The notes beneath the pieces are model-generated. The model searched no databases. It was not told the DNA's origin and was given only the letters and a program-made list of their open reading frames with translations. A stretch of DNA of 64,000 nucleotides from Gammaproteobacteria bacterium (GTDB taxonomy: Bacteria > Pseudomonadota > Gammaproteobacteria > Pseudomonadales > Azotimanducaceae): assembly GCA_002708765.1 (NCBI GenBank), contig PAPD01000021.1:6358-70357 (forward strand), in the 5' to 3' direction. Position 1 is the stretch's first letter. Each line of letters begins with the position of its first letter. Positions 1-64,000 of the stretch are shown one piece after another. A program made the position numbers and the translations under genes.

Positions 1-2
1 TA

Positions 3-41
3 GGTAAGCAACTCGGAAAAGAACGGCCAGCCGGCGTCTAG
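3..41 (+). CDS. Possible C-terminal tail of an upstream gene (partial)
   Basis: The window opens with one reading frame free of stops up to a TAG at 39-41, while the other two forward frames stop within the first four bases. In related bacteria atpC precedes glmU, so this could be the last 12 codons of atpC, but the tail is too short to recognise. The call rests only on frame openness and expected gene order. Confidence 0.2.
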   Translation, partial: GKQLGKERPAGV

Positions 42-69
42 AAAATCTCAAATAAACAGATCCTTTTAA

Positions 70-93
70 TTACCCTGATAAAATTTAGGGTAA
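70..93. promoter_or_regulatory. Perfect inverted repeat upstream of glmU
   Basis: TTACCCT and AGGGTAA form a perfect 7-bp inverted repeat around a 10-base loop, ending 10 bases before the glmU start. No T-run follows on the + strand, so it does not look like a standard intrinsic terminator. It could be an operator, a leader hairpin, or the 3' end structure of the upstream operon. Function unknown. Confidence 0.4.
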
Positions 94-103
94 ACTTGTA
101 CCA

Positions 104-1468
104 ATGATCTATTCCCTTGAAGTAGCAATTCTCGCGGCAGGCTCTGGTAGCCGGATGCGTTCGAAAAAACCCAAAGTGCTGCAAACCTTGGCAGGCCAAC
201 CCCTCTTATGGCATCTTTTGCAAACCGTTGACCAACTGGATCCTGAAATGATTCATGTTGTGGTTGGTGAACACGAGACTGAAATAAGAAATCACTTTGA
301 AGGTCGTACCAACGTTAATTGGATCAGACAGAAAAATCCGATGGGAACCGGAGACGCTATGCAGAAAGTGGTTCCTCACCTCTTAACGAATAGCCGGGTT
401 ATAGTTCTTTTAGGTGATGCTCCTCTTGTAAGAAAGGAGACAATGGCAGCTTTGCTGGCTCATAAGGGAGATCTGGTTATTTTAACTACGATTGTGTCTG
501 ATCCGACAGGTTATGGAAGAATTGTTAGAAAGGCGGGTGAAATCTCGGAAATAGTCGAAGAAAAAGACGCCAGCGCGTCCCAGAGAGGAATCAAGGAAAT
601 TAACACGGGAGTCATGGCTGCTGACTCAGAACGATTAAAAGAATGGATTAAAAGATTAGACAATAATAACGTTCAGCGAGAATATCTGTTGACAGACTTA
701 GTTAAGATTGCAAAAGAAGACGGAGCGAATATTTCCTCAAATGAAGTGTCTAACCAGTTTGAAGTAAAAGGCGTTAACACTTTTTCCCAACTGGCGAAAC
801 TGGAGAGAGCCTTGCAAAAGAATAAAGCGGAACTACTTATGGAAGCTGGTGTGCAGATAATGGATCCTTCTCGGCTAGATGTCAGAGGAAATCTTCAGGC
901 CGGGAAGAATGTTTTTCTGGACATTAACGTTGTTTTTGAGGGAGAGGTTTCTCTGGGGAATAACGTGGTCATTGGCCCGAATTGTATAATCTCGGATAGT
1001 CAAATCGGGGATGGTAGCTTCATCAAAGCTAATTCGGTTCTCGAAGGTGCGATTGTAGGAGAGGATTGTTCCGTAGGCCCTTTTGCCCGCCTTCGCCCTG
1101 GAGCAGTTCTAGGTGATCAGTGTTCCGTAGGCAATTTTGTTGAGGTCAAGAAAAGTGAACTCGGAAAAGGCTCCAAGGCCAATCACTTGGCGTACCTCGG
1201 AGATTCTTCGGTTGGCGAGGGAGCGAATATTGGTGCTGGGACCATCACTTGTAACTATGATGGCTCCAGCAAATCCAGAACAGAAATAGGTTCAAATGCT
1301 TTTATCGGATCAAATACTTCCCTGGTGGCTCCGGTATCGGTAGGAGATGGAGCTACTGTAGGAGCCGGGTCGACCATCACCAAGGACGTCAAACCGGGAG
1401 ATCTGGCGATAGAGCGGAGTACTCAGAAAACAATCTCTAACTGGAAGCGACCACCAAAAAAGGACTAG
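104..1468 (+). CDS. glmU: Bifunctional GlmU (GlcNAc-1-P uridyltransferase / GlcN-1-P acetyltransferase)
   Basis: Cytoplasmic enzyme that acetylates glucosamine-1-phosphate and then couples it to UTP, giving UDP-GlcNAc for peptidoglycan and lipopolysaccharide. The N-terminal nucleotidyltransferase half shows the signature LAAGSGSRMRSKKPK near residues 9-23, GTGDA at 81-85 and LLGDAPL at 102-108. The C-terminal half, from about residue 250, is a left-handed beta-helix of hexapeptide repeats with the acetyltransferase segment NHLAYLGDSSVG. At 454 residues it is full length for the family. It lies three bases upstream of glmS, so the two steps around glucosamine-phosphate are probably co-transcribed. 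The ATG start directly precedes the conserved N-terminus. Confidence 0.98.
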   Translation: MIYSLEVAILAAGSGSRMRSKKPKVLQTLAGQPLLWHLLQTVDQLDPEMIHVVVGEHETEIRNHFEGRTNVNWIRQKNPMGTGDAMQKVVPHLLTNSRVIVLLGDAPLVRKETMAALLAHKGDLVILTTIVSDPTGYGRIVRKAGEISEIVEEKDASASQRGIKEINTGVMAADSERLKEWIKRLDNNNVQREYLLTDLVKIAKEDGANISSNEVSNQFEVKGVNTFSQLAKLERALQKNKAELLMEAGVQIMDPSRLDVRGNLQAGKNVFLDINVVFEGEVSLGNNVVIGPNCIISDSQIGDGSFIKANSVLEGAIVGEDCSVGPFARLRPGAVLGDQCSVGNFVEVKKSELGKGSKANHLAYLGDSSVGEGANIGAGTITCNYDGSSKSRTEIGSNAFIGSNTSLVAPVSVGDGATVGAGSTITKDVKPGDLAIERSTQKTISNWKRPPKKD

Positions 1469-1471
1469 ATT

Positions 1472-3301
1472 ATGTGCGGTATAGTTGGTGCGGCAGCCAA
1501 AAGAGATGTTGGCGACATCCTTCTTGAGGGATTGAGGCGTCTTGAATATCGTGGTTATGATTCAGCCGGTCTGGCAATATTGAATCCCAATGGCAAACTT
1601 GGTCGACTTAGGACCCTGGGGAAAGTCGAGAAACTAAGTAAGGCCTTTGGGGTGGAACTGATGACCGGATCGCTTGGCATTGCCCATACAAGATGGGCGA
1701 CGCATGGAACACCAAGCGAACAGAATGCACATCCTCATGTCTCCGGTGGAATAGCAATTGTCCACAATGGAATTATAGAAAATCATGAAGAGTTGCGAGG
1801 CGAGCTAGAAAATAATGGCTATGCATTTGAATCTTCGACCGACTCCGAAGTAATCGCACATCAACTCGACTATGAGCTTGGCCTTGCAAACGATCTTCCG
1901 CAAGCCATGAACCGGCTGCTTGATCGACTTGAAGGAGCTTATGCGATAGCGGTTATCGAAGAGAATAATCCTGACAAAATCTTTGCAGCCCGGTTGGGCA
2001 GCCCCTTAGTGGTAGGCCTGGGGATCGGAGAAAATTACCTTGCCTCTGATCATCAGGCTTTGAGGCCAGTTACGGACCGGTTTATTTTTCTAGAAGATGG
2101 TGAGCTGGTTGAAATTACAAAGACAGATGTTTCAATCTTTGGACATAATCGAGATTCTATTGAAAGCAGAGCTATAAGTCTAGATGACCGGCACGATCCT
2201 GTTGAGAAAGGGAAGTATCGACACTACATGGCGAAGGAAATTTTTGAACAACCTAATGCTGTTAGAAACACTTTGGCAGGAAGGTTGAGTAAAAAAAGGG
2301 TATTGGTAGATTGTTTTGGTTTTGGTGCCGAGGCCATCTTCAACCAAGTAAAATCAATCCAGATAATAGGATGCGGAAGCAGTTATTTTACCGGACTAGT
2401 TGCGAAGTACTGGTTCGAACATCTTGCGGGTATCAGTTGCCAGGTTGAGATAGCGAGCGAGTTTCGTTACCGAACCAATGTTGTTCAGGCTGATACCCTC
2501 TTGGTAGCGATTTCTCAATCCGGAGAGACCGCTGATACCCTAGCTGCGGTCAGAGATATTAAGGACGACAACTATCTTGCCAGCCTGAGTTTTTGCAATA
2601 CCCCCAACAGCTCTCTTTCCAGAGAAACCGACCTGACTTTAATGATGGAGGCCGGCGCAGAGATATGTGTTGCTTCGACAAAGGCGTTTACTAACCAGCT
2701 GGTTGATTTGCTAATGCTGGTTTGTGCTATTGGGCAGTTTGGAAAATTGCCAGCCAAAGTGAGTGAAGAAATTGTAGAGGCCTTAAAGTCGCTGCCGTCA
2801 CATATCGAGGACGTGCTTGCCCTGGACCAGCAGATCGAAAAAATCTCAGAGCAGTTTGTAGAAAAAAATAACGCGCTTTTTCTGGGACGAGGAAGCCACT
2901 ATCCTATCGCCCTAGAAGGAGCCTTGAAGCTGAAGGAAATTTCTTACATTCATGCTGAGGGTTATGCAGCGGGCGAGCTAAAACATGGTCCTTTGGCTCT
3001 CGTTGATGATGCGATGCCTGTAGTAGCGGTTGCTCCAAGCGATGATCTTATAGAGAAACTGAAATCTAACCTGGAAGAAGTCCGGGCCCGTGGGGGAGAG
3101 CTACTGATTTTTGCTGATGAAAGCATTTCCCTTGTCGAAGAGCCTGGGGTCACAGTGCTAAAAATTCCGACTTGTTCGAATTTGATTTCTCCGATGGTGT
3201 ATACCATTCCCATCCAGCTTCTGGCCTACCATGTGGCAGTATTTAAAGGCACCGATGTCGATCAACCAAGGAATCTCGCGAAGGCCGTAACTGTGGAGTA
3301 A
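1472..3301 (+). CDS. glmS: Glutamine--fructose-6-phosphate aminotransferase (isomerizing)
   Basis: Makes glucosamine-6-phosphate from fructose-6-phosphate and glutamine, the entry step of amino-sugar synthesis. The protein begins MCGIVGAA, so Cys2 becomes the N-terminal nucleophile of the glutaminase domain after Met removal. Residues RRLEYRGYDSAG and HTRWATHG are typical of that domain. Two SIS sugar-isomerase domains follow, with GCGSSYF, SQSGETADT and CVASTKAFTNQ, and the C-terminus LAKAVTVE is the conserved family ending. Its 609 residues match the usual length. glmU ends three bases upstream. I see no ribozyme-like leader of the kind found in Gram-positive glmS, and there is no room for one. 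Confidence 0.98.
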   Translation: MCGIVGAAAKRDVGDILLEGLRRLEYRGYDSAGLAILNPNGKLGRLRTLGKVEKLSKAFGVELMTGSLGIAHTRWATHGTPSEQNAHPHVSGGIAIVHNGIIENHEELRGELENNGYAFESSTDSEVIAHQLDYELGLANDLPQAMNRLLDRLEGAYAIAVIEENNPDKIFAARLGSPLVVGLGIGENYLASDHQALRPVTDRFIFLEDGELVEITKTDVSIFGHNRDSIESRAISLDDRHDPVEKGKYRHYMAKEIFEQPNAVRNTLAGRLSKKRVLVDCFGFGAEAIFNQVKSIQIIGCGSSYFTGLVAKYWFEHLAGISCQVEIASEFRYRTNVVQADTLLVAISQSGETADTLAAVRDIKDDNYLASLSFCNTPNSSLSRETDLTLMMEAGAEICVASTKAFTNQLVDLLMLVCAIGQFGKLPAKVSEEIVEALKSLPSHIEDVLALDQQIEKISEQFVEKNNALFLGRGSHYPIALEGALKLKEISYIHAEGYAAGELKHGPLALVDDAMPVVAVAPSDDLIEKLKSNLEEVRARGGELLIFADESISLVEEPGVTVLKIPTCSNLISPMVYTIPIQLLAYHVAVFKGTDVDQPRNLAKAVTVE

Positions 3302-3310
3302 TTTAGAACA

Positions 3311-3676
3311 GTGAATAATGACATAGAGGGGGGATGTTTTTGTGGTTCAGTGCGCTATCGCCTTGAGCCTAGCAAGTACCCTTCTGCAAATTGCCACTGC
3401 TCTATGTGCAGAAGAATTTCAGGAGCCGCCTTCGTTTCTTGGATGGCTATTCCAGTGCCCTGTTTTGAATATACAAAAGGGGAGCCTAAAAAACTAATCT
3501 CTTCTTCTCATGGAACCCGATACTTTTGTCAGGAATGTGGAACTCCTTTGGTTTGTGTTCTTGATGAGGATCATAAAAATATTTATATCACCATTTGCAG
3601 CCTAGATCAGCCTCAAGACTTCAAACCAAAAGGAGATTTTTATGTTGAAGATATGCTTGATTGGGTAAAAAAATAA
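3311..3676 (+). CDS. GFA-family zinc protein
   Basis: Small member (121 aa) of the GFA/CENP-V family, named after glutathione-dependent formaldehyde-activating enzyme; most members have no proven activity. The zinc-ligand cysteines are visible: CFCGS (Cys9, Cys11), CHCSMC (Cys28, Cys30, Cys33) and FCQECG (Cys73, Cys76). The start is GTG; the only nearby ATG is out of frame. The gene begins nine bases after glmS, so it may be read as the tail of that operon, but nothing links it to amino-sugar metabolism. Family assignment is firm, substrate unknown. Confidence 0.85.
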   Translation: MNNDIEGGCFCGSVRYRLEPSKYPSANCHCSMCRRISGAAFVSWMAIPVPCFEYTKGEPKKLISSSHGTRYFCQECGTPLVCVLDEDHKNIYITICSLDQPQDFKPKGDFYVEDMLDWVKK

Positions 3677-3822
3677 TGAAAGTTTATTCACTGTTTTGAA
3701 CACTATTGCAAAGGATGGGTGACTTCTCGGAGGGTTAAGCAGACTTTAAAAGAAAACGCGTTAGTTTTATTAAACAAAGTGCCTATCTTTTTTGAACACA
3801 AAGCAATAAATGGTTAGACAAG

Positions 3823-4338
3823 TCAGCTGAGTATAGAAATGATCTTCAAGGCTATTGCTTCAGGATCTCTTTTGGTAACGTCGACAACATAATCGGAGTG
3901 TTCTTCATAGAGGGGTGTGCGCTCAGTATAAATCTGCTGGAATTTTTGTTGAGGATCGCTTGCTATTCCTCTGGCCGGAAGAGTTGAAATCCTTTTTTCT
4001 AGGGTCTTAATATCTGATTTCAGGTATATCCTTGAACCCAGAAGGGCTAGGTTAGCCATACCTCTTTTACTATAGATTGCGCTTCCTCCAGTAGAAACAA
4101 CGCATGACTTTGCTTTCAAGGAGACGATTATGTCTTCCTCGATTTTTCTCAGGTGAAGGTAACCATCTTGATTCATTATTTTCTGCAATGTCCGGCCTTC
4201 TTTCTTCTGTATAAGAAGGTCCGTATCCAGAAAATCAAGACCAGCCATTTTCGCTAGTACTACGCCTACCGTGCTTTTCCCGACCGCAGGCATGCCAATA
4301 AGGCTTATACAATCTTCTTCCGTAGGTTTGTAACCCAT
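3823..4338 (-). CDS. Shikimate kinase-family protein (AroK-like)
   Basis: A P-loop kinase of 171 aa resembling shikimate kinase, which phosphorylates shikimate in aromatic amino-acid synthesis. Seen are the Walker A loop GMPAVGKST (residues 15-23), the DTD motif at 38-40, an arginine in LRKIEE near 64 and the late RTPLYEE segment. Two expected features differ: the usual GGG is GGS (84-86), and the lid arginine lies in RGI rather than RPLL. aroK normally sits next to aroB, which is absent here, so this may be a paralogue or a gluconate kinase-like relative. It is transcribed away from the following iron operon. Confidence 0.75.
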   Translation of the reverse strand: MGYKPTEEDCISLIGMPAVGKSTVGVVLAKMAGLDFLDTDLLIQKKEGRTLQKIMNQDGYLHLRKIEEDIIVSLKAKSCVVSTGGSAIYSKRGMANLALLGSRIYLKSDIKTLEKRISTLPARGIASDPQQKFQQIYTERTPLYEEHSDYVVDVTKRDPEAIALKIISILS

Positions 4339-4675
4339 TACTCTGCTTATCAGACCTCTTTTGTGAAGTATTATGTCTTGAGTTACAGCTTTAATAAATA
4401 GACAGGGTCTGATGTAGTTCGACCAAGTAGCAATAGAAAGCAGCTGAAAGCCTGAAAGTACCCCGTGGTTTTTCTCATCGGGCTATTAAAGAAGATTCTT
4501 CATCCGCGAAAAAATTTTTCGATAAAAAAGGACCTGAATATTCAATATCCGGCCGATGCAAAGTAATGCAGATTTTAAAATAAAAAACTCGAATCCAGAA
4601 GGTTTCTGATATTGTCCCGGACACTTGCCTTGGTTAAACTACTTTTTTTGGGCATCTATAACTTATACTCCGGAA

Positions 4676-4817
4676 ATGTAAATTCACTCTGTACCTGATA
4701 CTCTTCCTCGCGATCGCATTTGAAGTTCTGGGTACAATGCTTCTGCCAGTCTCCGAAAATTTCTCCGGCGAATCTAGGCCCGTCTGGGGTTTGGAAAATA
4801 GTTCTTCGTTTTTCTAG
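4676..4817 (+). pseudogene. Fragment of an SMR-type multidrug exporter gene (decayed)
   Basis: After an ATG at 4676, dropping one base gives 45 open codons. They include the segment AIAFEVLGTMLLPVSENFS, which resembles the first helix and following loop of small multidrug resistance proteins (EmrE/QacE type, where EVxGT and a K-x-SEGF element are conserved). The reading frame then ends in TAG, and no continuation of helices 2-4 is visible in any frame. The resemblance is from memory of the family and covers under half of the usual 105-110 residues, so this is a probable relic rather than a gene. Confidence 0.4.
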
Positions 4818-4980
4818 AGTTGTTTAACCAAAAGGAGTTGCTGAAAATGCCCGGAGCCTATTTGATGAGAGCGAACGCAGCCTTTGCCTAGCTAGGCATA
4901 TACTAGATCAGTTTCTGTTTGGTCCAATCGAATAATTTTACCAACCAACCTGTTGCACTGCGAGCAGAAGAAAGTTTTGT

Positions 4981-4995
4981 TGAGAATCATTCTCA
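4981..4995. promoter_or_regulatory. Putative Fur box upstream of fbpA
   Basis: TGAGAATCATTCTCA is a perfect 15-base palindrome and contains GAGAATCATTCTC, very close to the core of the classical Fur box (GATAATGATAATCATTATC). It ends 10 bases before the fbpA start codon. Because the downstream operon encodes a ferric-iron ABC transporter, repression by iron-loaded Fur is the natural reading. No convincing -35/-10 pair was fixed around it. Confidence 0.75.
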
Positions 4996-5005
4996 ATAAG
5001 TTACA

Positions 5006-6034
5006 ATGTCCTCCATGAGAAAAATACTGTTTTTATTACTTGTTTCAATAGTGGCCCCTGCTTTTTCGTCGGCTGAAGTGAATATTTATACTTCGAGGCA
5101 TTATGACTCTGATGAGGCGCTCTACGCCGAATTTACTCAGGAAACGGGCGTTAAAGTTAATATCATATCTGGAAAAGGAAGCGCTCTCCTTGAAAGGCTT
5201 AAATCGGAGGGCAAGAATTCCCCAGCAGATATATTCTTCACTGTGGATGCTGGAAATCTATGGAAAGTCCAGAAAGATGGATTGTTCCAGAGTATCAGCT
5301 CAGAGAAGGTGCTTGATATCGTTCCCGATAATCTGAGAGGGCCAAAAAATGAGTGGACGGCTATAGCCAAAAGAGCAAGGGTAGTTTTTTATAATCCCGA
5401 TAACGTCGGTTCAGATGAAATTAAAAATCTGACTTATGAAGGCCTGGCTGATGAGAAATGGAAAAATAGAGTCGTCATAAGAAGCTCTAGCAACATGTAT
5501 AATCAATCTCTGGTTGCCTCTCTGATTGCAAATATCGGGATAGAAAATACTGAAAATTGGGCAAGGAAATTTGTGGGGAACTTTGCTAGAAAGCCGCAAG
5601 GTAATGACAGATCGCAGATTATCGCGGTAGCAAATGGAGAGGCAGATATAGCTATTGCCAATAGTTACTACATAGGAATAATGCTTTCCGGAGCGGCTGG
5701 AAAGGAGCAGCTCCAGGCCGCAAAAAAAGTTAAAATTCTCTTTCCCAACCAGAAAGATAGAGGGACCCACATAAATATTAGTGGCGCTGGCATTCTTAAA
5801 AACGCGCCAAATGTAAAAAATGCAAATCTCTTTCTGGAGTTCCTTGTATCAAAAAGAGTTCAAAAGTATATGGTAGACAAATCGTTTGAGTACCCGATTT
5901 CCGAAGACGTTTTGCCGAGTCCCGAGATCGTGAGCCTGGGTCTCGGATTTAAAGAAGACAGCACTTCGGTTAAAAAATTTGGCGAGCTTAACCCTGAAGC
6001 AATAAGGCTCATGGATCGATCAGGTTGGAAATAG
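5006..6034 (+). CDS. fbpA: Ferric iron ABC transporter, periplasmic binding protein
   Basis: Periplasmic solute-binding protein (342 aa) of the FbpA/FutA ferric-ion group, delivering Fe(III) to the permease encoded next. A signal peptide covers residues 1 to about 23 (hydrophobic run ILFLLLVSIVAPAF, cleavage after SSA). The mature start contains NIYTSRHYDSDEALY, typical of the group, and NSYYIG further on holds the tyrosine pair that usually binds iron. A second in-frame ATG three codons downstream is an alternative start. The Fur-type palindrome ends 10 bases upstream. The permease and ATPase genes follow in the same direction. Confidence 0.92.
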   Translation: MSSMRKILFLLLVSIVAPAFSSAEVNIYTSRHYDSDEALYAEFTQETGVKVNIISGKGSALLERLKSEGKNSPADIFFTVDAGNLWKVQKDGLFQSISSEKVLDIVPDNLRGPKNEWTAIAKRARVVFYNPDNVGSDEIKNLTYEGLADEKWKNRVVIRSSSNMYNQSLVASLIANIGIENTENWARKFVGNFARKPQGNDRSQIIAVANGEADIAIANSYYIGIMLSGAAGKEQLQAAKKVKILFPNQKDRGTHINISGAGILKNAPNVKNANLFLEFLVSKRVQKYMVDKSFEYPISEDVLPSPEIVSLGLGFKEDSTSVKKFGELNPEAIRLMDRSGWK

Positions 6035-6085
6035 TTTTTTCCTGGTTTAAGCTAAACTCTGTCTAACGCTGCAGCCTAAAATAAA

Positions 6086-7705
6086 TTGAACTTGAATCAG
6101 CTATCCTTCTGGAGATTGCTCCCCTTCGCGGTACTTGTTATTTTTACTGCTCCGCTTTTCTTGGTCTTGTCGAGCCTTTTTGGAGGCTATTCTGAAAACT
6201 GGTTTCATCTTGCTGAATATGTTCTGCTTGACTACGTTGTTACTTCGCTACTCCTAATTCTAGGTGTTTCGGTCCTTGTTTTTCTGATTGGTACGTCCAC
6301 TGCCTGGATTGTAACGAATTATCAATTTCCTGGCCGGAACCTTTTCGAGTGGGCTCTTATCTTGCCCTTAGCTATGCCTCCCTATGTCATGGCCTATGCG
6401 TTTACCGGGCTATTTGATCCTTTTGGCGATGCTAACATTCTGTTTAGACGGATTTTCGATCTTGAAGACGATGTGGTTTTTTTTCCGAATGTCAGAAATG
6501 TCTATGGCGCTATTGTGGTCTTTTCTTTCACTCTCTATCCATATGTATACCTTGTCTCGAGAAGCGCCTTTCTGAATCAATCAAGATCAATGAAAGAGGC
6601 CGCCAGAGTTCTTGGTCTAAGTCAGTCAGAGGTATTTTTCAAGCTGGCCCTCCCCATAATCAGGCCCGCAGTAATTGGAGGTATGATGCTGGCGATAATG
6701 GAGACCCTATCCGATTTCGGTGCGGTTGATCATTTCGCGATCCAGACCTTTACTACGGGTATATTTAGAACCTGGTATGGTATGTACGACTTGGTCACTG
6801 CTATGCAACTTGCGTCCGTTCTTCTGATTACTATTGGTTTACTTTTTATGATTGAAAGAACTTCCAGGAGCGGTGCTATCTACACCTCGAATAACTCGAA
6901 TTTTTCTCCGTCTCCCGATCAGAAATTATATGGATCTAAAGCTTCTTTCGCCTTTGTGCTCTGTTTCCTCCCGGTGTTTATCGGTTTTGTTTTGCCTGTT
7001 TTAGAATTATCTTTTTGGTCATACCAGAGCAATTTGGAGTTTTTTACCAAGAAATTCCTATCGACATCGATTAATACGTTATCTCTTGCTATCTCCGCGG
7101 GTTTGATCTGCGCAACCTTAGCTCTACTCATAAATTTTTCGATAAGATACAGACCCGGGGCGTTGGTAAAGAGGCTCAGCTTTTTTCTATCGATAGGGTA
7201 CGCTGTACCCGGACTTATTCTAGCCGTTGGCATGGTGCAACTGTTTATATACTTGGACCAGAATTTTCTCTATCCCTTCGAAATTGTAGTCACCGGCTCG
7301 ATATTTGGTCTGATGCTGGCCTACGTAATAAAGACATATGCATTGGCCAACTCGTCAATCGAGTCCGGATATGAAAGGGTTAGCATGTCTCTTGATCAGT
7401 CTGCTAGGCTTCTGGGGGCGGGAAGCTGGAGTCTTCTTAGAAAAATACACATTCCGCTTCTTAAAACAGGTATTCTTACTTCGATACTACTAGTAATGTC
7501 TGATGTTGTTAAGGAGCTTCCTGCTAGTCTTATAATGAGGCCATTTAATTTCGAGACGTTGGCAGTTTCAACATATATCTATGCAGCTGAAGAGAGGATG
7601 CATCAGGCTGCAGCGCCTGCCATAGCGATTGTGTTGGTGGGGCTTATCCCGATAATTCTTCTAACAAAAATGATTAGATCTTCAAGGGTTTCGCCTAACA
7701 AATGA
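6086..7705 (+). CDS. fbpB: Ferric iron ABC transporter, permease
   Basis: Inner-membrane permease of 539 aa with two homologous halves of about six helices each, as in FbpB/FutB proteins. Each half carries an EAA-type loop that contacts the ATPase: EAARVLGLSQSEVFFKLALP in the first and QSARLLGAGSWSLLRKIHIP in the second. An in-frame TAA lies six bases upstream and no ATG or GTG is available, so a TTG start (6086 or 6092) is forced. It follows fbpA by about 50 bases and overlaps the ATPase gene by four bases (ATGA), indicating translational coupling. Confidence 0.92.
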   Translation: MNLNQLSFWRLLPFAVLVIFTAPLFLVLSSLFGGYSENWFHLAEYVLLDYVVTSLLLILGVSVLVFLIGTSTAWIVTNYQFPGRNLFEWALILPLAMPPYVMAYAFTGLFDPFGDANILFRRIFDLEDDVVFFPNVRNVYGAIVVFSFTLYPYVYLVSRSAFLNQSRSMKEAARVLGLSQSEVFFKLALPIIRPAVIGGMMLAIMETLSDFGAVDHFAIQTFTTGIFRTWYGMYDLVTAMQLASVLLITIGLLFMIERTSRSGAIYTSNNSNFSPSPDQKLYGSKASFAFVLCFLPVFIGFVLPVLELSFWSYQSNLEFFTKKFLSTSINTLSLAISAGLICATLALLINFSIRYRPGALVKRLSFFLSIGYAVPGLILAVGMVQLFIYLDQNFLYPFEIVVTGSIFGLMLAYVIKTYALANSSIESGYERVSMSLDQSARLLGAGSWSLLRKIHIPLLKTGILTSILLVMSDVVKELPASLIMRPFNFETLAVSTYIYAAEERMHQAAAPAIAIVLVGLIPIILLTKMIRSSRVSPNK

Positions 7706-8379
7706 GAGAACCGGTTTTAAATATTGAATCTGTGAGTCACTGGTACAGTCAGGATAATCTTATTTTGGACGCCATTGATCTGGACATTTACAAGGGCGAG
7801 AGATTTGCACTTATAGGGCCCTCGGGTTGCGGAAAGAGTACTTTGCTGAGATTGATAGCTGGCCTAGAAAAACCGAAAGAGGGGATTATCAGAATAAGAA
7901 ATGAGATTGTCTCAGATTCTAACAAAATGATTCCCCCAGAAAAGAGAAACCTGGGCCTGGTAGTCCAGGAAAAAGCATTATTTCCGCATATGACAGTAAG
8001 AGAGAATATTACTTTCGGTATAAGGAAGACTAAAAAAAGAAATAATATTGCTTTTGATCTTTTGAAGTTATTCAAAATAGAAGCTCTTAAAGACAAATTC
8101 CCTCATGAAATATCGGGTGGTGAACAACAAAGAGTGGCGCTTGCTAGATCCATGGCTCGGGAACCAAACTTACTTATGCTCGATGAGCCTTTCAATGCTC
8201 TGGACCAGGACCTCAAAGCAGAGTTGTATCTGGAAATTTCCAGAATTTTCTCTGAAAAAAAGGTAACTTTATTGCTGGTGACCCATGACATTGATGAGGC
8301 AAGTATTTTAACCCAGAAACAGGTAAACCTTGTGGAACTCCGGAAGCCCTCTAATGAAAGGAACAGTTTTTCAAAATAA
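7702..8379 (+). CDS. fbpC: Ferric iron ABC transporter, ATP-binding protein (short form)
   Basis: ATPase of the iron importer. Visible motifs are Walker A GPSGCGKST, Q-loop VVQEKALFPHMTV, signature SGGEQQRVALARS, Walker B LLMLDEPFNALD and the H-loop THDIDEA. At 225 aa it ends about 25 residues after the H-loop, whereas FbpC proteins usually run to around 350 aa with a C-terminal TOBE regulatory domain, so that domain is missing. The last codons (KPSNERNSFSK) look unlike the usual family sequence and overlap the start of the next gene by 26 bases. Catalytic parts are complete, so it is likely functional. Confidence 0.88.
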   Translation: MREPVLNIESVSHWYSQDNLILDAIDLDIYKGERFALIGPSGCGKSTLLRLIAGLEKPKEGIIRIRNEIVSDSNKMIPPEKRNLGLVVQEKALFPHMTVRENITFGIRKTKKRNNIAFDLLKLFKIEALKDKFPHEISGGEQQRVALARSMAREPNLLMLDEPFNALDQDLKAELYLEISRIFSEKKVTLLLVTHDIDEASILTQKQVNLVELRKPSNERNSFSK

Positions 8380-8632
8380 AGTCTGGGAAGAAATAAAAAA
8401 GATTCCCTGGGGCGTGACTAGGTCCTACAAGGAAATTGCTGTGTCTATCGGACATCCAAAAGCCTCCAGAGCAGTAGCCAATGCATGCGGACGTAATCCG
8501 ACACCGGTTAAAATTCCTTGTCACAGGGTAATCAAAACAGATGGTAGTCTGGGTGGGTACAGCGGAAAGGGCGGAGTCATAACAAAAAGAAGACTCCTAG
8601 AGAAAGAAAAACAGTCAAGCGATACAGAATAG
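8354..8632 (+). CDS. MGMT-type alkyl-DNA methyltransferase domain protein
   Basis: A 92-aa protein equal to the C-terminal catalytic domain of O6-alkylguanine-DNA methyltransferases. It has the conserved layout FQNKVWEEIKKIP, TRSYKEIA, the active-site PCHRVI with its acceptor cysteine, and GGYSGKGG. Alkyltransferase-like (Atl) proteins of similar size have Trp in place of that Cys, so this one should be able to accept an alkyl group. The N-terminal domain found in Ogt/Ada is absent. The track start is a TTG at 8330; I chose the ATG at 8354, next to the conserved FQ-x-x-VW element. It lies inside the fbpC tail. Confidence 0.8.
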   Translation: MKGTVFQNKVWEEIKKIPWGVTRSYKEIAVSIGHPKASRAVANACGRNPTPVKIPCHRVIKTDGSLGGYSGKGGVITKRRLLEKEKQSSDTE

Positions 8633-8857
8633 TCGTCCCATGGCCTAGACTGAATTTTCCCTGAGTTCCCTGGATTTGTCCTCGACTAACAAGCTTCTAG
8701 CTCTCTGACTACTTCCTTCGATTCCTGATGAGCCTTTGGATCTTTTCCAATCTCTTAAACGAAAATTAATGGTTTCTTAACCTATAAATCCTATTTTCTA
8801 ACACTGTTTTTACAAACCTTTGATTTAATAACTGGAAATGTAATTAGGTTTTTCACT

Positions 8858-10105
8858 ATGGAAAGTCTGGTTCTAGACCCAACGTTGATTTTATTAATTG
8901 CCGCGTTCGCTGGATTTTTTATGGCGTTTGGAATTGGTGCAAATGACGTCGCAAACGCTATGGGCACATCAGTAGGCAGTAAAGCAATAACGTTAAAACA
9001 GGCCATATTTATTGCCGCGATTTTTGAATTTCTCGGAGCTTATCTGGCCGGTGGCGAAGTTACCTCGACTATTCGAAAAGGTATCGTAGATCCAAATCTT
9101 TACGCTAATGATAAAAATATTTTCGTTATAGGAATGCTGTCTTCATTGTTAGCTGCAGGAACTTGGTTATTTATAGCGAGCAGAAAAGGTTGGCCGGTCT
9201 CTACTACTCACTCTATTGTGGGCGCTATAGTTGGATTTGTGATTATCTCGATGGGCATTGAGGCTGTGTCTTGGGGGAAAGTAGGGACGATTGCAGCGAG
9301 CTGGGTTGTTTCTCCAGTTATTGCTGGAGGTATGTCGTTTCTAATTTTCTTAAGCGCGAAGCAGTTTATTCTTGACAGAAAAGAGCCAGCCACTGCAGCA
9401 GTTTCCCTATTACCTATATACAGTTTTTTTGTTGCTGTGATTATCGCATTGGTTACGGCAAGAAAGGGACTTAAACACGTCGGGGTCCCGTTATCCGATA
9501 ACGAAGTTATTTTGATTACCATTGTTTTCGGAATCCTCGTAATGAGCATTACGTCTCTATTGTTGCGTCGCAACAAGGCAGCGATTCAACAATATGGAGT
9601 GGAGTCAGCTTTCGCTGTGCTGATGATTATAACGGCCTGTTCAATGGCTTTCGCGCACGGTTCCAACGACGTTGCAAATGCGATAGGGCCTGTGTCCGCA
9701 ATAATAAGTGTTACGATGGAGGGAGAAATTGAATCAAAATCCTCAGTAAATTCATGGGTACTTTTGCTCGGAGGGGGTGGAATAGTCTTCGGGTTAGCTA
9801 TGTTAGGGGGCAGGGTTATTTCGACTGTTGGTCGAAAAATTACGAACTTGACCCCTAGCCTGGGGTTTTCCGCTGAAATGGCGGCCGCGTCAACGGTTGT
9901 GGCAGCCACTTACATAGGATTTCCCATATCGACTACACATACATTAGTTGGTGCTGTTATCGGGGTTGGTTTAGCAAAAGGTCTTGCTCATCTGGATTTA
10001 ACTTCTGTCGCGAGGATTGTATTGTCATGGATTATAACTATTCCTGCAGGTGCAATACTGACAATATTTTTTTACATGTCGCTAAAGTTGGGTTTCAACC
10101 TATGA
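8858..10105 (+). CDS. PiT-family inorganic phosphate transporter
   Basis: Inner-membrane low-affinity phosphate carrier of the PiT/PHO4 family, usually driven by protons or sodium. The two family signatures are present in the inverted repeats: GANDVANAMG near residues 27-36 and AHGSNDVANAIGP in the second half. Both repeats also end in a P(I/V)STTH element (WPVSTTHSIVGA and FPISTTHTLVGA). It has 415 residues and about ten hydrophobic helices. No DUF47 partner (PhoU-like), which often accompanies PiT genes, is found beside it. It is probably a single-gene unit, separated by over 200 bases from the gene before it. Confidence 0.92.
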   Translation: MESLVLDPTLILLIAAFAGFFMAFGIGANDVANAMGTSVGSKAITLKQAIFIAAIFEFLGAYLAGGEVTSTIRKGIVDPNLYANDKNIFVIGMLSSLLAAGTWLFIASRKGWPVSTTHSIVGAIVGFVIISMGIEAVSWGKVGTIAASWVVSPVIAGGMSFLIFLSAKQFILDRKEPATAAVSLLPIYSFFVAVIIALVTARKGLKHVGVPLSDNEVILITIVFGILVMSITSLLLRRNKAAIQQYGVESAFAVLMIITACSMAFAHGSNDVANAIGPVSAIISVTMEGEIESKSSVNSWVLLLGGGGIVFGLAMLGGRVISTVGRKITNLTPSLGFSAEMAAASTVVAATYIGFPISTTHTLVGAVIGVGLAKGLAHLDLTSVARIVLSWIITIPAGAILTIFFYMSLKLGFNL

Positions 10106-10168
10106 CTCTTGTTTGCCCTATAATTTTATCTGTATCTATTGATTAACCTTCCCCAAGGATAAAACTAA

Positions 10169-10495
10169 ATGCAAAGATTTATTTTTTTTCTTATCATTTC
10201 AGGTAGCTCTTTCCTTTCGAAAGCCAACCCTTATATCGAAATAAAAAACAGTATCCCGTTTATAGGAAAATATTCGCAATCCACTGTGACCCATACCAGA
10301 TTGGGATACAAGTTCGACAACAACATGTATATCGAAGGGGGCCCAATGAGTCACGGAAAATCTTATGAAGCAGGGTACAAATTCAAAAAGGGAAATTGGA
10401 CTTTCAAAGGGAAGTGGGAAGGGTCGGATTCATCCCAGAGAGAAAAATTCAGGTCTAAACTGGAAACAGAGATCAGATACACTTTTGGAGAGTAA
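10169..10495 (+). CDS. Small secreted protein, probable beta-strand rich
   Basis: A 108-aa protein with an N-terminal signal peptide (FIFFLIISGSSFLSKA, likely cleaved after SKA), so exported. The remainder has alternating polar/aromatic stretches such as HTRLGYKFDNNMYIEGG, EAGYKFKKGNWTFKGKW and EIRYTF. These are repeated strand-turn-strand units like those of small outer-membrane barrels, and the last residues end close to an aromatic. No family is recognised with certainty. It follows the phosphate transporter by about 60 bases but has no evident functional link. Confidence 0.6.
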   Translation: MQRFIFFLIISGSSFLSKANPYIEIKNSIPFIGKYSQSTVTHTRLGYKFDNNMYIEGGPMSHGKSYEAGYKFKKGNWTFKGKWEGSDSSQREKFRSKLETEIRYTFGE

Positions 10496-10583
10496 AAGAA
10501 ATCTTTCAGTTCTGGGCATATTAAAATCTCGTAAATCTTGAGCAAAGATCGTTTTAGTGAATTTATTCATATTAGGAAAGTTC

Positions 10584-10856
10584 ATGAGATCATTTAACAA
10601 TCTAATCGTTCTAGGCCCTCTGATATGCGCGTTACATCATTATGAAAAACACATTTTATTTAACTTCACGGAATGGTGACAAATATATTTTTCGGACAAT
10701 AATTCGATCTCGACCGAACAGATTCTAGTGACTCTTATAGCTATTCTTCTGCTGGAATTATTTTTTCTTTTGCCGGCCCGTATAGGCACCTTTTCCCTTT
10801 TTGAAATCTTTGGACCCGATGTCATCATTTGGTCGGTTACACTCAGTGCTCTCTAA
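10584..10856 (+). pseudogene. HXXEE-like membrane protein, broken by an in-frame TGA
   Basis: An ATG at 10584, preceded by AGGA with good spacing, opens a 90-codon frame interrupted only by one TGA at codon 32 (10677-10679). The part before contains LHHYEKHILFNFTEW, and the part after contains DNNSISTEQ followed by a hydrophobic helix ILVTLIAILLLELFFLLPA. This is the layout I recall for HXXEE-domain membrane proteins, where the motif reads H-x-x-E-E; here the second Glu is Lys. Real HXXEE proteins are longer, so the 3' end is also truncated. TGA is a normal stop for neighbouring genes, so readthrough is unlikely. Confidence 0.5.
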
Positions 10857-11110
10857 TATTTCCGGGTAAATCGGCGCTCAGGAAATTGAAAAATACTTCT
10901 CATTAGTTTCTCTTCTCTGGCGACTCTGGAAGATTTTTAGTAAATCACTTGTCTTCCGTGAGTGGAGGATAGAAATAACTGTCCGAGGAAATAAAATTAG
11001 GACAGGAAAAATGTATAATGTCTCAGCGTGCTCTTAGATCGAGAATGCGGGAAGTTCAGAAACCCTGTAGCTCAAGGTTACCGGAAACTAGAATATATCG
11101 AGAAGTAAAA

Positions 11111-12469
11111 ATGCCAGCTAAAACGATGGAAGAACTTGTCGCTCTTTGTAAAAGAAGAGGGTTTATTTTTCAGACCAATGAAATCTATGGTGGTTTACAG
11201 GGTTTGTTTGATTATGGGCCATTAGGAGTGGAACTCAAGAACAATCTTAAGCAGGCTTGGTGGAGCGCCATGGTCTATGAAAGAGATGACATTGAAGGGC
11301 TTGACTCCTCCATATTGACGAACCCGGCGGTCCTGAAGCAATCGGGTCATGAAGATACATTCTCCGACCCTCTTGTAGATTGCAGGAAATGCAACTCCCG
11401 ATGGAGAGCTGATCATCTTGATAAAAATGAATGTCCCTCTTGTGGATCTGCAGATCTCACGGATCCTCGACCTTTCAATCTGATGTTTAAAACCGCGGTC
11501 GGGCCTGTAGATGATGGAACCTCCTTTGCCTATTTGCGTCCTGAGACTGCCCAACAGATTTTTACAAACTTTAAAAACGTAGTCGATTCTACTTCCCGCA
11601 GTCTTCCGTTTGGAATTGCTCAAATAGGCAAGGCTTTTAGAAATGAGGTTACCCCGAGGAATTTTATATTCAGGGTAAGGGAATTCGAGCAGATGGAGCT
11701 GGAATTTTTTGTTGAAAGGGGATCAGATGAAGAGTGGCATGATATATGGGTAGAAAAAAGGCTTGCCTGGTGGAAAGATCAGGGAATAAGTGAAAACAGC
11801 CTGGAACTTCTCTATGTCCCGGAAGAAGACCTCTCTCATTATTCAAAAGCGACCGTAGACATAATGTACAGATTCCCTCATGGATTAGAAGAGCTTGAAG
11901 GCGTAGCGAACAGAACAGACTTTGATCTTGGTTCTCACTCGAAAAATCAAAAGGACCTTGATCTGACGGCTACCGTTAATGAAAACACGGGGTCAAACGC
12001 TAAATTGGCTATCCAGAACCGTGAAACAGGAAAATGGACCGTGCCCTTTGTTATAGAACCTTCTGCTGGTGTTGATAGGGGGGTCTTGGCGGTGCTGAAC
12101 GAAGCTTATAGCGTTGAAGATCTTGGGAATGGAAAGGAAAGAACTGTTCTTTCCTTTCCCTCTCATCTTTCTCCGATTAAGGCTGCCGTTGTTCCGCTTA
12201 AAAGAAACAACCAGGATCTGGTTGAAACAGCGCATAAGCTTAAGAATGAACTCCAATCTCTCAAACTAGGAAGAGTTCTGGTAGAAAACTCGGGGAATAT
12301 AGGGAAAAGCTATAGGCGGCATGATGAGGTTGGAACGCCCTTGTGTATTACAGTAGATTTTCAGACTCTGGAAGATGGAACGGTGACACTCAGAGACCGA
12401 GATACTATGAAGCAGGAGCGAGTTGCTATGTCGGGGGTCTCTGACATGTTCCGAAGCAGGCTTCTTTAA
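11111..12469 (+). CDS. glyS: Glycyl-tRNA synthetase, single-chain (alpha2) type
   Basis: Class II synthetase that charges tRNA-Gly, of the homodimeric type found in archaea, eukaryotes and many other bacteria. Motifs seen are [17 protein letters not shown], the zinc-like CRKCNSRW ... CPSCG pair, [36 protein letters not shown] (motif 2 region) and [14 protein letters not shown] (motif 3), then an anticodon-binding domain. The track begins at 11018, but homology starts at the ATG at 11111 (MPAKTMEEL), preceded by GAGAAG, giving 452 aa. Gammaproteobacteria usually use the unrelated GlyQ/GlyS tetramer, so this form is unexpected and may be horizontally acquired. Confidence 0.93.
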
Positions 12470-12771
12470 TTTTGATCCAGATGGAAAACTTGTTTTTCAA
12501 ATGGATCGATTTCTGTCTCCTGCAAGGAAGGGGGGGAACTGAGTTATTATAAGGGATGATCTGGTCGTGTTTTTTTGTTTGGCACTGGTCTTTTTTTCAC
12601 CGTTAATTCTGGGCTGGCAGAAGAAAATTCGGCATAAAGACCCGGGCAAAGAAAAAAATTGCTTGTGATCTAGCCTGTCGGGGACGTAAGGGCCTTAACA
12701 ATCTGCATCTTGAATTTGCAGAGAAGGGCCCATTTACATCCTCTCCTTTTTTCAGGAAAACGGACTACCTA
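12470..12771. other. Intergenic region between convergent genes
   Basis: About 300 bases between the ends of glyS and the minus-strand gene at 12772. It holds a 33-codon GTG-initiated frame at 12567-12668 with a hydrophobic start (residues CLALVFFSPLILGW) that I cannot assign, and an imperfect stem-loop at 12690-12731. No intact gene is recognised. Confidence 0.5.
12690..12731. terminator. Two-part stem-loop between convergent genes
   Basis: GGGCCTT pairs with AAGGGCC (one bulged G) and, inside it, TCTGCA pairs with TGCAGA, giving a two-tier hairpin of about 42 bases. It sits 40 bases past the stop of the minus-strand gene and 220 bases past glyS. There is no T-run on either side, so an intrinsic terminator is only possible; a protein-binding or RNA-stability role is equally open. 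Confidence 0.3.
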
Positions 12772-13209
12772 TTAACGAACGACGTAGACGTCATGCTTCA
12801 GAGTTCGGTTAAATCCGTCAAAGATTATTTTATCAAGATTTTGTGTGCCGTCGTTTAAGCGGACCAGGGTGTGCATCGTGAACACGGTTCCCTCGCGATG
12901 ATAAATGCCGCTAAACGAGGCATAGGCAAAGGACCCGTTGGGTCCGAAACCCCTGCCCTGTCCTGTTACCAGGCCTCCGGATCTGCCAGCATCTGCAGTT
13001 AGCTCATAGGTGGTATATACCCTTCCGTATTCTCCCATGTTTCCTTCAGCAAGGATTATCCCGCCGCCCTCTTTTAGCTGGACTGAAGTAATTTCCATCT
13101 CCACGCTTTTCTGTCTCTGATCAAAACTTATTTCTGTTCCTTTGTGGTCAGATCCCAGTCCACTAACTGAGAAAAATAGAACGAATATCGATAAAACTAC
13201 CCCTTTCAT
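12772..13209 (-). CDS. Secreted protein of unknown function
   Basis: A 145-aa protein with a clear signal peptide (MKGVVLSIFVLFFSVSGLGS) and a strong ribosome-binding site, AAGGAGGAG, just upstream of its ATG. The mature part is rich in Gly and predicted strands, for example GGIILAEGNMGEYGRVYTTY and GQGRGFGPNGSFAYASFSG, ending in DKIIFDGFNRTLKHDVYVV. The pattern recalls small beta-barrel proteins of the allene-oxide-cyclase or DUF3224 kind, but I do not assign a family. It is divergent from the VOC protein gene. Probably periplasmic. Confidence 0.6.
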   Translation of the reverse strand: MKGVVLSIFVLFFSVSGLGSDHKGTEISFDQRQKSVEMEITSVQLKEGGGIILAEGNMGEYGRVYTTYELTADAGRSGGLVTGQGRGFGPNGSFAYASFSGIYHREGTVFTMHTLVRLNDGTQNLDKIIFDGFNRTLKHDVYVVR

Positions 13210-13370
13210 TTACTCCTCCTTAATCTGGAATATAAAACCTGCGCCTAAATTCCTCAAAAATTAGCTTACCCTGTTATCAATTTCTATTCTATACCAGCCC
13301 TTGTTCATGGATATCTTCAAGGCTGAAGTGATATGGTTAAATGTCTCTAGCTATGGGAAAGAGGTGTTGA

Positions 13371-14219
13371 GTGTTTGATAGACTAGATCATCTTATTGTA
13401 GTGGTAGCTGATCTGTCGGCTGCAGTAAATGATTACTCTAAGGTTTTTGGTTTTCCTCCGACCTGGAGAGGAAAGCATGAAAAGCTGGGAACAGAAAATG
13501 CCTTGTTCCCGGTCCAGAACACCTACCTTGAACTATTAGCCTCATCTGGAAAGGGCCCTGGATCCGATATGGTGAACTCTATTCTGAAGACCAGGGGAGA
13601 GGGATTGTCTGGGATAGCTCTCGGCACCAAAAATATAGAAACTCTTAAGAATCAGTTAAGCGAAAAAGGATTAAAAACAGGAGATATTGTAACGGGCGTT
13701 GGCGTCGACCTTAACGAAAATAAATCAAGATCCTGGAGAAATCTTTTCTTTTCTGCTGACATCATGAGAGATCTGTTTCTCTTTGCGATAGAACATGGTT
13801 CGGGTGAGTTGCCGACGATAGAGACCAACCATTCGCAAATAAACAGATTAGACCATGTAGTCGTCCATTCTAATGATCCTGAGGGGTTCATATCCCTCTA
13901 TCGTGATATGTTTGATATCAGGTTAAGTCTTGATCAGACCATTGAAGAATGGGGGGGTAGGATGCTGTTTTTCCGACTTAACAAGACTACCCTGGAGGTC
14001 ATCGGAAAAAAGGACAGCGAAAAAAAGATAAAAGATTCATTCTGGGGGTTGGCGTGGGATGTAGATGATCTGGCTCAGGCTCACCAACGTCTAGTAAATG
14101 AAGGGGTGGAAGTAACTGATATCAGGAATGGAAGAAAACCTGACACACTGGTTTGTACGGTGAAGTCTCATACTCTTGGAGTGCCTACCCTTCTAATCGA
14201 GCATCTCGATCGCACCTAA
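13371..14219 (+). CDS. Two-domain VOC (glyoxalase-like) family protein
   Basis: A 282-aa protein of the vicinal oxygen chelate superfamily with two repeated units. The first begins RLDHLIVVVADLSAAVNDYSK and the second, near residue 160, begins RLDHVVVHSNDPEGFISLYRD. Each starts with the His that usually binds the metal, and the second ends with the Glu of LLIEHLD. Members include glyoxalases, ring-cleaving dioxygenases and bleomycin-resistance proteins, and the substrate here cannot be read from sequence. The start is GTG, with GAGGTG a few bases upstream. It converges with the SDR gene, 26 bases apart. Confidence 0.8.
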   Translation: MFDRLDHLIVVVADLSAAVNDYSKVFGFPPTWRGKHEKLGTENALFPVQNTYLELLASSGKGPGSDMVNSILKTRGEGLSGIALGTKNIETLKNQLSEKGLKTGDIVTGVGVDLNENKSRSWRNLFFSADIMRDLFLFAIEHGSGELPTIETNHSQINRLDHVVVHSNDPEGFISLYRDMFDIRLSLDQTIEEWGGRMLFFRLNKTTLEVIGKKDSEKKIKDSFWGLAWDVDDLAQAHQRLVNEGVEVTDIRNGRKPDTLVCTVKSHTLGVPTLLIEHLDRT

Positions 14220-14245
14220 ATTCTACCATTATGGTATGGCAGTTT

Positions 14246-15148
14246 TTATGATTCCTGAGCAATTCCCGGAAGTGGTTTCCTTAAATTTCTTCGAAAAGCA
14301 AAGACAGGAACTAGCACTAACGGCCATAATTTCTGGTAATGGTTAGGAAAAAGGCGCTGGGTCAGATCCATCACTTTTGCATCCAGGCCAACTAGAATCC
14401 TGCTATTTTTTCTGATAACCCCTTCGAGAATTATCTTGGCTGCCCTACTGGGGTGCATTCCGTTATCCCTGAATATTTCTCCCTCTTCTTTGTCAGTCAT
14501 CTCGCTATTTAATGAAACGAGACCACTAGCAACCTGATCGTTACCGGATCTTATCCGCTTTGCTTTAGCCAGGATATTGGTTCCGATATGTCCGGGGTGA
14601 ACAGAGTGTACCTGAAGGTTGGTATCCTTCATTTCCTTGGCGAGTGATTCCGTGAAGCCACGAACAGCGAATTTTGCCGCGTGGTAGACGCTTTGATTTG
14701 GAACGGCGACCATTCCAAAAATAGATGAAGTATTAATCAGGGCTCCCTCTGGCCTAGATCTTAGGTGGGGAAGAAATTTTCTCGATATGTTAATAACCCC
14801 GTGGAAATTGATGTCGATCACACGGTCCCAGTCTTTTTCTTCCAGATTTTCAAAATCAGAAACCACAGTTATACCTGCGTTATTGAAAACAAGGTCGACA
14901 CTCTCGTGATGCGCCATTACATTTTCGTAAAACTCATCTATCTTTTCTTTGTTACCTATATCTACGACATGCTGGGAACTGGCAACATTGTATTGGCTTA
15001 TCATCTCAGATGTTTTTACCAAAGAATCTTCATCGATATCGCATATAGCAACATTGCATCCCGCTTTGGCTAAGAGGACGGACAAATATCTCCCCATTCC
15101 GGACCCTGCTCCGGTAATTACCGCTGTCTTGTTCTGGAAGTTCTCCAT
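14246..15148 (-). CDS. Short-chain dehydrogenase/reductase
   Basis: Classical SDR oxidoreductase of 300 aa. The nucleotide-binding glycine motif is TGAGSGMGR (residues 12-20), the NNAG motif follows at about 90, and the catalytic Ser and YxxxK appear as INTSSIFG and SVYHAAKFAVRG. The region CDIDED at the end of the second strand, with its acidic residue, suggests NAD rather than NADP preference. A C-terminal extension with LWPLVLVPVFAFRR may associate with the membrane. SDRs of this form commonly act on alcohols, steroids or fatty compounds. The substrate is unknown. Confidence 0.88.
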   Translation of the reverse strand: MENFQNKTAVITGAGSGMGRYLSVLLAKAGCNVAICDIDEDSLVKTSEMISQYNVASSQHVVDIGNKEKIDEFYENVMAHHESVDLVFNNAGITVVSDFENLEEKDWDRVIDINFHGVINISRKFLPHLRSRPEGALINTSSIFGMVAVPNQSVYHAAKFAVRGFTESLAKEMKDTNLQVHSVHPGHIGTNILAKAKRIRSGNDQVASGLVSLNSEMTDKEEGEIFRDNGMHPSRAAKIILEGVIRKNSRILVGLDAKVMDLTQRLFPNHYQKLWPLVLVPVFAFRRNLRKPLPGIAQES

Positions 15149-15339
15149 TTCACTCTTTCAACATCGTTCTGTTTAAGCAGAAAATTTGGAATAACTATTT
15201 TCGCGCTCTGGTCTTCTGGTTTTGTCAACCGTCATTGGCAGTATTTTACCCTAGCAACTAATCATATTGGCATCAATGGTTGCGCGAAAGGTGGCAACCC
15301 ACTATGTTAAGGATTCCAACAAAATGATATTTGAAACTA

Positions 15340-15768
15340 ATGAATAACCTTATTCTTCAGCCCGCTCTTTTTATGGGGGTCTTAAGTACAATTATGATGA
15401 TCTGGATGTATGCCACCAGGTTGCCGGCTTCAAAAATTCTGCAGCGCCAAGGAGCTAATTTACAGGAGCTTTCCCATCCTTCGGCATTAGGGGGAGTTTT
15501 CCCCAGCAAGGTAGAGAGGGTTGCCGACAATTATAACCATCTATGGGAACAACCTACTCTGTTTTATGCGGTTATATTTGTGATTTGGGCGCATCAAAAT
15601 ACGGACACACTGTATCTGTATATGGCGTGGAGTTATTGTGCCCTAAGATTTCTTCACTCGGTGGTGCAGAGCACCATCAATCACGTCTGGATACGGTTTT
15701 CACTCTTCATGCTTAGCTGGATAGTTCTTGCTTCCATGTTGTTTCGTGAAATTCTCTATTTATTTTAA
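15340..15768 (+). CDS. MAPEG-family membrane protein
   Basis: A roughly 142-aa integral membrane protein of the MAPEG group (membrane-associated proteins in eicosanoid and glutathione metabolism). Seen are a first helix (ILQPALFMGVLSTIMMIWMY), a loop with RVADNYNHLWEQPTLFY, whose N-(H/L)-x-E-x-P-x-(F/L) part is the family signature, and two further helices ending in SWIVLASMLFREILY. The track starts at a TTG at 15331; I prefer the ATG three codons on. Bacterial members may act as glutathione transferases or peroxidases. A second member is encoded at 17924. Confidence 0.8.
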   Translation: MNNLILQPALFMGVLSTIMMIWMYATRLPASKILQRQGANLQELSHPSALGGVFPSKVERVADNYNHLWEQPTLFYAVIFVIWAHQNTDTLYLYMAWSYCALRFLHSVVQSTINHVWIRFSLFMLSWIVLASMLFREILYLF

Positions 15769-15832
15769 CTGAATCACATTATTCAATATCTTAAATCCTC
15801 GGGGCCCGGATTTACCGGAAAGCTTCTTAATT

Positions 15833-16744
15833 ATGTTGCTAGTTGCTATCTCAATATTTCTTCTTTTCCTGTCTGCAGTGTCGGGATTCCCTGTAGTGGC
15901 GATCGGTCTGGGGATAGCATTTTCCTTGATTTCTGATCTGGATGAGAACTTTTATACCAGAAAAATCGGTGTATGGTTTCTTCAGCTAGGAGTTATATTA
16001 ATCGGCCTGTCGATCAATGTTTTTGATGCCATAACTGTTACTAAAACTTACTTTCCCTTTATATCTATCTTTGTGCTTTGCACCTTTTTCGGTGGATTGC
16101 TAATCGGCTGGTTACTCGGTATAGATCGGAGATTTGCGATTTTAATTTCTTCTGGGACAGCTATATGTGGTGGTACAGCAATGGCTGCTATAACTCCGGT
16201 AATAAAAGCAAAGCCCCGAGATCTTGCTGCAGGAATTACAGTTATCTTTCTGTTGAACGCGGCCGCCATTATTTTCTTTCCGATACTTGGCAAGTCACTT
16301 GATTTGGAACAGATCCAGTTCGGTGCCTGGGTCGCGACGGCGATCCATGATACTAGCGCTGTTCTAGCGACCTCTTTAGATTACGGTTCTGAAGCTATCG
16401 AAACAGCGGCAACATTGAAGGTAGTTAGAACGCTATGGTTGTTGCCATTGATGATCTTTCTATTATTCCTTATGGGAAGCAGAGAGAAGAAAATACCGGT
16501 TCCCTTCTTCGTCTTGTTTTTTGCTTTGGCTATAATTTTCGGATCATTGGTGTCTATCCCACTAGAAAAAACAATCATTCGGCAGGTGAGCCAGATTTTC
16601 CTAATGTTCGGTTTTTTCTCGATAGGAACTCAGATCTCCAGAGAGGGGATGAAAAGTTTTACGCTAGAGCGACTTGGCTTCGCAATTTTTCTCTGGGCAC
16701 TAGCAATTCCGTTATCATACTTTTTGCTAGGCGTCAGTGTATAG
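15833..16744 (+). CDS. YeiH/UPF0324-family membrane protein (putative sulfate/sulfonate exporter family)
   Basis: Polytopic inner-membrane protein of 303 aa with about ten hydrophobic segments. It matches the UPF0324/YeiH family by SSGTAICGGTAMAAITPVIKA near residue 105 and AIHDTSAVLATS near residue 170, and by the ending FFSIGTQISREGMK. The family is often annotated as a putative sulfate exporter but its substrate is not settled. No LysR-type activator, frequently adjacent in enterobacteria (YeiE), is seen here. The ATG chosen begins directly at the first helix. Confidence 0.85.
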   Translation: MLLVAISIFLLFLSAVSGFPVVAIGLGIAFSLISDLDENFYTRKIGVWFLQLGVILIGLSINVFDAITVTKTYFPFISIFVLCTFFGGLLIGWLLGIDRRFAILISSGTAICGGTAMAAITPVIKAKPRDLAAGITVIFLLNAAAIIFFPILGKSLDLEQIQFGAWVATAIHDTSAVLATSLDYGSEAIETAATLKVVRTLWLLPLMIFLLFLMGSREKKIPVPFFVLFFALAIIFGSLVSIPLEKTIIRQVSQIFLMFGFFSIGTQISREGMKSFTLERLGFAIFLWALAIPLSYFLLGVSV

Positions 16745-16781
16745 TGAGTGCGAAGCCTAATAAAATACTGGATTACATGGG

Positions 16782-17141
16782 TTAAGTGTCGCCCGTAAAT
16801 TTTAAGTGACTGCCACATTTATTTAAACAATCGGAACTACCAAAGCCGTTGGCCAATGTCTCGCCACTTGTTTTTTTGTTTAACTTGCATTCGCTAATCT
16901 CTGACCTTGCTACTTGGGTGATTCTGGCGTCTTTAACCTCAAGTAAATAATCGATGTGCCATCTAGGTTTCTTGTGTTTGGAGAGATGTCTCTCTATTCT
17001 TTTTTCCATATGTGCTTTTGCTGACCCGGTATAGATGTAGCCTCCTCTAGGAAATCTGAACAATCCCAACTTTCCAATCTGAACCTCTGAGTCCCGAGAT
17101 AATTTGATAAAAAGTTGGTAGGATTGCAGCCTCGGAAACAT
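16782..17141 (-). CDS. DUF123 / GIY-YIG-type nuclease (COG1833-like)
   Basis: A 119-aa protein of the DUF123 (COG1833) branch of the GIY-YIG nuclease superfamily. The diagnostic part is GGYIYTGSAKAHMEKRIERHL, where YIYTG replaces the GIY-YIG strand pair and Arg lies on the following helix, then KPRWHIDYLL with the conserved W-H-I-D-Y. The cysteine-containing tail (SSDCLNKCGSHLKF) is also seen in the group. In several archaea this domain is fused to endonuclease III. Here it is a separate gene, divergent from nth with 48 bases between the starts, so a shared promoter region and a joint DNA-repair role are plausible. Confidence 0.8.
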   Translation of the reverse strand: MFPRLQSYQLFIKLSRDSEVQIGKLGLFRFPRGGYIYTGSAKAHMEKRIERHLSKHKKPRWHIDYLLEVKDARITQVARSEISECKLNKKTSGETLANGFGSSDCLNKCGSHLKFTGDT

Positions 17142-17189
17142 TTTTTAAACCGGTTTTTTGCGTCTCTTATACTTCTAGTAAAATACTAA

Positions 17190-17843
17190 ATGAAAAAAAA
17201 AGAACGAGCAGGTTTTGTATTAGAGTACTTGAACGAGATATATCCCGATACTCCAATACCATTAAATCACAGAAATCATTACGAGCTACTAATTGCTGTC
17301 TTGCTCAGCGCGCAATGCACCGATGAACGAGTAAATAAAGTTACACCGGTTCTCTTTTCGAAGGCTGGGACCCCTCGAAAGATGATTGGCCTGGAGCTTG
17401 ACACCATCTGCCAAATAATTCGGCCATGTGGTCTGGCTCCAAAAAAATCCAGAGCTATCTCGGATTTGTCACGAATTCTGATTGAAAAATACCATGCGGA
17501 GGTGCCCGAGAGTTTCGAAGCCCTGGAAGCACTACCCGGTGTTGGTCATAAGACGGCTAGCGTAGTTATGTCCCAGGGGTTCGGGTACCCTGCTTTCCCT
17601 GTTGACACACATATTCACCGCCTTGCTCAAAGATGGGGACTATCCAGTGGAAAAAATGTGGTTCAGACTGAAAAAGATCTGAAAAAACTATTCCCGGAAA
17701 AATCGTGGAATAAATTACATTTGCAGATTATTTTTTATGGCAGGGAATTTTGTACGGCTAGAGGTTGCGATGGGAGGCAATGTATTATCTGCAGGACCTG
17801 TTACCCTAGAAGAAGAGCTCCAAAAAAAACAAAAAAGGCCTAG
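17190..17843 (+). CDS. nth: Endonuclease III
   Basis: DNA glycosylase/AP lyase that removes oxidised pyrimidines in base-excision repair. It has the helix-hairpin-helix motif LPGVGHKTA with the catalytic Lys, and FPVDTHIHRLAQRWGL with the catalytic Asp. The C-terminal iron-sulfur ligands are unusual: in CTARGCDGRQCIICRTC the first, third and fourth canonical positions of C-x6-C-x2-C-x5-C match, but the second is Gly, with extra Cys two residues before it and inside the last gap. A basic tail (RRRAPKKTKKA) follows. At 217 aa it is normal length. It is divergent from the DUF123 nuclease gene. Confidence 0.95.
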   Translation: MKKKERAGFVLEYLNEIYPDTPIPLNHRNHYELLIAVLLSAQCTDERVNKVTPVLFSKAGTPRKMIGLELDTICQIIRPCGLAPKKSRAISDLSRILIEKYHAEVPESFEALEALPGVGHKTASVVMSQGFGYPAFPVDTHIHRLAQRWGLSSGKNVVQTEKDLKKLFPEKSWNKLHLQIIFYGREFCTARGCDGRQCIICRTCYPRRRAPKKTKKA

Positions 17844-17923
17844 CCATTGGACCTAAAAAAATATCAGATGGTAGCGGAGAGAAAAATAATTCTAAATTCA
17901 TTCAGAGAAAAGGAATATTAACA

Positions 17924-18328
17924 ATGGATGATTCTTTGTATACAGGGCTTACTACTGGAGTAGCTTTGCTGGTCTATTATTTTACACTGACAAAGTCTGC
18001 CCTGGCTCGCGGGAAACATGGAGTTGAAGCTCCTTCGCATGATGGGCCGGAGGAATATATGAGATATGTTCGTGTCCATCAGAATACTCTTGAGCACATA
18101 GTGATTTTCATTCCTGCTTTGTGGCTTTTCGCGTATTCGGTTGATTTTTTCTGGGCCGCTGCGATTGGTCTGGTATGGCCGGTGGGAAGGTTGTTTTATG
18201 CCTTTGGCTATTATGAAGCTGCTGATAAAAGAATGCCGGGATTTATTCTCAGCATGTTGCCCCTTTATGTCCTTGTTCTCGGCGGAATCATTGGATGTGT
18301 ATGGGACTTAACTATGCTGGAAGTATAA
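17924..18328 (+). CDS. MAPEG-family membrane protein
   Basis: Second MAPEG protein in the window (134 aa). After a first helix come VEAPSHDGPEEYMRYVRVHQNTLEHIVIFIP, which contains the family's N-T-x-E-x-x-x-(I/F)-P signature, then helices around LWLFAYSVDFFWAAAIGL and LSMLPLYVLVLGGIIG, with GRLFYAFGYY between them. Members with this pattern are microsomal glutathione-transferase-like. A ribosome-binding site AAAAGGAAT lies upstream of the ATG. It differs from the copy at 15340 in loop sequence, so the two are not a recent duplication. The membrane-tethered ABM gene follows. Confidence 0.85.
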   Translation: MDDSLYTGLTTGVALLVYYFTLTKSALARGKHGVEAPSHDGPEEYMRYVRVHQNTLEHIVIFIPALWLFAYSVDFFWAAAIGLVWPVGRLFYAFGYYEAADKRMPGFILSMLPLYVLVLGGIIGCVWDLTMLEV

Positions 18329-18381
18329 AAAAACTAAAAGTTGGAAAAAAAAAGGTTGAAAATATTCTTAAGGAACCTGAC

Positions 18382-18885
18382 ATGAAGGACAAGTTAATTC
18401 ATTTGTTGTGCACAACGCTTTTAGTTCTTTTCTTTGGTGTGGCTTTTAGTGTTATCAGCGACCATTTTGGCAAAGGTGCTGCAGCTAAAGATGGCTGGCT
18501 CACATTGCTTATTTTAGCAATCTTGAATTTATTTAACTTCAATTATTGGAAAGAATATTTTTCGAGCTCATCTTCACCAGTTGGACAAAACAGCTTGTCA
18601 ATTCTGGTCCTGGCAGAGTTCTCTCCTTCATCCCAGAAGATGGCTCGGGTGCTCGAATTTTTTGAAAAACTTCTACCGGAAACCAGGCAGTACAGCGGTT
18701 GTAGGGGTGTCGAGGTCCTTACGGAATCTGAAACAGGCAGGATTATCCTTGTGGAATACTGGGAGACAAAAGAAAAATTCATTGCCTATAAGGATTGGAG
18801 AACAGAAACGGGGGTCTTTGACGAATTGTTAGCTATGCTTGATTCGGAGCCAGTTTTCAGGTTTTGCGATCATACCCGAATCTGA
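18382..18885 (+). CDS. Membrane-tethered ABM (antibiotic biosynthesis monooxygenase-like) domain protein
   Basis: About 167 aa. Two hydrophobic segments (LLCTTLLVLFFGVAFSVIS and DGWLTLLILAILNLFNF) precede a soluble ABM/dimeric alpha-beta barrel domain: SILVLAEFSPSSQ, GCRGVEVLTESE, RIILVEYWETKEKF, AYKDWRTETG. ABM domains include small cofactor-free monooxygenases and haem-degrading enzymes, and the role here is unknown. The track start at 18295 overlaps the MAPEG gene. I moved it to ATG 18382, which has AAGGAA just upstream and begins right before the first helix. The combination of two helices with an ABM domain is notable. Confidence 0.7.
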   Translation: MKDKLIHLLCTTLLVLFFGVAFSVISDHFGKGAAAKDGWLTLLILAILNLFNFNYWKEYFSSSSSPVGQNSLSILVLAEFSPSSQKMARVLEFFEKLLPETRQYSGCRGVEVLTESETGRIILVEYWETKEKFIAYKDWRTETGVFDELLAMLDSEPVFRFCDHTRI

Positions 18886-18936
18886 ATCCATGAATTTCAT
18901 CCAGAATACCCGACGGCTAATCCGGGGGCAGGCAAT

Positions 18937-19944
18937 ATGCTGAAGTGGTTAGGGATTTTTGTGTCGACAGGTCTTTCTTTATTTCTTGTTACGGGGATTT
19001 ATTTTGATCAGTCTCGAGAAGTCATAGAGTCAAGACATTCGGTTCCAGAATCCCGTTTCTTTGAAGGGAGTGATGGTTCTCGAATCCACTTCCTTGATCA
19101 GGGAAATAGGGAACATCCCGCGATAATTTTCTTACACGGATTTAATGGTTCAGTGTTTAATTTCGATCGACTGGTCCCGCTTTTATCAGCGAATTTCAGA
19201 TTGATCAGTATTGATCTACCCGGGTTTGGATTGACTGGTGCGGTGTCTTCTGGCGAATACTCAAATGAAGTTTTTATGAGTACTGTTAGTCACGTTGCAG
19301 ACTACCTGGGAATAGATGAATTCTCTGTTGCCGGAAATTCAATGGGAGGTGGAGTAGCCTGGAAGTATGCGCTGAAATATCCTGAGAGAATAGATTCTCT
19401 AATTTTAATTGCTTCGACAGGCACGGGCAAACGTTACGATAATGCTTCTGTTTCGGCAAAGTCGAGCAGTTCGCCGATTGCCTGGAAGCTTATACCGGTT
19501 GGATTTTTGAAGGATTTCCTTGCCTTATACACTCCCAGATTTTTTGCTACTCAGGGACTAAAAACGGTTTTTTATAACCAGGACCTTGCAACCGGGAAGC
19601 TAGCTAGTCAGTACCATGAATTGGTTTTAATGGAAGGTTCAAGAGAAGCTATATTGTCGATGTTTTCAGCCCAAAGATTCAAAGATCTGAGCCGCAGCAC
19701 CAGTCCAGAAGTTCTCAGTCGAATCGATGTCCCCACTCTGGTTATTCATGGGAAAGAAGACAGGATAATTAACTATAAATCGTCAGAGATCTTTAAGGAT
19801 CACATACCTATAGTTGTTACAAAAATTTACCCTGAAACCGGACATTTGCCGATGTATGAAGTGCCAGAGAGGGTAGCTAAAGACATCACTGATTTTTTCA
19901 GTGAGCACCTTCCTCATCGCTCAGTCCTGCTGAACAAAGACTGA
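18937..19944 (+). CDS. Alpha/beta hydrolase, membrane-anchored
   Basis: A 335-aa alpha/beta-fold hydrolase with an N-terminal hydrophobic anchor or signal (LGIFVSTGLSLFLVTGIYF). Core motifs are FLHGFNGS (oxyanion region), IDLPGFG, the nucleophile elbow GNSMGGG, HGKEDRII supplying the acid, and a late TGHLP with the catalytic His. The pattern resembles esterases and C-C bond hydrolases of the meta-cleavage type, but the substrate cannot be read. It is followed within eight bases by a broken PepSY gene. Confidence 0.85.
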   Translation: MLKWLGIFVSTGLSLFLVTGIYFDQSREVIESRHSVPESRFFEGSDGSRIHFLDQGNREHPAIIFLHGFNGSVFNFDRLVPLLSANFRLISIDLPGFGLTGAVSSGEYSNEVFMSTVSHVADYLGIDEFSVAGNSMGGGVAWKYALKYPERIDSLILIASTGTGKRYDNASVSAKSSSSPIAWKLIPVGFLKDFLALYTPRFFATQGLKTVFYNQDLATGKLASQYHELVLMEGSREAILSMFSAQRFKDLSRSTSPEVLSRIDVPTLVIHGKEDRIINYKSSEIFKDHIPIVVTKIYPETGHLPMYEVPERVAKDITDFFSEHLPHRSVLLNKD

Positions 19945-19951
19945 AATACTA

Positions 19952-20634
19952 ATGAGATCCCTGCTGAGAAAGACACATAAGTATCTGGGTTTTTTTATTT
20001 CTCTTCAGCTTCTGTTATGGACGATCTCCGGAATTTTTTTCTTTTAACCAGATTGAAGCGGTTCGCGGAGAACAATATTGAAAGACCCTGTCTTACTCCC
20101 TAGACCTTGGAAAGTTTGATTTCAAATCAGATAACTTAAGGAATGTATGATGGGTAAAAAGAATTGATCAGGACGTTATAATTATGTCCTCTGACTCGGG
20201 GGTCGAGTATAGGAATATGAAAGGTGAGAATGTTTCCAAAAATTTCTTTTGCCGAAGCCCGACACATCGTAACCGCTTTAACGACACTGATTCCTCAGAA
20301 GGTTGAAGAGATTGTTAATATGGAGAAACGGTCTGAGTACAGAGGCCGATCCTTGCCACTCTATAAGGTCACCACAATTAGCGAAGATGAAACAATATTG
20401 AATGTCTATTTAAATCCTTTTTCTGGAGAAATAGCCGCCATTAGATCTTCCTGGTGGAGGATCTGGGATCTGATGGGGGGTTTTCATATTATGGATTGGG
20501 AAAAAAGAGATGATTTCAATAACCTTCTTTTGAAGATTTTTTCAGTACTAGCGCTTATTACTGCTTCTTCGGGGTTATTATTGTTTTTTAGATTCGATTT
20601 AAAAAAAGAGCCTAGAAATTTTAGGCCCCAGTGA
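19952..20634 (+). pseudogene. PepSY-type membrane protein, broken by stops and frameshifts
   Basis: The ATG at 19952 begins MRSLLRKTHKYLG followed by a helix and LLWTISGIFFF, the typical start of PepSY-associated membrane proteins, then stops at a TAA after a T-run. In the next frame QIEAVRGEQY continues the family sequence (usual IE-x-VRGE), interrupted by TGA, then by another TGA further on. A last shift near the A-run at 20238 returns to an open frame (ISFAEARHIV ... GLLLFFRFDL) with the PepSY-like part, the GGFHIMDW segment and the final helix. At least two frameshifts and two extra stops make it a pseudogene. The open 136-codon 3' part is not a complete gene. Confidence 0.75.
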
Positions 20635-20677
20635 GTTTTAATATATTTTACACACTTTATGTTTGGAGTGATTGATT

Positions 20678-21469
20678 ATGTTCGTCTTAAAAATTAGCCG
20701 TGTTTTACTGATCCTACTGTATATGCCATCATTTTATGCTTATTCGAATGACTTGAGCGGCGCTAACTATATAAAAATAGATTCCAGAACTGCCTCAAAC
20801 GTTTTGAGAGATAGCTACCGAAATCCAGCCGAAACACTCTCTTTTTTTCGGCTAAGTTCGGATATGACTGTAATCGAACTCTCCCCGGGCGGCGGTTGGT
20901 ATACTGAGATTCTGGCTCCTTATCTAAAGGGAACAGGTAAGTTGATAGCAGTTCATTTCAATCCTGAATCAGGAAACTACCGCAAGCGGAGCCGGCAAAA
21001 GTTTGAAGAAAAGATTCAGTCATCTGATGTCTATGAAGAAATTACTGTCTTAAATCTTGATGCGATTGCTTATTCTCCACCAGGATCTGTAGACGCAGTG
21101 CTAACCTTTCGGAATTTACACAACTGGATCGGCCCTCAGATAGAGAGTATCTTCTCAAACGCTTATAAGTCCCTTAGATCAGGCGGGCTTTTAGGCGTTG
21201 TAGAACATAGAGCCAACCCTGGCACTAGTCTTGAGGAAATGAAAAAAAGTGGTTATGTAACTGAAGAATGGGCCATCGAGGAAGCTCAAAAACAGGGCTT
21301 TGTTTTAGTCGAAAGATCAGAGATAAATGCTAATCCCAATGATACCAAAGATCATCCTAGAGGAGTCTGGACGTTACCTCCTTCTCTGGTCCTGAAAGAG
21401 TTGGATAGAGAAAAATATAAAGCGATTGGAGAAAGTGATCGTATGACGCTGCTTTTTAAGAAACCCTAG
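20678..21469 (+). CDS. Exported SAM-dependent methyltransferase-like protein
   Basis: About 263 aa with an N-terminal hydrophobic signal (VLKISRVLLILLYMPSFYAYS), then a class I methyltransferase fold: VIELSPGGGWYTEILAPYL is motif I, and VDAVLTFRNLHNW the later strand. This is the COG4798-type group of predicted methyltransferases carrying signal peptides. A periplasmic methyltransferase is puzzling because SAM is cytosolic, so its role is open. GGAG lies nine bases before the ATG at 20678, which I prefer to the track's TTG at 20672. The propeller gene starts six bases after its stop, suggesting an operon. Confidence 0.75.
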   Translation: MFVLKISRVLLILLYMPSFYAYSNDLSGANYIKIDSRTASNVLRDSYRNPAETLSFFRLSSDMTVIELSPGGGWYTEILAPYLKGTGKLIAVHFNPESGNYRKRSRQKFEEKIQSSDVYEEITVLNLDAIAYSPPGSVDAVLTFRNLHNWIGPQIESIFSNAYKSLRSGGLLGVVEHRANPGTSLEEMKKSGYVTEEWAIEEAQKQGFVLVERSEINANPNDTKDHPRGVWTLPPSLVLKELDREKYKAIGESDRMTLLFKKP

Positions 21470-21475
21470 TTCTTA

Positions 21476-22816
21476 ATGCTTGAAACCGAGCTAGATAGAA
21501 AGGTTGCGCCTTCAGGATATTTCCCATCCCGATGGCCCGTCGAATGCGGAGGTAACCGCCGACAAAAATCAGAGTCGGGTGGAATTTTTGCAAAAAAAGG
21601 AAGCCCTCGGGTAACGACTATTCGTAATGGAAGATGGAATGTGATGACGATTCATCGCGCGGAACGAGAAATCTATCTTGGAGGAACTATGCCTGCTTTT
21701 TCTGGGCCTCCCCCATTTGGCTGGTTACAAAAAATTGATCCGGTTTCTCTGAATGTCCTAGCGGAATCTCCAGAACTGCCTTGTGGTGAGCATGTTTGGT
21801 GCGGTGCAATCGCAGCTCATGCCAATGGACAGATAATCATGGTGAATGGGAACTATCTTCATAGCCTTTCTTCAGATTGCCAGATAGTAAAAGAGGCGAG
21901 ACTCCCGGTTAATCAAGCTCATAATGGATTGCTTGTTTTGTCGGATGGAACCATTGTAACAAAAGATTTGCGACTGGAGAATCAGGGTTGTTCTACAATA
22001 ACCAGAATCGATCCCGAGAATTTGGAATTAGTTCATGAGCCTTTTGTTTTGCCTGAAGGTTCGATGGGAAGAATAGCGAGTGACAAAACCCCCGAAGGAG
22101 AGTTTATTTACGTTCCAGGAATCGAGAAGATTTGGAGGATAAGGGTATCTGATACAAACATGAAGCTGGATGAGACATGGTCTCCTTTTTACCGGAGAAT
22201 CAATGGAGATCAAGGTTTGGCGTGGGATGGGTGTGTCTCAGATGGATATCTCTGGATAATGGATAATGGAGATATAGACTCGCTCAGAGCAATCTATGGG
22301 AGTCACCCAAATGGCCGATTTGAAAGAACCGACCAAGCAAATTTTTCTCGTTTAAGTTGGCAAAGACCTACACCTTGGAAAGGCCATCAGCGGCTGTTAC
22401 GGTTTTCCCTTTTGGATGGTTCTGTCGAAGCGATATCACCTTTCTGTTCATCTGGCGGAGGAATAATAGCTCCCCCAGTTAACGTTCCCGAACATAATAT
22501 GTGTTTGGCATGGGATAGCATTAATGGAGGGCTTGTAGGAATTTCAACCGAAAAAGAAGAGCTGAGCTTATCCTGGTCTCTTGAAGTTAGACCGTCAATG
22601 CAGCCTGTTGTGTTTCCGGAGTCCGGTGAGCTAGTAATTAATCACTATGAGAAAGGAGACGATCAGTTAATTGTCGTTGATATATTGACCGGGGAATTAC
22701 TTAGCAAAGTTAGTCTTGATTCACCTTTGGCTAACGGTATGTTTTTATCTCCAGGATTCGATCGGGATATTTACTATTGTTCTACGCTAACTTTTGCTCG
22801 AGTTAAATGGGGGTGA
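21476..22816 (+). CDS. Beta-propeller-like protein of unknown function
   Basis: A 446-aa protein without a signal peptide. It shows repeated segments typical of propeller blades, each with a hydrophobic strand, a turn and an Asp/Gly: KIDPVSLNVLAES, RIDPENLELVHEP, DKTPEGEFIYVPGIEKIWRI, LAWDGCVSDGYLWIMDNGD, LAWDSINGGLVGI, VVDILTGELLSKVS. This recalls SMP-30/YncE/PQQ-type propellers but no specific family is recognised. The cysteines around GEHVWCGAIAAH are striking. It begins six bases after the exported methyltransferase and probably shares its transcript. Confidence 0.6.
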   Translation: MLETELDRKVAPSGYFPSRWPVECGGNRRQKSESGGIFAKKGSPRVTTIRNGRWNVMTIHRAEREIYLGGTMPAFSGPPPFGWLQKIDPVSLNVLAESPELPCGEHVWCGAIAAHANGQIIMVNGNYLHSLSSDCQIVKEARLPVNQAHNGLLVLSDGTIVTKDLRLENQGCSTITRIDPENLELVHEPFVLPEGSMGRIASDKTPEGEFIYVPGIEKIWRIRVSDTNMKLDETWSPFYRRINGDQGLAWDGCVSDGYLWIMDNGDIDSLRAIYGSHPNGRFERTDQANFSRLSWQRPTPWKGHQRLLRFSLLDGSVEAISPFCSSGGGIIAPPVNVPEHNMCLAWDSINGGLVGISTEKEELSLSWSLEVRPSMQPVVFPESGELVINHYEKGDDQLIVVDILTGELLSKVSLDSPLANGMFLSPGFDRDIYYCSTLTFARVKWG

Positions 22817-22841
22817 ATGACTCTCATTTTTGATTATCGAG

Positions 22842-23642
22842 TCATCCATATTTGGTAATCAGATCTACGGCCCAAGAGATAATATTTGGATTCTTTTCGG
22901 CATTCAGGATATATTCTTGTCCTTGCCCTCTGCATTCAACTGAACATTGGGTTTCGTCTTCCCATTGCAGTCTGTTAAGAAAAAGATTTTTGGTTCCACC
23001 AAAGTATTTTTTAGGAAAATTCCATTTTGATCTCGGTTGATTTTTTCTTGTAAGAATCAAACTTGGATGAGATTTTTTGAATAGTCCGTAACCGGCTAAT
23101 TTTGTGACCCGGTTCGAGACCTTGAGTCGATCGTTTCCAATATAAAGCGCATTGTTGGGAAAGGGCGATGACTGACCGAATCCATGAGGATGTAAAATCT
23201 TTCTTTTGTTCAGATAATTCTTAATATCAGAGTATCTTTCTAATACTTCTTTTATCTGGAGCCATCCGAATAGATGATGAAGTTCTGGGCCCACTGTGGA
23301 AAAGTGTTTGAACCAGCCAAAAAAAAGAAACAGGTCTCCCTTCCCCACGCCTTTTTTTCTGAGTTCCGACTGGGAAGAGTTGGCTTGTCCGAATAATCCG
23401 AATCCTTTGCGCAAGTCCGGATCTAAGTGACAGTAATCATTAACCGTCACTGATCTGACGGATGCTTCTCTTAATGCCTGGTCCGCACTTATTCCATCTA
23501 TTTTTACTTCTCGATATTTGTGGGGGGAAGGGTTTTTTGAAGGAATTGGAATGGAGAAAAGTCGTTTGTCCTTGAAAATAGGTGAGGCACTTTTCCCTGA
23601 GCTTGAATCCAACCCCTTTCTGCTTAGGATTATTCTTTTCAT
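22842..23642 (-). CDS. Nmad3-like protein (nucleotide modification associated domain 3)
   Basis: A 266-aa cytoplasmic protein whose start, KRIILSRKGLDSSSGKSASPI, and then RLFSIPIPS, match my memory of the Nmad3 domain, predicted from phage and bacterial DNA-modification loci. Other recognisable parts are YCHLDPDLR, GDLFLFFGWF, HHLFGWLQI and HPHGFG. The conserved Arg/Lys/Asp/Ser and His residues suggest an enzyme, possibly acting on nucleotides, but no activity is established to my knowledge. No phage gene or DNA-base hypermodification enzyme is visible nearby. It is divergent from uvrD and convergent with the propeller gene. The assignment needs a profile search. Confidence 0.6.
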   Translation of the reverse strand: MKRIILSRKGLDSSSGKSASPIFKDKRLFSIPIPSKNPSPHKYREVKIDGISADQALREASVRSVTVNDYCHLDPDLRKGFGLFGQANSSQSELRKKGVGKGDLFLFFGWFKHFSTVGPELHHLFGWLQIKEVLERYSDIKNYLNKRKILHPHGFGQSSPFPNNALYIGNDRLKVSNRVTKLAGYGLFKKSHPSLILTRKNQPRSKWNFPKKYFGGTKNLFLNRLQWEDETQCSVECRGQGQEYILNAEKNPNIISWAVDLITKYG

Positions 23643-23743
23643 ATTCTGAATTATTTCATGTCTTCTCTACAATAAATACATTTCGTAAGGAAGAGAAAAA
23701 AACTTGTTACAACGCTGTCAAAAAAAATGTTAAATAGATCTCT

Positions 23744-25936
23744 ATGGATGTTTCTGCCCTTCTCGATAATCTAAACAAACCCCAGCGGGAATGTGTCGCC
23801 GGACCCAAAGGGAGTTCCCTGGTTCTAGCAGGAGCGGGAAGTGGAAAAACAAGAGTTCTTGTTCATAGGATCGCCTGGCTTATTCAGGCTGAAGGGCTTT
23901 CCCCATTTAGTATCCTTGCTGTTACGTTCACAAACAAGGCCGCAGCAGAAATGCGGGCGCGTATTGAAGAACTGTTAGGGACCTCGCTTCGCGGAATGTG
24001 GGTCGGCACTTTTCATGGTATTGCGCATCGGATTTTGCGAGCTCATCACATTGAAGCGGGATTGCAGAGAGATTTCCAGATTCTTGATTCGGATGATCAG
24101 ATAAGGCTTGTTAAACGGGTGATTCTTGCACTCGATTTGGATGAAAAAAAATGGCCGGCAAGGCAGGCCACTTGGTGGATTAATAGCCAGAAGGACGAAG
24201 GACTTAGACCCAAAAATATAGAGCATATGGATGATCTCTATTTGAAAACGCATGTTTCTATTTATAGCGCTTATGAAGAAGCGTGCGATAGAGGAGGTAT
24301 GGTAGATTTTGGAGAATTGCTTCTAAGAGCCCATGAGTTATGGTTAAAAAACCCCGAACTCCTTAAACATTATCAGGATCGCTTTTCTTCTCTGTTGGTT
24401 GACGAATTTCAGGACACTAATTCTATCCAGTACGCATGGTTAAGAGTTCTCGCGGGACAAAATGATAACCTGATGGTTGTAGGCGATGATGATCAATCCA
24501 TATATGGTTGGAGAGGAGCCAAAATTGAGAATATTCAGCAGTTCTCTAGGGATTTCCCTCAATCCATCACGATCCGGCTTGAACAGAATTATCGTTCTAC
24601 CTCAAATATTCTGAAAGCTGCTAATAGCTTAATTGACAAAAATTATGGGCGATTGGGGAAGGAACTCTGGACTGATGTCGGAGATGGTGAACCATTGAAT
24701 CTTTTCGCAGGTTTTAACGAGATTGATGAGGCGCGTTATATTGTTGATCGGATAAGTGACTGGTCAGCCGAAGGTAATGTCCGTTCCGAGGTCGCTATTC
24801 TATATAGATCGAATGCTCAATCCAGAGTCCTGGAGGAAGTTCTTTTAAGAGCCCGTATTCCGTATAGGATTTATGGAGGCCAGCGGTTTTTCGAACGGAT
24901 GGAGATAAAAAATGTTCTAGCTTATATGAGATTGATTAGCCAACGCGGTTCTGATGCGGCATTTGAAAGAGTAGTTAATACACCTCCAAGAGGAATTGGC
25001 AGTAAAAGCTTGGAACAGATACGAAGTTTTGCGAAGTCAAATTCAATTTCCTTATGGGAAGCATCAAGGGAAATGGAGAAAAACTCACTTATGAGTGGGA
25101 GAGCCTGTGCCTCGATAAAAGGGTTTATTGGATTTATAAATGAACTGGACAAGAAAAGTCTTAATTTGAGTCTTGATGAAATTGTTGAGCTTGTGATCAA
25201 GGAATCAGGGCTTAAGGACTATCATATGAAAGAAGGGGGTGAACGAGGACAAGCCAGGGCGGAGAATATGGCAGAGCTTGTTACTGCTGCACAGACATTT
25301 GATCCCTCTTTTGAATACCTTCTCGATGAAGAGGAGCTTAATGGAAGAGACGTTGAGCAGAGCGAGTTGGACGAATTTCTGAATCATGCGGCTCTTGAAT
25401 CAGGAGAGAGACAGTCAGATAAGAATGAGGATTGTGTGCAGTTAATGACTATGCATAGTGCGAAAGGATTAGAGTTTCCACTGGTTTTTCTTGCAGGAAT
25501 GGAAGACGGCCTTTTCCCACATATGATGTCTATGGAAGAGCCGGGAAGATTAGAGGAAGAGCGCAGACTATGTTACGTAGGAATAACCCGTGCCATGAAA
25601 AAACTTTATCTGACGTACGCTGAATCAAGAAGAATTCATGGCAATGAAACCATGAACCGGCCGTCGAGATTTATCTCAGAAATTCCTCAGGAACTCATCA
25701 AGGAGGTACGGCTAAATAATTCGAAGATAATGAATAGACCAAAATCACAATTTGGTGATGGTGCGGTCGATGGAACAGACTTGAAGCTGGGACAACGTGT
25801 ATTGCATGAAAAATTTGGTGAGGGAGTTATTTTGAATTATGAAGGATCAGGCAATTCCGCTAGAGTCCAGGTAAATTTCAATTCGGGTAGCAAGTGGCTT
25901 GTAATGGGTTACGCTAATCTTAAGGCAGTAGGATAA
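23744..25936 (+). CDS. uvrD: DNA helicase II (UvrD/Rep family)
   Basis: Superfamily 1A 3'-5' helicase of 730 aa, acting in mismatch and excision repair. Motifs in order: AGAGSGKT (29-36), VTFTNKAAAEMRAR, LLVDEFQDTN (motif II), VGDDDQSIYGWRGA (motif III), LEQNYRST (IV), TMHSAKGLEFPLVF (V) and EERRLCYVGITRA (VI). The C-terminal part with GQRVLHEKFGEGVILNYEGSG is the UvrD-specific Tudor-like tail that binds RNA polymerase, favouring UvrD over Rep. The ATG at 23744 precedes the expected LNKPQRE element. dctP starts three bases after its stop. Confidence 0.96.
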   Translation: MDVSALLDNLNKPQRECVAGPKGSSLVLAGAGSGKTRVLVHRIAWLIQAEGLSPFSILAVTFTNKAAAEMRARIEELLGTSLRGMWVGTFHGIAHRILRAHHIEAGLQRDFQILDSDDQIRLVKRVILALDLDEKKWPARQATWWINSQKDEGLRPKNIEHMDDLYLKTHVSIYSAYEEACDRGGMVDFGELLLRAHELWLKNPELLKHYQDRFSSLLVDEFQDTNSIQYAWLRVLAGQNDNLMVVGDDDQSIYGWRGAKIENIQQFSRDFPQSITIRLEQNYRSTSNILKAANSLIDKNYGRLGKELWTDVGDGEPLNLFAGFNEIDEARYIVDRISDWSAEGNVRSEVAILYRSNAQSRVLEEVLLRARIPYRIYGGQRFFERMEIKNVLAYMRLISQRGSDAAFERVVNTPPRGIGSKSLEQIRSFAKSNSISLWEASREMEKNSLMSGRACASIKGFIGFINELDKKSLNLSLDEIVELVIKESGLKDYHMKEGGERGQARAENMAELVTAAQTFDPSFEYLLDEEELNGRDVEQSELDEFLNHAALESGERQSDKNEDCVQLMTMHSAKGLEFPLVFLAGMEDGLFPHMMSMEEPGRLEEERRLCYVGITRAMKKLYLTYAESRRIHGNETMNRPSRFISEIPQELIKEVRLNNSKIMNRPKSQFGDGAVDGTDLKLGQRVLHEKFGEGVILNYEGSGNSARVQVNFNSGSKWLVMGYANLKAVG

Positions 25937-25939
25937 AAC

Positions 25940-27040
25940 ATGAAACGTATAATATTAATTTTTCTTAGCATATGGATAACCTCTTGTGGGAATAATCAAA
26001 CTGATACAGGTGATTTTAACTCTGAGGCAGTGAGTCAGACTGTTTACCAATGGAAAATGGTTACGACATGGCCCAAAAATCTTCCGGGCTTAGGGACAGC
26101 TCCAGAGCGTATGGCGAAGAAGATAGAGATCATGAGTAATGGTCGTTTAAAAATAAAAGTCTATGGTGCTGGAGAAATTGTCCCCGCAATGGAAGTTTTT
26201 GAGACAGTTTCACAGGGAACAGTGCAGCTTGGCCACGGTGCCTCCTATTACTGGAAGGGCAAGGTTCCCATTGCTCAGTTTTTTACTGCTGTCCCCTTCG
26301 GGCTCACTGCGCAAGAAATGAACGGCTGGCTTTTGCACGGTGGTGGTCTGGAACTCTGGCGAGAGCTTTACGAACGTTATAATCTTTTTCCTATTCCTTC
26401 TGGAAACACGGGCGTACAAATGGCGGGTTGGTTTAACAAGGAAATCACATCTTTAAAAGATATTGAAGGATTAAAGATGCGTATTCCGGGACTAGGTGGA
26501 GAGGTCTTTTCCAGAGCCGGAGGAGCTGCTGTCAGGATGCCTGCTAGCGAGATATATTCCAGCATGCAGACAGGGGTGATAGATGCGACCGAGTGGGTCG
26601 GACCATATAATGACCTGGCTCTTGGCCTACACCAAACGGCTAAGTTTTATTATTATCCGGGTTGGCAAGAAGCTGGACCTGCCTTGGAATTAATTGTAAA
26701 CAAGGAAGCCTGGAATAATCTGCCTCCTGACCTCCAAGCTATTCTTGAAACTGCTTCTTTGGCAGCTAACACTGATATGCTGGCAGAATATACGGCGCGT
26801 AATAACTTCGCTTTAAGAGAACTTGTGGACAAGCATGGAGTAGAATTGAAAAGACTCCCTGATGATGTTTTAGAAACCTTTCGGGAAATTTCCTATGAGA
26901 TGACAGCGGGTATTCCGGACGTGGAAGATGAATTAAGCCAGAGAATATATCAATCATACGATGAATATCGAAAAGGAGTAATCAACTACCACGAGATTTC
27001 TGAACGGGCGTTCATAAATGTTCGAGGAGATGGGAAATAG
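25940..27040 (+). CDS. dctP: TRAP transporter substrate-binding protein (DctP/TakP-like)
   Basis: Periplasmic binding protein of a TRAP transporter, 366 aa. The N-terminus is lipoprotein-like (ISIWITSCGN, Cys16), so it may be anchored in a membrane. The mature part matches the TakP branch that binds 2-oxoacids: MVTTWPKNLPGLG, GTVQLGHGASYYW, LKMRIPGLGGEVF, the conserved Arg in KMRIPG that grips the carboxylate, and TEWVGPYND. It starts three bases after uvrD. The permease genes dctQM are about 0.5 kb away on the opposite strand rather than in the usual single operon, so partnership is inferred from proximity. Confidence 0.88.
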   Translation: MKRIILIFLSIWITSCGNNQTDTGDFNSEAVSQTVYQWKMVTTWPKNLPGLGTAPERMAKKIEIMSNGRLKIKVYGAGEIVPAMEVFETVSQGTVQLGHGASYYWKGKVPIAQFFTAVPFGLTAQEMNGWLLHGGGLELWRELYERYNLFPIPSGNTGVQMAGWFNKEITSLKDIEGLKMRIPGLGGEVFSRAGGAAVRMPASEIYSSMQTGVIDATEWVGPYNDLALGLHQTAKFYYYPGWQEAGPALELIVNKEAWNNLPPDLQAILETASLAANTDMLAEYTARNNFALRELVDKHGVELKRLPDDVLETFREISYEMTAGIPDVEDELSQRIYQSYDEYRKGVINYHEISERAFINVRGDGK

Positions 27041-27066
27041 ATGAAATCAGCGCGTCGGTTTTCATA

Positions 27067-27585
27067 ATGAGCGAAAGTAGGCCACCGTGGTTTGCTAGAC
27101 GAGAGATAACTCCTTTTACGCTTGATGACAAGGCAATAAATGAAATTATCGAAAAGAGTTCTCATGCTGTAGTTAGCTGGACCACCAAAGAGTCTCATCC
27201 TGTGACAGCCATAATGCTTTATGTTCTTGTCGATGGGAAAATCACCGTTACATCAACTACCAATCGTGCTAAGTATCATGCTTGGAGGAGAAACCCTTCC
27301 ACCTCCTTCTGCATCTGGGATTCGGAAAATATTGGTAGGCAGGTTGTTCTCCGAGGTGAAATTGAAATCTTGAAAGATCGCGAACTTCTTTATAATTATA
27401 CACTCGGTTTTTTAACCAGAGCGAGAAATGGACGGCCTCCCTCTGAGCAAAGATTGCGAGGAGAAATTGAAAGGTTTGATGCGCCTGATCGACATATGAT
27501 GCAACTCAAGGTCGATAAGGTTCTCTCACATAGTCTTGACGACCTTTTAAAAACCGAAAAAGATGGTATTGATGTCTGGTCTTGA
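27067..27585 (+). CDS. Pyridoxamine 5'-phosphate oxidase-fold (FMN-binding split barrel) protein
   Basis: A 172-aa protein of the split-barrel flavin fold: EKSSHAVVSWTTKESHP, VLVDGKITVTSTTNRAKYHAWRRNP, RQVVLRGEIEI. Proteins of this size and form are often annotated as PPOX or TIGR03618-like F420 enzymes, including small reductases. Flavin or F420 binding is possible, the substrate unknown. It lies 26 bases after dctP and is convergent with dctM, whose stop is six bases away. I see no obvious tie to TRAP transport beyond position. Confidence 0.7.
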   Translation: MSESRPPWFARREITPFTLDDKAINEIIEKSSHAVVSWTTKESHPVTAIMLYVLVDGKITVTSTTNRAKYHAWRRNPSTSFCIWDSENIGRQVVLRGEIEILKDRELLYNYTLGFLTRARNGRPPSEQRLRGEIERFDAPDRHMMQLKVDKVLSHSLDDLLKTEKDGIDVWS

Positions 27586-27591
27586 GAATAA

Positions 27592-28956
27592 TTAACTATA
27601 CAGGATTTCTGGAAGCCTGGTTGCAAGGTCGGGATACCAGGCAAGTAGAAATAATAGCGATAACTGGATTACAACAAAGGGGATTACTCCTTTGTAAATT
27701 TCTTTGGTTTCCACTTGAGCCGGCGCAACCCCCCGAAGATAAAACAATGCGAACCCGAAAGGGGGTGTCAGGAAAGAAGTCTGTAGATTTATCGCGATCA
27801 TTACTCCTAACCAGATGGGATCAATGCCAAGAGCAAGCAGAGGAGGCCCTACAATTGGAACTACGATAAAGGTAATTTCTATAAAATCGAGAATAAAACC
27901 TAGCAGGAAAATAACGATCATTACGACAAACATAGCTCCCATCGCGCCTCCCGGAATTGAGGAAAACCAATACTCGATAAGTTCGTCTCCGCCATAACCT
28001 CTGAAAACGAGAGAAAATATAGAAGCTCCTATCAGGATAAAAAACACCATTGAAGTTGTCTTTGTGGTAGAAATAGAGATTTGTTTAAGAGTCTGCAGGT
28101 TCATCTCGTTCCTCAATCCTGCTAGGAGCATAGCCCCCATCGCGCCTACTCCTGCAGCCTCTGTCGGAGTGGCGATCCCGATTAAAATTGATCCCAGAAC
28201 GGCCATTATAAGCAACAATGGCGGGAATACGCTTTTTAAAATTTCACTTACCGTGACCGATTTTTGGTTAAAAATCGGGGGAGTCAGACCCGGGTTAGTA
28301 TTTGCACGAAAAATCAAATAGGCCAGATACAATATGACGAGCAGCAATCCCGGAATCAGCGCTCCTGCAAAAAGATCTCCTACAGACACAGCTTTGGGAT
28401 TAAATATCCCTTGTGAAAGCTGCGCTTGTTGATAGGCGTTTGACAAAACGTCACCCAAAAGAACTAATGCAATAGAAGGTGGAATTATCTGACCCAGAGT
28501 ACCGGTTGCACATATGGTACCGGTTGCTATTCGAACATCGTAGTTTGACTTAAGCATAATCGGCAGAGCCATTAGTCCCATGGTAACCACTGTTGCTCCT
28601 ACGATTCCCGTGCTTGCTGCCATTAGCATCCCGACCAAGGTAACGGAAATTCCCAGCCCTCCCGGAAATTTTCCAAAGGCTCTAGCCATGGTGTTAAGTA
28701 ATTGTTCAGCGAGCCTGGTTTTTTCTAGAGTTACACCCATTAATACAAATAGCGGCACCGCAATAAGAGTCTGATTGGTAATTATTCCGAATAATCTGCT
28801 TGGTATTGCTGATAAAAAAGCGGGTTCAAATATTCCCATAAAGATACCGAGTGAAGCAGCAATTAAAGCGGTCCCCGCAAGTGAGAGAGCGACTGGGTAG
28901 CCAAAAATTAGAACGACGAAAACAGAAAGAATTAGGAATACTGGTGCGAGGGTCAT
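27592..28956 (-). CDS. dctM: TRAP transporter large permease (DctM)
   Basis: Inner-membrane ion-coupled permease of 454 aa with about 12 helices, partner of DctQ and a DctP-type receptor. Characteristic stretches are VPLFVLMGVTLEKTRL, STGIVGATVVTMGLMALPIM, ATGTLGQIIPPSIALVLLGDVL and ATPTEAAGVGAMGAMLLAG. DctQ's stop and DctM's start overlap by four bases (ATGA), so they are translated together. The receptor DctP is encoded on the other strand nearby. The substrate, by the TakP resemblance of the receptor, may be a 2-oxoacid or similar carboxylate. Confidence 0.92.
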   Translation of the reverse strand: MTLAPVFLILSVFVVLIFGYPVALSLAGTALIAASLGIFMGIFEPAFLSAIPSRLFGIITNQTLIAVPLFVLMGVTLEKTRLAEQLLNTMARAFGKFPGGLGISVTLVGMLMAASTGIVGATVVTMGLMALPIMLKSNYDVRIATGTICATGTLGQIIPPSIALVLLGDVLSNAYQQAQLSQGIFNPKAVSVGDLFAGALIPGLLLVILYLAYLIFRANTNPGLTPPIFNQKSVTVSEILKSVFPPLLLIMAVLGSILIGIATPTEAAGVGAMGAMLLAGLRNEMNLQTLKQISISTTKTTSMVFFILIGASIFSLVFRGYGGDELIEYWFSSIPGGAMGAMFVVMIVIFLLGFILDFIEITFIVVPIVGPPLLALGIDPIWLGVMIAINLQTSFLTPPFGFALFYLRGVAPAQVETKEIYKGVIPFVVIQLSLLFLLAWYPDLATRLPEILYS

Positions 28957-29450
28957 GCAGACTTAAACCGGATGATTGCTTTTAAGCTTTCAGATAAACC
29001 CTGGAGGCCTAGCAATACGGCCATTATCGGAATTAACGTCTTTAGCAAAAATACACCCTGTAATCCCCCCGGATCCGCTGATGCTTCTCTGACACTCCAT
29101 GCAAACTGAACGTAGTCAATGCTGACTAGAAGAATGACTATGCTTATAGGAATCAGAAAAAGAATGGTGCCAAAAATTTCTACAATGGCTTTTTTTTTCT
29201 CTGAGAAGTTTTCGTATAACACATCTACCCTCACATGGCCTTTCTCCTTTAAGGTATAAGCGATTCCCAACATAAAGACAGTTCCGTGGAGATACGTTAC
29301 CAACTCCTGAGTCGCAATCGAACCTGAATGAAAAAGGTACCGCGCTGCGACAACCGCAAACGTAAGCAGAACCATTAAAGGAGTTAACCACGCTACTGCT
29401 CTGCCAAGGATATCGTTGATCTGATCAATTAATCTTATGATTTTATGGAT
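28953..29450 (-). CDS. dctQ: TRAP transporter small permease (DctQ), apparent ATC start
   Basis: Four-helix small permease of a TRAP system, 165 aa in this reading. The track begins at an ATG at 29375 inside the first helix, giving 140 aa, but the frame upstream is open and encodes the expected N-terminus (RLIDQINDILGRAVAWLTPL). An in-frame TAG bounds it, and between TAG and 29375 there is no ATG, GTG or TTG. AAGGAG at 29458-29463 lies seven bases before an ATC at 29450, ideal for initiation, so ATC may serve as start, or the ATG has mutated or been misread. Motifs: YLHGTVFMLGIAYTLKEKGHVRVDVL. The start is uncertain. Confidence 0.8.
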   Translation of the reverse strand: MHKIIRLIDQINDILGRAVAWLTPLMVLLTFAVVAARYLFHSGSIATQELVTYLHGTVFMLGIAYTLKEKGHVRVDVLYENFSEKKKAIVEIFGTILFLIPISIVILLVSIDYVQFAWSVREASADPGGLQGVFLLKTLIPIMAVLLGLQGLSESLKAIIRFKSA

Positions 29451-29554
29451 CTTGCTTCTCCTTTCTCTCTAAAATACTACTATAGCCTGAGATTTTCGAA
29501 TTTGATGGGCGGAAGATAAATTCCTTGCATCTCTTTCTTTGAAAATCAGAATTT

Positions 29555-30430
29555 TTATAAAAAATTCGCTGCTACACCGAAAAATATAATCATTCCAACC
29601 CAGTTATTATTCAGGAAAGCCTTGAAATAATCATCTCGGTTTTCTCGAGATAGCAAAATTTGCTGGTAACAGAAAAGCGCCCCGGCGCCCAAAATTGCGA
29701 AATAGTAGAACAAACCAAATTCATTTGATGTGCCTAAAGTAATGAGCATGGTTAAACATAGTATTTGAAGAACTGAGGTAATCAATCGGGCGTGTTTTCC
29801 AAAAAGAATGGCAGTAGATTTTAAGCCAAGCAGTATATCGTCTTCTTTATCGACCATCGCATATTGGGTGTCGTACGCAATGACCCATAACATGTTCGCG
29901 ATAACTAACATTACCACTGTATTGTTCAAATCGTTTCCAATCGCTGTGAATGCCATGGGTATACCCCATGAAAATGCGATTCCCAGAATTACCTGAGGTA
30001 AATGGGTATATCTTTTCATGAAGGGATAGACGCTCATTATAACTATGGCTCCGAATGACAATAATATAGTTTCAATATTCAGCGTTATGACGAGAAGGAA
30101 GCACCCAGAAAATAGAATACCCACTAAAATAGCTGCGCTCTTTGCAGAAATCTCTAGAGTTCCCAAGGGCCTAGATTTGGTTCTTTCTACAAGGGGGTCG
30201 AAATTTCTGTCCGCGAGATCGTTTATGACGCAACCAGCGGAACGCGCCATAATAGTCCCGAAAGAAAAAACTAGGAAAATATGAAAGCCTGGCCATCCTT
30301 CAGAGGCAATCCAGAGTGCCCAAATAGTTGGCCAAAGAAGCAACAGGGCACCTATCGGGCGGTTTAGCCTAGTTAGCGAAATAATAGGATATATTCTTGA
30401 GATATCTACTTGTTTTAAACCTTTGATCAT
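29555..30430 (-). CDS. ubiA: 4-hydroxybenzoate polyprenyltransferase
   Basis: Integral membrane prenyltransferase of 291 aa that attaches the polyprenyl chain to 4-hydroxybenzoate in ubiquinone synthesis. The two Asp-rich motifs that bind magnesium and the prenyl diphosphate are present: NDLADRNFDP near residue 70 and YDTQYAMVDKEDD near residue 190. RLNRPIGALLLLWPT is the family N-terminus. ubiC, often adjacent in this class, is absent here. It is divergent from the rubredoxin gene, and recG-rubA-ubiA proximity is familiar from Pseudomonas. Confidence 0.95.
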   Translation of the reverse strand: MIKGLKQVDISRIYPIISLTRLNRPIGALLLLWPTIWALWIASEGWPGFHIFLVFSFGTIMARSAGCVINDLADRNFDPLVERTKSRPLGTLEISAKSAAILVGILFSGCFLLVITLNIETILLSFGAIVIMSVYPFMKRYTHLPQVILGIAFSWGIPMAFTAIGNDLNNTVVMLVIANMLWVIAYDTQYAMVDKEDDILLGLKSTAILFGKHARLITSVLQILCLTMLITLGTSNEFGLFYYFAILGAGALFCYQQILLSRENRDDYFKAFLNNNWVGMIIFFGVAANFL

Positions 30431-30455
30431 AAATACATGTGATGGCTTTATTTCA

Positions 30456-30483
30456 TTGGTTAGTGCAATTCATGTAGTATACG
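30456..30483 (+). promoter_or_regulatory. Possible sigma-70 promoter for rubredoxin operon
   Basis: TTGGTT at 30456-30461 and TATACG at 30478-30483 are separated by 16 bases, giving a plausible -35/-10 pair about 70 bases before the rubredoxin start, in the ubiA-rubA divergent spacer. Assigned by eye only. Confidence 0.3.
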
Positions 30484-30553
30484 TCGCTCAAAGGAGCCTT
30501 AAAACTTTGAACCAAGATTAAAAAACAAATTTTTTGGAGTAAGAGTGGACTAG

Positions 30554-30721
30554 ATGAAAAAATGGCAGTGTATAGTTTGCGGATTTGTCTATGATGAAGC
30601 AGAAGGGTGGGAAGAAGATGGCATCGAGCCAGGTACGGCCTGGGACGATGTTCCAGAGGATTGGATATGCCCGGAGTGTGGAGTAGGAAAGATTGATTTT
30701 GAAATGATGGAAGTCGATTAA
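30554..30721 (+). CDS. rubA: Rubredoxin
   Basis: A 55-aa iron protein missed by the ORF track because of its length. [18 protein letters not shown] and [10 protein letters not shown] hold the two C-x-x-C-G pairs that bind one iron atom, and the intervening GI-x-PGT-x-W-x-DVP-x-DW pattern is the rubredoxin core. It carries single electrons in the cytoplasm, for example to alkane hydroxylases or peroxide/superoxide-reducing enzymes. The partner is not visible here. The next gene starts directly after its TAA. Confidence 0.96.
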
Positions 30722-31960
30722 ATGACAGATAGAAGTGCGTTAACCCGAAAAATTCTGTTAGGGATGTTATTGGGACTAGCGTTAGGGTCGTTGGTTCATT
30801 CTCTTTCTGTTGATGAATCAAGCCCTGTTATGGTTTTTGGTATCAACGGAATAATAGATCTGGGGGGCCAGATTTTTATTGTTAGTTTGAAGCTGCTTGT
30901 TGTTCCCCTGGTTTTTGTTTCGCTTGCCTGCGGGGCAAGTAATCTTTCGGGCGGCACCAGCCTTGGGCGTATTGGGTTGAAGACTATTTCTCTATATCTA
31001 CTAACCACTGCGATCGCCATAAGCCTCGCTCTAATGGCATCTAATATCGTCAATCCTGGACTAGGAATGGCATTGTCATCTGAAGCTGTTTTTGTGGGGA
31101 AAGATACTCCTGCTTTTAAGCAGGTATTGTTGGATATTTTCCCTAGCAATCCTGTCAAGGCAATGGCCGAAGGTAATATGTTGCAGGTGATTGTTTTTTC
31201 CATTCTCGTGGGAGTGGCAATTTCAAAAAGTGGGCATAATGGTTCCCGTTTACGGGAGAGCCTCAATGACTGGAATGAGGTAATAATGAAACTGGTCCTC
31301 ATGTTGATGTCAGTAGCTCCTATTGGCGTGTTTTGTTTAATGACATCCGTATTTTCAAATATGGGATTTTCAGGAATCCTTGATTTGATTCAATATTTTC
31401 TAACTGTTGTTGGCGCTCTCTTTCTTCATTTTGTGTTCACATATTTTATACTTTTGCGGGTTCTCGCGCATTGCAGTCCGACCAAATTTTTTAAAGACTT
31501 CTATCCGGTAATGGTTTATGCGTTTTCAACCAGCAGTTCTAGTGCGACTCTGCCAATCACTTTGGAAACTCTTGAAAAAAGAATGGGCATTAAAAAAGAA
31601 GTTGCTTCATTTACTGCTCCATTAGGAGCAACAATTAATATGGATGGTACTGCTATCATGCAAGGAGTGGCGACCGTATTTATCGCCCAGGCATATGGGG
31701 TAGAAATTGGTTTCTCTGGGTACTTAATGGTTATTATGACTGCTACTATGGCTTCAATAGGTACGGCTGGGGTCCCAGGAGTTGGGTTGATTACTCTTGC
31801 GCTGGTACTTCAACAAGTCGGGTTACCGGTCGAAGGTATTGCACTAATAATCGGAGTGGACAGGTTGTTAGATATGTTGAGGACTTCAATTAATGTAGGA
31901 GGTGACGCTACCGTCGCCGCTATCGTTGCTAAGAGTGAAGGAAAGTTCCATTACCCGTAG
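30722..31960 (+). CDS. Dicarboxylate/amino acid:cation symporter (DAACS family)
   Basis: Inner-membrane sodium- or proton-coupled symporter of 412 aa in the GltP/DctA/SstT superfamily. The serine-rich hairpin is AFSTSSSSATLPIT, followed by PLGATINMDGTAIMQG, the family signature that binds substrate and cation, and later DRLLDMLRTSINVGGD, whose Asp and Asn bind the amino acid or acid side chain. Whether it carries glutamate, aspartate or dicarboxylates is not clear. Its ATG abuts the rubredoxin stop codon, and its own stop lies 15 bases from the convergent recG stop. Confidence 0.92.
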   Translation: MTDRSALTRKILLGMLLGLALGSLVHSLSVDESSPVMVFGINGIIDLGGQIFIVSLKLLVVPLVFVSLACGASNLSGGTSLGRIGLKTISLYLLTTAIAISLALMASNIVNPGLGMALSSEAVFVGKDTPAFKQVLLDIFPSNPVKAMAEGNMLQVIVFSILVGVAISKSGHNGSRLRESLNDWNEVIMKLVLMLMSVAPIGVFCLMTSVFSNMGFSGILDLIQYFLTVVGALFLHFVFTYFILLRVLAHCSPTKFFKDFYPVMVYAFSTSSSSATLPITLETLEKRMGIKKEVASFTAPLGATINMDGTAIMQGVATVFIAQAYGVEIGFSGYLMVIMTATMASIGTAGVPGVGLITLALVLQQVGLPVEGIALIIGVDRLLDMLRTSINVGGDATVAAIVAKSEGKFHYP

Positions 31961-31975
31961 CAATTTCATGATTGT

Positions 31976-34057
31976 TCAAACAAGACCAACATCTTCAGTA
32001 TTTGTTATCCATCTTCTAATTAAGATTTTTGCTGTTTCTCTGTCTTCTATTAGTAACTTTTCTGCGATTTCTCTGGCTTCCGGCAGCATTTCCTTATCTC
32101 TTAAAAAATCTGCAATTTTTAGTCTTATCTCACCTGATTGTTTAGTTCCAAATATTTCACCAGGGCCTCGTATTTCGAGATCTCTTTCTGCGATAAAAAA
32201 GCCATCATTACTTTCACGCATGACAGTAAGTCTTTGGCGGCTGAGTTCTCCGAGAGGTTGTTTATACAGAAGCAGGCAATGTGATACGTTGCTCCCTCTT
32301 CCAACTCTGCCTCTTAGTTGATGAAGCTGAGCCAGCCCTAATCTCTCGGAATTCTCTATAATCATAAGGCTAGCGTTAGGAACATCGACCCCTACTTCAA
32401 TTACAGTCGTGGAGACTAGGAGATCAACACTGCCTTTTTTAAACTCGTCCATAATTTTTGCCTTGGCATCGGACGAGAGTTTTCCATGCACTAGCGCTAT
32501 CGAAATTTTGGGCAGTCGGTCTTGTAACTCGGCCGCCACTTTTTCAGCGGCTTCACACTCCAGGTGTTCCGATTCAGCAATTAGAGTGCATACCCAATAA
32601 GCCTGTCTCCCTGACTGACAAGCTGCATCAACTTTTGCGATAACTTCGCTCCGTTTATCATTCGACAGCACAGATGTTGAAATTGGCTTTCTCCCTGGAG
32701 GCAGCTCATCTATTGTTGAAACGTCCATTTCAGCGTAGATTCCCATTGAAAGGGTTCTAGGGATAGGCGTAGCTGTCATTATCATCTGATGTGGAGCGAA
32801 ATTTTTCTTAGCGCCCTTCTCTCTTAGAGCTAGTCTTTGATGCACACCGAATCTGTGTTGTTCATCAATAATAACTATTCCCAAAGACTGGAATATTATT
32901 TCTCTTTGAAACAGGGCATGAGTCCCGATTATTACATTAGTTTTTCCGTCTTTTATCCTCTCTATCTGGATTTTTCTGGTTTTTCCTTTTACATTTCCGG
33001 TTAACAGACTTACCTCAATCTTTAAAGGTTCTAGCCAAGCACTGAGAGTATAAAAATGTTGTTCGGCCAGAAGCTCTGTAGGAGCCATAACTGCAGACTG
33101 GAGACCGTTTTCGTGGGTATGAATAGCAGCAAGCGCCGCTAGCACAGTTTTTCCTGATCCCACATCGCCTTGAATTAGCCTTAGCATTGGATGCTTTTGC
33201 ATCATGTCATTAGAGATTTCTTTTGCGACGCGAGATTGAGCTCCTGTGAGCTTGAAGCCGAGAGAGCGGATAGCCTTTTTGTATTTGGATCCGGGGTTAG
33301 AGTGCCCAGGCGCTTTAAGTTTCTTTAGCTCGTCTCGGATCAGTCTTGAATAGGTCTGGTGCGCTGTTAGTTCATCAAGAGATAATGTTTTTTGTGCTGG
33401 ATGTTCTCCTTGCATGAGTAGATCTGCATTTGCTCCAGGCGGAGGCTTGTGCAGATATTGAATTGCCTCAGATATATCTATCCCCGATTTTCTATTAATT
33501 AAGTTCTGTATTGGTACTTTTTTAAGATATAACAGAGCTTCTGCCACTATTTTTCGGTATCGAGATTGAGTTATGCCCTCGGTTAAGGGATAAATTGGTG
33601 TCAGGTGCTCGTTTGGCGAAGTGTCGATATCTATGTTGGCGTATTCTGGGTGATATATTTCTAGTCCACTGGCTCCTTTTCTTGCTTCTCCGTAACATCT
33701 TATTTTTTTTTTAGAATCTAACTTTGCTTGCTGGGATTTAGAAAAATAATAGAACCTGAGCCCTATTCTCCCTGTGTTATCCTCAAGAAATGCTAGAAGA
33801 CTGCGTCGTCGACCAAAAATAATCTTGGTTTCGCTAATAATTCCTTCTAGGAGATAACTACTTCCTGCCGTCACCGAAGCGATGGTGGAGACAGTTGTTC
33901 TGTCTTCGTATCTGAAAGGAAGATGAAAAAGCAAATCTTCGGCTGTATTTATGCCTATTCTGGAAAGCTTCGCGCTTAGGCTGGGACCGACACCTTTTAG
34001 TGCCTCGATCGGTAATCCCTTAGGGTAGCTCGACCAATCCGATTTTCTCAATCGCAT
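31976..34057 (-). CDS. recG: ATP-dependent DNA helicase RecG
   Basis: Branch-migration helicase of 693 aa that regresses stalled forks and processes R-loops. It has the N-terminal wedge domain (ALKGVGPSLSAKL at the start), then LIQGDVGSGKTVLAA (Walker A), IIDEQHRFGVHQR (DEQH box), MTATPIPRTL (motif III), LLVSTTVIEVGVDVPNASLM and QLHQLRGRVGRG (motif VI), and a RecG-type C-terminus. Length is full. It overlaps ridA by 10 bases and is the last gene of the block yicC-gmk-rpoZ-spoT-ridA-recG. Confidence 0.97.
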   Translation of the reverse strand: MRLRKSDWSSYPKGLPIEALKGVGPSLSAKLSRIGINTAEDLLFHLPFRYEDRTTVSTIASVTAGSSYLLEGIISETKIIFGRRRSLLAFLEDNTGRIGLRFYYFSKSQQAKLDSKKKIRCYGEARKGASGLEIYHPEYANIDIDTSPNEHLTPIYPLTEGITQSRYRKIVAEALLYLKKVPIQNLINRKSGIDISEAIQYLHKPPPGANADLLMQGEHPAQKTLSLDELTAHQTYSRLIRDELKKLKAPGHSNPGSKYKKAIRSLGFKLTGAQSRVAKEISNDMMQKHPMLRLIQGDVGSGKTVLAALAAIHTHENGLQSAVMAPTELLAEQHFYTLSAWLEPLKIEVSLLTGNVKGKTRKIQIERIKDGKTNVIIGTHALFQREIIFQSLGIVIIDEQHRFGVHQRLALREKGAKKNFAPHQMIMTATPIPRTLSMGIYAEMDVSTIDELPPGRKPISTSVLSNDKRSEVIAKVDAACQSGRQAYWVCTLIAESEHLECEAAEKVAAELQDRLPKISIALVHGKLSSDAKAKIMDEFKKGSVDLLVSTTVIEVGVDVPNASLMIIENSERLGLAQLHQLRGRVGRGSNVSHCLLLYKQPLGELSRQRLTVMRESNDGFFIAERDLEIRGPGEIFGTKQSGEIRLKIADFLRDKEMLPEAREIAEKLLIEDRETAKILIRRWITNTEDVGLV

Positions 34058-34428
34058 TTAGCAATCGCATCGATTTCGATAATAGCCCCCTTAGGGAGAG
34101 CTGAAACTTCGAGCGTGGCCCTAGCAGGATAAGGTTTCTCAAAAATCTCTTCCATCCTTTTATTTACCAGATCAAAGTTTTCTAGATTAGTGAGGTAGAT
34201 ATTTAACTTCAGAATATCGTTGAGTCCGCCCCCGGCCTCTACAAGAATTGATTCGATATTAGTGAATACTTTATCTATTTGTTGATTCGCGTCAGAATTT
34301 TCGATCGAAGATTCACCGGGAGCTAAAGCAATCTGGCCGCTGAGATATAACAATCCTTTATGTTCGATTGCTTGGCTATAGGGCCCTATTGCGGAAGGAG
34401 CATTTTTTGTAGAGACTGGTATTTTCAT
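34048..34428 (-). CDS. ridA: RidA-family enamine/imine deaminase
   Basis: A 126-aa YjgF/YER057c/UK114-family protein that hydrolyses reactive 2-aminoacrylate formed by PLP enzymes. Seen are APSAIGPYSQAI, LLYLSGQIALAP, the substrate-binding Arg in PYPARATLEVSALPKGA, and the catalytic Glu near IEIDAIA. Its start codon overlaps the spoT stop by one base and its end overlaps recG, matching the spoT-ridA-recG order of Pseudomonas-type genomes. Confidence 0.95.
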   Translation of the reverse strand: MKIPVSTKNAPSAIGPYSQAIEHKGLLYLSGQIALAPGESSIENSDANQQIDKVFTNIESILVEAGGGLNDILKLNIYLTNLENFDLVNKRMEEIFEKPYPARATLEVSALPKGAIIEIDAIAKCD

Positions 34429-36533
34429 TAATTTCTTGCTCTAACAATGCGATTTATACCTTTAATAGTTCTCATTTTTTTTATTACTGCAGCAAGATGA
34501 ATTCGGTCTTTGACATTTATTACTGTGTTAACGATACCGAGATGGGCATCTTTCTCAAGAAAGTTAATACGCTCTATATTTGCATTTGCATTTGTTACAG
34601 CCGAAGCTATAACCGCAATTATACTTCGGTCGTGTTCTAGTTCCACCCGAAGTTCTACAGAAAATTCTTGATCCAGGCTCGAAGCCCATCTTACTTCCAT
34701 TATTTCCTGCGGCCTTTCAAGGAAATCTGCCATGTTTTTGCAAGCGTCTATATGTATGACGATACCCCTTCCCGCTGATAAGTGACCAATAATAGAATCC
34801 CCGGGCAGAGGCCAGCAGCATTTCCCATAGCTCACTACCATTCCCTCTGTTCCTTTTATCGCAAGCGGTCCAACTTCAGAAAAAATATGATCGTTTTCAG
34901 ATGTGCCTTTTAGTCTACTTGCTATTAAGCTGGCCATCTGATTCCCAAGGCCTATTTCGGTAAGTAGACTTTCCATACTGGAAATATCTCTCTCATCTAA
35001 AATTGTTTGAAGTAAGTTGGGATTAACGCTATCCAAAGTTAGATCATATTGCCGTAAAGTCTCTTCGAGAAGCCGTCGTCCAAGAGCCATAGCTTCGGTT
35101 TGCTGCTGCTGCTTTAGGGTGTTTCTAATTCCACCTCTTGCCTTGCCTGTGACGACAAAATTAAGCCAGCTTGGGTCTGGTCGCGCGCCCGGTGCACGGA
35201 TTATCTCTACCGTTTGTCCTGATTCAAGTGTCGCCGAGAGCGGCGCGAGCCTTCTATCTATTCGACAAGCAATACATGCGTTTCCTATGTCAGTGTGGAC
35301 AGCGTAAGCAAAATCAATCGGTGTAGCTCCTTGCGGTAGATCGAAAATTTCCCCAGTTGGAGAGAACACGTATACATCATCCGGAAACAAATCGATTTTG
35401 ACGTTTTCTATAAACTCGAGCGAATCTCCTGCATTTTTTTGTATTTCTAGGAGTCCTTTCATCCACTCTATTGCTCTCCCGCGTGATCTAGTTGCGGATT
35501 CATCGGTCGTCTTGTAAAGGTAATGGCCAGCTATACCGTTATTGGCAAAGGTTTCCATATCTTTAGTCCGGATCTGAATTTCTATCGGTATTCCGTGCAT
35601 TCCAAAAAGAGTGGTGTGAAGTGATTGGTACCCATTGGCTTTTGGGATTGCGATATAGTCTTTAAATCTAGCAGATACTGGCTTGTATAAATTATGAACT
35701 GCTCCCAATGAACGATAACAGTCATCAACTTCATCGACGACAATTCGGAATGCGTATACATCCATTATCTCGCTAAATGATTTTCTTTTGTTTCTCATTT
35801 TTTCGTAGATACTGAAAAGATGTTTTTCTCGACCAAAAACTTTCCCAGAAAGGTTGAGCCGCTCTAAGCATGTTTCGATTGATTTCTTTATTTGCTCCAC
35901 GATCTCGGTTCGATTGCCCCGAGCTTTTTTTACTGCTTTCCCTATCATTGAAGAGCGCATGGGATACATTGCTTTAAATCCTAACTCTTCAAACTCTACT
36001 CTAAGGTTATTCATTCCCAACCTTAACGCTATGGGGGCATAAATCTCTATTGTTTCCTTAGCGATTCGGCGGCGCTTTTCAGGGTCCAGATATCCCAAGG
36101 TTCGCATATTATGGAGTCTGTCCGCGAGCTTTACTAAAATAACTCTGATGTCTTTTGTCATCGCCAGAGTCATTTTTTGAAAATTTTCGGCTTGTGCTTC
36201 AGCTCTAGACTGGAAAACTATTTCAAGCTTGCTAACACCATCTACTAGTTCCGCGACTTCATCATCGAATTCCTGTCCAAGGGTATGCTTGGGGATACTG
36301 GTATCCTCGATTACATCGTGCAGGAGCGCTGCCATCAAGCATTGATGATCCATATGCATTTCTGCAAGAATCTTAGCCACGGCTAAAGGGTGGGTTATAT
36401 ATGCTTCCCCAGATTTTCTTTTCTGGCCATCATGAGCTTCGCTTGCGAAGTGATAGGCCTTCACGACCTGATTAACTTGGTTTGGTTCTAGGTAACTTTT
36501 GAGATCTTTTGATAGTGCGGCGATATCAGTCAT
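34428..36533 (-). CDS. spoT: Bifunctional (p)ppGpp synthetase/hydrolase SpoT
   Basis: About 701 aa. The hydrolase domain has the HD metal motif in MAALLHDVIEDT; the synthetase domain contains IMDVYAFRIVVDEVDD, FKDYIAIPKANGYQSLHTTL and PIEIQIRT. A TGS domain (DVYVFSPTGEIFDLPQGATP) and a C-terminal ACT domain follow. The intact HD pair marks it as SpoT/Rel-like, not the hydrolase-dead RelA. The track starts at 36542; I prefer the ATG at 36533 because AAAGAGA is better spaced to it. The protein balances growth and starvation responses. It follows rpoZ by about 80 bases. Confidence 0.96.
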   Translation of the reverse strand: MTDIAALSKDLKSYLEPNQVNQVVKAYHFASEAHDGQKRKSGEAYITHPLAVAKILAEMHMDHQCLMAALLHDVIEDTSIPKHTLGQEFDDEVAELVDGVSKLEIVFQSRAEAQAENFQKMTLAMTKDIRVILVKLADRLHNMRTLGYLDPEKRRRIAKETIEIYAPIALRLGMNNLRVEFEELGFKAMYPMRSSMIGKAVKKARGNRTEIVEQIKKSIETCLERLNLSGKVFGREKHLFSIYEKMRNKRKSFSEIMDVYAFRIVVDEVDDCYRSLGAVHNLYKPVSARFKDYIAIPKANGYQSLHTTLFGMHGIPIEIQIRTKDMETFANNGIAGHYLYKTTDESATRSRGRAIEWMKGLLEIQKNAGDSLEFIENVKIDLFPDDVYVFSPTGEIFDLPQGATPIDFAYAVHTDIGNACIACRIDRRLAPLSATLESGQTVEIIRAPGARPDPSWLNFVVTGKARGGIRNTLKQQQQTEAMALGRRLLEETLRQYDLTLDSVNPNLLQTILDERDISSMESLLTEIGLGNQMASLIASRLKGTSENDHIFSEVGPLAIKGTEGMVVSYGKCCWPLPGDSIIGHLSAGRGIVIHIDACKNMADFLERPQEIMEVRWASSLDQEFSVELRVELEHDRSIIAVIASAVTNANANIERINFLEKDAHLGIVNTVINVKDRIHLAAVIKKMRTIKGINRIVRARN

Positions 36534-36613
36534 CGCTTCCATTCTCTTTAATACGAAACAATGCCAGAACTTTTTTTGCTGTATTTACAAGGAATGCAGC
36601 AAAAGAAGTTTGC

Positions 36614-36898
36614 TTATATTGAGTTAAAGTCTTTCTCGTTTTGCTCAAGCCCTTCTTGAACCGCTGAAAGTGCAAGGGCTTCAGTTTCTTCCTGAGTTGG
36701 CTCATTTAATATTGATGCGTTTACTAATCCATCTGCAATTTCTCGGAGAGCAAGTACAGTTGGCTTGTCGTTTTCTATGGTTACCAAAGGTTCTTTGCCC
36801 CCAGTAGCAATCTGACGAGCTCTCTTGCTGGAAACCATTACTAACTCGAACCGGTTATCCACGTTTTCTAGACAATCTTCTACTGTAACTCGTGCCAT
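36614..36898 (-). CDS. rpoZ: RNA polymerase omega subunit
   Basis: Small accessory subunit of 94 aa that helps fold and retain beta' and forms part of a ppGpp site. The N-terminus [20 protein letters not shown] and [10 protein letters not shown] are typical omega. The track start (36985) adds 29 unrelated residues; the ATG at 36898, preceded by GGGGGGA, begins the real protein. Its place directly before spoT is the usual gammaproteobacterial arrangement. Confidence 0.96.
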
Positions 36899-36996
36899 TT
36901 TCCCCCCGGAGAATTGATAGCAAAATAGGAAACATAAGTACATCGAACAGTGAGCAAGTGTATCGTCAACCAGCTTAATAGACAACAGAATGGGAG

Positions 36997-37626
36997 TTAA
37001 TTAGTTAGATTAGTAATTAGGTCTTTTAAATGAATCACCTGTTTCTCTCTAACAAACTGCTCCCCATTTCCATGAATTATCTGAGAGAGAGATTCAAGAG
37101 CTAGATCAAAAACATTATTCTCGATAAGAAAATCAAAATTTGTCCATTTAGAGGATTCGGCAATCGCTTGCTGCATTCTTTTTTCTACTATTTCTTCACT
37201 ATCTTGAGCTCTAGTTTTTAATCTAGTTCGAAGAGCTTCTAATGAAGGAGGCAGGATAAATATTGACTGAGCCCCCGCAAATTTGTTTCTTACTTGTAAA
37301 GCCCCTTGCCAATCTATCTCCAGGATTAGTGTTTTCCCATTGTCTAGGATTCGCTGAGCTTCCTCAAAACTTGTTCCATAGGAGTGCCCAAATACTTCTG
37401 CACTCTCCAGGAATCCTTGTCTCGATTGAATTCTGGAGAATTCTGTCTCTGAGACAAAGTGGTAATCTTTGCCCTCTATCTCGCCCTCTCTTTTCGCTCT
37501 TGTGGTGTGAGAAACAGCAGCTCTACAGCCATCTGTTTTTTCAATCAATGCTTTAACAAGAGATGTTTTCCCAGCTCCTGAAGGTGCAGATATGATAAAA
37601 AAATTAAGTTTGTTCGAGGAGGACAT
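36997..37626 (-). CDS. gmk: Guanylate kinase
   Basis: Phosphorylates GMP to GDP. About 209 aa with the P-loop [15 protein letters not shown], then [20 protein letters not shown] (GMP site) and [15 protein letters not shown]. The track start at 37638 is a TTG; I placed it at the ATG 37626. The stretch between TTG and ATG overlaps the yicC stop. It lies between yicC and rpoZ, as in most gammaproteobacteria. Confidence 0.96.
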
Positions 37627-37630
37627 CTTT

Positions 37631-38479
37631 CTATTCAATATTTTGTACCTGTTCTCGTATTTGTTCGATTATGACTTTGAGATCTAAGGTATTATTTGTA
37701 GTAGAGAGCGCATGTGACTTTGAAGAAATTGTATTTGCCTCTCTGTTAAGTTCCTGCATCAGAAAGTCTAACCTTCTTCCTACCGGTTCTTGAAGGGATA
37801 AATTTCTGTTAACTTCCTTAATATGAGAATTTAGCCGATCGAGTTCCTCTTCGATATCAGTCTTTTGTATAAGGAAAACGAGCTCTTGTTCAAATCGGTC
37901 ATGATCCACTTGTATCTTTAAATTTTTTAGTCTTGCTTGCATTTTCTTTTCTTGTGCTTTATGTATTTTCGGCACTTCTTCTTTTAGATTTGCAACTATC
38001 TTTCCGATTTCATTTGTTTTGTTTCTTAACACTCCTGCAATTACTTTGCCCTCTCGTTTTCGCATCTTAACGATTTCAGCTACCGCTTTAGAAAACCCTT
38101 TTCTTACTTCGGAGTGTAGAATTTTTTCGTTTTCTTTTGTTTTAATTAGACCTGGCCATCGAAGCACCGATAAGACATCACCCACATTTTCAATTCCGAT
38201 TTTATGCTGAACTTTGGTCATCAGTTTCTGGAGGGCTTCCAGTAGAGGTTCATTGATTGATAACTCTGGAAGTAGATTTAACTCATTTAATTTTAATGAG
38301 CATTCTATTTTCCCCCTTTCAATATGACCTCTAACTATATCTGATAAGTCCATTTCAAGTTCCCTCAAGCTATCGGGGATCCGAAAAGAAATATCGAGAT
38401 AGCGATGGTTAATTGATCTGATTTCCCAAGTCGCAGCAACATTAGAAATTCTTGCGAACGCCGTCATGCTTCTAATCAT
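37631..38479 (-). CDS. yicC: YicC-family endoribonuclease
   Basis: About 282 aa, YicC/YloC family. The N-terminus MIRSMTAFAR and WEIRSINHRYLDISFRIP are highly conserved, and the C-terminus ends with the DUF1732 part LDFLMQELNREANTISSKS. Members act as endoribonucleases on RNA, with effects on small RNAs. The track begins at a TTG at 38482; the ATG next to it gives the family's normal N-terminus. It is divergent from rph, as in many gammaproteobacteria. Confidence 0.94.
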   Translation of the reverse strand: MIRSMTAFARISNVAATWEIRSINHRYLDISFRIPDSLRELEMDLSDIVRGHIERGKIECSLKLNELNLLPELSINEPLLEALQKLMTKVQHKIGIENVGDVLSVLRWPGLIKTKENEKILHSEVRKGFSKAVAEIVKMRKREGKVIAGVLRNKTNEIGKIVANLKEEVPKIHKAQEKKMQARLKNLKIQVDHDRFEQELVFLIQKTDIEEELDRLNSHIKEVNRNLSLQEPVGRRLDFLMQELNREANTISSKSHALSTTNNTLDLKVIIEQIREQVQNIE

Positions 38480-38511
38480 CAAAGAGTTCGTCCATGCAGA
38501 TTGATAAATAG

Positions 38512-38517
38512 TATAAT
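38512..38517 (+). promoter_or_regulatory. Consensus -10 element for rph-pyrE
   Basis: TATAAT at 38512-38517 is a perfect sigma-70 -10 hexamer 26 bases before the rph ATG. The matching -35 (CGTCCA at 17-base spacing) is poor. AGGGGA near the ATG is a good ribosome-binding site. This probably drives rph-pyrE. Confidence 0.4.
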
Positions 38518-38543
38518 AGACTTTTGGATTAGGGGAATAAATT

Positions 38544-39251
38544 ATGCCAAGGTTAGTTTCTAGAGAGCCTGATCAGATGAGAGAGATATCGATTCAGAGA
38601 GACTTTATAAAACATGCGGAAGGGTCCGTGCTCATAAGTTTTGGAGATACCCGAGTTGTCTGCACAGCGAGCATTGAGAATGGAGTTCCTTCTTTCATGA
38701 GAGGCAGTGGTGCAGGATGGATAACTTCAGAATATGGTATGTTACCTAGATCAACCGGGGAACGCATGGCTAGAGAGGCATCTAAGGGCAAGCAGAGCGG
38801 AAGAACTCAGGAAATTCAGCGACTGATCGGGCGATCTCTTAGAGCAGCTGTAGATTTAAAAACGCTAGGAGAAATGACTATAAAAATAGATTGCGATGTT
38901 ATTCAAGCGGACGGCGGGACTCGAACTGCGTCAATAACCGGAGCGTGTATTGCTCTTTTTGATGCGCTGAAGAATTTCGGTAGCCCTGCTAAAACTCAAT
39001 TAATATCTGCAATTTCGGTTGGAATAGTAAATGGTGAGCCCGTTTTGGATCTAGAATATTTAGAGGATTCGAATGCAGATACGGATATGAATGTAGTTGT
39101 TGCTGAAGACGGAAGATTTATTGAGATTCAGGGTACAGCAGAAAATGAGCCTTTCAGTGATCGTGAACTCATGGCGATGCTCGTCTTAGCTCAAAAAGGA
39201 GCAAAAGAGTTGATAAATCTTCAACGAAAAGTTTTATCGGAGCCAAGATAG
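38544..39251 (+). CDS. rph: RNase PH
   Basis: Phosphorolytic 3' exoribonuclease that trims tRNA precursors, 235 aa. The N-terminal [10 protein letters not shown]-type start is seen ([12 protein letters not shown]), with [30 protein letters not shown] and the substrate-binding [13 protein letters not shown]. The protein is complete, unlike the frameshifted rph of E. coli K-12. pyrE begins at the base following its stop. Confidence 0.96.
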
Positions 39252-39905
39252 ATGCTATCAGTTTATAAGCGGGAGTTTATCGACCTGGCATTGTCTAAGG
39301 GTGTATTAAAGTTTGGCGAATTTACGTTGAAGTCTGGCAGGGTTAGCCCTTATTTCTTTAATATCGGAGATATTTCTTCGGGTAATAGTATTTCTCGTAT
39401 TGGGAAGTGCTATGCCGATCTTATTCAAAGTTCCTCTTCCGGCGCTGATTTTCTTTTCGGTCCCGCCTATAAAGGTATTCCCTTAGTTGTCGCTACGAGT
39501 ATTGCGCTTTTAAAATATTACGATACAGATATTTCGTATGCGTTTAATAGAAAGGAAAGGAAAGATCATGGAGAAGGAGGGGAAATTATCGGACAGAGAC
39601 CTTCTGGCAATGTGCTTATTCTTGATGATGTTATTTCAGCAGGAACGTCTATTCGAGAAGCCTACAAGATATGCAAAAGAAGTGGTGCTAACCCCGTGGG
39701 TGTTATTGTTTCGATTGATCGACAGGAGACTGGTTTGAATAATCTATCTGCGATAGAAGAATTAGAAGAAGAACTAAATATAGAGATTTTCAGTATAGTT
39801 AGCCTGGACGATATCATTCAATATCTAGAACAGAATGGAAATTTTCAGAAACAGTTAGCTAGCATCCAGAGATATCAAGGAGAGTATGGGGTAGGTTCTA
39901 GGTGA
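39252..39905 (+). CDS. pyrE: Orotate phosphoribosyltransferase
   Basis: Pyrimidine synthesis enzyme converting orotate and PRPP to OMP. It is 217 aa with FGEFTLKSGRVSPYFFNIG, the catalytic loop RKERKDHGEGG and the PRPP-binding VLILDDVISAGTS. It starts immediately after rph. It converges with slmA nine bases later, leaving no space for a terminator of its own. Confidence 0.97.
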   Translation: MLSVYKREFIDLALSKGVLKFGEFTLKSGRVSPYFFNIGDISSGNSISRIGKCYADLIQSSSSGADFLFGPAYKGIPLVVATSIALLKYYDTDISYAFNRKERKDHGEGGEIIGQRPSGNVLILDDVISAGTSIREAYKICKRSGANPVGVIVSIDRQETGLNNLSAIEELEEELNIEIFSIVSLDDIIQYLEQNGNFQKQLASIQRYQGEYGVGSR

Positions 39906-39914
39906 TATATAATT

Positions 39915-40535
39915 CTATACTTCTTTGAAAATATTTCTGGAAAGCGTGTCCCATTGGGAATCCAAGTCCTGGGTAGGTAGACGGGTGAAGTCACTTCGGA
40001 CATATTGTCCTATCTTCCCTTCTAAAAAAGAAATTAGTAGGTTAGCGTAAATACTAGGGTTGGCTTCGAGTGCAGTATGCTGGACCAACACAATCTCTTT
40101 TAATACCTGTTTGATTTGAACTTCGATTCTCTCAAACAACTGGTTAACTCTATGTCGAAGCCGTTCTGTTTCTCCTGTTAAAGCATCGCCTGTTAAGACT
40201 CGGCTGATACCAGGATTTTTTTCAGAAAAAGTTAAAACGAGAATAACTATTCCCCGGCATTTGCTAGATGAATTGTTTTCCTCGTTAAGAATTTTCGATA
40301 TTCGTGAAAAAAGAGTGTTCTCGACGAACTCTAGTAAACTATCAAACATTTTTGCTTTGCTTGGAAAATGTCTATAAAGAGCTGCCTCTGACACTCCAAC
40401 TTCTTTTGCTAGACCAGCTGTTGTTATTCTGCTGCCGGGATTATTCTCCAAAATTGAAGCGAGAGATTGAAGAATTTGTGCTTTCCTTGAAGGTTCAGGA
40501 ATTGTCTCAGCTCCATTCTCTTTATTATCTATCAT
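39915..40535 (-). CDS. slmA: Nucleoid occlusion factor SlmA (TetR family)
   Basis: A 206-aa TetR-type protein that, bound to chromosomal sites, blocks FtsZ ring assembly over the nucleoid. The HTH reads RITTAGLAKEVGVSEAALYRHFPSKAKMF, matching SlmA closely, and RHRVNQLFERIE and ISFLEGKIGQYVRS agree with its FtsZ-contact half. Its position between argB and pyrE fits the dut-slmA-pyrE neighbourhood known in gammaproteobacteria. It shares a convergent end with pyrE. Confidence 0.93.
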   Translation of the reverse strand: MIDNKENGAETIPEPSRKAQILQSLASILENNPGSRITTAGLAKEVGVSEAALYRHFPSKAKMFDSLLEFVENTLFSRISKILNEENNSSSKCRGIVILVLTFSEKNPGISRVLTGDALTGETERLRHRVNQLFERIEVQIKQVLKEIVLVQHTALEANPSIYANLLISFLEGKIGQYVRSDFTRLPTQDLDSQWDTLSRNIFKEV

Positions 40536-40582
40536 GTCATGAATTCCTGTTTTTTTTAAACCCTAACGGACGGATTAGTAGT

Positions 40583-41923
<1,341 letters not shown>

Positions 41924-41943
<20 letters not shown>

Positions 41944-43159
41944 CAGTTCCGAACCCAGCTAGTTGCTCCGATATGATTTCTATAAGGTTTCGGGCCAATT
42001 GCGTTTTGTTGGCCTTGGGCAGATTTATAGACGTTTTGGGAGTAAGGACGGTTGCTTCGTTAAGGTCGCTGTTGAATCCGATTTCAGAATCACTCACATC
42101 GTTAGCGACTATCATATCCAGCTTTTTTTCCTTTAGCTTGGAGTTTGCGTTCTCTAATAAATTCTCTGTTTCAGCAGCAAATCCAACCGTGAAAAGATGA
42201 TTTCCCTTAATTTTAGTTACTTCGGATAGGATGTCTGGAGTTCTGGAGAGCTCAATAGTTAGATTCCCATTTACATTCTTTTTTATCTTATTAGGGGCAG
42301 TGAGTTTTGTTTTAAAATCTGCCACTGCTGCTACGGAAATAAAAACATCAGTTCCAGGAACTTGGTCTAGAACTGCATCAAGCATTTGCCCTGCTGATTC
42401 TACCTTAATTAATTGAGCTCTATCAGGTTTAGGGAGATTCGTAGGCCCTGATATCAGAACAACGTTTGCCCCTGCTTCTGCGGCGGCTTCCGCAATCGCA
42501 TATCCCTGTTTGCCGGAGCTATGGTTGCTAATATATCGAATTGGATCGATTGCTTCTCGGGTCGGTCCGGCCGTAACGACAACTTTTTTCCCCGATAACA
42601 CTCCTGTTTCAAACAATTCGCAAGCCAATAAAATGATGTCTGGAACATCCAATAATCTTCCGACCCCAGTTTCTCCGCACGCTTGCTCTCCTTCTCCGGG
42701 CGCAAATACAGAAATACCGACTGATTTTGTTTGAGCCAAGTTCTTTTGGGTAACCTCTTTCTCCCACATGCTACGATTCATTGCGGGAGCAATTGCTACT
42801 TTGCAATCGGCTGCTAGGCATATCGCGGTAAGCAAATCATCGCCTCTTCCCTGTGCCAGACGAGATATAAAATTGGCGGAAGCTGGAGCTATAAGGATTA
42901 AATCCGCCCATCGCGCAAGTTCTATGTGTCCCATGGCCGATTCCGTTTCTGGGTCCAGTAGATCAAGATGAACGGGATTTTTTGACAAAGCCTGCAGGGT
43001 TAGCGGGGTTATGAATTCTTGTGCCGCTGCCGTCATTGCAGTCCGTACCTCCGCTCCTTCATCCTGGAGTCGACGGCAAATTTCGGCACTTTTGTATGCT
43101 GCTATCCCTCCTGTTACCCCTAGGAGCACTCTCTTGTTTGTTAACTGATTGGATATCAT
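41924..43159 (-). CDS. coaBC: Bifunctional phosphopantothenoylcysteine decarboxylase / PPC synthetase
   Basis: Two consecutive steps in coenzyme A synthesis. The N-terminal flavoprotein half (CoaC) shows [31 protein letters not shown] (with the Asn of the decarboxylase) and [13 protein letters not shown] with the active-site Cys. The C-terminal half (CoaB) shows [27 protein letters not shown] and the mid AAVADF and KIKK elements. The track start at 43297 adds 46 unrelated residues; homology starts at ATG 43159, giving 411 aa. It heads the coaBC-dut-argB-slmA block and is divergent from rpmB. Confidence 0.96.
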
Positions 43160-43334
43160 TTTTGAAATCTTGGTTAAGGCCCTGAAGAGGGCATGGCGCG
43201 AGTGTATACTCACTATTCTAGCTTTTTTTTTCCTGTTTTTGTCAAATTTATTGAAGAAGATTGTTCGATTTGCTATAAACGCTTTTCTTTGATTCAACCA
43301 GCCAAGTAGAATTTTCCAAATAGGGGCTTTAACA

Positions 43335-43571
43335 ATGTCTAAAGAGTGTCAGGTAACAGGGAAGCGGTCTGTGACTGGAAACAATGTTTCTCATGCCCAT
43401 AATAAAACTCGGAGGCGTTTTTTACCCAATATTCATTATCATAGATTCTGGTTAGAAAGCGAAAACAGGTTTGTAAAGCTTCGAGTATCAGCTAAAGGTA
43501 TGCGAATTATAGATAAGTTAGGAATTGATAAAGTTGTTAGTGACATACGATCGCGCGGAGGAAAAGTTTAG
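43335..43571 (+). CDS. rpmB: 50S ribosomal protein L28
   Basis: Large-subunit protein of 78 aa. The N-terminal [28 protein letters not shown] is the L28 signature, and the C-terminal part is [15 protein letters not shown]. It starts 175 bases from coaBC in the divergent spacer. rpmG follows after one base, as in most gammaproteobacteria. Confidence 0.98.
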
Positions 43572-43572
43572 A

Positions 43573-43728
43573 ATGAGAGAAAAAATTAGATTAAATTCAT
43601 CAGCTGGAACCGGACATTTTTACACAACAACAAAAAATAAAAAAAATACGCCTGAGAAAATGGAAATAAAAAAGTTTGATCCTGTAGCTAGGGCTCATGT
43701 TTTATATAAGGAAGCTAAAATCAAGTAG
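43573..43728 (+). CDS. rpmG: 50S ribosomal protein L33
   Basis: A 51-aa protein. [20 protein letters not shown] and [19 protein letters not shown] are the L33 pattern. The zinc-ribbon cysteines of some L33 forms are absent (C- form). The track starts at 43525 inside rpmB; I set the start at ATG 43573, right after the rpmB stop. Confidence 0.97.
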
Positions 43729-43732
43729 TTTT

Positions 43733-43760
43733 TGATTAACATATCTATAATCAGTTTTTT
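43733..43760 (+). terminator. Weak intrinsic terminator after rpmBG
   Basis: TGATTA (43733-43738) pairs with TAATCA (43748-43753) around a nine-base loop, followed by GTTTTTT. The stem is AT-only except for one pair, so termination may be partial, allowing mutM to be read from the same promoter. Confidence 0.4.
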
Positions 43761-43796
43761 AAGAACTCAGCTGCTGAATAAGATCTCATACAACTA

Positions 43797-44609
43797 ATGC
43801 CAGAGCTTCCTGAAGTTGAGACCACCAGGATTGGCCTAACACCTCACGTTATAAAGAAGAAAATAACTAAGGTTATAGTACGGCAACCTAATCTTAGATG
43901 GCTGGTTCCGTCTGATCTGGAAAATTCTCTTGTAGGCAGTTCCTTTGAGCAGTTAACACGCAGAGGGAAATATCTTTTCTTTCACACGGAGCGTGGAAGA
44001 ATGATGGTGCATCTAGGAATGTCTGGCAGTTTGCGAATTGTCCCGGTTGAGTTAGATCCTCGTACTCATGATCATATTGATATTTATCTTGATGATGCAG
44101 TTATTCTGAGATACCACGATCCTCGGAGATTTGGTTCCTTTTTTTGGCTGGAATCAGATGAGGGTCATAAATTGTTATCCAATCTCGGTCCTGAACCGCT
44201 TTCTTCAGATTTTGATGGCAAGTATTTGTTCGAAATTTCCAAAAAAAGAAAAGTTACGGTTAAGTCTCTAGTTATGAACAGCACTGTAGTTGTAGGTGTT
44301 GGAAACATATATGCTAACGAATCATTGTTTTTGTCAGGAATAAATCCGAACATAAAGGCTAGCAGGGTTTCGAAGAAGCGTTATGACAGATTAGCAAATC
44401 AGATAAAAAAAGTTCTGAGAGCTTCTATTCGAAGCGGAGGAACAACATTAAGAGATTTTGTTCGCGAAGATGGCAATCCGGGTTATTTTAAACAGCGGCT
44501 ATTTGTTTACGGAAGGTCAGGTTATCCCTGTAAGGTTTGCGAATCTCCTATCAAGCAAAAGCGGATAAACAATAGATCAACTTTTTTTTGTAGGACGTGT
44601 CAGAGTTAA
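43797..44609 (+). CDS. mutM: Formamidopyrimidine-DNA glycosylase
   Basis: Removes 8-oxoguanine and formamidopyrimidines. The N-terminus [11 protein letters not shown] provides the catalytic Pro2 and Glu3, TRRGKYLFF the Lys, and HLGMSGSLR follows. H2TH motif [20 protein letters not shown]; zinc finger [25 protein letters not shown]. Length 270 is standard. Its TAA stop shares bases with the stop of the convergent coaD gene. Confidence 0.97.
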
Positions 44610-45082
44610 ACGATTTTCTTTGTATTAAGTGCTTCTTCTATGGCTGGATGGACAAATTTAGCGATATCCCCTCCATACCCTGCTATTTGTCGGACTAGAG
44701 AAGAAGAAATATATGAGTTTTCTTCTGAAGGCGCTAGAAAGATAGTTTCTATGTCTGGTTCTAAAGCTCTGTTCATATTGAGCATTTGAAATTCGTAGTC
44801 AAAGTCTGTGACCGTTCTTATTCCTTTCAAAATAACCGTTGCCCCTATTTTTTTGGCAAAGCTTACCGTTAAGGAATTGAAGCCAATAACCTCAACGTTT
44901 TTTATGTGGCCCAATGCTTCTTTTGCGAGATTGACACGCAACTCTAGCTCACCTGGTGATTTGTGTGGGCTAGTAGCTATTCCAAGCACCACAGCATCGA
45001 AAAGCACCGAAGCCCTCTCAACTAGGTCGACATGCCCATTGTGAATCGGATTAAACGTGCCTGGGTAAAGAACTTTACTCAT
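44606..45082 (-). CDS. coaD: Phosphopantetheine adenylyltransferase
   Basis: Penultimate CoA step, 158 aa. The nucleotidyltransferase motif is [15 protein letters not shown] (family T/HxGH), with [19 protein letters not shown] and the late [10 protein letters not shown]. It ends in a TTAA shared with mutM. rsmD is 54 bases upstream on the same strand. The coaD-rsmD neighbour pair is widespread in bacteria. Confidence 0.97.
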
Positions 45083-45136
45083 TATTTCCCAATGCCAAAA
45101 TCTAGATGATACATAGCTAAACCTTTAAAGCCAATC

Positions 45137-45712
45137 TCAGATCGAATTTGTCTGAGCAGAGCAGAGTGCAAAAGACACCGATCCAGCTTTTTTTTTCTTG
45201 ATTATCTTCCACTCTAATGGAAGAAGTGATTTTTCGATTTCCTTGTCACTTTCCAAATATATGTATTTCTTAGCAATAGAAAATTGACTAATTTTTCCGC
45301 AGAGAGAATAGAATTCTTTGCTCTGAAATGGAGGGTCAAAAAAAATGATATCGAATTGGTCGTTACAAATTTCCAACCACCTTGAAGCGTCATTGTTTAT
45401 TACTATGATTTTGCTTGGTTTGTTATCAAACTGAAGAAGTGTCTTTGTTATATATGCAGAGATGTCTCTGTTTTGCTCAACAAAAGTAACGCTTTTTGCG
45501 CCTCTGGAAAGCGCTTCAATGCCAAGAGATCCGCTACCAGCAAATAAATCCAGACATTTTGAGTTAGGTAAATCAGAATCTAGCCAGTTGAATAGGGTCT
45601 CTTTTATTCTGTTTCCCGTTGGTCGAATTTCCTCATTTTCTGGGAAATTTATCTTCCGGCCTCGCCATTTACCGCTAATGATGCGAATGTTTTGTCTTTG
45701 ATGCTTAGTCAA
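45137..45712 (-). CDS. rsmD: 16S rRNA (guanine966-N2)-methyltransferase RsmD
   Basis: Methylates G966 of 16S rRNA, 191 aa. It has IRIISGKWRGRKI, RPTGNRIKETLFNWL, the SAM-binding CLDLFAGSGSLGIEALSRGA and the catalytic IIFFDPPF (NPPY-type). It is divergent from ftsY, as in E. coli and Pseudomonas. coaD follows on the same transcript. Confidence 0.95.
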   Translation of the reverse strand: MTKHQRQNIRIISGKWRGRKINFPENEEIRPTGNRIKETLFNWLDSDLPNSKCLDLFAGSGSLGIEALSRGAKSVTFVEQNRDISAYITKTLLQFDNKPSKIIVINNDASRWLEICNDQFDIIFFDPPFQSKEFYSLCGKISQFSIAKKYIYLESDKEIEKSLLPLEWKIIKKKKAGSVSFALCSAQTNSI

Positions 45713-45834
45713 AACCTAGTAATCTCGGTTTTCAGAGTAGGACCTCTTGAGTTATATAACTAAATCATTTAGAGGATGATGTTTGCGGTGCAGAGAAATT
45801 TTAGCTGCATGGAACGTAATGATCAAAAAATTTT

Positions 45835-46746
45835 ATGGAAGCCTTTCTTAGCGCACTTGAAAAGACCAAGACCAAATTTTCGGAAGGTCTGAGTAAAATA
45901 TTTTCTGGACCAGAGAAACTTGATACTGAGTTGTTGGAGGAGATTAAGATGCTATTACTTTCTTCTGATGTTGGTGCAGGAGCGACTGAGCGCATTATTG
46001 CCGATCTTGCTGGAACTTTAGGCTCGTCGAAAATAACAGATAAAGGAGTTGTACTAGATAAATTAAAGATGATCATGGTGAGGTTATTAGAACCCGTTGA
46101 ACGACCTTTAGTTATCGATGGAGAAATGCGCCCATATGTTGTCCTGGTAATTGGAGCTAATGGAGCTGGCAAAACTACTACCATTGCTAAGTTAACAAAA
46201 CTTTTAAAATCCGATAATAAAATAATGTTGGCCTCTGGGGATACTTTTCGAGCGGCAGCGACAAATCAATTAAGTTTGTGGGGAGATCTCCTGGGAGTGC
46301 CTGTAATTTCTCAAGGACAAGGAGCTGACTCGGCTTCGGTAGTTTTCGATGCCTTGTCTTCAGCTAGAAGCAAAGGGGTTGATGTTCTGATTGCTGACAC
46401 TGCAGGAAGGCTGGAGAATAAAACTTCTCTTATGGAGGAGTTAAAGAAAATCACCAGAGTACTGAAAAAAATTGACCAAAAAGCCCCACACGAGATTTTG
46501 TTAGTTCTTGATTCGGGGATAGGACAGAATGCAATCGGTCAACTAAGAGAATTTAACCAGATGGTAGGAGTTTCAGGGTTAGTGCTCACAAAGTTGGACG
46601 GAAGTGCAAAAGGCGGAGTCATATTTAGCTTGGCTCATGAATTTCGTGTGCCTGTTAGATTTATCGGTTTAGGAGAAAAGGAAGATGATTTAAAAGCTTT
46701 CTCTGCAAAAGAGTTTGTAGACACATTGTTGGAATCTAATGATTAG
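45835..46746 (+). CDS. ftsY: Signal recognition particle receptor FtsY
   Basis: Membrane-associated GTPase that docks SRP-ribosome complexes for protein insertion. It is 303 aa and comprises only the N and G domains; the long acidic A domain of the E. coli protein is absent. GTPase motifs are GANGAGKTTTIAKL (G1), DTFRAAATNQL (G2), DTAGR (G3) and LTKLDGSAKGG (G4). It precedes ftsE with an eight-base overlap. Confidence 0.96.
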   Translation: MEAFLSALEKTKTKFSEGLSKIFSGPEKLDTELLEEIKMLLLSSDVGAGATERIIADLAGTLGSSKITDKGVVLDKLKMIMVRLLEPVERPLVIDGEMRPYVVLVIGANGAGKTTTIAKLTKLLKSDNKIMLASGDTFRAAATNQLSLWGDLLGVPVISQGQGADSASVVFDALSSARSKGVDVLIADTAGRLENKTSLMEELKKITRVLKKIDQKAPHEILLVLDSGIGQNAIGQLREFNQMVGVSGLVLTKLDGSAKGGVIFSLAHEFRVPVRFIGLGEKEDDLKAFSAKEFVDTLLESND

Positions 46747-47401
46747 CTTTGACCATGTAAGCATGAGATATCCTGATGGTTTTGAGGCTTTGAAGGACGT
46801 TAATTTTGAACTAAAAGATGGTGAGATGGTTTTTCTGACTGGCCCCTCAGGGGCAGGGAAAAGCACGCTTTTAAAATTAATAACGATGATAGAGAGACCG
46901 GCGTCAGGTCAGATTTTGTTTGATGGCCTAAATCTGAACAGAGTTTCGAACAAACATATATATAAGATCCGAAGGGAAATCGGAGTTGTTTATCAGAATC
47001 ATCGATTGTTGTTCGACAAAAATGTTTTTGAAAACGTAGCATTACCTCTCAGAGTTATTGGAACTAATGTAAAGGATATTTCTAGGCGAGTCCGAGCTTC
47101 TATTTCAAAAGTCGGTCTCGCAGGCAAGGAAAGGAAATTTCCAAAGAACTTATCCAGTGGCGAGCAGCAAAGAGTCGGCATCGCCAGAGCCGTTGTGAGC
47201 AGGCCCTCGCTGCTACTAGCAGATGAACCAACTGGAAATTTGGACCCACAATTATCAGAGGAAATAATGGTACTTTTTGAACAGTTTAATCAGGTCGGAG
47301 TCAGTTCCTTAATAGCGACTCATGATATTGACCTTTTGGACAGACGGAAGAAGAGAGAGCTCAGATTATCTAAGGGCACCTTGGTTAGTGAATCAAAATA
47401 G
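46739..47401 (+). CDS. ftsE: Cell division ATP-binding protein FtsE
   Basis: ATPase of the FtsEX complex that regulates septal peptidoglycan hydrolases. It is 220 aa with Walker A GPSGAGKST, YQNHRLL (Q-loop), LSSGEQQRVGIARA (signature), LLADEPTGNLDP (Walker B) and ATHDIDLLD (H-loop). It overlaps ftsY by eight bases and ftsX by 14. Confidence 0.97.
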   Translation: MISFDHVSMRYPDGFEALKDVNFELKDGEMVFLTGPSGAGKSTLLKLITMIERPASGQILFDGLNLNRVSNKHIYKIRREIGVVYQNHRLLFDKNVFENVALPLRVIGTNVKDISRRVRASISKVGLAGKERKFPKNLSSGEQQRVGIARAVVSRPSLLLADEPTGNLDPQLSEEIMVLFEQFNQVGVSSLIATHDIDLLDRRKKRELRLSKGTLVSESK

Positions 47402-48338
47402 AGCTGAGAAAAAATCTGGATTTCTTCTTAGAACAAGGTTGCTTGTGTCTGGTCATTTTGATGATTTAAAGAAAACAGCCGCTGAGCTTATTACAAATCC
47501 TTTAAATAGTACTCTCAGCCTTTTGTTAATTGCGGTTTCGATTGCGTTGCCTTCGATTTTCTTAACATTGACGACCAATTTTATGTCAGGATTAGATCGG
47601 ATAGATGAAAGCCCGAAGATAAATGTATACCTAAGAGAAGAAGTATCAATTGAAGAGGGAATGACAGTTACTCGCGGGCTTCTCGAACATCCTCAGGTTT
47701 CCGAAGCTACCTTTATCTCTGCTGATGAGGCCCTAAAGGAATTCCAAGAGGGGTCTAACTTAAGTGGAATCTTGATTGCTTTGGATGAGAACCCGTTACC
47801 CCATGTGGTAGAAGTTGTGCCTTCAAGTCTCGATCCTTTGGATGTTTCAAATCTAGTAATGAGCATCGAGTTGTATGATCAGGTGCAGGAGGCATCTATC
47901 AATTTAAGATGGCTAGAAAGGTTATTTGCTATCTCTCTGATCTTGAAAAGACTTGTTTTTGTATTGGCATTAATCCTTTTTTTGGGCGTTATTCTGGTTA
48001 TAGCGCATACAATTGGAGTCGCAATTCAATTTAAGCGCCAAGAAATAGAATTAATGTTACTGATTGGTGCAACGCATGGTTTTGTCAAAAGACCTTTTAG
48101 GTATTTGGGTTTTTGGTATGGCTTTGGTGGGGGTTTGCTGGCTGCGGTAATTACAGAACTATCAGTTAGCTCACTCTCCGCAAGTGTCGAAGCTTTAGCG
48201 CAAAGCTACAGAAGTAGTTACGCTCTTGATAGCGGAGGTATTGTTGGGATATTGGCCATAATTGTTGTTGGTGTTTTTCTGGGAGTAGTTGGAGCTTCAA
48301 TCGGCGTATCAAGGCATGTAAAAGAAATTCAGAATTAG
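47388..48338 (+). CDS. ftsX: Cell division protein FtsX
   Basis: Four-helix inner-membrane partner of FtsE, about 316 aa. The first helix is LSLLLIAVSIALPSIFL, then a periplasmic domain (INVYLREEVSIEEG) that recruits hydrolase activators, then three helices near the C-terminus (LVFVLALILFLGVILVIA onward). The track's ATG at 47322 lies inside ftsE; I chose the GTG at 47388, in frame and near the usual FtsX start, with AAGGG upstream. Confidence in the exact start is modest. Confidence 0.92.
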   Translation: MNQNRAEKKSGFLLRTRLLVSGHFDDLKKTAAELITNPLNSTLSLLLIAVSIALPSIFLTLTTNFMSGLDRIDESPKINVYLREEVSIEEGMTVTRGLLEHPQVSEATFISADEALKEFQEGSNLSGILIALDENPLPHVVEVVPSSLDPLDVSNLVMSIELYDQVQEASINLRWLERLFAISLILKRLVFVLALILFLGVILVIAHTIGVAIQFKRQEIELMLLIGATHGFVKRPFRYLGFWYGFGGGLLAAVITELSVSSLSASVEALAQSYRSSYALDSGGIVGILAIIVVGVFLGVVGASIGVSRHVKEIQN

Positions 48339-48366
48339 AACTATGCCTAAGCATTAATGGATTAGA

Positions 48367-48396
48367 TTGGCCCTTGTTAATCTCTGGTGCTAGAAT
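48367..48396 (+). promoter_or_regulatory. Possible sigma-70 promoter before rpoH
   Basis: TTGGCC (48367-48372) and TAGAAT (48391-48396) are spaced by 18 bases and end about 27 bases before the rpoH ATG. It could give rpoH expression independent of ftsYEX. By eye only. Confidence 0.35.
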
Positions 48397-48422
48397 CTGC
48401 GGTCCTATTTTAATCTTTAAGG

Positions 48423-49265
48423 ATGATTATTTTGGTTCATGAGATTGTTTCTACTCCGATTCTTTCTCCTGGTATCAGTCCTGAAGCCTACATAAGAGCG
48501 GTAAGTCAAATTCCATTGCTCAGTGCTGATAGTGAGCGCTCGCTGGCTAGGGATTTCTGTGAAAAGGGAGATCTGGACGCTGCCCGCCAGTTAGTAATGG
48601 CCAATTTAAGATTCGTCGTTTATGTTGCAAAGTCCTATTCTGGTTATGGTCTTTCTGAGTCAGACTTAATACAGGAAGGTAATCTAGGTTTGATGAAAGC
48701 TATTAAGCGCTTCGATCCAGAATACGGTGTGAGACTTGTCTCTTATGCGGTGCATTGGATCAAAGCAGAAATTCACGAATATATTTTGAAAAACTGGCGA
48801 ATCGTTAAGATCGCAACTACAAAATCACAGAGAAAGCTTTTTTTTAACTTGCGGCGTGTAAAAAAGAACCTAGATTCATTGACTGAGAGCGAAATCCTTA
48901 AAGTAGCTAAGGATTTCAATGTATCTCCGACAGAAGTTAAAAATATGGAGGGCCGCTTATCTAATAAAGATGAAGTATTTGAAGCGCAAGGAGAACAATT
49001 ATTATCGCCCGCTGGTTTCCTATCTGATTCCTCCAACGACCCTGCTACTATTATTGAAAATAATGATCACGAAATAGCCCAAAGGGAGAAACTGGCGAAA
49101 GCTTTCTCCGCTTTAGAGGAAAGATCAAGAGAAATCATCCGAAGAAGGTGGCTAAGTGAGCCCAAAGTAACCCTTTCCGACCTAGCAGGAGAGTTTGGTA
49201 TATCAGCGGAAAGGGTTAGGCAATTGGAGCAGAATGCTCTGAAAAGAATAAGAGAAAATTTCTAA
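48423..49265 (+). CDS. rpoH: RNA polymerase sigma-32 factor RpoH
   Basis: Heat-shock sigma factor of 280 aa. Region 2 reads LVMANLRFVVYVAKSYSGYGLSESDLIQEGNLGLMKAIKRF, the RpoH box is QRKLFFNLRR, and region 4 ends RVRQLEQNALKRIRENF. The HWIKAEIHEYILKNWRIVKIATTK stretch is typical of sigma-32. Placement directly after ftsX is the standard gammaproteobacterial order. A possible sigma-70 promoter lies upstream. Confidence 0.97.
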   Translation: MIILVHEIVSTPILSPGISPEAYIRAVSQIPLLSADSERSLARDFCEKGDLDAARQLVMANLRFVVYVAKSYSGYGLSESDLIQEGNLGLMKAIKRFDPEYGVRLVSYAVHWIKAEIHEYILKNWRIVKIATTKSQRKLFFNLRRVKKNLDSLTESEILKVAKDFNVSPTEVKNMEGRLSNKDEVFEAQGEQLLSPAGFLSDSSNDPATIIENNDHEIAQREKLAKAFSALEERSREIIRRRWLSEPKVTLSDLAGEFGISAERVRQLEQNALKRIRENF

Positions 49266-49266
49266 G

Positions 49267-49650
49267 TTGAGAAGAAATCTTTCCACAATAGCTATTTTAT
49301 TTTCTATTTTTTCGGGAGGATTATCAGTTCTGATGGGAGCTTTGGGCGCGCATGCGTTTGACTTGGCCTTAGACAAAAATTTTCTAAACCAATTTGAAAC
49401 TGCGGTCGAATATCAAATGTCTCATAGTTTAATAGTTTTGCTTGTTGGATTATTTAACGACCAATACGGACCAAATTTTTTCTTCGAGTTAAGCATGATG
49501 TCTTTTGTTTTGGGAATCATAGTCTTTTGTTTCAGTCTCTATGCGTTGACTCTTTTTTCGTTTTCGGGGATAGCATTTATTGTCCCAATAGGAGGGATTT
49601 TTCTAATGGCTGGCTGGGCCCTGTTTTTTGTTGCGTTTTTAGTTAAATAG
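49267..49650 (+). CDS. DUF423-family membrane protein
   Basis: A 127-aa inner-membrane protein with four hydrophobic segments. SVLMGALGAHAFD and FETAVEYQMSHSLIVLL form the DUF423 signature, and the ending is FIVPIGGIFLMAGWALFF. The function is unknown. The start is a TTG, one base after the rpoH stop codon; trmB follows after one base. Confidence 0.85.
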   Translation: MRRNLSTIAILFSIFSGGLSVLMGALGAHAFDLALDKNFLNQFETAVEYQMSHSLIVLLVGLFNDQYGPNFFFELSMMSFVLGIIVFCFSLYALTLFSFSGIAFIVPIGGIFLMAGWALFFVAFLVK

Positions 49651-49651
49651 C

Positions 49652-50314
49652 TTGTCAGAGCATAGAACTATCAGATCATTTGTTAGGCGCCAAGGCAGAA
49701 TGACGGCAGCCCAGGAGCGTGCCCTTGAAGATCACTGGGATATATATGGCCTAGGGATTGGCGAGGGCGAGCAGGACTTCGACCAAGTTTTTGAAGTAGT
49801 AAGACCTATTATTTTAGAGATTGGTTTTGGAATGGGGGAGTCTCTTTACAAGCAAGCCCTTAAGGATCCAGATACAAATTTTATTGGGATAGATGTTCAT
49901 CTTCCGGGGATCGGCAATCTAATTCAGCTATTAGAAAGGACTAAAACAAAGAACTTAAAAATATATGGCGAGGATGCCATAGAAATAATGAAAACAGCTA
50001 TAAAAGACTCGGTCCTATCAGGGGTCCAGCTCTTATTTCCTGATCCGTGGCCCAAAAAAAAACACCACAAACGGCGTCTTGTAACTAAGGATTTCATTGA
50101 ATTATTGAGCCAGAAATTAAGAAAAGGCGGCACTTTTCTAGTTGTGACTGATTCTTTTCCCTATTATGAGGTTATTCAGGATCTTTTTTCACTACGATCT
50201 GATTTTGCGAAGATAGCTTCGCCAACGCGTGAAGAAACCAAATATGAACGAAGAGGTAAGGCTCTAGGTAATGAAATCCATGAGTTATACTTTAGGCTAG
50301 ATCAAAAGCATTAG
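49652..50314 (+). CDS. trmB: tRNA (guanine46-N7)-methyltransferase
   Basis: Methylates G46 in the variable loop of tRNA, 220 aa. RSFVRRQGRMTAAQ is the family N-terminus, EIGFGMGESLY the SAM motif, and FPDPWPKKKHHKRRLV the catalytic region. The start is TTG, one base after the previous stop. Its 3' end overlaps the convergent hemW gene by 18 bases, so the two genes share coding DNA. Confidence 0.95.
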   Translation: MSEHRTIRSFVRRQGRMTAAQERALEDHWDIYGLGIGEGEQDFDQVFEVVRPIILEIGFGMGESLYKQALKDPDTNFIGIDVHLPGIGNLIQLLERTKTKNLKIYGEDAIEIMKTAIKDSVLSGVQLLFPDPWPKKKHHKRRLVTKDFIELLSQKLRKGGTFLVVTDSFPYYEVIQDLFSLRSDFAKIASPTREETKYERRGKALGNEIHELYFRLDQKH

Positions 50315-51412
50315 TTCGTTTAGAAATAAATGTCCTTTAGTTGTGGGTACCACTTTGTCTTTCACTAAGTTTAAAAACCCCGAGCTAATCCCTTTTTCAA
50401 TGAACGGTTCTAGGTCAGAACGATTTTTGTTGCATCTCTCTTCAAACATTGACAATTCAAAGCCCTCTACTAGCCTTAGTGCATTAATTAGAAATTCTGT
50501 TATAACTTCCTTTTTGCAAACCTCGGTCTTAATTGCATTATATCGCTCAAGATAATCAACTGGGTTTCTTGTTTTCCTAGTCCGTATTATTCGATCTTTT
50601 GAAGTTATTTTTCCGTGGGCGCCCGCGCCAATTCCAAGGTAATCTCCGAATTTCCAGTAGTTAATGTTGTGTTGGGATTCCTTTCCGGTTTTTGAATAAG
50701 CGGAGACCTCATATTGTTTATAACCAGCTGCGGCTAGTTTTTCCCTTCCCAAATGAAACATATCTTCTTTCACTTTTTCGCTGGGTATACTAGGTTGTTG
50801 GCTAAAAAAAATGGTATTTGGTTCTATGGTTAATTCATACCAGGATATGTGCTCAGGATTAAGGTCTATGGCTCTTTCCAGATCTTCCAAAGCCCGAAAC
50901 GTTTTCTGTGCGGGAAGCCCGTACATAATATCAAGGTTTATATTTTCAAAGCCCACCTTTCTTGCAACACCAAATGCTTCAGTTATTTCGAGAGAGCTGT
51001 GAGTTCTGCCAAGTTTTTCCAGAGCTGATTGATCAAAAGTTTGAGCGCCTATGCTTAGTCTATTTACTCCGATTTCGATGTATTTTCTGAAGTTTCTCAG
51101 ATCGTATGTTCCCGGATTGGCTTCCAACGTTATTTCAACGTTTGAAAGGTCAAATTCTCTTTCTATAGCCGAGAAGAAATTGGAAAGGCTTGTTCCAGGA
51201 ATTAGACTAGGAGTTCCTCCTCCGAAGAAGATTGAGGTGAGTTTTTTTCGCCCCTCGATTTTCAATTCCTCTTTCAGATCTTTAACTAAAGTCTGCATAT
51301 ATCGGGTAATTGGAGGCTCTGATTTCATTGCCAATGAGTTGAAGTCGCAATATGGACATTTGCGTTGGCACCAGGGGAAGTGAATGTATAGGCTAAGAGG
51401 AATATCTTTCAC
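50297..51412 (-). CDS. hemW: HemW, radical SAM haem chaperone
   Basis: Radical-SAM protein of 371 aa that handles haem insertion rather than coproporphyrinogen oxidation. The iron-sulfur motif is CQRKCPYCDFNS (C-x3-C-x2-C plus the Phe), with FFGGGTPSLI and ESQHNINYWKFGDYLGIGAGAHG. A coproporphyrinogen-specific N-terminal extension is absent, supporting HemW over HemN. It overlaps rdgB by 20 bases. Confidence 0.94.
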   Translation of the reverse strand: MKDIPLSLYIHFPWCQRKCPYCDFNSLAMKSEPPITRYMQTLVKDLKEELKIEGRKKLTSIFFGGGTPSLIPGTSLSNFFSAIEREFDLSNVEITLEANPGTYDLRNFRKYIEIGVNRLSIGAQTFDQSALEKLGRTHSSLEITEAFGVARKVGFENINLDIMYGLPAQKTFRALEDLERAIDLNPEHISWYELTIEPNTIFFSQQPSIPSEKVKEDMFHLGREKLAAAGYKQYEVSAYSKTGKESQHNINYWKFGDYLGIGAGAHGKITSKDRIIRTRKTRNPVDYLERYNAIKTEVCKKEVITEFLINALRLVEGFELSMFEERCNKNRSDLEPFIEKGISSGFLNLVKDKVVPTTKGHLFLNELMLLI

Positions 51413-51983
51413 TTAGCTCCTCCATTAGTCTTTTTAGGGCTTTTCCTCTATGGCTTATAGCATTCTTTTCGTTTCTCGCTAATTGGCCAGCTGTCCTGTT
51501 TAATCCCGGTATTAGGAAAACAGGATCATACCCGAATCCTTTATTTCCAAGCGCTTTAGTAGCTATTTCCCCTTCCCATCGACTTTCTAAGGTGATCGGT
51601 GTTGGGTCGTCTGGATGATTTAGAGCGACTATTACGCAGACAAAAAAGGCCTTTCTGTTGGTTTGATATCCAAGCTCATCTAGTAGCTTTCGAATATTTT
51701 GTTCGTCGTTGCTCTGACTGCCGCTATATCGAGCAGACTTCACTCCGGGAGCTCCACCTAAAATATCAACGCAAAGCCCCGAATCGTCTGCTATTGCTGG
51801 TAATCCTGTAAGAAAAGACGCATGCCTTGCCTTGATTAATGCGTTTTCGAGAAAGGTACTGGCGATTTCCTCGGCCGCGGTAATTCCAAAGTCACTTTGG
51901 CTTATAAGCTCAAACTTATCCCCTAATATCTCGCTGGCTTCTCTGGTTTTACTAGGATTGGAGCTGGCGAAAACGAACTTCAT
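51393..51983 (-). CDS. rdgB: Non-canonical purine NTP pyrophosphatase (RdgB/HAM1)
   Basis: Removes dITP, XTP and related NTPs, 196 aa. It has FVFASSNPSKTREAS, AIADDSGLCVD, PGVKSARYSG and KGFGYDPVFL as in the family, with SHRGKALKRL at the end. It overlaps the neighbouring gene on each side by a few bases, so the hemW-rdgB-DUF4426 unit is translated as a block. Confidence 0.96.
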   Translation of the reverse strand: MKFVFASSNPSKTREASEILGDKFELISQSDFGITAAEEIASTFLENALIKARHASFLTGLPAIADDSGLCVDILGGAPGVKSARYSGSQSNDEQNIRKLLDELGYQTNRKAFFVCVIVALNHPDDPTPITLESRWEGEIATKALGNKGFGYDPVFLIPGLNRTAGQLARNEKNAISHRGKALKRLMEELSERYSS

Positions 51984-52390
51984 CCATCATATCTTCTGAC
52001 AAATTTTAATGGTATCTCCTCACCATTCGGTAGAATCACTCTGAGATCGAAGCTAAGAAAATCCTGTTCGCCAGCTTCCTTGATCGCAAAATAATAGATC
52101 GCATCACCGTCGCGTATTTCCTCAAAGACAAGAGAAGATGAGCCTTGAATTAGACCCCTAGAGACTCCGGAAACTGAAATCTTTTTGGAAACCCCATTAT
52201 GGTTTGCGTTGATGTTTATTGCTATGTGTTTATCTGATCTCGGTATTTGGTGCCGCGCTGCTAGGTCTTGGGGAATATCGACTGTAGGAAAGGCTGTATA
52301 GCTTAGTTCGTATCCTTCCGATTCGATAGAATCAGCCTGACCGGTGTCTACGAAGAGAAGAAGAATCCAAATTAATCGTTGGCCCCACAT
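51980..52390 (-). CDS. DUF4426-family secreted protein
   Basis: A 136-aa protein with an N-terminal signal (LIWILLLFVDTGQA) followed by a beta-rich domain: YELSYTAFPTVDIPQDLAARHQI, AININANHNG, GDAIYYFAIKEAG, LRVILPNGEEIPLKFVRRYD. DUF4426 proteins are known next to yggT/rdgB in this class, with no assigned function. It overlaps rdgB by four bases. Probably periplasmic. Confidence 0.8.
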   Translation of the reverse strand: MWGQRLIWILLLFVDTGQADSIESEGYELSYTAFPTVDIPQDLAARHQIPRSDKHIAININANHNGVSKKISVSGVSRGLIQGSSSLVFEEIRDGDAIYYFAIKEAGEQDFLSFDLRVILPNGEEIPLKFVRRYDG

Positions 52391-52396
52391 AATTTA

Positions 52397-52990
52397 TCAA
52401 AGACCAATTATCAAGCCGTGTGGTATTCTGAGGGTAAGGGCGATAGGCTTGATTACCAGGTATTCGTCAACCAGAGTAATACCCATAAACACCAGAATAA
52501 TCGAAAAATCGAGCCCTCCTAAAGGAGGAATTAATCTCCTCGCGGGTTCGCACAATGGGTTAGTTAATTCCTTGACTAATAATAATGCCGGATGGGTGGA
52601 ATAAGGCGCGAGCCAACTTGAAATGACCGATATTAGCAAGGCAAAAAAGTAAATATCCAAGATTATCGCACTAATGCCAACAATCGCCCAGGCTAGGTAT
52701 ATTAAAGAAAAGATAGCTCCTCCGCTAATCTTCATTACGGAACATATTATGGCTAACTGCAATATGATTCCTAATATAAGTGTGGCTAGGTCGATCCGTC
52801 CTATGTTCGGAAGGAGAGCACGCAAGGGCAAACTTGGAGGATTTGTTATCCGGACAATTGCTTGAGAGATTGGGTTGTAGTAATCGACTTTTGATAGCTG
52901 CATCAGAAATCTCAATAGCACGAACATCAAATATAGACCTACTACAGTCTGAATAATGAAAACTATAGCACTAGCAAAGTTACTAACCAT
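52397..52990 (-). CDS. yggT: YggT-family membrane protein
   Basis: A 197-aa inner-membrane protein with two copies of the YggT unit: YLMFVLLRFLMQLSKVDYYNPISQAIVRITNPP, and later YFFALLISVISSWLAPYSTHPALLLVKELTNPLCEPARRLIPP. The P-x-x-x-x-(R)-x-(L/I)-P-x-(L/I)-G-x-(L/I)-D ending is visible in both halves. YggT proteins are linked to osmotic and membrane stress. It lies between proC and the DUF4426 gene. metXW, which lies in this interval in Pseudomonas, is absent. Confidence 0.93.
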   Translation of the reverse strand: MVSNFASAIVFIIQTVVGLYLMFVLLRFLMQLSKVDYYNPISQAIVRITNPPSLPLRALLPNIGRIDLATLILGIILQLAIICSVMKISGGAIFSLIYLAWAIVGISAIILDIYFFALLISVISSWLAPYSTHPALLLVKELTNPLCEPARRLIPPLGGLDFSIILVFMGITLVDEYLVIKPIALTLRIPHGLIIGL

Positions 52991-53037
52991 GATTTCTCTT
53001 TGTAAATTTAGGTTTAAATATTATTTTACTACCTTAA

Positions 53038-53829
53038 CTAAGATTCTGATAATTCGATCGACTTGAGTTTTGCTAATCGAACGGCTTTTTTAACAGCTTC
53101 CTTAAAATTATCCTCTTTATAAGAATTTAGGGCTGCCTCTGTAGTGCCCCCAGGGGAAGTAACGTTTTCCTTCAGCTTTTTCGGTGTTTCTAACCCCAGA
53201 TCTGCCATCTTTGACGCACCCAAAGCCGTTTGGATAACCAGTTTCTCAACAACTTCTTGATCTAGCCCTTCCTCCCGTCCAGCCTCGATCATATATTCCA
53301 TTAATAGAAAAAAATAGGCAGGACCACTTCCGGAAAGCGCCGTCACAATATTCAGCTCCTGCTCTGAAGTAACCCAAATGGTTTTTCCTATCGAGGCCAT
53401 TATTTTCTCAGCTAGATTTTTCTGAAGTTCTGATACTTCCTTTCTAGCAAACAGACCAGTTATACCGCTCCTTATTAGTGCCGGTGTATTTGGCATTGCT
53501 CTAATGATCGGAGTATTTTCTTTCAAAACAGCTTCTATCTGGTCAATAGTCGTACCAGCCGCAACACTTATAACTAGCCTGTTCTCTAGGTGCTTACTAA
53601 TTTCGATCAACGCTCCCTGAACCTTATCAGGTTTTGTGCAAATGATAACAGTTTCAGCCTTTGAGACTGCATCGATATTACTTTTGGCTGTTTTCGCACC
53701 AAGTTTTTCAGCGATCTTTAACATTTCAGGTTGGGGATCAAACGCGATTAACTCCCAAGAAGAATCTCTAAGGCCTTGGATAAAAGCTTGCGCGATTTTT
53801 CCAGCTCCTATAAAGGCTATTCTAGACAA
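53038..53829 (-). CDS. proC: Pyrroline-5-carboxylate reductase
   Basis: Last proline-synthesis enzyme, 263 aa. The NAD(P) glycine motif is FIGAGKIAQAFIQGL, with IIRAMPNTPALI, LSGSGPAYFFLLMEYMIEAG and NVTSPGGTTEAAL as the family's conserved elements. It lies 12 bases after yggS, the standard gammaproteobacterial neighbour. Confidence 0.97.
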   Translation of the reverse strand: MSRIAFIGAGKIAQAFIQGLRDSSWELIAFDPQPEMLKIAEKLGAKTAKSNIDAVSKAETVIICTKPDKVQGALIEISKHLENRLVISVAAGTTIDQIEAVLKENTPIIRAMPNTPALIRSGITGLFARKEVSELQKNLAEKIMASIGKTIWVTSEQELNIVTALSGSGPAYFFLLMEYMIEAGREEGLDQEVVEKLVIQTALGASKMADLGLETPKKLKENVTSPGGTTEAALNSYKEDNFKEAVKKAVRLAKLKSIELSES

Positions 53830-53841
53830 CTAGTTCTCCAT

Positions 53842-54543
53842 TCATGCTTTTTCCTTAATTCTCATTCCAAAAATTTTGGATCCTATTCTGATCCAGGTTG
53901 CTCCTTCTCTTATTGCGGATACGAAGTCAGCACTCATCCCCATAGACAGATGCCTGCATTCCTCAAATCCGTAATTTGATCTCAGTTGGTCTCCAATTTG
54001 CTTCAATTCTCTAAAAGATAGTTCAGATTGGAGGTCTGTTTCCGATAGAGATGGAATTGCCATCAAGCCCGCCATACAGAGCCTAGGCAGGCTATTTATT
54101 TTTCGTGCTAATTTTGAAATCTCCTCGGGCATTACTCCTCTTTTTCGTTTATCTCGAGAAATATTGACTTGAATTAAAATCTTTAAATCCTCTTTGGCGT
54201 TTTCGCGTTGTTCTGACAACCTTCTAGCAACCTTTTCGCTATCAATCGAGTGAACCCAACTGAATTTATTTGCGATTTCTTTTGTCTTTTTGCTTTGAAT
54301 AGCTCCTATATAGTGCCAATTTGCGTTCGGTAACTGAGTGATTTTATCTTTGGCTTCTTGCAGGTAGCTTTCTCCGAATTCCAATTGTCCTTCCGAGTAC
54401 GCGGCTTTTATCGCGTTCATGTTTTGTGCCTTAGACACTGCTAGCAGTTTAACGGAATCCGGAGGTCGTCCTGAGGATTTGCAGGCTGTCAGAATCTCTG
54501 CTCTCAAATTCATTAGGTTCTTCTTGATCGATTTGGAGTTCAT
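53842..54543 (-). CDS. yggS: PLP homeostasis protein (YggS/PROSC family)
   Basis: PLP-binding protein of 233 aa that buffers pyridoxal phosphate. The lysine sits in LLAVSKAQNM, with FGESYLQEAKDKI, HYIGAIQSKK and HSIDSEKVA following, and SMGMSADFVSAIREGATWIRIGSKIFG at the end. In Pseudomonas pilT and pilU lie just beyond this gene; here ruvX follows at once. Confidence 0.94.
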   Translation of the reverse strand: MNSKSIKKNLMNLRAEILTACKSSGRPPDSVKLLAVSKAQNMNAIKAAYSEGQLEFGESYLQEAKDKITQLPNANWHYIGAIQSKKTKEIANKFSWVHSIDSEKVARRLSEQRENAKEDLKILIQVNISRDKRKRGVMPEEISKLARKINSLPRLCMAGLMAIPSLSETDLQSELSFRELKQIGDQLRSNYGFEECRHLSMGMSADFVSAIREGATWIRIGSKIFGMRIKEKA

Positions 54544-54550
54544 CTGACAA

Positions 54551-54934
54551 TTACTTTCGAAGCCAGGATTCTAATATCAACTTCGCTGCAAAAGAATCGA
54601 TGTCGCTTGCGTTTTGGCCATCACGAGCTTCAAAGGTGGTCAAGCGCTCGTCAAACATTTCGCTGGTTATCTTGTATCGATCTGATATTCTGCGGGAAAA
54701 TTTCTCTGCTCTCTTGCTCATCTGGCTGACGCTTCCGTCCATGTTTATAGGCAATCCCACCACAAAGCTTAAAGGTTCCCACTCGAAGACCAATTTGTCT
54801 AATTCTGTCCACCGAGGAATACCATTATTTGCTATTACAGTTCCAACAGGAGTAGCTGTCTTAGTGATTACCTGTCCTACTGAGATCCCGATTTTCGTTG
54901 TTCCGAAGTCGAAGCCCATAATTACAGAAGTCAT
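54551..54934 (-). CDS. ruvX: Putative Holliday-junction resolvase / pre-16S rRNA nuclease (YqgF)
   Basis: RNase H-fold protein of 127 aa. IMGFDFGTTKIGISVGQ is the N-terminal Asp-bearing strand, FVVGLPINMDGSVSQMSKRAEKF the core, and DERLTTFEARD the acidic motif. In E. coli YqgF takes part in maturing the 5' end of 16S rRNA; a RuvC-like role was also suggested. Its ATG directly follows the yqgE stop. Confidence 0.93.
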   Translation of the reverse strand: MTSVIMGFDFGTTKIGISVGQVITKTATPVGTVIANNGIPRWTELDKLVFEWEPLSFVVGLPINMDGSVSQMSKRAEKFSRRISDRYKITSEMFDERLTTFEARDGQNASDIDSFAAKLILESWLRK

Positions 54935-55480
54935 TTAACCATGTCCAGTTTCTTTAGAGAGCAAATTTAGATCAATACCCATTGATCTGGCGGCAATATT
55001 GCACTTATCTTCGTGCGGGATTTCAAAAATAATTTCGCTTAAAAATGGTACGACCAGCCATATATTGGAAATCAATTCGTTTTCCAGTTGTCCCGGACCC
55101 CAACCTGCGTACCCGAATCCGGCAACGATATGAGTCGGCATCCCATCCGAGGCGAGAATTTTTTCTGAGTAGCCTGATAGAGAAACATATTGATTGATTT
55201 TGTGGGATTGCTCGTTCCCATAATCGTTAGTATGAAGTAAAAAAAGCCGATCTCTTTCTACTGGCCCTGTCTCTAGAACTTCTATTTGTGGAGCATCAGT
55301 ACTGCGTGCTGTTTCAAGAAAATCTTTGAATTTAATATTTAGTGGCTTGTTAATAACCAGTCCGAAAGCCCCGCTTTTACTATGTTCGATTATTAAAGTA
55401 ATAGTATTTGCAAAATAATCCTCAACCTCATTATGAAGAGAAACTATAAGGTGCCCTGAAAGCTCACTAATATCAGACAT
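54935..55480 (-). CDS. yqgE: UPF0301/YqgE-family protein
   Basis: A 181-aa protein: SGHLIVSLHNEVEDYFANTI, HSKSGAFGLVINKPL and AGFGYAGWGPGQLENEL are the UPF0301 conserved patches. Function is unknown. It precedes ruvX without a gap and follows the TonB-like gene after one base, an order conserved in Pseudomonas-type genomes. Confidence 0.94.
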   Translation of the reverse strand: MSDISELSGHLIVSLHNEVEDYFANTITLIIEHSKSGAFGLVINKPLNIKFKDFLETARSTDAPQIEVLETGPVERDRLFLLHTNDYGNEQSHKINQYVSLSGYSEKILASDGMPTHIVAGFGYAGWGPGQLENELISNIWLVVPFLSEIIFEIPHEDKCNIAARSMGIDLNLLSKETGHG

Positions 55481-55481
55481 T

Positions 55482-56252
55482 CTATCCTGTTTCCCAATAA
55501 GAATTTTTTCGGAATTGCCATATCCGGATTATTTCTAATAAATCAATTTCTTTTTCCATTTCCTTTGGAAAAGGGGCAAAGGGAGCTGCCATTTGAACGA
55601 TCGAGAGAGCTGCCCTATCGAGCACCTCATGACCTGAAGTCTCTACGATTCTAACCTCCTTCAAATTACCGTTCGGTAGAATTGAAGCTAGCAAGAGAAG
55701 AGAACCATACAGTTTTTTTCTTTTTGCCTCCTGCGGATAATTGAGATTGCCAATTTTTTCGACTTTTCTTTCCCAGGAATTTAGATACAGCCGAGTGATC
55801 GTTCCAATTTGTGGATCCCTATCTATAGTTCGGATCCTTTCCCCCTGGTTCGAATAGAAGCTATCCTGTTCAGATTTGATTTGTTCGGTAAGCAAGTATT
55901 CTAGATCGTTTGATATCTTTTCTGATAACTTTTGTTCTTTTTTTACCGTATGAGTATCTCCAGAGTCACTAACTTCTTTGGGGGATAACTTTCTTGAGGG
56001 GTCCTTTTCGCTAATGATAGTTGCAGAGGGGTTTGCCTGGCTCTGATCGTCATAACTACCAATCTCCATACTGAGATTTCCGTCCCGTTCTCTTGAGTCG
56101 AGAGGAGACACTTCAATCGAAAATTGAGGAGAAAGTTTTTCGTGTTCGGCTTTCGGGAAATAAAATAACACCAAATAGTGTGCTACTAGCGATACAAGAA
56201 ATGCCAGTCCTAGTCGAACCTGAGGAATGAATGTGAGATGGGTGCTATTCAA
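55482..56252 (-). CDS. TonB-family C-terminal domain protein
   Basis: A 256-aa envelope protein: one N-terminal helix (LGLAFLVSLVAHYLVLFYF), an acidic and Ser/Lys-rich linker of about 120 residues without the Pro-rich repeats of TonB, then a TonB C-terminal fold (YPQEAKRKKLYGSLLLLASI, VRIVETSGHEVLDRAALSIVQMAAPFAPFP). The position between gshB and yqgE is that of P. aeruginosa tonB3, linked to type IV pili and twitching. No ExbBD is adjacent. Its role here is open given the loss of pil genes. Confidence 0.85.
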   Translation of the reverse strand: MNSTHLTFIPQVRLGLAFLVSLVAHYLVLFYFPKAEHEKLSPQFSIEVSPLDSRERDGNLSMEIGSYDDQSQANPSATIISEKDPSRKLSPKEVSDSGDTHTVKKEQKLSEKISNDLEYLLTEQIKSEQDSFYSNQGERIRTIDRDPQIGTITRLYLNSWERKVEKIGNLNYPQEAKRKKLYGSLLLLASILPNGNLKEVRIVETSGHEVLDRAALSIVQMAAPFAPFPKEMEKEIDLLEIIRIWQFRKNSYWETG

Positions 56253-56269
56253 TTGGAATAGGTCTGTAT

Positions 56270-57223
56270 TTAATCCGCAAGGATTTCTTTTTCGATGAAT
56301 TTCATATAGTCGCTACCTATATCTATGCTAAACCATTCGTTGAGCTCAATAATGCAGGTAGGACAGGTAACATTAATTTCTGTTAAAAAATCTCCTATCA
56401 CATCTATGCCCACAAAAAATAGGCCCTTCTCGCGCAAAGCATCACCTAATTCGTTACAAATAAAAAAGTCTCGTTCAGTTAAATCTCGTCCTACCCCTTT
56501 ACCTCCGGCTGCAAGATTACCCCTTGTTTCTCCGGAAGAAGGAACTCTGGCGAGACCATAAGGAATGGGGGTTCCGTTTATTAGTATTATTCTAGTATCG
56601 CCTTTGGCTATTTCGGGAATAAATTCTTGTCCAATTATTTGAACTCGACCGTCTTCTGTTAAATTCTCTAGGATGACTGACAGATTATGTTCTTGAGGTT
56701 TTGCTCGAAAAATAGATTGGCCACCCATACCATCAAGTGGTTTGAAAACAACGTCCTGGTGTTTCTCGTAAAACGATCGAAGGTGCTTCTGATTGCTGCT
56801 GACAATGTGGGGAGGGCAGCAGTTTGGGAATTCAAGAGCGAAGAGTTTTTCATTACAATCTCTGATACTTCTAGGCCTATTTAATACTGGGGTACCAAGC
56901 TTTTCGGCGAATTCAAGAAGGTATGTCGAATAAATATAATCCATATTAAAGGGAGGGTCTTTCCGCATTAAAATAGCATCAAATTCCATGGAGGAAGAAA
57001 TTCTAGAGTCACTGATGGAATACCATTCGGATTTTTTTTCACGCAAATTTACCAAATCATTTGAAATCCATAACGTCCCATTTTCCAGATAGAGATCTTT
57101 TTGTGTAAAAATAGAAATTTCCCACCCTCTATTTTGTGCGGCGTTCATAATCGCCAGGGTAGAATCCTTCGCTGGATTTATAGTTTTGGGTGGGTCCATG
57201 AGTACCCCCAATGAATAGCTCAA
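56270..57223 (-). CDS. gshB: Glutathione synthetase
   Basis: ATP-grasp ligase of 317 aa joining gamma-glutamylcysteine and glycine. Typical segments are LGVLMDPPKTINPAKDSTLAIM, LNRPRSIRDCNEKL, VFKPLDGMGGQSIF, NLAAGGKGVGRDLTERD and GIDVIGDFLTEINVTCPTCIIEL. It is divergent from the PilG-like gene, exactly the gshB/pilG junction known from Pseudomonas. Glutathione supply fits the GFA and MAPEG genes elsewhere in the window, although this is only a pathway connection. Confidence 0.96.
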   Translation of the reverse strand: MSYSLGVLMDPPKTINPAKDSTLAIMNAAQNRGWEISIFTQKDLYLENGTLWISNDLVNLREKKSEWYSISDSRISSSMEFDAILMRKDPPFNMDYIYSTYLLEFAEKLGTPVLNRPRSIRDCNEKLFALEFPNCCPPHIVSSNQKHLRSFYEKHQDVVFKPLDGMGGQSIFRAKPQEHNLSVILENLTEDGRVQIIGQEFIPEIAKGDTRIILINGTPIPYGLARVPSSGETRGNLAAGGKGVGRDLTERDFFICNELGDALREKGLFFVGIDVIGDFLTEINVTCPTCIIELNEWFSIDIGSDYMKFIEKEILAD

Positions 57224-57385
57224 AAAAACCTCCTCTACGCAAAAAATGATTTAATTTTGGATAGTTAATCTCCCTATTGTAAAGGCTTGGAGAGGAACGA
57301 CCTAGGCACTTTTTAAAAATCACGATTACGTCAGCTCGATTTTATGGCAGCATAAGAATTATTTGCTGGGGCCTTGCAGGAAAAA

Positions 57386-57766
57386 ATGGAGAACTTAATG
57401 GAAAATGAGTTGGTTGGGAGAAAAATACTGGTTGTTGATGATTCTCCTAGCATTAGACGGACCGCGAAAATTTTTCTCGAGGAATTCGGAGCTGATGTTG
57501 CTGCCGCGAGCACAAGTTTCGAAGCCTTAGCGATAATCGCTGATTTTTGTCCCGATTCAATGCTTATAGATGAATCTATGCCTCGATTCAATGCTTATGA
57601 TTTTTCAGCGCTGTTAGGTCGAATTAACAGATATTCGAAGATAAGACTTATCAGCCTCTCTTCGAGGTCGGATCGAACTGATCCGGCAAAGATCAAGAAA
57701 AATGGTTTTTGGAGCAGTGTTTCCAAGCCTTTCACCAAAGAAGACTTATACTTGGTAATACACTAA
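57386..57766 (+). CDS. pilG: Single-domain response regulator (PilG-like)
   Basis: A receiver-only protein of about 126 aa. The acidic pair and phosphorylation pocket read ILVVDDSPSIRRTAKIFLEEFG, the phosphoacceptor is the Asp in MLIDESMPRF, and the closing Lys is in SKPFTKEDL. The match to PilG is by context (next to gshB) and by the VVDDSPSIRRTA start. The track begins at a TTG at 57374; ATG 57386 has AGGAAA upstream. No output domain or kinase is present, so its signal source would be elsewhere. PilH, PilI and ChpA are missing. Confidence 0.8.
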   Translation: MENLMENELVGRKILVVDDSPSIRRTAKIFLEEFGADVAAASTSFEALAIIADFCPDSMLIDESMPRFNAYDFSALLGRINRYSKIRLISLSSRSDRTDPAKIKKNGFWSSVSKPFTKEDLYLVIH

Positions 57767-58128
57767 TTTCTAGATTGGTGGAGCATATCTAGAGCCTTAT
57801 TTTAAAAACTATTATTTTGTTCACCACTAAATTAAAGAACGACAATTAAGAAAACCCTTTTAATTGAATATTGATACACGATATTCACCAGTAATTTTTT
57901 TTTAAAATACCAAAACCTGTTCGCGAAATTCCGATTTGAATATTTTAGAAGATATTCATTTAATAGGAGATTTTTCTGCTTCTATTACATTTATGCCTCG
58001 TGACGCTTTATTATTTTATTTAGAATCAGATAATTAGCTGCCATAAGATGAAGTTTCGTTAGAGGGCCCTCAATTTGACTGATGATGTAATAACTAGCAA
58101 AGCAGGAGGTTATTTTCCGGAGGTCCTA
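57767..58128. other. AT-rich spacer where pilH/pilI are expected
   Basis: About 360 bases of AT-rich sequence. It holds only very short frames, such as a 33-codon TTG-started one ending at a TAG near 58037 that resembles nothing I know, and a second set of ribosome-binding-like G-rich runs before the PilJ-like gene. I see no recognisable remains of pilH or pilI. Confidence 0.5.
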
Positions 58129-59484
58129 ATGTTGGCAGGCCAATTGTTACTGTTGTTGACATTGCTTACGTATTTTGTGGTTCATTTAAAGGAAAGAGCA
58201 ATCGATAATGCAATTACACTCGTAGCTGAGTCGGGGACACTATCTATACTTAGCCCGGATAAGGGAAATAATTACAAAGACATTCAATTTACTGAATTCC
58301 AAAAAGCGGAAATTAATACTGCGATCGAATTTTTTTCGGGAAATCTTACCACCTCGGTTCTAGTGAATTTCTGGCAGATCCCATCGAGTTTAATCCTGAG
58401 GGTGCATGAGAGAGGAGAAGCTCTGATTTCTTCTATGTCGTTAGCTAAAAATTGGCTAAAGGATATGGAATCATCGAATTACGATAATGCGAATATTGAA
58501 ATTGACCAACAATTGATCTATCAGGAACTTAACAGTCTCGTGAAGTATTTGATAATCAAGAATATCTCTCCAAATCAAATCGTTGCGATGCAGAGACAAA
58601 GCCTGCTATTATCAAAATTAGTTAACGTTATGTTTTATATAGAAAAAAATGGGTCTAACCGAGAACTCAGCGCTAGAATTGTAAGCCTGATAGCAGAGTT
58701 TCAGTCGGTCTTAGAAGGGTTTAAGTTAGGGAATAAGAGTGTACTTATCTCGCGAATTAAAGAGCCTGGCGCTTTTGAGCGCCTAATAAAAATAGAAGGC
58801 TTATTTGATTCGTTTAAAAAGAGAGCTCTGAATCTCATCAAAGACGATAGTATTTACAGCGAGACTTCGGAGTTACTTCAGGCAGTTAATACTTCAGCAG
58901 AAACACTTAACAAGGCTTCAGCGAGACTCTTGTCAAGAGCAAAGAAAGTTATTCCAGAATTATCTTCTCTGACAACCAGTAATATTCTTCTTGTTATAGT
59001 GGTAGAAGTGTTTTTTTTGACGTTTTTGTCCTGTTTTTTGTTCATTAGAAAAGTCAGAACCCGACTTTCTAAAGAAGAAATACTCCCTTTTTCCATTGAC
59101 TTAAGTGGTCCGCATGATGAGATATTTAACCCTGGGGATAAGGTCGCTCAATCTTCTTCAGATGAACCTGAGATTTTATTCGAGCGGCTGGAAGAGCTAT
59201 TTTTTGAGCATCTGGATTCTATAGATTCGATAATTGAAGCTCAGGAAAAAGATAGCAGTCTGCTAGAAAAGAAATTAGAGAGCTTGTGTGGATTTCTGAG
59301 TTTCTTGGATCGCGAAGATGATATCCGGGCGGTTAGAGATATTTTTAATCTCGTTAAAGTTTCTAATGAGAGTCAACAAGGATCCCTTTCTGCTACTCTG
59401 ATTCTTGAAATTAGAGATATTCAAAGTACTCTTAGATTAGTCAATGTTAAAGATGATCTCTCTAACCAGAGTTTGTCTGGTTAA
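58129..59484 (+). CDS. PilJ-like two-helix sensor lacking the MCP signalling domain
   Basis: About 451 aa from the ATG preceded by CCGGAGG; a TTG at 58075 would add 18 residues. Helix 1 (LLLLLTLLTYFVVHL) leads into a roughly 270-residue extracytoplasmic region with helical repeats like PilJ's sensor pair (for example QRQSLLLSKLVNVMFYIEKNG ... SETSELLQAVNTSAETLNKAS). Helix 2 (ILLVIVVEVFFLTFLSCFLF) is followed by an acidic 140-residue tail. The HAMP region and the conserved MCP hairpin tip are absent; PilJ is normally about 680 aa. Membership is inferred from architecture and its place after pilG and before rsmE. Confidence 0.65.
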   Translation: MLAGQLLLLLTLLTYFVVHLKERAIDNAITLVAESGTLSILSPDKGNNYKDIQFTEFQKAEINTAIEFFSGNLTTSVLVNFWQIPSSLILRVHERGEALISSMSLAKNWLKDMESSNYDNANIEIDQQLIYQELNSLVKYLIIKNISPNQIVAMQRQSLLLSKLVNVMFYIEKNGSNRELSARIVSLIAEFQSVLEGFKLGNKSVLISRIKEPGAFERLIKIEGLFDSFKKRALNLIKDDSIYSETSELLQAVNTSAETLNKASARLLSRAKKVIPELSSLTTSNILLVIVVEVFFLTFLSCFLFIRKVRTRLSKEEILPFSIDLSGPHDEIFNPGDKVAQSSSDEPEILFERLEELFFEHLDSIDSIIEAQEKDSSLLEKKLESLCGFLSFLDREDDIRAVRDIFNLVKVSNESQQGSLSATLILEIRDIQSTLRLVNVKDDLSNQSLSG

Positions 59485-59839
59485 GCGAATGCGTTAAATT
59501 AGTCCTATTTTAAGGGCGGTGGAAAAAATTAGATTTTCTGACATTCGTTTCATTCGAGCAAACATGTACCAATAAGTTCTTTGTAAATGCACCGTAAATC
59601 GAAGAGACTTTGTTTTATGAAGACACAATCTCTTTGGTTGGCACCTGCTTACTTAAAAGAAATAGTGGTGTCTTATTTCGAAGGAACAGTTCTTTGGGTG
59701 TTTAATGAATATCTCACTAGATCGAGTTCGCGGTCATTTGGCGGGAACTAATGCCCATGTTTTTTAATATTTTCCCAGTAAGTGAACACGCACATACATG
59801 GAGTTCAGCTAAATTCTTATTAATCTCAAGGTGATTGGG
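59485..59839. other. Spacer where pilK/chpA are expected
   Basis: About 355 bases. In Pseudomonas this gap contains pilK and the large chpABCDE genes. Here only a 44-codon frame at 59617-59751 is visible, without a recognisable family or a convincing ribosome-binding site. No chpA domain (Hpt, CheA kinase, CheW) is seen. Confidence 0.5.
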
Positions 59840-60556
59840 TCAAAATTCTCCGGCTGCGTTGTATAACATTGAAATAGCTACTATTGGCGCCGTCTCAGCT
59901 CTAAGAATGCGATCTCCGAATTTAACTGGAATAGCCCCCTCTCTAATGCTCAAGTCTAATTCGCTTTGACTAAAACCTCCTTCCGGCCCTATCAGTAAAT
60001 ATACTGAACTATTTTCGGTGAGAGTGGCCTCGAGTTTTTTACCAGTTTGGATAGCTATGAATGCTTGCTCCTTTGATCTTTTGAACCAGTTTTCCATAGA
60101 AATTGGTTCGTTAATAATTGGAATTAAGTTGAGTCCGCTTTGTTCGCAGGCAAAGATAGCCAGTTTTTGCCAATGTTGTTTTTTTTTTGCAATCAGTTTT
60201 TTTGGAACCGAACAAAAATCGCTAAATATAGGAGTGATTTCCGAGACCCCCAGTTCCGTGCATTTGGTTATCGCGCTATTCATTGCTTCTCTCTTTAGAA
60301 CACACATACCCAGCTTTATCTTAATCCTAGGCGTTTTTGTGCTCTGAGAGATATCAATAATTTTTATCTTTGTTTTCTGTGCGCAGGTCTCGTCTATTTT
60401 TCCCAAAAATTCGGGTCCGGTGCCATTGAATAAGGTAACTAAGTCATCTCTTTTTTTTCTAAGCACTTTTGCAAGATGGTGGTGTTGTTGATTCTCTAGC
60501 AGAATGGTTTGTCCTACCCCTATCTTAGAGTTGATATAAAACCTCGGTATTCTCAA
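59840..60556 (-). CDS. rsmE: 16S rRNA (uracil1498-N3)-methyltransferase RsmE
   Basis: SPOUT-fold methyltransferase of 238 aa acting on U1498 of 16S rRNA. It has HHHLAKVLRKKRDD near the N-terminus, CTELGVSEITPIFSDFC in the middle, and YLLIGPEGGFSQSELD with FGDRILRAETAPIVA, the knotted SAM-binding end. metK lies upstream on the same strand with a 146-base gap that includes a hairpin. Confidence 0.95.
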   Translation of the reverse strand: MRIPRFYINSKIGVGQTILLENQQHHHLAKVLRKKRDDLVTLFNGTGPEFLGKIDETCAQKTKIKIIDISQSTKTPRIKIKLGMCVLKREAMNSAITKCTELGVSEITPIFSDFCSVPKKLIAKKKQHWQKLAIFACEQSGLNLIPIINEPISMENWFKRSKEQAFIAIQTGKKLEATLTENSSVYLLIGPEGGFSQSELDLSIREGAIPVKFGDRILRAETAPIVAISMLYNAAGEF

Positions 60557-60575
60557 ATTTCAAATTCCCGGGTTC

Positions 60576-60610
60576 CAAAATATCTTTACAGTGGAGGTTC
60601 CTCTATTTTG
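60576..60610. other. Imperfect hairpin between metK and rsmE
   Basis: CAAAATA (60576-60582) pairs with TATTTTG (60604-60610), and inside it GAGG-TT-CCTC forms a second stem directly against the outer right arm, leaving an 11-base bulge on the left. It lies just before rsmE on the minus strand. It may be a processing or regulatory structure, or chance. Confidence 0.3.
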
Positions 60611-60702
60611 AGGGCAAAAGTGCACTCTGGATGCTTTAAGTATTCCGAAGTTCTTCTTGGACAGAAAAAATTCGAGTTTGATATTCGCCTTTTTACTTTT
60701 CA

Positions 60703-61863
60703 CTATTTTAACGCCTGGGACAATAATTCCTTTTTATCGGTTATTTCCCAAGGAAAGCCATCCTCTTCTCGTCCAAAATGGCCGTATGCAGCTGTTTTCT
60801 GGTAGATCGGGTTTTCAAGATCAAGCATTTGTATCAATCCTTTTGGCCTGAGATCAAAATGGGTACCTATTAACTCTTCAATGATTTCTTCTTTTATCCG
60901 GTTCGTCCCGAAAGTGTTTACATTAACTGAGGTAGGCTCGGCAACTCCGATCGCATAGGAGATCTGAATTTCACACTTGGTTGCTAATCCTGCTGCGACT
61001 ATATTCTTGGCTACATATCTGCCAGCATAAGCTGCACTGCGGTCTACTTTCGAGGGATCCTTTCCAGAGAATGCCCCGCCACCGTGTCTAGCCATTCCGC
61101 CATAGGTATCAACGATAATTTTCCGTCCTGTAACACCGCAATCGCCCACCGGGCCTCCTATGACGAAGTTGCCGGTGGGATTGATAAAAACCTTTGTATC
61201 TTTTTTTATCCATTCCGCAGGCAACGTCGGTTTAACGATTTCGTCCATAACTGCTTCTCTAATTTCCTTCTGACTTATTCCTTCAGCGTGCTGGGTTGAA
61301 AACACTATGGCTTCTAGTCCAAAAGGTTTCCCATCGTCGTCATATTTAAAAGATAATTGACTCTTTGCGTCTGGTCTAAAGAATTCCACCTTCCCGGATT
61401 TTCTAACCTCAGCTTGTTTTTTTACGAGTCTGTGGGAATAAGTGATAGGAGCAGGCATAAGGACTTCGGTTTCGTCTGAGGCGAAACCAAACATTAAACC
61501 TTGATCGCCAGCCCCTTGATCTTTATCCAAGCTTTCATTCACTCCTATGGCAATATCTTGAGATTGCTTCCCGATAACATTTATTATTGCGCAAGAATTC
61601 CCGTCGAAACCCTTATCGGATTGGTCATAGCCAATTTCGCACACGACATCTCGACAGACTTTTTCGATTTCTACTGATGCGCTAGACGATATTTCTCCGG
61701 CTACCACTACCATTCCTGTTTTAACCAAGGTTTCGCAGGCTACCCGAGCCTTATTATCCTGCTTTAGGAAGGCGTCAAGTATTGCATCCGAAATCTGATC
61801 AGCCATTTTGTCAGGGTGTCCCTCACTTACAGATTCTGAAGTGAATGTAGAATTTCTTGCCAT
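60703..61863 (-). CDS. metK: S-adenosylmethionine synthetase
   Basis: Makes SAM from methionine and ATP, feeding the methyltransferases of this window. The N-terminus [23 protein letters not shown] gives the ATP-binding His and Asp. [16 protein letters not shown] is the signature hexapeptide region, and [18 protein letters not shown] the later lysine motif. Its 386 aa are standard. The track start is a TTG at 61866; the ATG at 61863 with AAAAGG upstream is better. It is divergent from transketolase. Confidence 0.97.
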
Positions 61864-62032
61864 CAAGTTAGCCTTTTAAAAAAAGCCTATGTTACTAGTT
61901 GTTAATTTAGAATCACAGATTTCTGATCAATAATGTTTCAACAGCATAATAAAAGTTACTCAATCTTTGTCCTCACCATTGATGATTGGTCGGTCCTAAG
62001 AGAAAATACATTTTTTTTTGGATATTTCCCCA

Positions 62033-64000
62033 ATGTCAAAAGGAACCAGAAACTCGAATGCGATACGAGCCCTCACCATGGATGCCGTTCAAAAAGCTGG
62101 ATGCGGTCATCCCGGTGCTCCGATGGGAATGGCCGAGATAGCCGAGGTGTTATGGAGGAATTATCTTAAACATAACCCGAATAATCCTGGCTGGATTGAT
62201 AGAGATAGATTCGTACTGTCTAACGGACATGGATCGATGTTGTTGTATTCTCTATTGCATTTGTCTGGTTACGCTCTCACGATGGAAGATATAAAGAATT
62301 TTAGACAGCTCGATTCAATAACTGCCGGTCATCCCGAGTTTGCTGAAACTCCTGGTGTAGAGACAACCACCGGGCCGCTTGGCCAGGGGTTTGCTAATGC
62401 GGTTGGTATGGCTATCGCCGAGAAGGTTTTAGGTGCTCGGTTTAATAGACCCGACTTTCCGATCGTAGATCATTACACCTACACATTTGTGGGAGATGGC
62501 TGTCTTATGGAAGGAATTTCCCATGAAGCAGCATCCCTTGCGGGGACTCTTAATCTTTCCAAACTCATTTGTATTTACGATTCAAATCGGATTTCAATTG
62601 ATGGGGACATCTCTGGATGGTTTACGGATGATACGGCGAGTCGCTTCAAGGCCTATGGTTGGGATGTCATAGACAGTGTTAATGGACACGCTCCCGAGGA
62701 AATCTCTAAAGCTATAAGTGCGGGAAAAGAATCAACCAAACCCTGCCTTATATGTTGCGATACGAAGATCGGTTTTGGTTCTCCTAATAAAGAAAACAGC
62801 GCATCCAGTCACGGGAATCCGTTGGGAGAAGAAGAAATTCAACTAACCAGAGAAGCGCTAGGCTGGGAATGGCCTCCATTTGAAATTCCTGAGGACGTTT
62901 ATCAGTCGTGGGATTGCAGAAAAAAAGGCGAAATCGCAGAAAAGGCATGGTCCGAAATGATGAATAATTATAGGACTAAGTATCCTGAATTGGCCATGCA
63001 ATTTGAACTTTGTCTCGAATCAAAATTACCCTCGGCGTGGAACTCCAAGCTCCTTGACTGGGCAACGGAAATACAGGGAAAAGAACAGACAATTGCCTCC
63101 AGAAATGCTTCGGGGGAATTGATAGCAAAGCTAGACACTATTCTTCCTAATCTGATCGGTGGTTCCGCGGATTTATCCAGTTCCAACTGCACTAGTTGGC
63201 CCGATGCCAGGCCACTAACTTCGACTGATTGCAGTGGAAACTATATTTTCTATGGTGTTCGCGAATTCGGGATGACGGCTATCACGAATGGGATAGCTCT
63301 TCATGGAGGACTGCGCCCATTTTCTGGAACCTTTTTGGTTTTCATGGAATATGCAAGGAATGCAGTTCGGATGTCAGCTCTTATGAAGATCCCTAATATA
63401 TTTGTATATACGCATGACTCGATCGGACAGGGAGAAGATGGACCAACCCATCAACCGGTAGAGCAATTATCGAATCTTCGCAGTACTCCCAACATGAATG
63501 TCTGGCGTCCATGTGATGCTGTTGAGACCGTTTTTGCATGGAAGTCTGCGATCGAGAATCTCCAAAGCCCTACTTCTCTGGTTTTTAGCCGACAAGGCCT
63601 GCCTACTTTAAGTAGAGATGGGGTGAAGATAAACGAAATATCTAAAGGCGGATATATTATTTTCGAACCCAAGAATGATCTGGATTGTATAATAATTGCT
63701 ACGGGTTCCGAGGTAGCTTTGGCGGTGAAAGTTGCAGAGGGCCTAGAGAAAGAAGGTGTCTTTGTTCGGGTAGTTTCAATGCCCTGTGTGGAGATGTTTG
63801 AGTCTCAGGATTTATCCTACAGAGATTTTGTTTTGCCTCCGGCAATGGATAAAAGAATTGCCATTGAGGCATCTCATCCAGATCAATGGTATAAGTTTGT
63901 TGGTCGCGAAGGTCGTATTATTGGAATTCAGTCATTTGGTTCCAGCGCCCCTGGGCCAGAGCTCATGCAGCTCTTTGGTTTCACGGAAAAAAACGTTAAA
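62033..64000 (+). CDS. tkt: Transketolase (3' end cut by window)
   Basis: Thiamine-diphosphate enzyme of the pentose phosphate and Calvin-type pathways. It is absent from the ORF track because it runs past the window; 656 codons are seen, so roughly 10 are missing. Motifs: [21 protein letters not shown] at the start, [32 protein letters not shown], the ThDP-binding [20 protein letters not shown] and [10 protein letters not shown], then [13 protein letters not shown] and [20 protein letters not shown]. The start is ATG 62033, with no clear ribosome-binding site; a TTG at 62018 is possible. The metK/tkt divergent layout fits gammaproteobacteria. Confidence 0.95.

Follow-up and report, generated by a model that had tools for sequence, protein, structure and literature searches.

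Are the two genes that occupy the Pil-Chp slot of a marine gammaproteobacterium decaying leftovers of a chemosensory locus, or do they form a system that is still in use? The question arises from a window of 64,000 nucleotides (the whole stretch of DNA analyzed here) on a 122-kb contig of the host assembly, which comprises 2.65 Mb and is 93.6% complete. Our best reading is that the two genes encode a reduced, lineage-specific PilJ-PilG pair, which was repurposed in a lineage that lost its type IV pili.

Two genes in the Pil-Chp slot

The left flank of the slot is the conserved marker gshB (positions 56270–57223 of the window, minus strand; Pfam GSH-S_N and GSH-S_ATP), and its end is marked by rsmE (59840–60556, minus strand; Pfam Methyltrans_RNA), which has the same place in the genomes G052 and G137. 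Just two genes lie in between, both on the plus strand: a PilG-type single-domain receiver of 126 amino acids (57386–57766; Response_reg, E 8.6e-16) and a PilJ-derived membrane sensor of 451 amino acids without an MCP signalling domain (58129–59484), for which the best start is the ATG at 58129 with a GGAGG at 58119–58123 just upstream. The two are separated by a non-coding gap of 362 bp (57767–58128), which is the place of pilH and pilI in relatives, as seen in the intact order of G052. The initial annotation had described a reduced Pil-Chp locus in which gshB and rsmE flank only a PilG-like receiver and a sensor with open reading frames, and this description holds. A promoter and terminator scan gave no more matches than were obtained in shuffles. 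A TonB-C domain protein is encoded at 55482–56252, between a yqgE-like gene and gshB, and has the same position in G137, G165, G024, and G052. No description of such a reduced PilG-PilJ pair was found in the open-access literature.

Loss of chemosensory and pilus genes

The host shares with the Pil-Chp system of P. aeruginosa (PilGHIJK-ChpABC) the slot, the PilG-type receiver, and the periplasmic and transmembrane half of PilJ, but it has no PilH, PilI, or ChpA, no MCP tip, and no pilus to steer, and its sensor ends in a new tail. In agreement with the annotated absence of PilH, PilI, and ChpA from the slot, tblastn searches of the gaps revealed no remnants of pilH, pilI, chpA, chpC, or pilT. 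No CheW-domain protein was detected in the host genome (93.6% complete), nor in that of G137; hence neither the kinase ChpA nor the CheW adaptors PilI and ChpC of a Pil-Chp system were found. An intact pil/chp cluster elsewhere in the genome, which would have made the two genes unrelated paralogues, thus did not turn up. PilK has to be struck from the genes that were thought to be lost: the intact same-genus genome G052 also has no PilK at this locus, and because pilJ adjoins chpA directly there, PilK lies outside the reduction.

The pilT/pilU slot is likewise empty, as had been noted initially, with yggS (53842–54543) and ruvX (54551–54934) being only 7 bp apart (54544–54550); G165 and G024 carry pilT in exactly this position. 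Neither PilB nor PilM was found in the host assembly, and no PilT/PilU-type ATPase exceeded the threshold, so that the type IV pilus motors which a Pil-Chp system controls were not found, and the suggested search of the same genome for chpA, pilI, and pilT came back empty. While scattered genes may fall in gaps of a 93.6% complete assembly, the pilT and Pil-Chp slots each lie on uninterrupted sequence, from which these genes are absent. The genes of the two GspE-type ATPases of the host share operons with those for GspF, pseudopilins, and further components of type II secretion, to which they belong. One of them, on contig C56, falls below the GspE cut-off, yet GspE is a better match for it than PilB, and it has neighbors of the general secretion type. 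The host has two type II secretion loci, on contigs C56 and C57, and the N-terminus of the C56 GspE contains a match to the MshE-like c-di-GMP-binding motif just below the family cut-off.

Three states of the locus were found within the genus. Pil-Chp (pilGHIJ-chpA) and the pilus motor genes pilT/pilU are both present in G052, G072, G089, and G118, the slot order in G052 being gshB, pilG, pilH, pilI, pilJ, chpA, chpC, and rsmE, with pilT/pilU upstream. G165 and G024 have kept pilT and pilM and lost the whole Pil-Chp locus; rsmE directly follows gshB in G165, and in G024 a metF-like gene follows gshB and no match to rsmE was found. In the third state the pilus genes are gone and the PilG-PilJ remnant is kept, as in the host and probably in G137 (71% complete). 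Contig breaks at or near the locus occur in three related drafts, within the sensor in G137, rsmE in G129, and gshB in G106; the state of the locus is not readable in the latter two, whose contigs end in these genes.

A PilG-type receiver

The receiver is 37% identical to PilG of the same genus, compared to 29–30% for PilH and 26% for the ChpA receiver. It retains the acidic pair D18/D19, the phosphoacceptor D62, and K114, and it occupies the gshB-adjacent slot, flanked like PilG. By these measures the receiver is a descendant of PilG, as the initial annotation had proposed. It has lost the Gly that follows the MPxxD motif as well as the aromatic residue typical of the switch, the receiver of G137 has lost the conserved Ser/Thr position, and in the tree the receiver sits on a long branch. 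PilG is near identical among the four intact same-genus genomes, so that the receiver discussed here has been freed from most of its former constraints.

A PilJ-type input half

The sensor had no match in Pfam, including the MCP signal domain, which agrees with the proposed loss of the MCP tip; accordingly, the cytoplasmic signalling hairpin that binds CheW and CheA was not found. Neither NCBIfam nor Pfam gave a significant match to the sensor or its tail, and the profile PF13675 had no match anywhere in the host genome. While these profiles remained silent, the kinship to PilJ that had been suggested emerged from other comparisons. A phmmer search with the sensor retrieved the PilJ periplasmic structures 7zjr/8wdf from P. 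aeruginosa (E 7e-4), and a family-wide search matched mostly full-length PilJ frames of about 660–690 amino acids, with same-genus genomes at the top. The sensor aligned end to end with 23 PilJ rows across the whole periplasmic domain and both transmembrane helices, and the top PDB match in a fold search with the sensor model was again PilJ (7zjr, E 5e-5). The 7zjr/8wdf structures thus share fold and sequence kinship with the input domain of the sensor, although the identity in the structural alignment is only about 16–17%.

According to hydropathy, alignment, and fold match, TM1, a complete PilJ-type periplasmic helical domain, and TM2 extend over 58129–59043 (plus strand). The sensor had been characterized as a two-helix protein; it does have two transmembrane helices, but these enclose a periplasmic domain that comprises roughly 265 residues. 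Of PilJ, the protein retains the amino-terminal half, and a new tail stands in place of the MCP half.

The tail of the sensor

The tail (59050–59481, plus strand) comprises 144 residues with a net charge of −14, confirming its description as new and acidic. It was found in two of 207 genomes of the family, the host and G137, which belong to the same genus. Among 392 genomes sampled from the order, none yielded a PilJ with the tail in a search of limited sensitivity that did not include G137; the PilJ matches in this sample had frames near full length, apart from two short frames close to contig starts. Searches of viral contigs and a viral fold library found no match.

Structure prediction yielded a helical bundle with helices at tail residues 28–33, 40–63, 70–85, 89–107, 115–128, and 133–143, and a pLDDT of mostly 77–92 from residue 41 to 140. 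The first natural match of this model in Foldseek was the CheA P1 domain 1tqg (TM 0.68 by target), and further matches with an Hpt fold were 3kyj (CheA3 P1 bound to CheY6), ZmHP2, and HptB of P. aeruginosa. The structural check thus produced a bundle resembling Hpt domains, with a putative Hpt-like core at about 59131–59478, but no match passed an E-value of 0.001 (best 0.32), and designed four-helix bundles had ranks similar to those of the Hpt domains. Helical bundles readily match in fold searches.

At the sequence level, a profile pooled from 65 Hpt domains of ChpA was scored against a set of 469 tiles. The G137 tail scored above all unrelated tiles and is in register with the profile up to the HTLKG position; the window's own tail ranked 47th of 469 and does not stand out. 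With hhalign, canonical ChpA Hpt was the sole class for which the tail gave a signal beyond shuffles, and neither the cytoplasmic half of PilJ, whole ChpA, nor the ChpA N-terminus gave anything beyond them. Where Hpt domains carry the phosphorylatable His (HxxKG motif), E and T are found in the two tails, and the G137 tail contains no His at all, so phosphotransfer of the ordinary kind via this position is excluded. While the predicted bundle has a topology similar to that of the CheA P1 and Hpt domains 1tqg and 3kyj, these carry the phosphotransfer His that the tail does not have, and the sequence similarity is marginal. The model is suggestive of a histidine-less Hpt-like fold, which is plausible, but not proven.

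One possible origin of the tail, which is compatible with our preferred reading, is a translated remnant of ChpA; a single in-frame deletion would have removed the MCP half of pilJ together with the beginning of chpA and thereby fused the two. pilJ adjoins chpA in intact relatives, and the first tail helices and the first canonical Hpt domain of ChpA align in register, above 100 of 100 column shuffles. With an hhalign probability of about 2%, however, the sequence similarity does not suffice to decide on ancestry, and no intermediate was among the 207 family and 392 order genomes searched; we consider this origin rather unlikely.

Conservation of the pair in a second species

G137 (isolate ERR599043_bin.68, contig CAJWLI010000192.1; 71% complete) is a distant relative and represents a second species. 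Its gene order is that of the host, with gshB, the PilG-like gene, the PilJ-like gene, rsmE, and metK, with the sensor gene divided between two contigs that overlap exactly by 55 bases. No close relative was found. Amino acid identity between host and G137 is 41% for the receiver, 34% for the periplasmic part, and 29% for the tail, compared to 70% for gshB and 53% for rsmE. Third codon positions differ by 63–68%, more than first and second positions, and are saturated. The substitutions are far more conservative than in shuffled controls (BLOSUM scores of 157–261 versus null maxima of at most 1).

The rapid divergence, with receiver identities of 33–41% for a protein that is near identical in the intact genomes, and the lost receiver motif residues could be taken as signs of a functionless Pil-Chp relic caught before its frames were lost. 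This reading is already disfavored and very improbable, because the frames are intact in both species despite the divergence at third positions, the substitutions are conservative, and a new tail common to both species is hard to explain by decay. Without selection, frames this long would presumably have filled with stops at such divergence. The intact frames in G137, despite saturated third positions, indicate that the pair is old in this lineage, maintained under selection rather than decaying, and probably still used, in line with the initial remark on the long intact frames of the two survivors.

Possible mode of action

In P. aeruginosa, both ChpA and FimL recruit PilG. FimL, whose N-terminus is homologous to that of ChpA, binds PilG as well as the polar hub FimV (PMC10519157). 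The cyclase CyaB is activated by PilG, which also positions PilB (PMC12632253). The host has retained FimV with its core and C-terminal family domains, encoded between asd-like and truA-like genes; in G137 (71% complete), no true FimV was detected. Based on the recruitment of PilG by FimL and ChpA and on the retained FimV, we propose the tail as a candidate replacement docking surface.

According to this proposal, a Pil-Chp remnant would have been repurposed in a lineage that lost type IV pili and all CheW-type array components. The PilJ sensor retains the periplasmic domain for signal input along with the two membrane helices, and its HAMP/MCP half has been replaced by a cytoplasmic domain with a putative Hpt-like fold lacking the phosphorylatable His, possibly derived from a neighboring ChpA Hpt unit. 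This domain may dock the PilG-like receiver directly at the membrane in place of ChpA or FimL. A periplasmic signal would then alter the location or availability of the receiver with no dedicated kinase, and FimV is a candidate downstream partner. By analogy to FimL, the tail would serve as a surface that holds PilG and not as a phosphotransfer site; FimL is a separate protein, however, whereas the tail is fused to the receptor. We infer both the docking and the output of the pair, and we hold the proposal as a whole only tentatively, with somewhat less than even confidence.

The same reduced locus could also be explained if an unlinked histidine kinase phosphorylates the receiver and the tail serves oligomerization or effector binding, in which case the two proteins need not touch. 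The acidic pair, phosphoacceptor, and Lys kept by the receiver would fit this alternative, as would the weak sequence resemblance of the tail to Hpt domains and the gap between the two genes, but both genes were retained together in two divergent genomes after the rest of the locus had been lost. We regard it as a realistic alternative that is nonetheless doubtful. Returning to the docking proposal, it is unlikely, though conceivable, that the pair constitutes a kinase-less two-protein switch in which chemoreceptor input and a histidine-less Hpt-like platform docking a PilG-type receiver lead to a non-pilus output.

If the repurposing is true, the locus would illustrate how selection may preserve what is left of a chemosensory array after all but a sensor and a receiver have been lost. 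The pair would then be a natural system for separating PilJ input and PilG output from pili. The reverse loss also occurs in the same genus, in G165 and G024, which keep pilus genes and have lost the Pil-Chp locus.
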